DNA of 34,749 nucleotides, taken from IMG/VR virus record IMGVR_UViG_3300021085_000107, positions 1 to 34,749 of that record. The stretch is one strand, 5' to 3'. The stretch comes from a virus. Below are positions 1-34,749 of the stretch, piece by piece; within the stretch, counting starts at the first letter, position 1; the number at the start of each line of letters is the position of its first letter. Below the pieces are notes generated by a model. The model saw only the letters and a list, made by a program, of their open reading frames with translations. It was not told where the DNA came from and did no database searches. The translations under genes and the position numbers were made by a program.

Positions 1-25
1 CTCGTGGTGGTCGTGTTGGCTTCCT

Positions 26-47
26 CCCTGCGTCGGGGTTTTCGGCG
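26..47 (+). repeat. Leader repeat copy 1 with hairpin, adenine-free version
   Basis: This 22-base element contains the core CGTCGGGGTTTTCGGCG. It recurs at 1235-1256 with 20 of 22 bases identical. The arms CGTCG and CGGCG can pair around a GGGTTTT loop with one G-U pair. Alternatively CCC and GGG pair just before a T-run, which would look like a minimal terminator. In both places it lies 22-27 bases ahead of a start codon, which marks it as a leader element and supports a start at 70 for the gene behind it. Its two differences from copy 2 are both A to G. Confidence 0.7.
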
Positions 48-69
48 CCTTTTCTTGTGGGGTTTTCCT

Positions 70-486
70 ATGTCTTCTCTTTCTTTCGTTCGTGCTTCGG
101 CTCCTGTTTTCGTTCCGTTTGCTCCTGTTTCGCTCTCTCTTGGGCGTGCGGGTTCTGTGCCTTCGTCTCGTTTTGTTTCCGTTGCTTCTGGTGTCGTGTC
201 CTCTGTGGGCTGGTGCCCTCGTCGTCGTGGTTTGCTTGTCTCTCTTGCTTCCGGTGCTTCGTTTTGCTGTTTGGTTTCCGGTCTTCCTGGTGGCTTTGGT
301 GGTCCTGCTGCGGTGGCTCTTGCCGCTTCCTTGCGCTCCGCTCGTGCTTCTGGTGCTGTTGTTTCTGTGCTTGGGGCTCCTGGTGCTCGTGGTTCGGTTT
401 GCCCTGGCTACTTCTGCGGTCTTGCTGTTCCGGCTGACTCTGGTCCCTCTTACGAGGACCTGGTGAACGCTCGTCTTTTTGCTTAA
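70..486 (+). CDS. Adenine-purged gene, reduced-alphabet protein of unknown function
   Basis: This 138-residue protein is of unknown function. From base 71 to 409 the + strand has no A at all, so codons 2-113 use only ten amino acids (F, L, S, C, W, P, R, V, A, G). The last 25 residues regain Y, D, E and N. Because every stop codon and every complement of a stop needs A or T here, all six frames are trivially open and openness proves nothing. The frame is chosen because it starts at the only A in the first 409 bases (ATG at 70), ends in a normal TAA at 484-486, and 74 of 112 A-free codons end in T by hand count, a clear three-base periodicity. A GTGGGG seven bases before the ATG sits exactly where GAAAGG sits before the gene at 1284. 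The stretch LVSGL...GA...VSVLG (residues ~73-103) faintly recalls DprA/SLOG Rossmann proteins; this is weak. The frame could also open upstream of the window. Confidence 0.6.
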   Translation: MSSLSFVRASAPVFVPFAPVSLSLGRAGSVPSSRFVSVASGVVSSVGWCPRRRGLLVSLASGASFCCLVSGLPGGFGGPAAVALAASLRSARASGAVVSVLGAPGARGSVCPGYFCGLAVPADSGPSYEDLVNARLFA

Positions 487-571
487 GGCTTTCTCCTTCT
501 GCTCCCTTCCTTCGGGTTGGGGGTGGTGGCGGAGTGCTTTTACTCCTAATATCTCGTGAAAGGAGATTATT

Positions 572-1039
572 ATGACTATCAAAAGAGAAGACCATTGCGG
601 TCAGCCGCTGTATAACTTTCAGGACACACCTGCTCCTGAGTTTCCAGGGTTATTCGATAAGGTTAGTCCTTACGGTAGTGCAACCGTTAACGGAGTAGGT
701 CATGACTTAGACTTATTGGCTTTGTCCTTGCCAGATAGCGTAGATAGTATTGTATCTATATTAACCTCTTGTGGATGGAGCTTTAGTGATGTAGAGGACA
801 TATACATGCAGAACCATCATGGTATACACATGAGGACTGCTAGGTTAGGTCAGTATAACCTGATTATCCTCAATTGCCCTGTGGCGTATAGGATGTATAT
901 GAAGGCTAATCGGACCGCTGAATTGTTAGACTTACAGAGTAAAATGGATAGGATTACTTTGTTTGACACTATAATGCTAAGTTATCCTGCAGAGCTGCAA
1001 GATTATCTTAGGAACCCAGGTAAGTATGAGGAGGAATAA
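572..1039 (+). CDS. Hypothetical protein, 155 aa
   Basis: I do not recognise this protein. It starts at an ATG nine bases after AAAGGAG, an excellent ribosome binding site, and runs to TAA with normal base composition, in sharp contrast to the adenine-free gene just upstream. It is acidic and soluble-looking, with no membrane segment. The N-terminus is rich in Pro and Gly (PAPEFPGLF, residues ~20-28) and the rest looks like a mixed alpha/beta domain. Its own stop region contains the AGGAGG that serves the next gene, so the two are translationally coupled. Position ahead of the SSB-like gene suggests an early accessory role; function is unknown. Confidence 0.75.
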   Translation: MTIKREDHCGQPLYNFQDTPAPEFPGLFDKVSPYGSATVNGVGHDLDLLALSLPDSVDSIVSILTSCGWSFSDVEDIYMQNHHGIHMRTARLGQYNLIILNCPVAYRMYMKANRTAELLDLQSKMDRITLFDTIMLSYPAELQDYLRNPGKYEEE

Positions 1040-1041
1040 TC

Positions 1042-1191
1042 ATGTCTAGATTAACTGAAAGACGTGTAGCCAAAGCGTGGAACAAAGGCTTCCTATGGGG
1101 AGTCCTGTTCATGTCTGCTTTGTTTAGTCACACTATCATGGAAACATTACTCGCCATACTCTGGTGGGCAATGCGTGTATATTATAGTTAG
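1042..1191 (+). CDS. Small membrane protein, 49 aa
   Basis: This short gene begins at ATG two bases after the previous stop, and GAGGAGG seven bases ahead is a strong ribosome binding site. The protein has a basic N-terminus (LTERR, AKAWNK) followed by a hydrophobic, Trp-rich segment from about residue 18 to 48 (FLWGVLFMSALF and LLAILWWAM). This predicts one long or two short transmembrane segments with the N-terminus inside. A terminator-like hairpin follows directly. It is one of four tiny membrane proteins in the + strand blocks; a lysis or host-membrane role is possible but not shown. Confidence 0.65.
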   Translation: MSRLTERRVAKAWNKGFLWGVLFMSALFSHTIMETLLAILWWAMRVYYS

Positions 1192-1194
1192 CAC

Positions 1195-1218
1195 GGAAGG
1201 CCTGTGGCGGGGCCTTCT
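1195..1218 (+). terminator. Terminator-like hairpin after the early small genes
   Basis: GAAGGCC (1196-1202) and GGCCTTC (1211-1217) form a perfect seven-base stem with an eight-base G-rich loop, extendable by a G-U pair. It is followed by TTCTGG, a poor U-tract. It stands just after the stop at 1191 and before the leader of the SSB-like gene, so it could end or attenuate transcription. Confidence 0.5.
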
Positions 1219-1234
1219 TCTGGTAACTATACCA

Positions 1235-1256
1235 CCCTACGTCGGGGTTTTCGACG
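1235..1256 (+). repeat. Leader repeat copy 2 with perfect hairpin
   Basis: The core CGTCGGGGTTTTCGACG has perfect inverted arms CGTCG/CGACG around GGGTTTT. It is the partner of the element at 26-47. It lies between the hairpin at 1195-1218 and the SSB-like gene, so it may be a leader stem, a weak terminator or part of a promoter; the sequence does not decide. Confidence 0.65.
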
Positions 1257-1283
1257 ACAATCATATCTTTGAAAGGATATATC

Positions 1284-1739
1284 ATGACAAACTTTATTGA
1301 AACACGTGATACACGTAACGGTACTGCTTCATTGCTATCTAACGTACAGTTGAACTGGCTTAAGGTCATTGCACCTGTACCTGGATACAATGGTGGGAAA
1401 CCTCAGTATGAGTTACAGATCGCCACACAGGATACGGAACAGGCACAAGCATGGAAGTCTATCATGCCTAACCTACGTATATCTGAGGATGTCACCACGT
1501 TTACCTTGAAGCGCCCTTCATTCTTGGGTGCTCCAGCTATGGTGAATGCTGATGGTGATATCATGGAGATGTCATTACGTAAGACAATAGGTAATGGGTC
1601 TATCGGTGATGTGAAGATATCACACAAGAAACACCCTAAGACTGGTACACCATATGTATGTTTGGAAGCTATAAGGGTAACCGAGATAGCAACCTTCATA
1701 CCTGATAACAGTCAATATGAGAATGACTTCGACTTCTAA
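1284..1739 (+). CDS. Single-stranded DNA-binding protein-like, copy 1 (gp2.5/DUF2815-like)
   Basis: This 151-residue protein is probably an OB-fold single-strand DNA-binding protein of the T7 gp2.5/DUF2815 type. It shares an organised pattern with the second copy at 8310. Both have an early strand with NW-K, then a QYELQ or QWDVQ strand followed by T, then GNGSIGDVKI (here) or GNGTKGHIKL, then a late A-x-x-VT strand. Both end in an acidic tail closing in Phe (NDFDF here). In T7 gp2.5 the acidic, Phe-ended tail contacts the polymerase and helicase, which suggests the same here. The start is ATG 1284, seven bases after GAAAGG; a TTG at 1269 in the same frame lacks such a site. It has its own leader repeat and hairpins on both sides, so it is probably a separate transcription unit. 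Confidence 0.65.
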   Translation: MTNFIETRDTRNGTASLLSNVQLNWLKVIAPVPGYNGGKPQYELQIATQDTEQAQAWKSIMPNLRISEDVTTFTLKRPSFLGAPAMVNADGDIMEMSLRKTIGNGSIGDVKISHKKHPKTGTPYVCLEAIRVTEIATFIPDNSQYENDFDF

Positions 1740-1752
1740 GAGTAAATCTAGT

Positions 1753-1772
1753 GTCCTCCTTAACGGGAGGGC
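1753..1772 (+). terminator. Hairpin with terminator-like form
   Basis: GTCCTCC (1753-1759) and GGAGGGC (1766-1772) pair over seven bases, one of them G-U, around TTAACG. ATTTATGT follows. It lies between the SSB-like gene and the small gene at 1806. The U-tract is short, so it may instead attenuate transcription or protect mRNA ends. Confidence 0.45.
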
Positions 1773-1805
1773 ATTTATGTCTACTCTAACAGAAAGGAAA
1801 AGAGA

Positions 1806-2009
1806 ATGGCTAAACCAAAGTATAACAAGGGTGATAAAGTTCTAGTAGAACTGGAACCTGGTGTTGATGCAATAGTGGTAATCAAGGAAGTATTTGATGG
1901 GCACTATGAGGTTGAGGCGTATACCGCTGATAAAACCTATGGGGAACTTTATGAGGACGATGATAATCACAGGCTCCTTGAAAGAGTACCCTATGCTTTC
2001 ATTCGATAA
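1806..2009 (+). CDS. Small SH3/KOW-like hypothetical protein, 67 aa
   Basis: ATG follows GAAAGGAAAAGAGA, a good ribosome binding site. The protein opens with a Lys-rich segment and then K-G-D-K-V-L-V-E, a typical first strand of small SH3-like or KOW-like barrels, followed by alternating strands (IVVIKEV, HYEVEAYT) and an acidic turn (YEDDDN). I infer a small beta-barrel, but no specific family is recognised. It is followed by the structured region 2012-2131. Confidence 0.65.
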   Translation: MAKPKYNKGDKVLVELEPGVDAIVVIKEVFDGHYEVEAYTADKTYGELYEDDDNHRLLERVPYAFIR

Positions 2010-2011
2010 AA

Positions 2012-2053
2012 CCTTAGTGTAACCTTGGTATAACTTAGGTACACTTTGGTACT
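2012..2053 (+). repeat. Four imperfect 10-11 base direct repeats
   Basis: CCTTAGTGTAA (2012), CCTTGGTATAA (2023), CTTAGGTACA (2034) and CTTTGGTACT (2044) follow one another head to tail with a period near one helical turn. Such phased arrays are typical of protein-binding sites, either an operator cluster or origin iterons. No coding frame crosses them. What binds here cannot be told. Confidence 0.5.
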
Positions 2054-2060
2054 ATCCAAG

Positions 2061-2131
2061 GGTAAACTGGAGGGAATGAAACCTGAGAGTTTACCTGGGT
2101 TGTCCTTGTATAGGACGAATGTCTTCGGACA
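2061..2131 (+). ncRNA. Cluster of three hairpins in the leader of the gene at 2164
   Basis: Three stems lie in series. GGTAAACT (2061-2068) pairs perfectly with AGTTTACC (2088-2095). GTCC (2102-2105) pairs with GGAC (2113-2116). TGTC pairs with GACA across a TTCG loop (2120-2131), a UUCG tetraloop of the cUUCGg type. The set ends about 20 bases before the ribosome binding site of the next gene. It could be a structured 5' UTR, a small RNA or a processing site. It does not fit a tRNA cloverleaf. Confidence 0.45.
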
Positions 2132-2163
2132 CAACAACTAAATGTAATAAGAAAGGTATAACG

Positions 2164-2784
2164 ATGAAATATTACATAACAGATGATAACTTCAATGTCC
2201 TCTCAGTACATCCTGATCGTGAATCAGCCAAGGCTGTATGGGATGTTAACTGGAAGGCAGGTATAGATGTCTACCTTGAAAATGAAGAGAATCATTTAAA
2301 GAATGTTGAATGGGCTAAGGCTTATAAACAGCGTGCAATCGAACGTAAGAAAAGACGTGAAGAAAGTATTGATGGAGGTAAGTCTGATATAGTAGAAGAT
2401 ATAGCTATAAAAGAATCTCTTAATGAAATAAAAATTAACCATGAGCTATTCGAAAGCGCTGAAGATAAAGCTATTAAAGAAATGGAAAAGGAGTATAAAG
2501 AAATAGATATTCTTGTAAAGAAAGATCTTGAGCGTGTCAAACCAATGTCATTTGAGTTCGAAGAAGCAGCTCAACGTGAAGCTATTGAAGATATGGTTAA
2601 ACAGGATGACCTTAAACTACTAAATATGTTACAGGATCATATAAAAAATAAAGAAGGGAGAATAATAAATAATCTTTGGAATGAACCTACAGATGGTTGT
2701 GATGATTGTCTGTGGATAATTAAAGAAACAGATGGTGATACTACTGTCTGTAATGAATGTCTTGAAGAAAGGAATAATAAATGA
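2164..2784 (+). CDS. Charged alpha-helical protein with C-terminal four-Cys motif
   Basis: This 206-residue protein is of unknown function. ATG 2164 follows AAGAAAGG; an upstream ATG at 2119 lies inside the UUCG hairpin and lacks a ribosome binding site. The N-terminus (MKYYITDDNFNVLSV, then a helix) resembles the small phage proteins that display a metabolite- or mRNA-like fold, but no family is claimed. Residues ~45-170 are highly charged, with Lys/Glu heptad-like helices likely to form a coiled coil. Near the end, CDDC and CNEC are separated by about 14 residues, a probable zinc ribbon. It overlaps the next gene by four bases (ATGA). Confidence 0.7.
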   Translation: MKYYITDDNFNVLSVHPDRESAKAVWDVNWKAGIDVYLENEENHLKNVEWAKAYKQRAIERKKRREESIDGGKSDIVEDIAIKESLNEIKINHELFESAEDKAIKEMEKEYKEIDILVKKDLERVKPMSFEFEEAAQREAIEDMVKQDDLKLLNMLQDHIKNKEGRIINNLWNEPTDGCDDCLWIIKETDGDTTVCNECLEERNNK

Positions 2785-2981
2785 ACTACCGAGTAGAACT
2801 GTATGATCTGTCTGATAAACAATGGTGTTATTATGATGCTAAAGAAGATCGTCGTATGGCAGAACATTGGGCTAACATGATGGTAAGAATGTCTAAGAGT
2901 AAAGGCTATACCTTATCATTCAAAGAGAAGGGAGTGTGTATATACGAAATAAGATCTAAACACTTTAAGGAGAAAGAATGA
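2781..2981 (+). CDS. Small hypothetical protein, 66 aa
   Basis: The start ATG overlaps the preceding stop (ATGA), and GAAAGGAATAAT ahead gives a ribosome binding site. The protein begins with a strand-rich stretch (YRVELYDLSD), continues with a charged helix (DRRMAEHWANMMVRM) and ends with a second strand pair and a Lys/Glu tail. I recognise no family. It overlaps the DUF4258 gene by four bases, so the three genes from 2164 to 3190 form one coupled operon. Confidence 0.65.
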   Translation: MNYRVELYDLSDKQWCYYDAKEDRRMAEHWANMMVRMSKSKGYTLSFKEKGVCIYEIRSKHFKEKE

Positions 2982-3190
2982 AATACTTTTTAACAGATCA
3001 TGCCTTTAAACGTGCTGAAGAAAGAGAAATAACTACGGATGATATTAACGCTTGTGTAACGTTAGGTAAGTGTTATAAATCCAAGATGCACGGTGGTCAA
3101 TTAAGGTTCATGTATAATGGTGTTGTTGTTATAGTAAAGAATAAAACAAACAATATACTTACATGCTATAGGCTTAATCATATACGATAA
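2978..3190 (+). CDS. DUF4258-family protein, RelE-like fold candidate
   Basis: This 70-residue protein matches the DUF4258 pattern: an opening strand and helix with D-H-A-F-K-R-A-E-E-R (residues 7-16), then I-T-T-D-D-I before a G-K turn, a basic middle and a closing strand ending I-L-T-C-Y-R. Members of this family are small RelE-like proteins found in phages and toxin-antitoxin neighbourhoods. Here no antitoxin-like gene overlaps it, so toxicity should not be assumed. It ends the operon that starts at 2164; a candidate phage promoter follows. Confidence 0.7.
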   Translation: MKYFLTDHAFKRAEEREITTDDINACVTLGKCYKSKMHGGQLRFMYNGVVVIVKNKTNNILTCYRLNHIR

Positions 3191-3379
3191 TTATATGGGG
3201 CTAAAGTATAGTCCCCTATTAAAAGGGAGCATCCCTCTCCCCTTAGGTTATATATAATATTATAAGTATAACTTATAGGGTATAACGGGAGTAACCTGAC
3301 AAGAGATATTACTGTGGTTACACTACAATGTTATTACAGTACTATGTGAAGTAACTTTAATATATCGGAAGGATATAAA
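3191..3379 (+). promoter_or_regulatory. Regulatory intergenic region with nested inverted repeats
   Basis: No gene is seen in these 189 bases. After the promoter-like 20-mer (3210-3229), AGGGA-GCA-TCCCT (3224-3236) is a five-base stem with a three-base loop. TATAAGT-ATA-ACTTATA (3261-3277) is a perfect seven-base stem, also with a three-base loop. AGGTTA (3245-3250) and TAACCT (3292-3297) enclose the latter. Further weak repeats (TACTGT/ACAGTA, GTTAC/GTAAC) fill 3313-3355. The region ends in GGAAGG, the ribosome binding site of the MoxR gene. Confidence 0.5.
3210..3229 (+). promoter_or_regulatory. Candidate phage RNA polymerase promoter 1
   Basis: AGTCCCCTATTAAAAGGGAG is a 17-of-20 match to the identical 20-mers at 7597 and 15301. 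All three lie between genes, on the + strand, at the head of a functional block. The layout (pyrimidines, AT-rich centre, GGGA at the end) parallels T7-type promoters, whose +1 is the first G of GGGA. The match is by eye, and start sites are inferred. Confidence 0.55.
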
Positions 3380-4405
3380 ATGGATATTAAAGAAACAAAA
3401 GAAATACTTGAGACTATACTTGAGTACAATCTAACTAGTAATAAGACTGGGGACTTTGCTGACAACATTATACCTCACTTAGTATCGTTACCTGGGATTG
3501 GTAAAACAAGTATAGTTGAGGCTATAACTAAAGAGAAAGATTGGTATCTATATACTATACCTATAGCTTCTTATGATGCAGCTGAGATTGCGGGCTTCCC
3601 AATGTTAGATAAAGAGAATAAGAAGTATGATAGGGCTAAGCCATTCTGGTTAGATACACCAACAGATAAGCCTGTAGTATTATTCTTTGATGAGATATCA
3701 CAAGCACCTACAGCCAATGTTAATGTGTTAGCTATGTTAGTTAATGAGAGGAAGATAGGCGAACATAAACTTAACGATAATGTTATGATAGTGTGTGCAG
3801 GTAATGCTATGTCTCATAGGGCAGGTACAAATCCTTTACCATCTCACTTTAAAGATAGGGTAACCTTCCTTGAAGTAGAGCCTGATCTAGAAGCCTTTAT
3901 GAGTTATGCTAACAGTAAGAAGTTACATGAGTATATTGTAGGTTTCTTAAGGAATAGACCATCATTCCTATCTATATTTGATCCTAAGATAGATTCTTGT
4001 CCATCACCAAGATCATGGATGAGGGTTAACACTATACTTAAGATGGGTATGCCTTATAAGCTTAGAAATCATACTATTAAGGGTCAAGTAGGGGAAGCAG
4101 CTCAAGCTGATTTCTTAGGTTATCTAAGAGTAGCTGATAAGATACCTGATCCACAACTAATACTATCAGGTGAGTGTAAAGATATACCTGAAGATAATGT
4201 TGTTATGTATGCTTTATGTGCGGCATTATCTACGTTAGTAACTACTACAACTGCAAGACACTTTGTTAACTACCTTAGTATACTACCTAACAAAGAGTTT
4301 GCGGCATTTACTATCAGAGATGCTTTACAGAGAGATAAGAAACTTAAGGCTAATAAGTATGTAACATCGTGGTTTATGTCTGAAGGTAAGACCTTATTAC
4401 TCTAA
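3380..4405 (+). CDS. MoxR-family AAA+ ATPase
   Basis: This 341-residue ATPase is of the MoxR/RavA type. Visible motifs are Walker A (LPGIGKTS, residues ~38-45), Walker B (VVLFFDEIS), an arginine-bearing loop after NVNVLAMLVNER, and sensor 1 (VCAGN). MoxR proteins typically work as chaperone-like remodelers for a partner with a VWA domain that binds the substrate and metal. Exactly such a partner is encoded at 5464-6579 in the same block, so I infer a two-component remodeling complex. The start ATG 3380 follows GGAAGGATATAAA. The gene is headed by candidate promoter 1 and followed by a hairpin. The target, phage or host, is unknown. Confidence 0.85.
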   Translation: MDIKETKEILETILEYNLTSNKTGDFADNIIPHLVSLPGIGKTSIVEAITKEKDWYLYTIPIASYDAAEIAGFPMLDKENKKYDRAKPFWLDTPTDKPVVLFFDEISQAPTANVNVLAMLVNERKIGEHKLNDNVMIVCAGNAMSHRAGTNPLPSHFKDRVTFLEVEPDLEAFMSYANSKKLHEYIVGFLRNRPSFLSIFDPKIDSCPSPRSWMRVNTILKMGMPYKLRNHTIKGQVGEAAQADFLGYLRVADKIPDPQLILSGECKDIPEDNVVMYALCAALSTLVTTTTARHFVNYLSILPNKEFAAFTIRDALQRDKKLKANKYVTSWFMSEGKTLLL

Positions 4406-4414
4406 TTAAATCAC

Positions 4415-4450
4415 AATAAGAATTAAGGAGGGCATGATGTCCTTCTTATT
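4415..4450 (+). terminator. Hairpin after the MoxR gene
   Basis: AATAAG (4415-4420) pairs with CTTATT (4445-4450) and AAGGA (4425-4429) with TCCTT (4440-4444); the inner GGCAT/ATGTC can extend the stem. The long imperfect stem with a T-rich 3' arm looks like an attenuator or mRNA-stabilising hairpin that would lower expression of the downstream genes relative to the ATPase. Confidence 0.45.
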
Positions 4451-4483
4451 ATAACCTATTAACACAGAATAAGGAACAGTATT

Positions 4484-4726
4484 ATGGCTAAATGGGGACA
4501 AATACCCAATATAAGTACTCAACAAGAGCTTATAGCAGTAGATAAGAAGGTAGATATTTCTATAAGACAATTAAACTCTCTTAAACCTAAGTTAGTTAGG
4601 TTAAGTAAGGTAGATCCTGATTCAATAGATCAGACTGTAATTGAGATAGAAGAGGTTATACAAGAGTTAAACTCTTTAAAGACTAAGCGTAGAAGATTAA
4701 TTGGTTTATTAAGTGGAGATGAATAA
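4484..4726 (+). CDS. Small coiled-coil protein, 80 aa
   Basis: ATG follows AATAAGGAACAGTATT, an acceptable ribosome binding site. Residues ~15-75 form a nearly continuous helix with regular Ile/Leu spacing (LIAVDKKVDISIRQLNSL, then VIEIEEVIQELNSL) and a Lys/Arg patch (KTKRRR) near the end, so a short coiled-coil dimer is likely. Function is unknown. Its stop overlaps the next start as TAATG, so it is translationally coupled to the following gene. Confidence 0.7.
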   Translation: MAKWGQIPNISTQQELIAVDKKVDISIRQLNSLKPKLVRLSKVDPDSIDQTVIEIEEVIQELNSLKTKRRRLIGLLSGDE

Positions 4727-4932
4727 TGTTAGACGTACAAGATAGACTTAGACTAGCACATGAATCAGTATGTAAGGCTGAGAATAAAAGGATGCGTGAA
4801 GTATTCAACATAAGAACCTATAAAGATGGTGATCAATGGGAATCACAACAAGCTCGTAGAGAAACAGGAGCTAAAGGTGGTAGACAAAATAAACTTAAAA
4901 GACTTTGGGTTAAAGAAAGGACAATAAGATGA
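4726..4932 (+). CDS. Small basic hypothetical protein, 68 aa
   Basis: It starts within TAATG at the end of the coiled-coil gene and overlaps the next small gene by ATGA. It is strongly basic, with GAKGGRQNKLKRLW near the C-terminus, which suggests contact with nucleic acid. The N-terminal part is a charged helix (DVQDRLRLAHES). I recognise no family. Confidence 0.65.
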   Translation: MLDVQDRLRLAHESVCKAENKRMREVFNIRTYKDGDQWESQQARRETGAKGGRQNKLKRLWVKERTIR

Positions 4933-5078
4933 GTGATAAATATTTTAACACAACTAACTATAAGAAGAAAGAAAAGCTAATGAACTTATTTGTATGGGCT
5001 GTACTAATATTCGCTGTCCTGGGGTTAATGACTTCATTTAGCTTTGCACTTAATTTAATATGGAGATTAATACAATGA
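4929..5078 (+). CDS. Small membrane protein, 49 aa
   Basis: The start ATG overlaps the preceding stop (ATGA), and its stop overlaps the next start in the same way. The first 17 residues are polar and Lys-rich (NYKKKEK). Residues ~18-45 form a transmembrane segment (LFVWAVLIFAVLGLMTSF). The positive-inside rule predicts a cytoplasmic N-terminus. The tight overlap on both sides supports a real gene despite its size. Confidence 0.65.
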   Translation: MSDKYFNTTNYKKKEKLMNLFVWAVLIFAVLGLMTSFSFALNLIWRLIQ

Positions 5079-5269
5079 GCAAGGAATTTAAAGATGTAGA
5101 TAAAGACCCTATACGTATGGCTGAGTATAAGAATAGAGAACGTATGAGTTTACTGTTAGAACAATACTATAAACTTAAATCAGAACATGCAGGCCTTGAT
5201 GAAGTAAGCCTATTAACTATGGCTAACCAAATATTAGAGGCTAAAGAGAAAGAAGTTGATAGCAAGTGA
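5075..5269 (+). CDS. Small charged hypothetical protein, 64 aa
   Basis: The start at ATG 5075 is chosen for the ATGA overlap with the membrane-protein gene; an in-frame alternative start upstream would overlap far more. The protein is an acidic and basic helix mix (KDVDKDPIRMAEYKNRERM, then EQYYKLKSEHAG, then a Leu-rich helix). It is soluble, of unknown function, and sits in the MoxR/VWA block. Confidence 0.6.
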   Translation: MSKEFKDVDKDPIRMAEYKNRERMSLLLEQYYKLKSEHAGLDEVSLLTMANQILEAKEKEVDSK

Positions 5270-5459
5270 TATAATAGCGTTTGCTCTCGACATGATGTTA
5301 CAGGAAGATTTGTTTAAATCTACTGACACTAATGATGAACCAACAGATGAGGAGATAGAATGGGCTAATCAAATAATACTTAACCGCATAGAGAACAGTA
5401 ACTTTGAGGCTACTGAATCAGAACTCTATGATTTAATGCAAATCAAATTGAAAGTATAA
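5256..5459 (+). CDS. Small acidic hypothetical protein, 67 aa
   Basis: The frame opens with TTG at 5256, overlapping the previous gene by 14 bases, with AGAGAAAGAAG ahead. An ATG at 5292 would give 55 residues. The protein is acidic and helical (TNDEPTDEEIEWANQIILNRIE) and ends just before the metallopeptidase/VWA gene. It could be a small accessory subunit of that module, but only position suggests so. Confidence 0.55.
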   Translation: MIASDIIAFALDMMLQEDLFKSTDTNDEPTDEEIEWANQIILNRIENSNFEATESELYDLMQIKLKV

Positions 5460-5463
5460 TACA

Positions 5464-6579
5464 ATGGATGCTCAAACAAAAGTAAGCAGAGCTATAATTA
5501 AACTTGTAGCTAACTACACTTTCTACGGTACATGTGCACTTAGATTAAACGTCAGAGAAACTACTGACTATAAGACTATGTGTACTGATGGTAGATCTAT
5601 ACTATGGAACAAAGAATTTGTAGATGAATGTAGTGAAGAAGAAGTAATGGGCACTATAGCACATGAGGTATGGCATGTTATATTCGGACATCATTTCCGC
5701 ATGGGTAAACGTGAACATAAGAAGTGGAATATAGCTACAGACTTCTCTATAAATAATAGTTTAATAGAAGAAGGATTTAGCCTACCACCGGGTGCTTTAA
5801 TAGATGATAAGTATATTAACATGAATGGAGAAAAGGTATATGATCTAATAGATGATGATGAATATAATCAAGCTCCTTCCTGGGGTGGTGTACTACCTAT
5901 AACCGATGAGCAAGGTAATCCTCTTACAGGTGAAGAATTAGAGCAAGCTAAAGATGAAGTAGATCAGATGATAGCTTCAGCGGCTCAAGAGGCTAAGAAA
6001 GCTGGACAAGAAATTAGTGGTAAGTTATCTGATTTAGTTCAGAGTATAAGAGAACCTCAAGTTAACTGGAAGTCTTACTTACCTACTTATCTTATGAATA
6101 GCAATCCCGATAGTCCTTCGTGGAAGAGACCTAATCGTAAGCTGTTATCTGAGTTTGAATTATATACTCCTGCTATGATATCTAATACACTAGGACCTGT
6201 AGCTGTCGTTATAGATACCTCTGCATCTGTATCTAAAGCTGAGAGAGAAGTGTTCTTATCAGAGTTACAATCAATAAACGAAACCTTAAAACCTAAATCA
6301 ACTCATGTAATATGTGTGGACACTACTGTAGCTACATGTTATGACTTCGATCCTTACGATGATATAACAGAGTTAGCTCTTGTAGGTGGTGGTGGTACAG
6401 ATATGTCACCAGGATTTAAGTATGTAGAAGAATGTCTTCCTGAAGTAGAGAATATACTTTGCTTCTCGGACTGTGAGTTCTGGGATTGGCCTCCAGAACC
6501 TGAAAAGCCTGTGTTATGGCTATCAACTGGTCAGAATAAAGAAAACCCTTATGGCACACTTGTGTCTGTAAAATTCTAA
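5464..6579 (+). CDS. Putative zinc metallopeptidase with C-terminal VWA-like domain (COG3864/DUF2201 type)
   Basis: This 371-residue protein has two parts. The N-terminal domain carries the zinc-protease motif HEVWH (residues 67-71), followed by FGHH, as in the DUF2201 N-terminal metallopeptidase-like domain. The C-terminal domain is VWA-like, with the MIDAS-type motif D-T-S-A-S (from residue 251) and a GGGGTDMSPG loop. An acidic, Gln- and Glu-rich linker separates them. Such proteins pair with MoxR ATPases, and one lies upstream at 3380. I infer a metal-dependent remodeling or proteolytic complex acting in the host cytoplasm. ATG 5464 has only a weak ribosome binding site, so coupling with the preceding small gene is likely. 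Confidence 0.85.
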   Translation: MDAQTKVSRAIIKLVANYTFYGTCALRLNVRETTDYKTMCTDGRSILWNKEFVDECSEEEVMGTIAHEVWHVIFGHHFRMGKREHKKWNIATDFSINNSLIEEGFSLPPGALIDDKYINMNGEKVYDLIDDDEYNQAPSWGGVLPITDEQGNPLTGEELEQAKDEVDQMIASAAQEAKKAGQEISGKLSDLVQSIREPQVNWKSYLPTYLMNSNPDSPSWKRPNRKLLSEFELYTPAMISNTLGPVAVVIDTSASVSKAEREVFLSELQSINETLKPKSTHVICVDTTVATCYDFDPYDDITELALVGGGGTDMSPGFKYVEECLPEVENILCFSDCEFWDWPPEPEKPVLWLSTGQNKENPYGTLVSVKF

Positions 6580-6597
6580 GCACGAAAGGATATAACA

Positions 6598-7590
6598 ATG
6601 TTTAGAGATTATAAAGAACTTAATGGTAAGTATTATACAGAAGAAGGTCATGCAAATGATCCTAAGTCTTTACCATACCAAGCTAATAGATACTACTCTT
6701 TAGTAAGACATATTGAACATCAAGCAACAAGCGTTAACTATAATTTAAAAGAGTTATATGAGCTTGTAAAAAGTAACTTGTTTGAAAAGTTTAATTCATC
6801 TACAAAGAATGGTAGTGTTAACGGAGAATTATTAGTTCTTATTAACTTTTCAGATAAGAGTAGAGAGTATTATAGCTACTCTAACTATAGTACTTCTTAT
6901 GAAGCCAATAGAATGTATTCTAAAGATATGAAAGATAAAGATGAATACGAACCGTTGTGGGATATAAGAGATAGGATTGGTAATTACCTAGCTAGTACTA
7001 TGTCTGAAATAGTAAAGAAAGAAATATATCTTGACTATAAGCTAAATGAAACTGAAGATGATATAATTAGAAACGAATATAAAGACAAGGTAATAGGTCT
7101 TAATAGAAAACTAAGTCATATAGGTTCTAATCATTTATTTAATTTAAATTATAGCTTTGTTACTAAAGATGATGATGATGAGGCAACATTCACTAAAGAT
7201 GTTAGAAGCATTACTCCAATGAGATATAATCCTACTATCAAAGTAAATAAACATTGGTTCGATACTGTAGGTGATCTTGGTTTTCAATTATTAGAGTATC
7301 AAGGTAGTAGAGCCTTTCCTATATCAGCAGAAGAATATTCTCGTGACAATAATAGAACATTATACTTTGTACAAGCACTACAAATAACAGGTACAAGAGA
7401 AGAAATGAGAGAAGCTAATTGGTATCATAACGGAGATGCTGTAGATAAATTAATTAAAATCAAGGACTTAGTATTGTCTGTATCAAATCAAGATGATAAG
7501 GTATGGGCACTAGGTGCTGATGAGTCTTGGGCTGAGCGTACTATGAGAGCAAGACAAAAGAGAAAGATGATGGAAGGACTTAATATCTAA
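6598..7590 (+). CDS. Hypothetical protein of the MoxR/VWA block, 330 aa
   Basis: ATG follows GAAAGGATATAACA. I recognise no family. The protein is soluble, rich in Tyr, Asn, Asp and Lys, with a run of YYSYSNYSTSY around residue 100 and an acidic DDDDE around residue 198. The C-terminal ~35 residues are basic (ERTMRARQKRKMM). It is the last gene before the next promoter-like element, hence probably co-transcribed with the ATPase and the metallopeptidase. It is the best candidate for a third component or a substrate adaptor. Confidence 0.75.
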   Translation: MFRDYKELNGKYYTEEGHANDPKSLPYQANRYYSLVRHIEHQATSVNYNLKELYELVKSNLFEKFNSSTKNGSVNGELLVLINFSDKSREYYSYSNYSTSYEANRMYSKDMKDKDEYEPLWDIRDRIGNYLASTMSEIVKKEIYLDYKLNETEDDIIRNEYKDKVIGLNRKLSHIGSNHLFNLNYSFVTKDDDDEATFTKDVRSITPMRYNPTIKVNKHWFDTVGDLGFQLLEYQGSRAFPISAEEYSRDNNRTLYFVQALQITGTREEMREANWYHNGDAVDKLIKIKDLVLSVSNQDDKVWALGADESWAERTMRARQKRKMMEGLNI

Positions 7591-7596
7591 ATGTAT

Positions 7597-7616
7597 AGTC
7601 CATTATTAAAAGGGAA
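7597..7616 (+). promoter_or_regulatory. Candidate phage RNA polymerase promoter 2
   Basis: AGTCCATTATTAAAAGGGAA is identical over 20 bases to the element at 15301. It lies in the 52-base gap ahead of the DUF3310 gene, with a separate ribosome binding site (GGAAGG) further down, so the conserved GGGA is not simply a ribosome binding site. It heads the nucleotide-metabolism and replication block. Confidence 0.6.
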
Positions 7617-7642
7617 CGCTATTTTCGTAGGAAGGAAATTAA

Positions 7643-8080
7643 ATGAACCGTGCTGACATAGTACACAGATTAACTCATGCTAGAACTGAGACAGAAAGAA
7701 TGGATGTCATGGATGAGCTAATAACTTACGACAGAGAGAAAGGAAGGGAACTAATGAGACTAGACCCAGAAGAAGAAAGAGAAACAACAGACTTTCATGG
7801 TGAGTTTAAAGATATGAATGAAAGAATTAAAGATAGTATTATTAACCCTGCTCATTATAAAGTAATACCAGCAGGTAACTATCCTGAAGGTCTAGAGTAT
7901 ATGGATCTTATGAACTATATTCTTGATCACCATAAAGGTATTGAAGCACACTTAGTAGGTCAGATACTCAAGTATAGTATACGTCTTGGTAAGAAAGATG
8001 CTAAACAACAGGACGCATTAAAGATACAATGGTATGCTAATTACCTTGTTGAAGTAATCAAAAAGCAAGATGAGAGATAA
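7643..8080 (+). CDS. DUF3310 protein, T7 gp1.7-like
   Basis: This 145-residue protein carries a C-terminal DUF3310 domain. N-P-A-H-Y-K (residues ~68-73) opens it, followed by a hydrophobic helix, then ILKYSIRLGKKD, then the closing Lys/Trp/Tyr helix. In T7 the DUF3310 protein gp1.7 is a nucleotide kinase acting on dTMP and dGMP, so a role in supplying nucleotides is plausible. The N-terminal ~60 residues are charged and less conserved-looking. A GGAAGGAAATTAA site precedes ATG. It overlaps the next gene by 11 bases. Confidence 0.8.
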   Translation: MNRADIVHRLTHARTETERMDVMDELITYDREKGRELMRLDPEEERETTDFHGEFKDMNERIKDSIINPAHYKVIPAGNYPEGLEYMDLMNYILDHHKGIEAHLVGQILKYSIRLGKKDAKQQDALKIQWYANYLVEVIKKQDER

Positions 8081-8294
8081 TGTAAGATTTCCCATAGCTA
8101 ATTACAAGTATCTGTCAGTAAACGGATACGAAGATTTCCCTGTATTCTGGGATGTCTTTGAAGATAAAACTAGCTTTGTAATGACAGAGCTATTCGAAAT
8201 TAGTGTTAACAATGAAGTTAACTCTGATAATGTAGAAGAAATAGTGCTACAAATAATTGTAGAGCTACACTCTGATACAATAACAATCCATTAG
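8070..8294 (+). CDS. Small acidic hypothetical protein, 74 aa
   Basis: The start lies inside the end of the DUF3310 gene (11-base overlap). The protein is acidic with alternating hydrophobic residues (FPVFWDVFEDKTSFVMTELFEI), suggesting a small beta-rich fold. I recognise no family. It precedes the second SSB-like gene by 15 bases. Confidence 0.6.
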   Translation: MRDNVRFPIANYKYLSVNGYEDFPVFWDVFEDKTSFVMTELFEISVNNEVNSDNVEEIVLQIIVELHSDTITIH

Positions 8295-8309
8295 AAAAGG
8301 AATAATATA

Positions 8310-8738
8310 ATGGCTAATCAAGTAATGGTAGTAAGAGACGTAACATTTAACTGGGCTAAACTAGTTGACAAACATTCTCCATTTGGTACACTCCAATGGG
8401 ACGTGCAAGTTGTTACGGACAATGAAGCAACCAAAGCTCAACTAGAGAGTAGCGGTATTAAGATGAAGTCAGGTGAGAACAAAACCTGGTATGCTAACAT
8501 TAAACGTAAAGCAATTAAAGCTAACGGAGAAGAGCAAGATCCACCTAAAGTTATTGACTTAGATAAAGAGGAAATGGCTCCAAGTAAAATAAAGAATATG
8601 GGTAATGGCACTAAAGGTCATATCAAATTATTCTCTTATGACTGGAATGTTGGTGGTAAATCAGGTGTCTCAGCTATGCTAGTTGCCTTACAAGTGACAG
8701 ACTATGTTGCTTATGAAGGGGCAGGTGAAGACTTCTAA
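8310..8738 (+). CDS. Single-stranded DNA-binding protein-like, copy 2 (gp2.5/DUF2815-like)
   Basis: This 142-residue protein has the hallmarks of phage gp2.5/DUF2815-type SSBs: an opening strand FNWAKL, QWDVQVVT, a basic middle (NIKRKAIKANGEE), GNGTKGHIKL and the late strand ALQVTDYVA. The C-terminus is acidic and ends in Phe (AGEDF), the kind of tail that docks on polymerase and helicase in T7. It is a diverged paralogue of the gene at 1284. Its place in the replication block suggests it is the main replication SSB. AAAAGGAATAATATA before ATG is a strong site. Its stop overlaps the next start (TAATG). Confidence 0.75.
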   Translation: MANQVMVVRDVTFNWAKLVDKHSPFGTLQWDVQVVTDNEATKAQLESSGIKMKSGENKTWYANIKRKAIKANGEEQDPPKVIDLDKEEMAPSKIKNMGNGTKGHIKLFSYDWNVGGKSGVSAMLVALQVTDYVAYEGAGEDF

Positions 8739-8881
8739 TGGAGAAGAAATTAATTAGAGTTGATACTAGGAATGGGTCCGCATGGATCCTTCCTACGTAT
8801 AACGTTAGTTACTATACAACACAGTTAGCTCAGGTTCTCTGGGCTAACCGATTTACTTTGAGAAAGAAAGGTAATAAGTAA
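8738..8881 (+). CDS. Small basic hypothetical protein, 47 aa
   Basis: It begins and ends with TAATG overlaps, which fits a coupled gene. The protein is basic at both ends (MEKK and LRKKGNK) with a central aromatic stretch (AWILPTYNVSYYTTQ). I recognise no family. The exact overlaps with both neighbours are the main evidence that it is real. Confidence 0.55.
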   Translation: MEKKLIRVDTRNGSAWILPTYNVSYYTTQLAQVLWANRFTLRKKGNK

Positions 8882-9318
8882 TGAAACAAGATTTTGTTTA
8901 TACCGCAGGTGCAATGGAGCATGTTAGCAATTCAGATATGACTGGATGGCGTGACTACTCAGATAAGTTCTTAGATGACTTCGACATTAAGTGCTTACAT
9001 CCTACAAGGCGTGCACCTATTCATGATCAAGAAGCAGATGATGATATATCTACATACAATAAGCTTAAGCGTATTACAGCTCAAGATATGGCTGATATCA
9101 AACGATCACATGTAATACTAGCTGATCTAAGAGACTCAATGCCAGGAAAGAAATGGGGTACAGTAATGGAAGTAGCTCAAGCTTATCAATGGGATAAAAT
9201 CATTATAGCTTTAGTAGATCCTGATCAATTTAAACATCCATTCATTTACACTTATGCTACAGAGGTACACTATGATTTGCAAGATGCACTTGATGCTGTT
9301 GTAGAGTACTATGATTAA
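8881..9318 (+). CDS. Nucleoside 2-deoxyribosyltransferase-like protein
   Basis: This 145-residue protein has the Rossmann-like layout of the nucleoside 2-deoxyribosyltransferase superfamily: YTAGAME at the N-terminus, a substrate-loop WRDYSDKF, ILADLRD (residues ~79-85) after strand three, and GTVMEVAQAY with E97 in the position of the catalytic glutamate. Family members cleave or swap the base of deoxynucleosides, and phage versions may rework the nucleotide pool. The base preference cannot be told from sequence. It overlaps the nuclease gene by eight bases. Confidence 0.8.
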   Translation: MKQDFVYTAGAMEHVSNSDMTGWRDYSDKFLDDFDIKCLHPTRRAPIHDQEADDDISTYNKLKRITAQDMADIKRSHVILADLRDSMPGKKWGTVMEVAQAYQWDKIIIALVDPDQFKHPFIYTYATEVHYDLQDALDAVVEYYD

Positions 9319-9799
9319 ATATACAGATCTTAAAGGCTTAATTAAAGTTGGTAGTAACCATGAAGATCAGGGCCACTGGATTAGTAATAATCCTATTATA
9401 CCTGTGGGTCTTCATGGTTTTGTATATGCTATACATAATTCTGTTGATGATAGATATTATGTGGGCAAGAAAAACTTTTTACACGGCGGTAAAAAGAATT
9501 ATAAAAGAAAGGGAGTCAAGGTTCCGAATTATAGGTACGGTACTGAGACTAATTGGAAGACATATACAGGGTCTTCAGCCGAACTAAACCTAGATATAGC
9601 TAAACATGGTAATGAGAACTTTAATTTCTTAGTGCTAAGACTATATCAAACCAGAGGCGGCTTGTCTTATGGTGAAGCTAACTTTCAACATAAGCTTGAC
9701 GTATTAACAATGAGATGTAATGAAGGTAAATTAAAATTCTACAATGGTAACATTGCAGGAATTAAATACATCCCCAAAGAGACAGGAAAAGAAACATGA
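9311..9799 (+). CDS. GIY-YIG endonuclease, SegE-like
   Basis: This 162-residue protein resembles the SegE-like GIY-YIG domain. It has GFVYAIHN with YYVGKKNF as the GIY-YIG strands (residues ~35-56), a basic loop (KRKGVKVP), WKTYTGSS, then KHGNENFNFLVLRL and a late Glu in YGEANFQHKLDVL that would bind the metal. Phage members of this family act as homing or genome-processing nucleases. It occupies the place where T7-like phages carry endonuclease I, so it may resolve branches instead; this is inference. It overlaps the next gene by ATGA. Confidence 0.75.
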   Translation: MIKYTDLKGLIKVGSNHEDQGHWISNNPIIPVGLHGFVYAIHNSVDDRYYVGKKNFLHGGKKNYKRKGVKVPNYRYGTETNWKTYTGSSAELNLDIAKHGNENFNFLVLRLYQTRGGLSYGEANFQHKLDVLTMRCNEGKLKFYNGNIAGIKYIPKETGKET

Positions 9800-9954
9800 C
9801 TTACTGGAAACTAGATAACTATGATGTTAAGATGATAAGAAAGATAACAAGGGAAACTACTATCCCTCAGAAAATAATAGCACATAGGTTTAATATAACT
9901 CAAGCAATGGTATCTTACATAAAGAATAACCGTCGCAGAGTTAATGTTTCATAA
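9796..9954 (+). CDS. Small helix-turn-helix protein, 52 aa
   Basis: The start overlaps the nuclease stop (ATGA). The protein is mostly one basic DNA-binding unit. A helix (VKMIRKITRE) leads to PQKIIAHRFNITQAMVSYIKN, which has the shape of a helix-turn-helix with a Phe-N-Ile-T-x-A-x-V-S recognition part, and it ends in NRRRVNV. It could be a regulator or a DNA-binding partner of the adjacent nuclease, since free-standing nucleases often use such domains. It overlaps the next gene by 11 bases. Confidence 0.7.
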   Translation: MTYWKLDNYDVKMIRKITRETTIPQKIIAHRFNITQAMVSYIKNNRRRVNVS

Positions 9955-10306
9955 GAAAAAGTTGTTAATAGCATACAGTATAGTATTCACTATGCACATA
10001 GGCTTTTATAATTCTTACAATGAAGTACATCCTCATGTAAGATTTCAAAAGAACCAAGTTATATCAGGTGCTTTCCTTAATAGTGAGGGTAACATAAGTC
10101 CATATATAGGTCTTAGATATGATACTAAAAAAACTTTTATTGAAGGTGGATTAGTACATGGTTACTCTTACAAGGAAACACTTCCTTATGCTAGACTAGG
10201 TTATAAGCTAGGGGATAATATAAATTTATTATTAACTCCTGGAGTTGAAAAAAGAAATAACAACCTCAAGCCTGGGGTTGTTATAGGATTAGAACTATTA
10301 TTTTAA
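9944..10306 (+). CDS. Putative small outer-membrane beta-barrel protein, 120 aa
   Basis: The N-terminus has a basic start (MFHKKK) and a hydrophobic stretch to about residue 20 that reads as a signal peptide without an obvious cleavage site. The rest is made of alternating-residue strands: ISPYIGLRYDT, TFIEGGLVHGY, LPYARLGYKL, NINLLLTPGVE and PGVVIGLELLF. A C-terminal Phe preceded by alternating hydrophobics is the classic outer-membrane barrel signal. By analogy with Lom/Ail-type phage barrels it could alter the host surface or block superinfection. This is inference. Confidence 0.6.
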   Translation: MFHKKKLLIAYSIVFTMHIGFYNSYNEVHPHVRFQKNQVISGAFLNSEGNISPYIGLRYDTKKTFIEGGLVHGYSYKETLPYARLGYKLGDNINLLLTPGVEKRNNNLKPGVVIGLELLF

Positions 10307-10316
10307 AGGAAACACT

Positions 10317-12155
10317 ATGACAATATATGCGTGGGACATCGAAGCGAATGGCTTCCAAGATGTAGCGGACACAATATGGGTTTCAGTAATGCGTAACTTA
10401 GATACAAAAGAGTTACATATCTTCAGTGACCATGATGATAAGTACCCTAACCTATCTGAATCATTTAAGTTATTAGATGATGCTACAGGTATTATAGCAC
10501 ACAACGGTATGAGATATGACCGTGTAGTGTTAGATAAAGTAGCTGGATACGCTATAGATCGTAACAAGATAATTGATACGGTAATATACTCAAGGCTAAA
10601 TGACTTCCATCGTAAGAAAACATTTAGAAAACATAGTCTTAAGGCTCTTGCTATACAAGCAGGAGAAGAACAGAAGATGGATTATGATGGTGGCTTTGAT
10701 AACTACTCTGATCATATGGTAGAATACTGTGTAGCAGATGTTGATGCTAACATAGCTGTGTATCATATGCTTATGAAAGAGTATGAACAAGTTAAGAAGA
10801 CTAACCCTAACTATGATGATGCAATTAATATCGAGCATCAGATGGCTTACTGGTCTAGTGAGCAGATAAGAAATGGTTGGGAAATAAACGAAGAACTACT
10901 GGACAGTACTATAACTAAAATAAAAGGCGAAGTGAATGATATCGAAAGAAGAGTCGAACCAAAGCTTGGAACACTTACGATTACAATCGACAAAGAACCG
11001 AAGACAGCTAAATACAAGAAGAACGGAGAATACACCGCTGTTTCTGCAAGGCTACTCAGCGACTATCTTGGGCGCTATGTTGATGTGTCTGATGCTTTAT
11101 CTGATAATCCCCCAATAAAACCTGGAGAAGAGTTTCAGAGACAAGAAACAGTTGAGGCAAGGCTAGGTAACCAAGAACATCTTAAAGAATTTCTTTACAC
11201 GATAGGCTGGGAACCGACTCAATGGAACTGGAAGAAAATAAACGGACAGTTTCATAAGGTAAGCCCTAAGTTAACTACAGATAGCTTAATAAAGCTAGGT
11301 GATATAGGTAAAGATATAGATAAATACTTTACACTAAGAGCAAGACATAGCATACTAACTGGATGGAAGGAACACATACATGATGGAAGATTATATGGTG
11401 ATGTTATTGATATTGGTGCCGCTACTGGTCGTCAAACACACAAGATAATAGCTAACATACCCTCACCTAAAGCTACTTATGGTAGCGAGATACGCTCAAT
11501 GTTTATCTCTGCTAAAGATAAGGTGCTTATATCAGCTGACGGTGCAGGTTATCAAGCCAGAGTAGTAGCTCACTTTGGTAAAGATCAAGAGATGTCTGAT
11601 GAGATATTGAAAGGAGATATACACCAGAAGAACGCTGATGCTATACAGTGTACTCGTAATGAAGCTAAACCTTTCTTCTTTGCTTTCTTATTTGGTGCAG
11701 GAGGAGTGAAACTAGGTACTATCCTAGGTAGATCTTCTATTGCAGGTAATAAAGCTAAAGATGCTTTCTTAAATCGCTGGCCTGCATTGGCTAACTTAAC
11801 AGAGAAAGTAAAGAACGTAGCTCAACAACGAGGTTACTTACGTGGACTTGATGGTCGTCGTATTTACACTGAAGAAGCATACAAAGCATTCAACTACCTT
11901 ATACAAGGTACTGAAGCTATACTAATGAAACGTACTATTGTACGAATCAACGAAGCCTTTGAGAAAGAAGGTATAGAAGCGAAGCAATTACTGTTCTACC
12001 ATGATGAATGTACGTGGGAAGTATCTCCTGAAGATGCTATCAAAGCAGAACCAATCATACGTAAGTGGTTTATTGAAGCACCTAAAGAATTAGGTGTAGA
12101 GATAATGGAAGCAGGTGATTGTAAAATAGGTAACGATTATTTAGAGGTGCACTAA
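10317..12155 (+). CDS. Family A DNA polymerase with 3'-5' exonuclease
   Basis: This 612-residue replicative polymerase is of the Pol I/T7 gp5 type. The exonuclease has WDIEANG (D7 and E9), AHNGMRYD and YCVADVD. Motif A is SADGAGYQAR, with catalytic D408 and Q413 at the position of the T7 E480/Klenow E710 steric-gate Glu. Motif B is RNEAKPFFF, with F455 at the E. coli F762/T7 Y526 position. Motif C is HDE, with D563. It is about 90 residues shorter than T7 gp5, and exonuclease to motif A is about 67 residues shorter, so the thioredoxin-binding insertion is probably absent. It ends in TAATG with the DUF6899-like gene. Confidence 0.95.
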   Translation: MTIYAWDIEANGFQDVADTIWVSVMRNLDTKELHIFSDHDDKYPNLSESFKLLDDATGIIAHNGMRYDRVVLDKVAGYAIDRNKIIDTVIYSRLNDFHRKKTFRKHSLKALAIQAGEEQKMDYDGGFDNYSDHMVEYCVADVDANIAVYHMLMKEYEQVKKTNPNYDDAINIEHQMAYWSSEQIRNGWEINEELLDSTITKIKGEVNDIERRVEPKLGTLTITIDKEPKTAKYKKNGEYTAVSARLLSDYLGRYVDVSDALSDNPPIKPGEEFQRQETVEARLGNQEHLKEFLYTIGWEPTQWNWKKINGQFHKVSPKLTTDSLIKLGDIGKDIDKYFTLRARHSILTGWKEHIHDGRLYGDVIDIGAATGRQTHKIIANIPSPKATYGSEIRSMFISAKDKVLISADGAGYQARVVAHFGKDQEMSDEILKGDIHQKNADAIQCTRNEAKPFFFAFLFGAGGVKLGTILGRSSIAGNKAKDAFLNRWPALANLTEKVKNVAQQRGYLRGLDGRRIYTEEAYKAFNYLIQGTEAILMKRTIVRINEAFEKEGIEAKQLLFYHDECTWEVSPEDAIKAEPIIRKWFIEAPKELGVEIMEAGDCKIGNDYLEVH

Positions 12156-12397
12156 TGCCATATATTGAAAGAAAAAGAAGAGAAGAATTGTTTGATGACT
12201 CACCTAAAACTGCAGGTGAAATGCAATACTTAATAGCAGATATGATACAAGACTATCTTACAGACAACGGACCTTATAACTATCAGACACTTAATGATAT
12301 TATGGGCGCTTTAGCTGGAGCTCAAATGGAGTTCTATCGTAAGGTAGTAGCACCTTATGAAAATAAAAAGGAGTTACTTAATGGATCAGTATATTAG
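12155..12397 (+). CDS. DUF6899-like small protein, 80 aa
   Basis: The start overlaps the polymerase stop (TAATG). The protein matches my recollection of the DUF6899 pattern: an opening PYI with Arg/Lys run, GEMQYLIADMI, YNYQTLNDIMGALAGAQMEFYR, then VAPYENKK and a final G-S-V-Y. The family is common in phages near replication genes, and no function is established to my knowledge. It overlaps the glutaredoxin gene by 17 bases. Confidence 0.65.
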   Translation: MPYIERKRREELFDDSPKTAGEMQYLIADMIQDYLTDNGPYNYQTLNDIMGALAGAQMEFYRKVVAPYENKKELLNGSVY

Positions 12398-12632
12398 TCC
12401 TCGTATAGTTACTATGTATACAAAGCCTAACTGTATATTCTGTGAGAAAGCAAAAAACTTATTGCATTCCCTAGAGAATTGTGTTATAAATGAAGTTCGA
12501 CTAGATAAAGAACCTCAATTTATAGATGATGTCAAAGAAAGGCTAGGCAATACCGTACCACAAATAGTAATTAATGGTCTCCACATTGGGGGCTATGATC
12601 ATTTAGTTGAATACGTAGATACATGGAGTTAA
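12381..12632 (+). CDS. Glutaredoxin
   Basis: The start at ATG 12381 is chosen because AAAAAGGAG lies just ahead; an upstream in-frame start would run far into the previous gene. The 83-residue protein is a complete glutaredoxin: strand VTMYTKPNC, active site C-I-F-C, the cis-Pro loop TVPQIVI and the GGYD glutathione-binding turn. Phage glutaredoxins usually feed ribonucleotide reductase, but none is in this window. Placement beside the DNA polymerase invites the idea of a polymerase partner as with T7 and host thioredoxin, though the binding insertion seems missing. Confidence 0.85.
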   Translation: MDQYISPRIVTMYTKPNCIFCEKAKNLLHSLENCVINEVRLDKEPQFIDDVKERLGNTVPQIVINGLHIGGYDHLVEYVDTWS

Positions 12633-12784
12633 TAGAAGTATTCTTCCTGTTGATAGGCATAATACTATTTCAGTCTTATCAGCTATGGAAGTTAGATAAG
12701 AAGGCCGACGAATTACTTGATATAGTAATCGGCCTTCATATGGGTGAACTTGAAATAACAAAGGTAGAACATGATGAGTACTAA
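12623..12784 (+). CDS. Small single-span membrane protein, 53 aa
   Basis: It starts ten bases before the end of the glutaredoxin gene. An N-terminal segment (LIEVFFLLIGIILF, residues ~3-16) is a clear membrane anchor, followed by a charged cytoplasmic-looking tail (WKLDKKADELLD). It overlaps the exonuclease start by 14 bases. A 9-base inverted repeat lies inside it. Together these small membrane proteins could anchor or regulate replication components, but nothing proves this. Confidence 0.6.
   Translation: MELIEVFFLLIGIILFQSYQLWKLDKKADELLDIVIGLHMGELEITKVEHDEY
12700..12737 (+). repeat. Inverted repeat within a small gene
   Basis: GAAGGCCGA (12700-12708) pairs perfectly with TCGGCCTTC (12729-12737). 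Inside, TTAC and GTAA add four more pairs around TTGATATA. The structure ends 34 bases before the exonuclease start and so could modulate its translation or message stability. GC-rich arms stand out in this AT-rich region. Confidence 0.55.
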
Positions 12785-13592
12785 TATATACATTGACGGA
12801 GACATTCTAGTATACCAGTCTATTTGGGGTGCTACAAGTAACAAAGATATTAAGAAGAAGTTAGATCAAACAATAACTAATATAATGTCAGACCTACAAG
12901 GCGGTAATGGCATGATAGCTATAAAAGGTATAGGTAACTTTAGAAAGGATATTTACTCACCATACAAAGGTAATAGAAAGAAAGAGTTAACTCAAGAAGA
13001 AAAAGACTTCTTTGAATATGCTTACAACTATTTAAAAGATAGTTGGAAAGCAGTAACAGCAGATGATATGGAAGCAGATGATCTGTTAGCTATATGGCAA
13101 ACAAAAGATCCTGGTATTATAGTAAGTATAGATAAAGATATGTTACAAGTACCAGGGCTACACTATAATACAAGAAGAAAGGATTATACTAATATCTCTG
13201 AAGAAGAAGCTTCATTGTTATTACATACTCAAGTAATGATGGGTGATTCTACAGATAATATTCCTGGGCTTAGAGGTATAGGTAAAGTTAAAGCAGCTAA
13301 AGTATTAGTTAATGTACCTATGAATCAACACTTAAATAAAGTAAAAGACTTTTGGAAAGAACAGTATGGTAGAGGTTGGGAAGACAATATGCAACTCAAC
13401 ATGGATCTTATATACTTAAGGAGAACACTTGATGATCGCTATGATATCCGAACAGGACGAAGAGCTGTTGAAGACTTACAACATAAGAGTGGAAAAGAAT
13501 TGGAATCATCCAGACGAGTATCAAGCGACATTCGTGAAGGGTTGGGTGAATCTAATGACAACTGGGGAGACGAGAGAACAAGCAGTATATAG
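12771..13592 (+). CDS. 5'-3' exonuclease, FEN-like (T7 gp6-type)
   Basis: This 273-residue protein resembles phage 5' nucleases: IYIDGDIL at the N-terminus (metal site), YKGNRKK in the arch, DDMEADDLLAIW and VSIDKDMLQV as metal-binding loops, then MMGDSTDNIPGLRGIGKVKA, a helix-hairpin-helix-like DNA-binding part. It removes RNA primers and degrades host DNA in T7. The last ~50 residues (after TLDD) read like out-of-frame sequence, rich in Arg, Ser and Gly, and overlap 161 bases of the next gene, whose frame looks the more natural. The original stop may have been lost. Starts at 12771 or 12774 are equivalent. Confidence 0.85.
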   Translation: MMSTNIYIDGDILVYQSIWGATSNKDIKKKLDQTITNIMSDLQGGNGMIAIKGIGNFRKDIYSPYKGNRKKELTQEEKDFFEYAYNYLKDSWKAVTADDMEADDLLAIWQTKDPGIIVSIDKDMLQVPGLHYNTRRKDYTNISEEEASLLLHTQVMMGDSTDNIPGLRGIGKVKAAKVLVNVPMNQHLNKVKDFWKEQYGRGWEDNMQLNMDLIYLRRTLDDRYDIRTGRRAVEDLQHKSGKELESSRRVSSDIREGLGESNDNWGDERTSSI

Positions 13593-13695
13593 ACTAAAAG
13601 AAATACTTGCAGCAGAAATCTTAATTAACAATCCTAAATTAAGTGTGGAATCTGCATTTGAACAATTAATAATGTGTAACAAGCTAGGAGTATAG
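13432..13695 (+). CDS. HicB-like small protein overlapping the exonuclease end
   Basis: ATG 13432 lies eight bases after a perfect AAGGAG, inside the exonuclease gene in another frame. The 87-residue protein has the HicB-like plan: a strand pair (YNIRVEKNW), YQATFVKGWVNLMTTG, and the helix TREQAVYRLKEILA, followed by a second helical part. HicB antitoxins bind HicA toxins, but no HicA candidate is adjacent, so a solitary HicB-fold regulator is the better reading. The 161-base overlap is unusual even for a phage. It ends two bases before the primase-helicase. Confidence 0.65.
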   Translation: MIAMISEQDEELLKTYNIRVEKNWNHPDEYQATFVKGWVNLMTTGETREQAVYRLKEILAAEILINNPKLSVESAFEQLIMCNKLGV

Positions 13696-13697
13696 CG

Positions 13698-15296
13698 ATG
13701 GGTAGAATAATTAGAAAGACTAACTGTGATTCTTGTGGTTCATCTAATAATAAATGTGAATACGATGATGGGTCTACATGGTGTTTCACTCCAGACTGTG
13801 AGGGTAACAAGAAAGCATTTGCTAAGAAAGAAGAAAATACTGTTGTACCAATAAAGTCTTTACCCTTTGGTACATCAGCTGAACGTAATATATCTACTAA
13901 GATATGTGAGATGTTTGGTGTTACAAGAGAAGTATCCTCTGATGGAGGTACTAGTGCCGTATACTACCCTTACTATGAGAACAATGTAGTAGTAGGTAGT
14001 AAGAAAAGATTATTCCCTAAAGACTTTAGAGTAGAAGGAAGACTACCTCTTACTTTATTCGGTCAGAATATATTTGCTGGAGGCGGTAAGCGTATTGTTA
14101 TTACTGAAGGTGAAGAAGATACTCTTGCTGTAGCAGAAGCATATAGTAAGTATAATACAGGTATAATTTATCCTGTAGTCTCTATACCTTCTGCATCTAA
14201 CTTAAAGGCAGTAGTAGAGAACCGAGATTACCTTAGATCATTTGAAGAAGTTATACTATTCATAGATACAGATGAAGCAGGTGATATAGCGGTAGATAAG
14301 TTAGCTAATGCTATTGGCTTTGATAAAGTAAAGGTAGCTAAGACACAACACAAAGATGCATCAGAAGCTTTAACTAACACAGGACATATGGCATTACTCA
14401 GAGGTATATGGGATGCACAACAATACAGTCCTCAAGGTATTATTACTGGTGAAGATCTGTGGAGTAAGTTAGTAGAATATAATGAGATAGAATCTTTACC
14501 TTACCCGGAGTGTTTCTCAGGACTTAATGATAAGATTAAAGGTATGAGGCTAGGTGAAATAAGCTTATGGGTTTCTGGTACTGGTGCAGGTAAATCTACT
14601 ATGCTAAGAGAAATAGTATTAGATATAATTGATAAGACTAATGAAAAGATAGGTATCATTGCACTCGAAGAAAGTCCCGCTGAAACTACTAGAAAGCTAG
14701 CTGGCATGGTTATAAACAAGAATCCAGCTGCAGATAAGATAGAGCTAGATGAACTAAGAGTAGGCTTCGATAAGTTTAAAGATAGAGTACTAGTGTTAGA
14801 TCACTGTGGTTCTATGTCTAATGGTATCATATCTCAGCTAGAATACATGGCTTTATCTGGGTGTAAGTACTTGTTCATTGACCATATAACTATACTAGTA
14901 TCTGAAGGCTCCGATGGGCTAACGGGTAACGAAGCTATAGATAAGGTGATGAATGATCTACTAAGAATAACCAAGCAACATAACGTGTGGATAGGCCTAG
15001 TGTCTCACTTAAGAAAGATGGGTACAGCAGGTCAATCATTTGAAGAAGGTAGATTACCTACTGTAGATGATATACGTGGTTCTGGTTCTATCAAACAAAT
15101 ATCTCACGATATACTAGCCTTTGCTCGTAATATAACTGCAGAGAAAGAAGAAGAAAGAAACACAATCAGACTATCAGTATTAAAATCAAGATATACTGGT
15201 AAGACAGGTCCAGCAGGTACTTGTAAGTTTGATTATGAAACAGGCAGATTACACGATGGATTATACGATGATATGTTAGACGGCCTTAATATATAA
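13698..15296 (+). CDS. Primase-helicase (T7 gp4-type)
   Basis: This 532-residue protein combines a primase and a replicative helicase. The zinc-binding motif has CDSC (residues 9-12), then two later Cys (CF and DC near residues 29-34). The Toprim core shows VITEGEED and LFIDTDEAG. The RecA-like helicase shows Walker A GTGAGKST (residues ~294-301), ALEES, and Walker B YLFIDHIT, followed by SHLRK and a RGSGSIKQISHD motif IV-like stretch. It would unwind the fork and lay primers for the polymerase at 10317. It is close to the size of T7 gp4 (566 residues). Confidence 0.93.
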   Translation: MGRIIRKTNCDSCGSSNNKCEYDDGSTWCFTPDCEGNKKAFAKKEENTVVPIKSLPFGTSAERNISTKICEMFGVTREVSSDGGTSAVYYPYYENNVVVGSKKRLFPKDFRVEGRLPLTLFGQNIFAGGGKRIVITEGEEDTLAVAEAYSKYNTGIIYPVVSIPSASNLKAVVENRDYLRSFEEVILFIDTDEAGDIAVDKLANAIGFDKVKVAKTQHKDASEALTNTGHMALLRGIWDAQQYSPQGIITGEDLWSKLVEYNEIESLPYPECFSGLNDKIKGMRLGEISLWVSGTGAGKSTMLREIVLDIIDKTNEKIGIIALEESPAETTRKLAGMVINKNPAADKIELDELRVGFDKFKDRVLVLDHCGSMSNGIISQLEYMALSGCKYLFIDHITILVSEGSDGLTGNEAIDKVMNDLLRITKQHNVWIGLVSHLRKMGTAGQSFEEGRLPTVDDIRGSGSIKQISHDILAFARNITAEKEEERNTIRLSVLKSRYTGKTGPAGTCKFDYETGRLHDGLYDDMLDGLNI

Positions 15297-15300
15297 TTGA

Positions 15301-15320
15301 AGTCCATTATTAAAAGGGAA
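15301..15320 (+). promoter_or_regulatory. Candidate phage RNA polymerase promoter 3, in front of the polymerase gene
   Basis: AGTCCATTATTAAAAGGGAA is identical to 7597-7616. If the first G of GGGA is the start of transcription, the RNA polymerase message would have a leader of only 12 bases. Here the GGGA could also act as ribosome binding site. The placement suggests positive autoregulation. Confidence 0.55.
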
Positions 15321-15327
15321 TACCTAA

Positions 15328-17787
15328 ATGGAAGATAACTTGAAAGACCCTCTAAATGAAGTGGTGGATTATCTAATAACAAAAGTTTCTAGTGTAAATA
15401 TGAATAACCCTAAAGCAAATAAGGGTGCTCAGATTTTACGTACTATATCTAGCTTTAAAGAGAGCTTACCTAATATAGTACAAGTAGCTTTCGATAAGAT
15501 GTCCTCTAACTTTACTAGAGAATATCCTGAACAACCTATAGGTCTAGCTAAAGTTACACAAGTAAGTACAGGTATTGGTGAACACGTATTCACTAGATAC
15601 TTCAATGCTAAGTGTAGCTTTCATCAGTCAATAAGGACAGGTGACTTAGTGCTAGAAGCCTATGTACAATCAGGCTTTATTACAGTTAAAAGGGCAGAAG
15701 GCTTTGGCGCTTACAATGCTCAAGCACCTTATATGATTGAACCAACAGACCGTTGGGAAGAGATAGGTGAGTTTAAACTTATTGAAAGTAAAGGATTACT
15801 CGTATATACAGTAGATGTGATACCTGAAGCTATAAGTAATATAATGCAACCTAAGAACTACCCTTTAATAAAACGATGGGGTATATCAGCACCTCAAGAA
15901 CAGAAAGATAAGTTTAATAATGTTTATATTGACTCATCTTTTGTTAGAGCAGCTAATAATCTACAACAAACCTCCTGGAAGATAAATCCAAAGGTATTAG
16001 ATGTTCTTATAGATAAAATAGAAGATATACTACCTGAAGATACACCTATGTATAAAGATGCTATACCTAAATCAGTATTAAAGACTGCATATGAGAAGTA
16101 TCAAAAGAACCCTTCTTCAGCTAACAAACAAGCGTATAATACTATAGCTAAAGAATGGGAAAAGACTTTAAGACCTCTACAAGTTAGAGCTAAACGTGCA
16201 GAGATTAAAACTACTTTAGGTAAAGCTAAACAACTAGCTGAGTGGCCTAGGTTTTATTCTTTAGTAGATCTAGATTACAGAGGTAGAGTATACTACAAAG
16301 AACCTTACATGAACTATCAAGGTAACGATATGGCTAGAGGGCTTATGTCCTTCAGTGAATCTAAATTAATTGATGGTGAAGGTAAGAGAGCTTTAGCTAT
16401 ACACACAGCTAACTCTTACAATGAGAAGTATGATGTAAATAAAATACCTAGCTGGGTAGAAGAAGACTATAATGATATGCTTATTAAAGAAGGTATAGAT
16501 ACCATAAGTGTAGATAAGTTTTCTCTTGAAGATAGAATAAACTGGTTTAATAATAACTGGGATTTGATAGAGAACACAGCTAACAATAGCATCTTACATA
16601 AATGTGAGAAGCCAGTAGTGTTTCTAGCTTGTTGTATAGAGTGGTGTGATATAGCTGATATGGAAGATGCAGGTGAAATGCCAACATCAAGTATACCTGT
16701 AGCTATTGACGGCACATGTAATGGTTACCAACATTCAGCCGCACTATCTAGAGATAATAAGACAGGTAATTTAGTAGCACTACAAGACAGTGCAGTACCA
16801 CATGACTTATATGTTAAGGTAGCTCAAAAGATAGTTGAGTTAGCTCCTGATTTCTTTGTAAACAGACCTATGTCTTATGCAGAGATACGTAAGTTAATCT
16901 CTAAGAGAGCTACAATGACAAGAGCCTACTCTGCAGGAGCACAAACAATAGCTGAATCAATGTATTCTGATTGTGTACAGGCTGGCGCAGATGAACAGTA
17001 TAATATAACTCAAATAGATTGTGATGAGTTAGCTCCACATATACTTAAGGCTATTGAACATGTGTGTCCTGGTTCTCAGACAACAATGAAGTTCCTACAA
17101 GACTTAGCGCAATGGGAGCTAGGTACTTTTGAGTATCAAGACCCTGATGGTAATAAGATATCTAATTCTACTATAAGTAAGTACAAGAAAGAAGCTCGTA
17201 TAGCTAACAAAGAACAAAGAGCTAATCCTACTGTAGAAAACACACTAGTATTAAACAAGATTAACTCTAAGTTATCTGAGTGTAAACTAGTATTAGTTAA
17301 AGGCTATGCAGGTGATGATATACGTTGGATGACTAAGTCAGGCTTCCCTGTTATATACAAGGTTAATGCTACACGACAAGACACTTGTAAGTCTACCTTA
17401 CGTGGTGTAATTGGTGGTGCATCTAAACAACCAGGGCGTATCAATCACGTAGCTAAGATATACTTAGATACAACAAACAGAAGAGAAGCTAGCGCAGGTA
17501 TCTCTCCTAACTACATTCATTCACAAGATGCTACTCACATGGCACTAGTGATAGATAAATTCGGTATCAACTTCGGTGCAGTACATGATAGCTTTAGTTG
17601 CCATGCCTCTGATGTTGAATTATTAAAACAAATAACACAAGAAAAATTCGTTGAGATGTACAGCAACGATAACCCCTTGGAAGCAGTTAAAGATTGTGTA
17701 ACAAATAATAACTGCACCATAGAAGTACCAGAGCTTGGTGACCTAGATATATTCGAAGTCATTGGTTCACGTAACTTCTTTTCATAG
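15328..17787 (+). CDS. T7-like single-subunit DNA-directed RNA polymerase
   Basis: This 819-residue enzyme (T7: 883) has all core motifs. DLDYRGRVYY is the DxxGR element. Motif A is VAIDGTCNGYQH, with D461. Motif B is KRATMTRAYS, with K526 and Y534 at the eight-residue spacing of T7 K631/Y639. IHSQDATH precedes motif C VHDSF, with D754. It would transcribe phage genes from its own promoters, for which the 20-mer at 3210, 7597 and 15301 is the natural candidate. Unlike in T7, the gene lies after the replication genes. Domain order and length are normal, with no truncation. Confidence 0.95.
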   Translation: MEDNLKDPLNEVVDYLITKVSSVNMNNPKANKGAQILRTISSFKESLPNIVQVAFDKMSSNFTREYPEQPIGLAKVTQVSTGIGEHVFTRYFNAKCSFHQSIRTGDLVLEAYVQSGFITVKRAEGFGAYNAQAPYMIEPTDRWEEIGEFKLIESKGLLVYTVDVIPEAISNIMQPKNYPLIKRWGISAPQEQKDKFNNVYIDSSFVRAANNLQQTSWKINPKVLDVLIDKIEDILPEDTPMYKDAIPKSVLKTAYEKYQKNPSSANKQAYNTIAKEWEKTLRPLQVRAKRAEIKTTLGKAKQLAEWPRFYSLVDLDYRGRVYYKEPYMNYQGNDMARGLMSFSESKLIDGEGKRALAIHTANSYNEKYDVNKIPSWVEEDYNDMLIKEGIDTISVDKFSLEDRINWFNNNWDLIENTANNSILHKCEKPVVFLACCIEWCDIADMEDAGEMPTSSIPVAIDGTCNGYQHSAALSRDNKTGNLVALQDSAVPHDLYVKVAQKIVELAPDFFVNRPMSYAEIRKLISKRATMTRAYSAGAQTIAESMYSDCVQAGADEQYNITQIDCDELAPHILKAIEHVCPGSQTTMKFLQDLAQWELGTFEYQDPDGNKISNSTISKYKKEARIANKEQRANPTVENTLVLNKINSKLSECKLVLVKGYAGDDIRWMTKSGFPVIYKVNATRQDTCKSTLRGVIGGASKQPGRINHVAKIYLDTTNRREASAGISPNYIHSQDATHMALVIDKFGINFGAVHDSFSCHASDVELLKQITQEKFVEMYSNDNPLEAVKDCVTNNNCTIEVPELGDLDIFEVIGSRNFFS

Positions 17788-17794
17788 GTGAAAC

Positions 17795-18043
17795 ATGACA
17801 AACAAAACTCATTACAATTGGTTTGCTTTGCGTGATCGGTACTTACTTAGTAAAAATAAAAAACCACTAATGACTGATGAACGCTACTGTGAGATTGAAG
17901 GTATTGACCCCGATACTTATGCATACAACAGAGAGAATATGCGTGATTATTTTATTAGTAAACAAGATGATGCCAATATAGGTGCAGAACAGTATGATCT
18001 ATTCTTAGCACACAACGGTATCTTAACAGAAAAGGAAAATTAA
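17795..18043 (+). CDS. Small hypothetical protein, 82 aa
   Basis: It starts seven bases after the RNA polymerase stop, with TAGGTGAAAC as a weak site. The protein is acidic and polar, rich in Tyr, Asp and Asn (TDERYCEIEGIDPDTYAY, then an acidic C-terminus). I recognise no family. Its position right behind the polymerase gene would suit a polymerase-associated factor, but only position suggests that. Confidence 0.65.
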   Translation: MTNKTHYNWFALRDRYLLSKNKKPLMTDERYCEIEGIDPDTYAYNRENMRDYFISKQDDANIGAEQYDLFLAHNGILTEKEN

Positions 18044-18044
18044 A

Positions 18045-18107
18045 ATGTTATTAGTAATATTAAGTATATTCTTTACGGCATTAATATTTGGGAGAGGATC
18101 ATTATAA
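18045..18107 (+). CDS. Tiny membrane peptide, 20 aa
   Basis: ATG follows AAAAGGAAAATTAA, an excellent site, and its stop overlaps the next ATG (TAATG). The peptide is nearly all hydrophobic (LLVILSIFFTALIF) with a short GRGSLL end, so it spans the membrane once. It may be a real small protein or a leader peptide coupling translation to the next gene. Its size limits certainty. Confidence 0.45.
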   Translation: MLLVILSIFFTALIFGRGSL

Positions 18108-18400
18108 TGGCCAAACAAAGTTACAACCCACAAGCACTTGCAGGTATAACAGATTACTCTGATGAAGAATTTCAACAAGATATGAAGACATACGATATAG
18201 ATATACCGGATGAACTACTGTATACAAAAGAAATGAATCATTTTATGTTATCTCAAGTGTCTAAAGTAATAAGAGAAAATAAAGCTAAAGAAATTAATCC
18301 TGATACAGGAAATACTTTTACAGAAAAAGAGTCCAGAAAATATTCTGAAGAAAATTATAAAGCAAGAAAAGCCGAGTTTAAAAATTTAAACGGCTGGTAA
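18107..18400 (+). CDS. Small hypothetical protein, 97 aa
   Basis: GGGAGAGGATCATTATA precedes ATG. The protein is polar and highly charged, with SDEEFQQDMKTYDIDIPDE in the N-terminal half and Lys/Glu helices in the rest. I recognise no family. It is the last + strand gene; the terminator starts within ten bases of its stop. Confidence 0.7.
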   Translation: MAKQSYNPQALAGITDYSDEEFQQDMKTYDIDIPDELLYTKEMNHFMLSQVSKVIRENKAKEINPDTGNTFTEKESRKYSEENYKARKAEFKNLNGW

Positions 18401-18405
18401 AATAA

Positions 18406-18447
18406 AAATACCCCTAGAGTCTCATTAAGAGATCTCTGGGGGTATTT
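18406..18447. terminator. Strong bidirectional terminator between convergent blocks
   Basis: AAATACCCCTAGAG (18406-18419) pairs with CTCTGGGGGTATTT (18434-18447) over 14 bases with one G-T pair. TCTC and GAGA (18420-18423, 18429-18432) extend the stem inward around ATTAA. A-rich sequence before and TTTTTA after the stem give a U-tract in both directions. It separates the + strand early/replication genes from the - strand virion genes and probably stops both. Confidence 0.85.
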
Positions 18448-18453
18448 AAGTTT

Positions 18454-21400
18454 TTAGTTTAAGAATCCTTTAAAAGTATTTTTAACTTTCTTTTTATTAA
18501 TTTCATGGTCATCTAATCTGTTATATAAATCTTCTTTATATTTAGTTATATTGTCCATGTACGCTAAAGCTTTAAACGCATTCATAGTAATATTTTTAGG
18601 GTCACGAGCACCACCTCTGCTTATAGTAACATTAGTTCTAAGTGCTTTTTCTACATCTAAATTAAAATTAAGAGTAGGACTATCAGGAGTAGCTCCTCTT
18701 TCTTCAGGAGAAACCCAACCCATTGCTCTAAATATTTTATCATATTGATTAAAGTAACTAAAGTTTTCTTTTGCTTCTTTTCTAGAAACAAGCTTTGCAT
18801 GGTTTGCATCTGCATCTGCCATTAAATAAGAAAAAGAACCATTACGACCTATATTCAAAGGCACTTTATCTTTGGCCATTTCAACTAATTTAGTTTTAAT
18901 CTTGTCCATAGTTTCAGAGTAATTATCATAGAAAGCTTTAAGCTGATTAAACTCTAACGACTTATCTATGGCTCCACCTGGTCTGTTAGCGGCAAAATAG
19001 TAATTACCATAAGAAGAACTTGAAGCATTAATATTATCAAACACCTGTATAGCAGGGTGTGTTAATTTATTTTCAATGTCAGGATTAACTTCCTCAAAAG
19101 CTTCAAGCATAACTTGAGCTTCTCCTCTTTGTCCAGTAATAACTACTGCTCGGTTAGCACTTAAAGATCCTTCTGGTGCTGAATATAAGATAGTTTCACC
19201 AGAAGCGGTTTTAACTTTTTTATCTTTACTTTTTCTAAGTAAGTCTTTACCTCTAACTTTATTAGGTATTCTAGTTTCATTGCCTTTATTATCAGTTACT
19301 ACTATAGTTTCTCCTGATAACATAGGCACTAGACCTTCTGAACCAATAGGAATAGGTAAACCTAGTCTATCTTTAGGAGATAAAAACTCACCCCATCTTT
19401 GTACAGACTTTGCAGCACGCTTAATACCTGTGCTAGCGCTTTGTATTTTATTATGCATTAATACTGCAGCAAACATATCTGCAAAATCACTTGACATATT
19501 AGTAAGATTAACTTCACCTTGATACGTATAAAAAGGAGATAATGCTTCATACAAAGTAGGATATTTGTTAAGTAATTCTCTAGCAGTATTACCATGATTA
19601 GTAACAGGAAAGCCGTAAGCGTCTATAGTTAAAGGTTTCTTAGCTATTTCTTTAGCATCTGATTGTGTTAATACAGCTAAAGCATCTTGCATAGCCTTAG
19701 CTGCATTAGGTATTTCTGAAAAAGAAATATTACCATTCTTAAATAACTTATTTCTTTTAGAAGAATCACCTAAGTAATCGTCTAAAGTATTTAAAAAGAA
19801 TTCCCTTAAGTCTCCGTTTTCTAAAGTATTAATAGATTCAGCATTAACTACTAAGCCTGCATGTAATGCATTAACTCTACTTCCAGCATTAAAATCAACG
19901 ATAGTCGGTCCACCAGAATTAAGATCCATGTCATTAACCCCTGTAGGAGTATGATACGTTCCATTAACTCTTGCTTCATCCATATTAGCTAAGTCTATAA
20001 GTGTGCTAATATAAAAACCTAGTTCTTTAAGCTTAGTATTTTTAGATATATTAGTTAAGAATTGAGCTTCTTCAGCACTAAGCTTAGGCATAGGTGTTTC
20101 CATTGGAGTAACAATATGTTGTCCTGTTTCACTATTAAAAGGTAATCTACCTTTATCATCTAATGTAGGTAAAAAACGTACTACTGAATTTAAGTTAGTT
20201 AAATTAGATGTAGGATTTTTAAAGCTTAACTTGTTAGAAATACTCTTAAGTAGCTTACCTCTTTTAACTCCCTCACTAATAATTTCTGGTGTAAGTAATT
20301 TTAATCTTGCATCAGGTCTAATATTTCGTGACTGTTCACCTAACAAAACAGATGAATGAGCAAATAAAAAATGAGCTACTGCTAATTCAGGGTCAGCAGG
20401 AACGCCTTTTTTGGTTCCACCATTAATCATGTAATTAAAATATTTTTCACTATTATTACTTACATTATCAAAAGAATTTTTAGGTATCTTAACTTTAATA
20501 TCGCTTTTAAAGTTTTGTAACGCACGATTATATGGGTTAGCTGCATCTATTCTAGTATTAGTTTCATAAAATCTTAATACGGTAGCATCAACTGATTTCC
20601 TACCAAACTCTGCTTGCCCTGAAGATTCTATTTGAGCATAATTAATTATAGCACGTATTGCTTTTTCTTTTTCTCTTGCCATATGGCTTGCTAATTTTTT
20701 ATCTGATACTCCTGTAGCTCTTATCTGGTTTTCTTTATCTGAACCAATACCTAACATATTAGCAAACACGTCTGATCCTTCGAAGTTAGCGGTACCTAAT
20801 CTAACAAGAAGAGACATCAATCCTATTTGTTCTGGGGTAGAAGTAACTCTAACTCTATCTAGTCTAACACCATATGCATTAACTTTTTTATTAGCTCTTG
20901 TTTCTTTATCTAAAGCACCAATCCTAGATTTACTAGGGTTCCTAGCTCTTTCTAAAAAACCAGGTAAAAAGTTTTTACCTTCAGTAGCAGGTATAGTTAC
21001 TCTAGGTAACTTAACAGGTGATACTGTTGCTAAAGCAAATTCAGCATTAGCTCTAATAAATTCTATACCAGTAGAACTAGGGTATAAAACATCTTCACCT
21101 GTATTTATACTTTTCATTATTTTAAACTCAGATAAGTCCATCATGCGATCACCAACCAAAGTACCTAATAGTTCGGGATCAGCAGCATCAATACTACCTG
21201 TAGGTAATCCTTGAGAAATTCTGTTATTTCTAAGTGCTGTCTTAATATAATTACCTAGTCTTGATTTAAAAAGTTTAGGAGTTAATCCATAATTAACTAC
21301 TTCTTGATCTTCTTGTACATCAGAAAACATTAACTCTTTAAAATCTATTTCAGAAGTTTCATCTGAATCGTATTCTTTTTGTTGATTAAATACTTCTTCT

Positions 21401-22236
21401 CCTAACATCTCGTATGCAGTAGTAGTTCCAGCATTTATAGAAGCAGTAAGTGCTTCTCTAGGGTCTACGTCAGAACCTAATACAGAGGCAACTGCATCCC
21501 AACCTGATTGATTAGGTGAGGTTCCTTCTGAAGTAACGTTAAGAACTCCACCTTGTTCTGGTCTAGTAGTTATCTGAGCTAGCTTATCACTCAATTTAAC
21601 TGCAACCATTTGAACTTTACCTTGATCAGATGCAGATATATAATTTCCAACCTTACTTTTAATATCTTGTAACTTAGTTAGATCTACATTAAGCGTAGGT
21701 CTAGAAATAGCTTGAGCACTATCTGCTTGTTGTTTATTATATAATCTTCTTTTTTCTAGAGGATCATTAGTTAACCTGCCTTGTTCATCTTGGAAGGGAG
21801 TATTAGCATACTCTTCAGGTAAATCTTCGTCTAATGATTGTTCACTAGGTCCTACTACTGCTGGTCTGTTTTCTTGATCTAGCAAATCATTAGAAGAAAA
21901 ACTTGATATAGCAGAGCTAACTGCTTCTTGTCCTGGAGCTATATTTTCTTGTGGTTGCATACCACTAAATACAGATAACGCTTCATCAGAATTTACTTCT
22001 CTTGAAGGAGGTCTAGGCATAGGAGAGCCGTCAGGACTTGCTACATTGTATTGAGATCTGCCCCCAAAGCCTTCAAAGGGATCTGCTTCTATTGCTTGAG
22101 ATCCTGGAGCTAGAGGTGTAGTTGAAGCATCAACTGCAGCATCAACTGCAGCTTCGGCTTCCAGTATCTTTATTTGTTCAGGTGTAAGTTGAGTCCCAGA
22201 GGACCCAACATTTCTTGTGTTAGTTATTTTTGCCAT
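18454..22236 (-). CDS. Giant virion protein, candidate N4-like virion RNA polymerase
   Basis: This 1260-residue last gene of the virion block starts at an ATG after TTTGGAGAATAAAATAA. The first ~190 residues are low-complexity and acidic. From about 640 on, candidate single-subunit RNA polymerase motifs appear in order: DDKGR with R697 (DxxGR), TIVDFNAG with D781 (motif A), KKPLTIDAYG with K866 and Y874 (motif B, same K-to-Y spacing of eight as T7), and IQVFDNI with D1067 (motif C). The spacings 84, 85 and 193 compare with 112, 94 and 173 in T7. N4 packages such an enzyme and injects it. The family is not proven; it could instead be an internal core protein without activity. The gene lies beside ejection-type proteins, which fits delivery from the virion. 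Confidence 0.5.
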   Translation of the reverse strand: MAKITNTRNVGSSGTQLTPEQIKILEAEAAVDAAVDASTTPLAPGSQAIEADPFEGFGGRSQYNVASPDGSPMPRPPSREVNSDEALSVFSGMQPQENIAPGQEAVSSAISSFSSNDLLDQENRPAVVGPSEQSLDEDLPEEYANTPFQDEQGRLTNDPLEKRRLYNKQQADSAQAISRPTLNVDLTKLQDIKSKVGNYISASDQGKVQMVAVKLSDKLAQITTRPEQGGVLNVTSEGTSPNQSGWDAVASVLGSDVDPREALTASINAGTTTAYEMLGEEVFNQQKEYDSDETSEIDFKELMFSDVQEDQEVVNYGLTPKLFKSRLGNYIKTALRNNRISQGLPTGSIDAADPELLGTLVGDRMMDLSEFKIMKSINTGEDVLYPSSTGIEFIRANAEFALATVSPVKLPRVTIPATEGKNFLPGFLERARNPSKSRIGALDKETRANKKVNAYGVRLDRVRVTSTPEQIGLMSLLVRLGTANFEGSDVFANMLGIGSDKENQIRATGVSDKKLASHMAREKEKAIRAIINYAQIESSGQAEFGRKSVDATVLRFYETNTRIDAANPYNRALQNFKSDIKVKIPKNSFDNVSNNSEKYFNYMINGGTKKGVPADPELAVAHFLFAHSSVLLGEQSRNIRPDARLKLLTPEIISEGVKRGKLLKSISNKLSFKNPTSNLTNLNSVVRFLPTLDDKGRLPFNSETGQHIVTPMETPMPKLSAEEAQFLTNISKNTKLKELGFYISTLIDLANMDEARVNGTYHTPTGVNDMDLNSGGPTIVDFNAGSRVNALHAGLVVNAESINTLENGDLREFFLNTLDDYLGDSSKRNKLFKNGNISFSEIPNAAKAMQDALAVLTQSDAKEIAKKPLTIDAYGFPVTNHGNTARELLNKYPTLYEALSPFYTYQGEVNLTNMSSDFADMFAAVLMHNKIQSASTGIKRAAKSVQRWGEFLSPKDRLGLPIPIGSEGLVPMLSGETIVVTDNKGNETRIPNKVRGKDLLRKSKDKKVKTASGETILYSAPEGSLSANRAVVITGQRGEAQVMLEAFEEVNPDIENKLTHPAIQVFDNINASSSSYGNYYFAANRPGGAIDKSLEFNQLKAFYDNYSETMDKIKTKLVEMAKDKVPLNIGRNGSFSYLMADADANHAKLVSRKEAKENFSYFNQYDKIFRAMGWVSPEERGATPDSPTLNFNLDVEKALRTNVTISRGGARDPKNITMNAFKALAYMDNITKYKEDLYNRLDDHEINKKKVKNTFKGFLN

Positions 22237-22241
22237 TTATT

Positions 22242-25200
22242 TTATTCTCCAAATATATCATTCACAGATATCTTAGCTTGGTTAGCTAACTCTGTGAAGG
22301 GGCCAAGTCCAGGAGCAGCTTTAATAGCGGCCTTAGTAGCATCACCAGTAGTCTCTCCGAAAAGAGTCTGGTATCCTACGTTGCCTAATTTAGCTGTGTA
22401 TCCTAGGGCAGGTACGTCCCCTACTGCGAAATCAATTACACTATCGAAAAAGTTATCGCTTCGGTTATCATACACTGGATTTGCAATGTCTACTACTCGT
22501 TGTGCTGAACCTAAAAGTCCTGAAGCACCAACTGCTAATTGAAACTTTTCTTCATCTTCTAACCAATCCGGTATTTCTCCGTATTTAATGAGAGACTTAA
22601 GGTGCAGTACCAAGAAGCCCATAGATAAAAGAAAAGCTATGTTTCTTACCCCTCTAACTCTATTAATTATAGTGCCATTGAAAGGTTGCTTAAGTATTTG
22701 AGGTAATATTCTAGACGTAAATGTAGCTATAAAACCTTGGAACTGAAATATTAAGGCAGTCTTAGGGTTCTGATAGAAGTTAGGTCTGGATGTTTTAGTT
22801 GGGTGTGCTACTGCATCGTTAACAAAGTTGTATTGCATACGTTGCATGTTAGTATCATAAGTTTTAATATCACTTTCTGTTAATGGACCCATCTTAGATC
22901 TAATGTTTAACATAGAATCAATATCACCTTTAAGATGTGTTATCATTTCTCTCGCTTGTAAAGATTCTATATTAATAGTGCCATTAATTTCTGATTCAAT
23001 AGATTTAAAAGCATTATCTATAGCATCATAAGAAGCTGCAATAGAAAGGTTTCTAGCTATGTTAGTAACAGAGTTTAACTGACTATACCTAAAGAAACTA
23101 TTAAGTAACTGCTGTTGTTTAGCACTACCTTGTGCATCTAATCTAGCAGAAGCAGATTGAGTTTGTAACTCATAACCTAAATCTTGACCCTTCTTTTTAA
23201 GCTCACTGTATTTAAACTTCTTAAGCTTAGTAAGATCTTTACGTTTAATCTTACCTTTACTAGCAACTGCAGCTGCATGGTTCATAGTATCATATAGCTC
23301 TATTGCTGCACCTTGTGCAAAGGGAACTATAGTTTTAAATATATCTTTAGTGCTTAACGTCTTAGTTGACAATGCAACTTCAAGTAATCCTGATACTGGA
23401 GCCAGTGTTAAAGAGTTAATAGTAGTAGCTGTTGTCATAAAGTTCTGAGCAGTTAATAAGTATTCATTTTCAATACGATTTTCTGTACCAGCTCTTCTAC
23501 CTAATAAAGATCTATATCCTTCTGCTATTTCTGCTGCTTCTTCTGGTGTTAATTCTTTATTATCAACTGCTCTTTTTATAAAATAAGCAGGGCGAGAACC
23601 ATTAACACCTAAATAATTTTTATTAGCTGCAGTAGATCCTGTTTTAGTATTATTAAGTTGTACATTAGCAAAGATATCTGATTCAAAATATTTTTCAAAC
23701 TCTTTCTTACCCATAATATTTTTTATATTAAGTTTTTCTTGGGCAGTATAATCTAAATCTAGAAACGAATCACCAAAATCTTCTACATTCTGTACTTCAT
23801 TTAGTTCTATAATGTCTCTATATACATTGTTAGCTCTTAAAGCAGTAAACCCTAATTTATTTATTAGTAAATTAGTAAAGCCTTCTCTATCTTCTTTAAC
23901 TTTATTTCTATTAAGATTCTTAGTATTACGAGAAAAGCCTATTTCTTTAGGTGTACCTAGATACTGTGCTCTTAACATGTCTGCCCTATCTAAGCTATCT
24001 GCATACTCAAGAACAGAGTCTTGATTAGCTGGATTCTCTAAAGGTAAAACTGTATTGCGTTCTCTAGCTACTTCTTTAAGAGAACCTTTTTTACTTAAGT
24101 CTTTTATATTAGTAAGATCATCTAAAGCTTGATTAAGCCTTTCATCTTTCATAATCTCATTAATATCATTTAAAGTTTTTTCGTTAGGAAATAAATTTAA
24201 AACTTGAGCATCTGTTCCTGTGAACTTAGATAAATTAGCAGTTACTATTTGTTGATGTGTTTCTAAATCATCTCCAAAGTATATTTTATTACCACCAGCT
24301 AATGCTAAAGCTTTACGTGTGTTAACTCCTTTAGCTCCATACTTATTACTTAAGAGTTTAAAATCACCTACAAATACAGAACCTCTAAACAGGTCTCCAG
24401 TTGCTTGTGCTAACTTTTGTCTTTTAGTTCTATCATCTTTCTTTTTACCTTGACTGATTATATTAGCTAATTGTTCATTTGAATTATCTGATTCCCTTAT
24501 TAATGACTCAATGTCTATAGATTGTTTAGTATTAATTAAATCTTGTTGGTATTTAAAATCATTAGATGATTTACTTAAGTCTGCCTTATTACGTCCATGT
24601 AGATAGTCAGCTATTTCTACTGCTTGAGTTGCTTGACCTACGCCTCCGTAAGTACCACCTAAGAATGCACCAGCTACCGCAGAGTTAAGTAATATATTTT
24701 GCAAATCATTATAGTCATCTTCTGTAAGATTACCTAATCTATTCCAATTCTCTGCTGAATAACCTACTGCTTCTTGCAATGCTTCTGTAATAGACTCGGC
24801 TGCAGCTGCTTTAACTACAGACTTACCTACAGAGCTTGCTAAATATTTAGCTTTAAAACTATCTGCTAATTGATCTTTCATAAAGGCACTTACTCTAGTT
24901 AACTCTTTAGTAGTTGCAGAAGCAATAAACTTTTCTGCTTCTTTAACATTACCATTAAACTTAGAGTCAGCTATTTCTTTTATAGCTTTCTTAGCGTTAG
25001 GTCCTTCTCCAATTAACTGTGTAGCTAATTTGCTACCACCTTTAATACCGATAAGATCTAAAGCACCTTGAACTGCACCTGATACTAATGCAATAGGAAT
25101 ATTCTTTTCTTCTTGAGCAGAATAAGTTTGTCCACCGTAAATTAAACCAGGTACACCTAAAGATAAACCATATGTAGCAGGAGCAGCCATAGCAGACGCT

Positions 25201-26093
25201 ATAGATATAGCCATGTAAGGTGCAGATATTATAGAGTTACCTATAATATAGTCATAATATCCTTTTATACCTGATAGATTCCAATTACCATCTTCATCAA
25301 AAGCATTTAGCCCTTGCATAGAAGGTAATTCAGAAGCTTCTAATTTAATTCTATTAAGGTTTCTTTGACCAGCATTATCTTCTGCACCAAAAGCATCTGC
25401 AGTTAGATCCCAAATACCCCACATACCCTCTTGTAAACCTGTACCTGCTAAAGTTAAAGCAGAACGAGCATAACTGTTTGCTTCGTTATCAAGTCCCCTG
25501 TCACTACTTCTATATTGAACTTGAGTAGGTGAAAATATATTTAAGTTTCTATTAGCTTCTAGTTGTGCCTCATTAATAGCTAAAGGTTTAGCAACCAATC
25601 TCTCTCTAGAGTTAATTAAATCTCTTATGTTATTAACTTTAGTGTCTAACTCAGTGGGTGTTCCAGCTAACTCTCTTTTTCTTTTTTCTAATCTACCAAA
25701 TATAGCTTGACTTATTTGCTCATCAGTAGAGTAGTTAGTAAGGTTAGATGCACCTGAACTTAAAGCTATACCTGATAATGTTTGCCCTGTTTCAGGATTA
25801 CGCCAATCAATAACAGTTCTAGTTCCAGTAGCATCTGATTGCTCATACTGTACTCTTTCAGTAAGATTATTTTCTTTAGTAATAGATTGAAGGAGGTCAG
25901 CTTGTTCTTGAGCACCAACCTCCCCTGGAACATAACTGCCAGATTCAATATCGACTTTACCAGTTTCACGAGTATCAATACCTCTAATCCTTTCACCTTG
26001 TCCAGTAATAGGGTTATAAGTAGTATCGCCGTCTTTAAATATAGGACGTAACTCTTGTTCTCCATCAAATATTTCATCATTTTTAAATGGCAT
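22242..26093 (-). CDS. Giant internal virion/DNA-ejection protein with membrane segments, 1283 aa
   Basis: ATG follows TTGGAGATATATT. The protein is of the size and position of T7 gp15/gp16 core proteins, which form a DNA-ejection tunnel through the cell envelope. Visible features are a hydrophobic stretch near residues 287-325 (SIISAPYMAISIASAMAA), smaller Gly/Ala-rich segments near residues 340 and 470, and a clear membrane-type segment near 1145-1165 (IAFLLSMGFLVLHL). Long charged helices lie between. No enzyme motif is seen. I infer an ejection channel component. It lies between the lytic-domain protein and the candidate virion polymerase. Confidence 0.65.
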   Translation of the reverse strand: MPFKNDEIFDGEQELRPIFKDGDTTYNPITGQGERIRGIDTRETGKVDIESGSYVPGEVGAQEQADLLQSITKENNLTERVQYEQSDATGTRTVIDWRNPETGQTLSGIALSSGASNLTNYSTDEQISQAIFGRLEKRKRELAGTPTELDTKVNNIRDLINSRERLVAKPLAINEAQLEANRNLNIFSPTQVQYRSSDRGLDNEANSYARSALTLAGTGLQEGMWGIWDLTADAFGAEDNAGQRNLNRIKLEASELPSMQGLNAFDEDGNWNLSGIKGYYDYIIGNSIISAPYMAISIASAMAAPATYGLSLGVPGLIYGGQTYSAQEEKNIPIALVSGAVQGALDLIGIKGGSKLATQLIGEGPNAKKAIKEIADSKFNGNVKEAEKFIASATTKELTRVSAFMKDQLADSFKAKYLASSVGKSVVKAAAAESITEALQEAVGYSAENWNRLGNLTEDDYNDLQNILLNSAVAGAFLGGTYGGVGQATQAVEIADYLHGRNKADLSKSSNDFKYQQDLINTKQSIDIESLIRESDNSNEQLANIISQGKKKDDRTKRQKLAQATGDLFRGSVFVGDFKLLSNKYGAKGVNTRKALALAGGNKIYFGDDLETHQQIVTANLSKFTGTDAQVLNLFPNEKTLNDINEIMKDERLNQALDDLTNIKDLSKKGSLKEVARERNTVLPLENPANQDSVLEYADSLDRADMLRAQYLGTPKEIGFSRNTKNLNRNKVKEDREGFTNLLINKLGFTALRANNVYRDIIELNEVQNVEDFGDSFLDLDYTAQEKLNIKNIMGKKEFEKYFESDIFANVQLNNTKTGSTAANKNYLGVNGSRPAYFIKRAVDNKELTPEEAAEIAEGYRSLLGRRAGTENRIENEYLLTAQNFMTTATTINSLTLAPVSGLLEVALSTKTLSTKDIFKTIVPFAQGAAIELYDTMNHAAAVASKGKIKRKDLTKLKKFKYSELKKKGQDLGYELQTQSASARLDAQGSAKQQQLLNSFFRYSQLNSVTNIARNLSIAASYDAIDNAFKSIESEINGTINIESLQAREMITHLKGDIDSMLNIRSKMGPLTESDIKTYDTNMQRMQYNFVNDAVAHPTKTSRPNFYQNPKTALIFQFQGFIATFTSRILPQILKQPFNGTIINRVRGVRNIAFLLSMGFLVLHLKSLIKYGEIPDWLEDEEKFQLAVGASGLLGSAQRVVDIANPVYDNRSDNFFDSVIDFAVGDVPALGYTAKLGNVGYQTLFGETTGDATKAAIKAAPGLGPFTELANQAKISVNDIFGE

Positions 26094-26114
26094 AATATAT
26101 CTCCAATAGTAGGG

Positions 26115-29018
26115 TTAACCTAATTCTTTCTTAACAAATAAATAAAAACCATTTCTACCTTTTGCATTACCATACTTTTTCTTTTTATCTGCAGGTAAAT
26201 TATTCCAAGCTAAAGCAAGTTTAGATATTATAGCATTACCAGTTTCACCTGTTTCATTTGCTTTTTTCTTTAAAGGGTCTTGTAGCTCTTGTATATACTG
26301 AGATCCAACATACTTAAATTTGTTTTGATCTTCTTCTTCAGGGTTTAATACCCATAAACTATCTACTCCACCAGTCCAAGCTTTAGCTTGTTCTAAAGAT
26401 AAAAAGCCTTCTAATGTACCTATCTTTTTATCAGGGTTTCTTGTAGCTTCTTGTTGCATAGATTGTAAGGCTCTACCATAAAGTATACCAAAGTTATTTG
26501 CAGTTGAAGCATCAGATAAATCATATCCATTTGCCATACCCCAACTAACTGCTGATCTAGATATATTTTCATCGGAAGGAATGTTCTTTAATCTTGTTTC
26601 TTCACCTGATCCATATAACGCAGCAGATTCTGATGCAGCGCCTTTTCTAAATGTGTCATAAGCCTTAGCTATATTAGATTCATTAGTTGCTTTATTGCCT
26701 GCTAAAGTTGCAGCAATTTTAGATAAAGCTATTTTATCTACTTGTTTAAACCTAGCATCTTCTCTATCATATCCTTCCTGTCTAACATCTGCAGCTAACT
26801 TTTCTTTGCGTTTAGATTCTGACTGAGCAAGAACAGTATTACCTGCCCAACGCATAGATCCTTGATGAGAATATCCTGCTGCTCTTGAAGCTAAATAAAA
26901 ACCTACAGCACGACTTAGATCTGATGTTTCTAAACCAAAGAAATTTTGTAACATACCACCTACTTGTTCTTTAACACTATTAGGTGTACCTTTGTTTATC
27001 TCATTTTGTTTTTTAGAAGTAAGATCTACTTTTGTAACACCATCTCCTAATGTAGCTGTATTAATTGCTGGAGACTCATACACTGAGTCATCACCAGGAG
27101 TTGGAAATTGATCTTCAAGATTAATCTCTTTTTTAACTTCAGGTATTGAACCTACTAGTTCTCCTGGAACAGGTGCATTTTGATTACCTGTAAGTATAAA
27201 TTTTTGAGCTGTTTGTAATTTATTTTTAGCTTCGTTATGAATATCATCTAATCTTTTAATATTAGTTTCAGCTTTTGTGTACAAGGAAGAACCTTCAGGA
27301 GCTTTATTCATAATATCTAACCACTTACGACGTTCACTTGCCGCAGCATATAAATCTTTCTCAGCGTCAGCTATTTCTGCTTGAGGTTTTCCATCTTGAA
27401 CAAACTTAATTAAGTTGTTATTTGAGTTTAAAACTTTTTGAGCCTCAGAAATTGCTTCAGGATCATCAGAGTCTGAAATAGTTTTATTAGCTTTTTCAAT
27501 TCTAGACTGTAAGTCTTCTTCCATTACTTCAAGAGCTTCAGTGCCCTTAATAGCTGTTTGGTCTACAATGTCTATACCTGTATTATTTCTATACTTAGGG
27601 TTAGGCATAAGACCTAATGCACCTTCAACATAAAGAGTATTACCATTAGCATCTATGGGACCTAATCTATATTCTTTAGAAACATTAGGTTTATACATTA
27701 AATCATTACCTGGAGTTGGAAATTGATCTGCTAAAGGTATAACTGAAGGTCCTGCTTTATATGCAGGAGGTACTGCATTAATAGTAGTTCCTACAGGTCC
27801 TGCATTGTAACCAGGAGGTACTGCATCAACAGTAGTCCCTGCTGGACCAGCATCATAACCTGGTGGAGTTGCATTAATAGCTTCTACTTTATAACCTCCT
27901 GAAAATTCCGTAGGAATAGGAACTCCAAAACCACCTTGTACTTGTTGACCAGGTTGAGCTTGAGGTACAAATTCTTTAGGTGTATTAACATTATTATTAC
28001 CTTGCGGTACAGGTTGTGCAAAAGCTAAATCTTCGTCTATTGCATCTGTTTCTATTCTTTGTTGGTTTGATCTTTCTAAAAGATCTTTTACATATTGCTC
28101 TCTCATTTTAGCAATACCATCCATAGCTGATATCATACCTGTACCTTCATTATATCCAGGTACACCTTTAGTACCATTATTAAAACCTAGTTCAGGTATT
28201 TCCAAACCCTTAAAAGGAGGTACATTAATACGATTATCAGCAGTACTTGTAACTCTAGAGGGTACTGTTGGAACGAACTCTTCTCTTGGAAACATTGGTT
28301 CAGCTACTGCTGGAACCTCTTTAGCAATATCAGTAGTATACTTATTACCTTTATACTCAAATACACCACCATCTCCACCATGTTGTTTTCTAGCCTGACT
28401 AAATGCTTGACCAAAACTTTGAGGTTGAGGTACTTCTTGTTCTTGAATAGATAAGTTATCTGGCCTTAACTGAGGTATATTTGGTTGTTGTAAATTTTCA
28501 GGTCTAATTTGAGGTACACTATCAGTCAGCGCTAAGGGTGAAGGTTTAGAATAATTAATTAATTTCATTTTTAATTCTTCATTACCAAAAGCAGGTGTTT
28601 CAGTAAAGGCATCATAATATTTAGTTCCTAATGTGCCAAAGCCATCTTTACCTTCTATTCCTGTATTTAACCAATTACTTGCTCCACCAGCACCTTGGTT
28701 GTGTGCATAAGCTAGTACTCCCATTTGTTGGTCTGTATCCATCTTAGCAAACTTAGGATTTTTCATTAACCTTTTATAATTTAACTTAGTAAATTTAGTT
28801 AATGCTTTTTCTTGTGCTTTAGGGTCATTTCTAAAAGACTCTCTTTCATCAGAAGTATGACCTAATCCAATGTCTTTTTTAGCTATTCTACCAAATTGAT
28901 ATTTACCATCATAATCATCACCAGATCCACCTATGATATTATAAGTATTACTACTTTCGATATTACCTAACTTTTGTTTATAGGTTTCCCATAAATCACC
29001 TTTAAATATACTACTCAT
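26115..29018 (-). CDS. Virion protein with N-terminal transglycosylase-like domain, 967 aa
   Basis: The first ~150 residues look like a lytic transglycosylase/lysozyme-like domain: GNIESSNTYN with E21 as catalytic Glu, YDGKYQFGRIA, a QQMGVLAYAHNQGAG helix and GTLGTKYYDAF. T7 gp16 likewise carries a murein-cleaving domain at its N-terminus to open the wall at infection. Residues ~175-480 are Pro/Gly/Gln-rich linkers with repeats, including GTKGVPGYNEGT, a thrice-repeated PPGYxAGPxGTT unit and two DQFPTPG motifs. The rest is helical with charged segments. Start ATG follows ATAGGAGTTAATT. It probably acts in the envelope at DNA entry. Confidence 0.75.
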   Translation of the reverse strand: MSSIFKGDLWETYKQKLGNIESSNTYNIIGGSGDDYDGKYQFGRIAKKDIGLGHTSDERESFRNDPKAQEKALTKFTKLNYKRLMKNPKFAKMDTDQQMGVLAYAHNQGAGGASNWLNTGIEGKDGFGTLGTKYYDAFTETPAFGNEELKMKLINYSKPSPLALTDSVPQIRPENLQQPNIPQLRPDNLSIQEQEVPQPQSFGQAFSQARKQHGGDGGVFEYKGNKYTTDIAKEVPAVAEPMFPREEFVPTVPSRVTSTADNRINVPPFKGLEIPELGFNNGTKGVPGYNEGTGMISAMDGIAKMREQYVKDLLERSNQQRIETDAIDEDLAFAQPVPQGNNNVNTPKEFVPQAQPGQQVQGGFGVPIPTEFSGGYKVEAINATPPGYDAGPAGTTVDAVPPGYNAGPVGTTINAVPPAYKAGPSVIPLADQFPTPGNDLMYKPNVSKEYRLGPIDANGNTLYVEGALGLMPNPKYRNNTGIDIVDQTAIKGTEALEVMEEDLQSRIEKANKTISDSDDPEAISEAQKVLNSNNNLIKFVQDGKPQAEIADAEKDLYAAASERRKWLDIMNKAPEGSSLYTKAETNIKRLDDIHNEAKNKLQTAQKFILTGNQNAPVPGELVGSIPEVKKEINLEDQFPTPGDDSVYESPAINTATLGDGVTKVDLTSKKQNEINKGTPNSVKEQVGGMLQNFFGLETSDLSRAVGFYLASRAAGYSHQGSMRWAGNTVLAQSESKRKEKLAADVRQEGYDREDARFKQVDKIALSKIAATLAGNKATNESNIAKAYDTFRKGAASESAALYGSGEETRLKNIPSDENISRSAVSWGMANGYDLSDASTANNFGILYGRALQSMQQEATRNPDKKIGTLEGFLSLEQAKAWTGGVDSLWVLNPEEEDQNKFKYVGSQYIQELQDPLKKKANETGETGNAIISKLALAWNNLPADKKKKYGNAKGRNGFYLFVKKELG
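27748..27889 (-). repeat. Three tandem 48-base repeats inside the transglycosylase-like gene
   Basis: Units begin at 27748, 27796 and 27844 and keep the reading frame, each coding for a variant of PP(G/A)Y(D/N/K)AGP(A/V)GTT plus a short spacer. The copies have diverged at the DNA level, so the repeat is maintained or old rather than a fresh duplication. It lies in the flexible linker region of the protein. Confidence 0.75.
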
Positions 29019-29027
29019 AATTAACTC

Positions 29028-29783
29028 CTATGTTGTAATACTCGACCTAGATTTCTCATACATTTGAGCTAATTTTAGTTCGTGAATTTCTTTCTTCCTT
29101 GCTTCTTCTGCTTCCCAAGCTTTCTTTTTTAAAGACATACCTTGTAGCACTTTCATTTGTTCTCTTTGAGACTTATCTGACAAAGGACCCATCATAGGTT
29201 CTTGAGGCATTGCTTCAGATACTTCTTGTGTACCATCATTTAAAAATGCAGTACTGTTAGCAACTGCATTAGCTTGTCTACCTTCAGCAACCATAGCATT
29301 TATAGCTGGTTTGTTTTGAGGGTTCTGAGCGGCGGCAGCTGGTATAACAGCTTCACCTGGAGTTAACATAGCAGGTACACTATCAGTACCACCAGCATAC
29401 GCCATATTAGTACCTTGATTATAACCTACATAGTCAGTTCCATTCATATAACCTTGTAAAGGATCAGGACCATAGTCCATCTCAGGTACACCTTGTGTTC
29501 CATTCATATAGCCAGGTACACTTGTTGTTCCATTGTTAAAAAGACTACCTAACAAAACACCCATTGCAGGGGCGGCTAAAAAACCTGCTGGACCTAAAGC
29601 TGCTGTGGCCGCTACTCCTGCTGTTGAAGCTAATGCTTGTTCTGCTATTTTAGGTGCTAATACTGTACCTAACTGTTGTGTCATACTAGGACCTTGTTGT
29701 ACAGCCTGACCAACTTGTGTATAGTTAGGTCTTACATTACCTTCTTCTTCCCTTTTTAAAGGGTTCTGTGATAAAAAATTCAT
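29028..29783 (-). CDS. Virion-block protein with NGT...VPGY repeats, 251 aa
   Basis: ATG follows GACTAGGAGTTAAATA, where TAG ends the previous gene. The protein has a Gly/Ala hydrophobic segment (residues ~52-85, AALGPAGFLAAPAMG). Repeated short motifs follow: NGTTSVPGYMNGT, PLQGYMNGTDYVGYNQGT and GGTDSVPAMLTPGEAVIP. The last is a widespread phage signature found in tape-measure and internal virion proteins. The C-terminus is a charged helix. It is probably an internal virion or assembly protein. The same motif type recurs in the neighbouring 967-residue protein. Confidence 0.65.
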   Translation of the reverse strand: MNFLSQNPLKREEEGNVRPNYTQVGQAVQQGPSMTQQLGTVLAPKIAEQALASTAGVAATAALGPAGFLAAPAMGVLLGSLFNNGTTSVPGYMNGTQGVPEMDYGPDPLQGYMNGTDYVGYNQGTNMAYAGGTDSVPAMLTPGEAVIPAAAAQNPQNKPAINAMVAEGRQANAVANSTAFLNDGTQEVSEAMPQEPMMGPLSDKSQREQMKVLQGMSLKKKAWEAEEARKKEIHELKLAQMYEKSRSSITT

Positions 29784-29793
29784 TATTTAACTC

Positions 29794-30588
29794 CTAGTCA
29801 TCGCCCCATCCGGACATTGCTGCTGATTTACCTGCTGCTTTAGTATAGTTTTTCTTATTAGAATCTTTAATAGCTTTAACTGCAGCCTCATGTGCTTTAT
29901 TAGAATCTCTTTTACGAGTAGGATTAGCCGCATGTGAAGCTGCTACATTAGCAGATAAGGTATTAGCCATATCAACTTGTCGTCTTAACTCAGCCGCAGA
30001 CTTACCTCCCAAAGGTGGATTAATATTTTTAAATGTATTACCAATAGCACTAGGCATTGTCTTTATAGCATTACCAAGGCTTGAAGAAAAGTTTCCAATT
30101 CTATCTGAGAATCCAGGTAGCGTACTAGCATCATAACCAGGGGCACTTCTATTATTCCCTTGATAATCAAAGTCATAATTTCTACCACCAATACTACCAT
30201 TTACTGAAGGTACATCTTGATAAAAGTTTCCTGACTCATCACGCTTAATAGGGTTACCAGGGTTATTATAATTATAAACAGTTACATTAGGGTGATTATA
30301 CCTAGTATCATAGTCATAAGCCCTAGCTAATGTATCACTAGTTTTTTGTGCTTTATCAGTGTTATCTATTGGTATAGATATACCTAAAGGACCTGTTACA
30401 TAACTTGTGTTACCTGCATAGTTAGAACTGTAAGGATTACCTACAGTTACATTGTTAACTCCCATATCGTCATTACTGAAAGCAGAAGTAAATGTACCTG
30501 CGTTAGCTCCCATAGGACCTGTACTTACCGAAGCAGTTCCTTCATTTAACTTCATTGAAGGATTAGCATTAGGTGATATTCCAGCCAT
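29794..30588 (-). CDS. Virion-block protein of unknown function, 264 aa
   Basis: GGAGG precedes ATG by nine bases. The first half is Asn/Gly/Ser/Tyr-rich and low in charge (NYAGNTSYVTGPLG, VTVYNYNNPGNP), which suits a structural or disordered virion protein. The second half is Lys/Ala-rich (AAVKAIKDSNKKNYTKAAGKS). I recognise no family. It lies in a coupled series of virion genes between the gp14-like and the repeat-motif protein. Confidence 0.65.
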   Translation of the reverse strand: MAGISPNANPSMKLNEGTASVSTGPMGANAGTFTSAFSNDDMGVNNVTVGNPYSSNYAGNTSYVTGPLGISIPIDNTDKAQKTSDTLARAYDYDTRYNHPNVTVYNYNNPGNPIKRDESGNFYQDVPSVNGSIGGRNYDFDYQGNNRSAPGYDASTLPGFSDRIGNFSSSLGNAIKTMPSAIGNTFKNINPPLGGKSAAELRRQVDMANTLSANVAASHAANPTRKRDSNKAHEAAVKAIKDSNKKNYTKAAGKSAAMSGWGDD

Positions 30589-30589
30589 A

Positions 30590-31321
30590 TTACTTTCCTC
30601 CAGATTTCTGTGATTGAGTAGGAACAGGGGCTCCTGATAATAAAGAACCTAATCTTTGTAAACCTTGATAAGTAGCATCTAATTCTCTTTGAGATTGCTC
30701 TTGTAACATCTGTCCTGCTTGACCTTGGTAACCTGCTCCTGCACCAGCTGCTTGTTGCATTGACCCAGTATTACCTATAATTTGTTGAGCAGCACCAGTA
30801 GTTAGACCTCTGCGATCAGATAAGTCTTGATAATCAATACCTGATAAAGCACTAGCTAAGTTAGCATCACGCTCACCTTCAAGTAGCCCTGCACGAGCAC
30901 CACCTATTTGTCCACTGCTAGCTAAATCACTACCCATTGGTGCAAATGCTGCTTTAGACTCACGTATTGCTGCATCTTTAAGCCCTTGAGTAGCTCCAGC
31001 ACCATATATACCTTCACCAGCTGCGGCTTGTTGTAATACTTTTGTAGCATCTTTGGCCCCTCCATATTGAAGGTTAGCCTCATTAGCCGCTCCTGTTAAA
31101 GCATTAATACCTTGTTTTTGTTGTGTATTTAACCCAGCAACCATTCCAAGATCACCCGCATTAAATGCATCGGTGGCACTGCCTGCCGCATTAGTGACAT
31201 AAGGTCTATACCAATCAGGAATACTGTCTATAGTATCATCACCACCTCCACCTTTAGAAACTATACCTAATCCTCTTGGGGTAACCGCAGGCATGAACGG
31301 GTTTAATTCTTTAAATCTCAT
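30590..31321 (-). CDS. Putative internal virion protein, gp14-like, 243 aa
   Basis: The start overlaps the end of the gp13-like gene by 11 bases. The protein is rich in Ala, Gly and Gln (TNAAGSATDAFNAGDLG, MQQAAGAGAGYQGQ) with amphipathic helices and no membrane segment. A hydrophilic N-terminus with VSKGGGGDD precedes IPDWYRPYV. Size, composition and order after the gp13-like gene match the internal virion protein gp14 of T7-like phages, which makes the outer part of the ejection tunnel. The assignment rests on position and composition. Confidence 0.6.
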   Translation of the reverse strand: MRFKELNPFMPAVTPRGLGIVSKGGGGDDTIDSIPDWYRPYVTNAAGSATDAFNAGDLGMVAGLNTQQKQGINALTGAANEANLQYGGAKDATKVLQQAAAGEGIYGAGATQGLKDAAIRESKAAFAPMGSDLASSGQIGGARAGLLEGERDANLASALSGIDYQDLSDRRGLTTGAAQQIIGNTGSMQQAAGAGAGYQGQAGQMLQEQSQRELDATYQGLQRLGSLLSGAPVPTQSQKSGGK

Positions 31322-31763
31322 TTTCTAACTCCATAGAATGGACCACATAGGTCTCGTTATAACTTTCACCTTGTGATCCTTTAAGTTTATTTAGGATCTT
31401 TGACCAACCTTTTCTACCATACATCTCAATGCGTCTGCACCCTTGTTGTCTTGCGTAAGCCTCAATTGTGTGATGGGCATTTTTATAGGTGTCCCATCTA
31501 CCACCGTTTATACTTGTTGTTGTAACTAAATGAAGAGACTTATGAGTAGCATAGTGGTTAATTTTAGTTACACTAACATTTACTATAGTCTCATCTTCAG
31601 TTAATACTACCCAACACTGATAATGTTCAGGGTCTTGTAGCCATTGTAAGTAATCATATGTAGTAGATTCATTAGCACTGTATTCTAGTGCAGACTGTAT
31701 GGCAGGTTCTATTACTCTCCAATGAGCAATAATACTGCTTGGGTCTAAATGAATTACTTTCAT
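31311..31763 (-). CDS. GNAT-like virion-assembly protein, T7 gp13-like
   Basis: This 150-residue protein has an acetyltransferase-like outline: an opening strand and helix, WVVLTEDETIVNVSVTKI, then a helix (TYKNAHHTIEAYARQ), GCRRIEMYGRKGW and a final strand ending SMELEN. T7-like phages carry a related small protein (gp13) at this place, needed for internal core assembly rather than known acetylation. No clear acetyl-CoA loop is visible. AAAAGGAAACAGC precedes ATG. Confidence 0.6.
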   Translation of the reverse strand: MKVIHLDPSSIIAHWRVIEPAIQSALEYSANESTTYDYLQWLQDPEHYQCWVVLTEDETIVNVSVTKINHYATHKSLHLVTTTSINGGRWDTYKNAHHTIEAYARQQGCRRIEMYGRKGWSKILNKLKGSQGESYNETYVVHSMELENEI

Positions 31764-31777
31764 GCTGTTTCCTTTTA

Positions 31778-32386
31778 TTATTGATTTTGAAAATGATTAT
31801 ATACTGAAAGCCAATCTACAAAAGTACTGTCTTCATCATCATAACAATATTGCTTTACTCTTTTGATAGTATTACCTTCTTTAGTTACACCATATAAAGT
31901 AGTATAATCACCTCTTCTTTCAGGTAAATTAAAATGTTCTTCTACTGTTGAGGGATCTCCAGTAAAATAGTAATCAGAAAAGCCTGATACTTTTGAGGGA
32001 AAAGGTCTTCCGTATTCTTCAATATTTTCTGTATAAAACATTAATGTACAATCTTCAGGTAACCAATCAGGAACCTCACCTTCGTACATATAATAAGCTC
32101 TAATATAACTTTTTGCAGATGACATACAAAATTTACGAGCTGCTAAAACAATATTATCTCCAAACAAAACAGTAGAAAAAATCCTTGGTAGGCAACAAGT
32201 AGTTACATCTTCCTCCATTAACTCGTGATAAGTAGGAGTTGATATAGAAAAATAATTTTCTTTTTTAACCCAAGGAAAGATTTCTTTTAAGTTACTATAA
32301 AGTAAATCTGGTTGTTCAGAACGTGCAAAAGTTTGTCTACTGTAACCACCTGAAACATATAATTCTGTAGATATACTCATAGCCAA
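31778..32386 (-). CDS. Hypothetical virion-block protein, 202 aa
   Basis: I recognise no family. It overlaps the small gene upstream by ten bases. The protein is acidic with many Tyr and Phe, and Cys-Cys in VTTCCLPRIF. It contains YYMYEGEVPDWLPEDC and FPSKVSGFSDYYF. It looks like a compact soluble domain. It lies between the fibre genes and the gp13-like gene, so it could be a chaperone or a tail component; function is unknown. Confidence 0.65.
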   Translation of the reverse strand: MAMSISTELYVSGGYSRQTFARSEQPDLLYSNLKEIFPWVKKENYFSISTPTYHELMEEDVTTCCLPRIFSTVLFGDNIVLAARKFCMSSAKSYIRAYYMYEGEVPDWLPEDCTLMFYTENIEEYGRPFPSKVSGFSDYYFTGDPSTVEEHFNLPERRGDYTTLYGVTKEGNTIKRVKQYCYDDEDSTFVDWLSVYNHFQNQ

Positions 32387-32574
32387 TCCTCTTTAAGGTA
32401 ATTAAAAACTTCTAAGTCTATATCTGCATCAGGAGAAACAGATATGTAAGCTCTAATTGAAACTTTACCTCCAAAGGAGTTTTCTTTCACAACACTTTTT
32501 GTTGATGTAAAATGTACACCTATGTTACCTTCAGGCTCTACAACGGTTTTAGTTATTTTAAATGGTTTAATCAT
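32377..32574 (-). CDS. Small beta-rich hypothetical protein, 65 aa
   Basis: ATG 32574 is chosen because TGGAG sits six bases ahead; the frame opens seven codons earlier but without a site. The protein alternates hydrophobic and polar residues (FKITKTVVEPEG, KVSIRAYISVS), which suits a small beta-structured tail protein. It overlaps the preceding gene by eight and the next by ten bases. No family is recognised. Confidence 0.6.
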   Translation of the reverse strand: MIKPFKITKTVVEPEGNIGVHFTSTKSVVKENSFGGKVSIRAYISVSPDADIDLEVFNYLKEDWL

Positions 32575-33490
32575 AGCTAGCTCCATTTGATACAATTATA
32601 CTATTAGCAGTTGTATTAATTGTTTCATTAGAGTATGGCCAATTGCCTCCACTCCCACTGTCACCGCCTGTGCCAATACCTAAAAACTCTGAATCTTTTT
32701 TGTATGTCCAATTACAACCTTTTTCTACAACAATCCATCCTGCACGAAGGCTTCCATTATCCCAACTTATTCCACCACGATAAAACGCCCAGTATTTAGA
32801 GGTCCAGTAGTAAGTTCTACTAGCTCCAACACAATTATTATAAACATCAAAACCATCACATTCAAATTGACTATCTGAAACACTAACTTCACGTTCAGCT
32901 TGAGCTAAACTAAAGAAAGAAAATATAGGTTTAGAAGGTTGATTACTAATTGTATAACTATTATATTCTGTTGGAGTAAAAGTACTACTAGCATTTGTAG
33001 GGCAATACTGTGCATTCAAACCTGAACTAGAAAAGCTTGTTCTTGGATTAGATGGATGTGATACTGATTGTCCCCCTGTTATGACTAAGGGTTTTAGTCT
33101 ACTATCAAAAGAAGAAGATCCATCAGAATTATAAACGGCCATACCATAATTACCAGAAGGACTACCTGCACTTGGTGGTGCAAATAAATAAACTTCAGGA
33201 GTACTTGTAGAAGTACCTGACCTAATTATTTCTACATCCCAATTATTTGAACCTTTATCCTCTAATCTAGAGATAGCATAATAATCTGAAGTTGGAACGC
33301 TAAAGAAAGGTACGGGAACTGTATTTATATTTGAAAAAGAATATATTAATCTTCTCATACCACCATAATCATTTGAAGTAAAAGATACGGTGGTTGGTGA
33401 AGTTCTTTTCTGAAGAAAGTGAAGATTCTTGGTATCACTTGATATTAATACTTCATTACTGTTATTTGTTGCTAAAAATCCATAGCTCAT
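32567..33490 (-). CDS. Putative tail appendage protein with MSYG N-terminus, 307 aa
   Basis: This Ser/Asn/Thr/Tyr-rich beta-type protein resembles phage appendage or receptor-binding proteins. The start MSYG plus a short strand pattern also opens the gene at 33498, which suggests a shared attachment domain. The middle is variable-looking (SGTSTSTPEVYLF, SSSGLNAQYCPTN). The second half is rich in Trp and Tyr (RTYYWTSKYWAFYRGG) and Cys (C210-C217 region and later), possibly forming a cystine-stabilised tip. Role in host binding is inferred. Confidence 0.55.
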   Translation of the reverse strand: MSYGFLATNNSNEVLISSDTKNLHFLQKRTSPTTVSFTSNDYGGMRRLIYSFSNINTVPVPFFSVPTSDYYAISRLEDKGSNNWDVEIIRSGTSTSTPEVYLFAPPSAGSPSGNYGMAVYNSDGSSSFDSRLKPLVITGGQSVSHPSNPRTSFSSSGLNAQYCPTNASSTFTPTEYNSYTISNQPSKPIFSFFSLAQAEREVSVSDSQFECDGFDVYNNCVGASRTYYWTSKYWAFYRGGISWDNGSLRAGWIVVEKGCNWTYKKDSEFLGIGTGGDSGSGGNWPYSNETINTTANSIIVSNGASYD

Positions 33491-33497
33491 AATTTTC

Positions 33498-33779
33498 TCA
33501 TTTCATTAATACTAGTATATAAGCATTTTCAGAACCACCACTTACTGAAACAGTGGTTCCACTCACACTAATTGTATGAGATAAAGCTTTTCTTGTTAAA
33601 GGGGGAGCATTGATTTGAACTTGTTGTACTAGCACATCACGTCCTGATAATACAGAATAAGAGTTGGAAGCAGAGCCTCCTCCATTTACAGAGAAAAAAG
33701 CTACTTGGTTCCAAGTTACATCATCTGAGTCATATACACTAACTCCATTGCTTGCAAATATTTCTAAACCATAACTCAT
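33498..33779 (-). CDS. Small tail appendage protein with MSYG N-terminus, 93 aa
   Basis: The start overlaps the stop of the fibre-like gene upstream (ATGA). The protein is beta-rich (GLEIFASNGVSVYDSD, VLVQQVQINAP, HTISVSGTTVSVSGG), acidic, and similar in its opening to the 307-residue protein downstream. Proteins of this look occur next to fibres in phages. Structural role in the tail is inferred. Confidence 0.6.
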   Translation of the reverse strand: MSYGLEIFASNGVSVYDSDDVTWNQVAFFSVNGGGSASNSYSVLSGRDVLVQQVQINAPPLTRKALSHTISVSGTTVSVSGGSENAYILVLMK

Positions 33780-34600
33780 GACAAGTTACCTAATTTAACC
33801 CGTACAACATTATTGTTATCAAATACTTTTATACTATTATCACTAATAACTGTACGCTCACCTGTAGATGCACTCGATAGTGTACCTATAGTAAGACCTA
33901 AAGCTGATATAGAACCTGCAGATAGTTTAGTTGCATTGATAGTACCTGCACCAATCTGAGCAGCAGTTAAAGTACCTCTGATAGCCGCTGAACCAAACTC
34001 TGCATAGCCATCATCTCTACGTATAGCCCAACCTGCACTGCCTGCAGCATAGTTATCACTTTCTATATCATCGGTAACCTGTATAGCTCCAGTAGGTGTA
34101 CTGAATGTAATAGACACACCTATAGGGTTAGTACTAGTATCTAGGTTAACTGTATAATTAGTACTCCATTCTCTGAATGCAGTATCAGTAATATTAACAG
34201 CTGGCTGAGTGTGACTCCATACACCTGAAGGTGTTATACTTGTGAAGTCACTGTTAGCTATACTCCATGTTGCGGATGTAGGTGCGTTAGGTTGTGCTGA
34301 TTGAATAGTTTGATAGTACAATGTGCCTGTAAACTCAGCTGTACCAGTATAACCTTCAGCTGCTTGAGCTGTTGATATACCTGAAACCAATACCCAATTG
34401 TTAGTATCTGAAGAAAATAACCATATACTAGTAGAACTTTCGGAGTATATAAGGTCTCCATCTGCTCCAGGAGTATATTGATCTGGATCATTCTCAGAGG
34501 TAGTTACACCTCCCATCTTATCTAGTTCTCTTACGATAGCAACAAGAGTATCTCTCATTGCCTTATCCCTAACACCTGCGGGAATAAATATATTACTCAT
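33776..34600 (-). CDS. Tail fibre / tip-attachment protein, 274 aa
   Basis: AGGAG precedes ATG. The N-terminal ~45 residues are helical and carry the attachment part (VRDKAMRDTLVAIVRELDKM). The centre is Thr/Ser-rich beta sequence. The C-terminal part has the phage fibre signature GWAIRRDDGYAEF-G-AIRG, followed by AAQIGAGTINATKLSAGSI, known from fibre-tip domains of many phages. It probably forms a trimeric appendage. No catalytic motif is visible. Confidence 0.75.
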   Translation of the reverse strand: MSNIFIPAGVRDKAMRDTLVAIVRELDKMGGVTTSENDPDQYTPGADGDLIYSESSTSIWLFSSDTNNWVLVSGISTAQAAEGYTGTAEFTGTLYYQTIQSAQPNAPTSATWSIANSDFTSITPSGVWSHTQPAVNITDTAFREWSTNYTVNLDTSTNPIGVSITFSTPTGAIQVTDDIESDNYAAGSAGWAIRRDDGYAEFGSAAIRGTLTAAQIGAGTINATKLSAGSISALGLTIGTLSSASTGERTVISDNSIKVFDNNNVVRVKLGNLS

Positions 34601-34629
34601 TATACACTCCTATCCTGCGAGTAGCAGTA

Positions 34630-34749
34630 TTATCTTTGTCCAGAAGGTTTAACTTCTAAGTCAAGTCCTGTTATTTTAGGGTTAGTTGAACCAACCATTG
34701 ATACTTCTAAATTAAAGTATCTACCATTAAGTCTGTAATCTTTTTTATA
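34630..34749 (-). CDS. C-terminal end of a tail/structural protein (partial)
   Basis: The last 39 codons of a - strand gene are present, ending in TAA at 34630-34632; the rest lies beyond the right edge. The fragment contains LNGRYFNLEVS and ITGLDLEVKPSGQR, a closing pattern seen in marine podovirus tail proteins of the tail-tube B (gp12) kind as I recall it. With fibre genes downstream, a tail-nozzle assignment is reasonable but tentative. Confidence 0.55.
   Translation of the reverse strand, partial: YKKDYRLNGRYFNLEVSMVGSTNPKITGLDLEVKPSGQR

Follow-up and report, generated by a model that had tools for sequence, protein, structure and literature searches.

T7 is a podovirus with an RNA polymerase of its own, and its gene 0.3 (Ocr) is a small anti-defence gene that comes first among the early genes; we know of no base purge in genes of this type. 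Protection of a message by removal of a recognition sequence is the principle of single-protein production with MazF, in which ACA-less messages survive while the others are destroyed. Enzymes directed at adenine include some Csx1/Csm6 enzymes, which cut after adenosines (PMC7192623), and the mRNA ADP-ribosyltransferase of the antiphage system CmdTAC, which modifies adenine in mRNA and prefers GA (PMC11618068).

The DNA analyzed herein (the window) comprises 34,749 nucleotides of the virus record IMGVR_UViG_3300021085_000107. Judging by its sequence, it belongs to a relative of Roseobacter phage CRP-7, whose early region starts with positions 1–532 of the window. It shares with the CRP-7-type podoviruses the DNA polymerase (87% identity), the T7-like RNA polymerase, and an early arm on the + strand and a late arm on the − strand in CRP-7 order. 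The early arm starts with the A-free unit, where the early (+) and late (−) arms meet. The features of the window are as follows:

1–69, + strand: leader of the first early transcript, cut short at its 5′ end because the contig begins inside it; no A.
6–43, + strand: conserved RNA hairpin from a consensus fold, core GGCTTCCTCCC at 18–28, with a UCCUCCC loop (anti-Shine-Dalgarno-like CCUCC).
26–47, + strand: intergenic hairpin CCCTGCGTCGGGGTTTTCGGCG; a similar one precedes the gene in CRP-7, L006, L007, L068, and L011.
57–62, + strand: GTGGGG, a putative A-free Shine-Dalgarno-like element; the same TTGTGGGGTTTTCCTATG is found in CRP-7, L007, and L068.
70–486, + strand: A-free gene for 138 amino acids, ATG start, TAA stop, weakly OB-like predicted fold; homologues and purifying selection.
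487–532, + strand: A-free 3′ untranslated region, no A.
531–546, + strand: hairpin GGAGTGCTTTTACTCC at the end of the purge, ahead of gene 2; seen in the sequence, with an equivalent in L011.
572–1039, + strand: gene 2, the first gene past the purge, with ordinary A content; PHROG 15166, a family of unknown function.
1235–1256: A-containing copy of the 26–47 hairpin, CCCTACGTCGGGGTTTTCGACG.
1284–1739, + strand: conserved early gene that served as bait for relatives; 64–68% identity in six contigs.
10317–12155, + strand: DNA polymerase; 87% identity to CRP-7 and 56% to the L004 contig.
15328–17787, + strand: T7-like single-subunit RNA polymerase; Pfam RNA_pol, E 1e-57.

The early region also contains a typical pair of a MoxR-like AAA ATPase and a DUF2201 metallopeptidase/VWA protein (3380–4405 and 5464–6579). 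A 21-mer, YCCTTTTAATARKGGACTATA, is repeated at 3227, 7614, and 15318 (− strand reading) and is also found, in opposite orientation, in the inter-arm region of relatives; it is likely a promoter of the phage RNA polymerase or a related signal. A hammerhead ribozyme of type II is located just 5′ of the conserved early gene in L002 (570–633), L006 (5912–5975), L007 (5912–5975), L008 (771–832), and L009 (5918–5979); it is missing at the equivalent place in the window and in L011. Self-cleavage of early transcripts may occur in these phages.

Exactly 10 A occur in 1–532 (at 70, 410, 437, 452, 455, 458, 466, 467, 485, and 486), which leaves A-free runs at 1–69, 71–409 (339 nt), and 487–532. This recount agrees with the preliminary description, in which one A in 1–409 (at 70), ten in 1–532, and none in 487–532 had been counted and the remainder of the window had been called AT-rich with plentiful A. 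Outside 1–532, the A content is 33% and the longest A-free run measures 30 nt. Under a first-order model of the remaining window, the 339-nt run has a probability of ~10^-61 per start, and in 889 kb of loci, duplicates included, A-free runs beyond this locus family reach at most 84 nt, in a GC-rich contig. With the amino acids given and the codon usage of the window, A-free codons at all 131 residues of the ten-letter set have a probability of 10^-36. Nine of the ten A sit in 410–486, that is, in the C-terminal part, which is mostly absent from the closest relative. Because the contig starts within the leader, the complete unit reaches further upstream and is longer (~660–690 nt in CRP-7 and L007). 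Downstream, the A content climbs steadily away from the early start (533–2700, from ~26% to 44%) and GC drops in parallel; the same rise (25% to 37%), again with a parallel drop in GC, is seen in L009 (5520–7600), which carries no A-free gene.

The A-free leader and gene recur in five independent sequences, namely the window, the cultured isolate CRP-7 (MK613349; record positions 57,384–57,994), L004 (112–663), L007 (4492–5071), and L068; the L007 copy sits deep within its contig. The CRP-7 record opens at the following gene, and the + strand A-free gene is unannotated there. A − strand gene, gp72 (57271–57966, corresponding to L003 37271–37966), runs antisense to it and is probably a false gene call caused by missing stops. 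Passages on CRP-7 in the 2019 paper make no mention of the A-free property (PMC6918029). A long A-free run is absent from four other marine phages (CRP-4, CRP-6, and two pelagiphages). No relative was found among 84,980 genome species or, in a search without positive control, among 198 Epibacterium-family genomes. The sole match to the leader pattern GTGGGGTTTTCCTATGTC, in L005, is unrelated and due to chance, as are three matches to TTGTGGGGTTTTCCTATG in a genome-wide pattern search. The relatives are roseophage-type marine phages; similar A-poor genes in cyanobacterial replicons, mentioned in the preliminary description, found no support.

Further relatives show the purge in part or not at all. 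L006 combines an A-free leader (201 nt) with a homologous gene of 27% A, L011 an A-poor leader with a homologous gene of 14% A, and in L008 and L009 the gene is absent and the leader contains ordinary A. The preliminary description had regarded homologues with normal A content as evidence against a purge. In part the objection applies, as one homologue is normal (L006) and another intermediate (L011), and the purge is thus specific to certain lineages. Since these two genes encode the same protein, the purge depends on lineage and not on fold. Together with the gene shared by the window and L004, which has stayed A-free in both (see below), they point to host or circumstance, rather than the fold of the protein, as what governs the pressure. 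The sample comprises at most seven informative members, and the gene history is unrooted.

Both edges of the purge are sharp and coincide with landmarks of gene expression. The long A-free tract starts directly after the A of GGTTAGG in CRP-7, L006, L007, and L068, and the complete leaders of CRP-7, L007, and L068 (~225 nt) are A-free past TTAGG. GGTTAGG closes a conserved, GT-rich, promoter-like stretch; a simple scan found no sigma-70 consensus there, and hence the promoter is a putative one. The 3′ edge falls at or near the hairpin, ahead of gene 2 and its A-rich ribosome-binding site. GT-rich tracts of ~60–70 nt that are C-free (G-free on the other strand) lie upstream of the A-free unit in L003 (37312–37374), L004 (9–66), and L068 (784–854).

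Within the leader, the UCCUCCC-loop hairpin shows two-sided compensatory change in five of 14 consensus pairs (five sequences), whereas several inner pairs are broken in the window copy. A–U pairs of L008 and L009 appear as G–C or G–U in the A-free genomes with an invariant loop; the leader structure is thus kept while A is replaced even in stems. About 50 nt around this hairpin are identical in CRP-7, L006, L007, L068, and L011, and the loop resembles the 16S anti-Shine-Dalgarno sequence.

At codon level, no A is found at any of 536 fourfold-degenerate sites in the five A-free genes, compared with 17 of 60 in L006 and 23 of 93 in L011. Synonymous differences between A-free copies are solely C/T, G/T, and C/G, none of them involving A, and the gene of the window and that of L004 are both still A-free at a synonymous divergence of 0.36. 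The purge is hence maintained against ongoing mutation. In the window gene, A is confined to ATG, TAA, and codons for Tyr, Asp, Glu, and Asn; across all A-free genes, it remains in start, stop, Tyr, Asp, Glu, Asn, and Lys codons, with one Ser and one Thr codon, both in L007, as the exceptions to the rule that only needed A is kept. Glu is always encoded by GAG and Lys by AAG; the stop codon is TAA in five of five genes, though TGA or TAG would save one A. Excluding the start codon, the retained A stands in GA context at four of nine positions in the window gene and at four of eight in CRP-7. Neither an avoidance of A before U among the retained A (p 0.16) nor an excess of third-position A in L011 as a sign of relaxation (p 0.11) is significant. 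The ten-letter set makes up 80% of the L011 protein compared with 41–59% in neighbours, which is suggestive only.

The preliminary description had located the pressure at the level of the nucleic acid rather than the protein. This is supported, as the purge spans the untranslated leader, the 3′ flank, and every fourfold site in five copies, and further by L006, in which the leader is A-free though its gene has normal A. A codon-level reading by a tRNA or anticodon nuclease is disfavoured because leader and 3′ flank are purged too.

Frame 70–486 is, by its pattern of substitution, a real protein under purifying selection. Nucleotide differences between the window and L004 number 11, 5, and 40 at codon positions 1, 2, and 3, and pN/pS ranges from 0.19 to 0.40 for A-free pairs within one clade. 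Conserved positions of the six-member alignment include L56, V57, C67, G108, F115, and C116 (window numbering). An antisense ORF as the true gene was dismissed, as stops occur in the antisense frames of L006 and in all but one of L011 and selection is seen in the + frame. Neither Pfam nor PHROGs nor PADLOC (which covers defence, not anti-defence, proteins) contains a match to the protein family, and sequence matches in the PDB are short or weak, with no known family assigned. Two AlphaFold2 models (pLDDT 69 and 57) show the order β-β-β-α-β-β, with the helix placed after the third of five strands as in an OB barrel, and the best Foldseek matches are small OB folds with E above 0.01. The predicted OB-like fold is a weak hint; the names of the structural matches support no function, and no toxin is implied. 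Between the window and L004, the A-free protein is 89% identical and the DNA polymerase 56%, and the gene was therefore probably transferred recently. Recent transfer is common in anti-defence genes.

We tentatively propose, at somewhat less than an even chance, that the A-purged first early cassette has its transcript as the target and that its product serves host takeover or anti-defence, being made at a time when RNA that contains adenosine is at a disadvantage. The cassette of CRP-7-type podoviruses would consist of promoter, leader, small protein gene, and 3′ hairpin, and selection would exclude A from the sense strand from just past the promoter to near the hairpin ahead of gene 2. The selected molecule would be the transcript (or its DNA strand); the transcript is suggested because the edges match its presumed extent and the leader RNA structure is conserved. 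Gene position, mobility, and lineage dependence suggest for the product an early role in host takeover or anti-defence; it would be made when adenosine in RNA is under attack by the host or lacking. In broader terms, a natural phage unit would have given up one nucleotide and thereby hidden its message, or the synthesis thereof, from a bacterial agent, immune or physiological, that is directed at adenosine in RNA and that the first protein would then disarm; this, too, we hold to be possible at just short of an even chance. The simplest agent would be an adenosine-specific ribonuclease, as are some Csx1/Csm6 HEPN enzymes, or another single-base A-directed agent, and it would have to penalize A nearly irrespective of context. 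After the product has acted, the downstream A-containing genes would become expressible. By analogy, the base specificity needed would be offered by adenosine-specific HEPN ribonucleases such as Csx1/Csm6 and by agents that target the ATP pool (RADAR). Evasion of GA ADP-ribosylation of the CmdT type is a poor fit because GA contexts survive: GA avoidance is not seen, and GA is common among the retained A. Against escape speak the A-free leader ahead of an A-normal gene in L006 and the absence of the gene in L008 and L009. Residual A is mostly base-paired (10 of 11 positions in L007), but nearly as often in dinucleotide shuffles, and the single-strand prediction of this reading is therefore unsupported.

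Rather than the finished message, its synthesis could be the constraint: transcription of an A-free unit builds in hardly any ATP or none, which would be an advantage where, for example, a defence drains the ATP pool, poisons it, or provides an A analogue that terminates the chain. The purge begins at the presumed transcript start and includes stem positions that would be shielded from single-strand agents, and RADAR turns ATP into ITP during infection (PMC9994260). However, translation and aminoacylation need ATP as well, and A is tolerated in the start codon and twice in TAA; we therefore regard this explanation as unlikely, if worth keeping in mind.

An A-free sense strand is equivalent to a T-free template strand, and the latter could be the real constraint if modified thymine or uracil in the phage DNA blocks the host RNA polymerase or invites base excision, so that the first gene could be read solely from a T-free template. 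In favour of this, the effect is limited to the first gene, which is presumably transcribed by the host. Yet no thymine-modification gene was recognized among the + strand window proteins scanned (late region partly covered), and gene 2 and the L006 gene carry normal T in the template, which makes this reading improbable. Of the same low probability is a protein that acts on A-containing RNA, in host shut-off or repression, and exempts its own message by the lack of A. The weakly OB-fold-like prediction is compatible with nucleic-acid binding, but in L006 the homologue is encoded by a gene of normal A content, the models are of low confidence, and no match attains E 0.001.

A structured regulatory RNA from which A is excluded to shape the structure would agree with the conserved leader hairpin and with the folding of the L007 unit, which is better than that of 20 shuffles (z −3.9). 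The window unit, however, folds no better than shuffles (z −1.0), the hairpin is retained with A–U pairs in L008 and L009, and the ORF is under clear coding constraint. We thus give this reading little credence, and the specialized UGC-only RNA put forward earlier is disfavoured likewise, as the frame is a conserved protein.

A mutational process that removes A from this segment on one strand, such as A to G deamination, would account for a region that covers coding and non-coding sequence alike. The substitution spectra make it very improbable. Inside the unit, CRP-7 and L007 differ by 29 C/T, 19 G/T, 7 C/G, 1 A/G, and 1 A/C, and in the next ~850 nt by 17 A/G, 14 A/T, 13 C/T, 6 G/T, 5 A/C, and 2 C/G; differences involving A hence amount to two of 57 within the unit and 36 of 57 in the adjoining stretch (Fisher 3e-12). 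A/G and C/T changes are near equal outside (17/13, 21/21), also farther downstream, as opposed to 1/29 inside. In the leaders compared with L011, A is swapped with T more often than with G, the A of L011 differing mostly as A/T rather than A/G. There is no special G enrichment, the edges fall on gene-expression landmarks, and an equilibrium A below 1% would be required at fourfold sites. Adenine-directed mutagenesis or deamination, which the preliminary description had listed among the possible causes, is accordingly at odds with unbiased neighbouring substitutions, with A not being turned specifically into G, and with the sharp boundary. Adenosine-deaminase hypermutation is disfavoured, since clustered A to G replacement is not seen in the spectra, and no reverse transcriptase (diversity-generating retroelement) was found in the subset of window proteins scanned. 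An assembly or sequencing artefact, for which the position of the tract at the first base of the window contig would speak, is already refuted and has next to no probability, as the same feature is present in the CRP-7 isolate genome and in the interior of the L007 contig.

A text search of the openly licensed literature yielded no published precedent for a one-base purge of gene, leader, and 3′ flank, and to our knowledge the selected loss of one base from all three is undescribed so far. The purge would imply a host factor that penalizes each A in one transcript. If escape from an agent acting on adenosine in RNA is correct, marine alphaproteobacteria would harbour an undiscovered, single-base-specific antiphage defence, and escape by alphabet reduction would be a new counter-strategy. 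The cause is directly testable by host range and recoding because one lineage has normal A and another is intermediate. The unit is also a natural message of three letters, and its protein core, built from essentially ten amino acids, is under purifying selection.

Among known systems, CRP-7 is of the same phage group and has the same A-free leader and gene before its early genes; it differs in its record, with the + strand gene unannotated and gp72 called antisense over it. No sequence relation to genes of the T7 gene 0.3 (Ocr) type was found. The MazF system is engineered, removes a trinucleotide rather than every A, and involves no natural phage gene. Csx1/Csm6 of type III CRISPR cleave RNA after adenosine and would spare an A-free message; they are host-side enzymes. 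CmdTAC differs by its GA preference, as GA is common among the A retained here. RADAR is likewise an antiphage agent on adenine nucleotides, but targets ATP/dATP pools. Phages with 2-aminoadenine (Z) DNA also abandon adenine; they do so by genome-wide chemical replacement, whereas the phages described here avoid it in one transcription unit.
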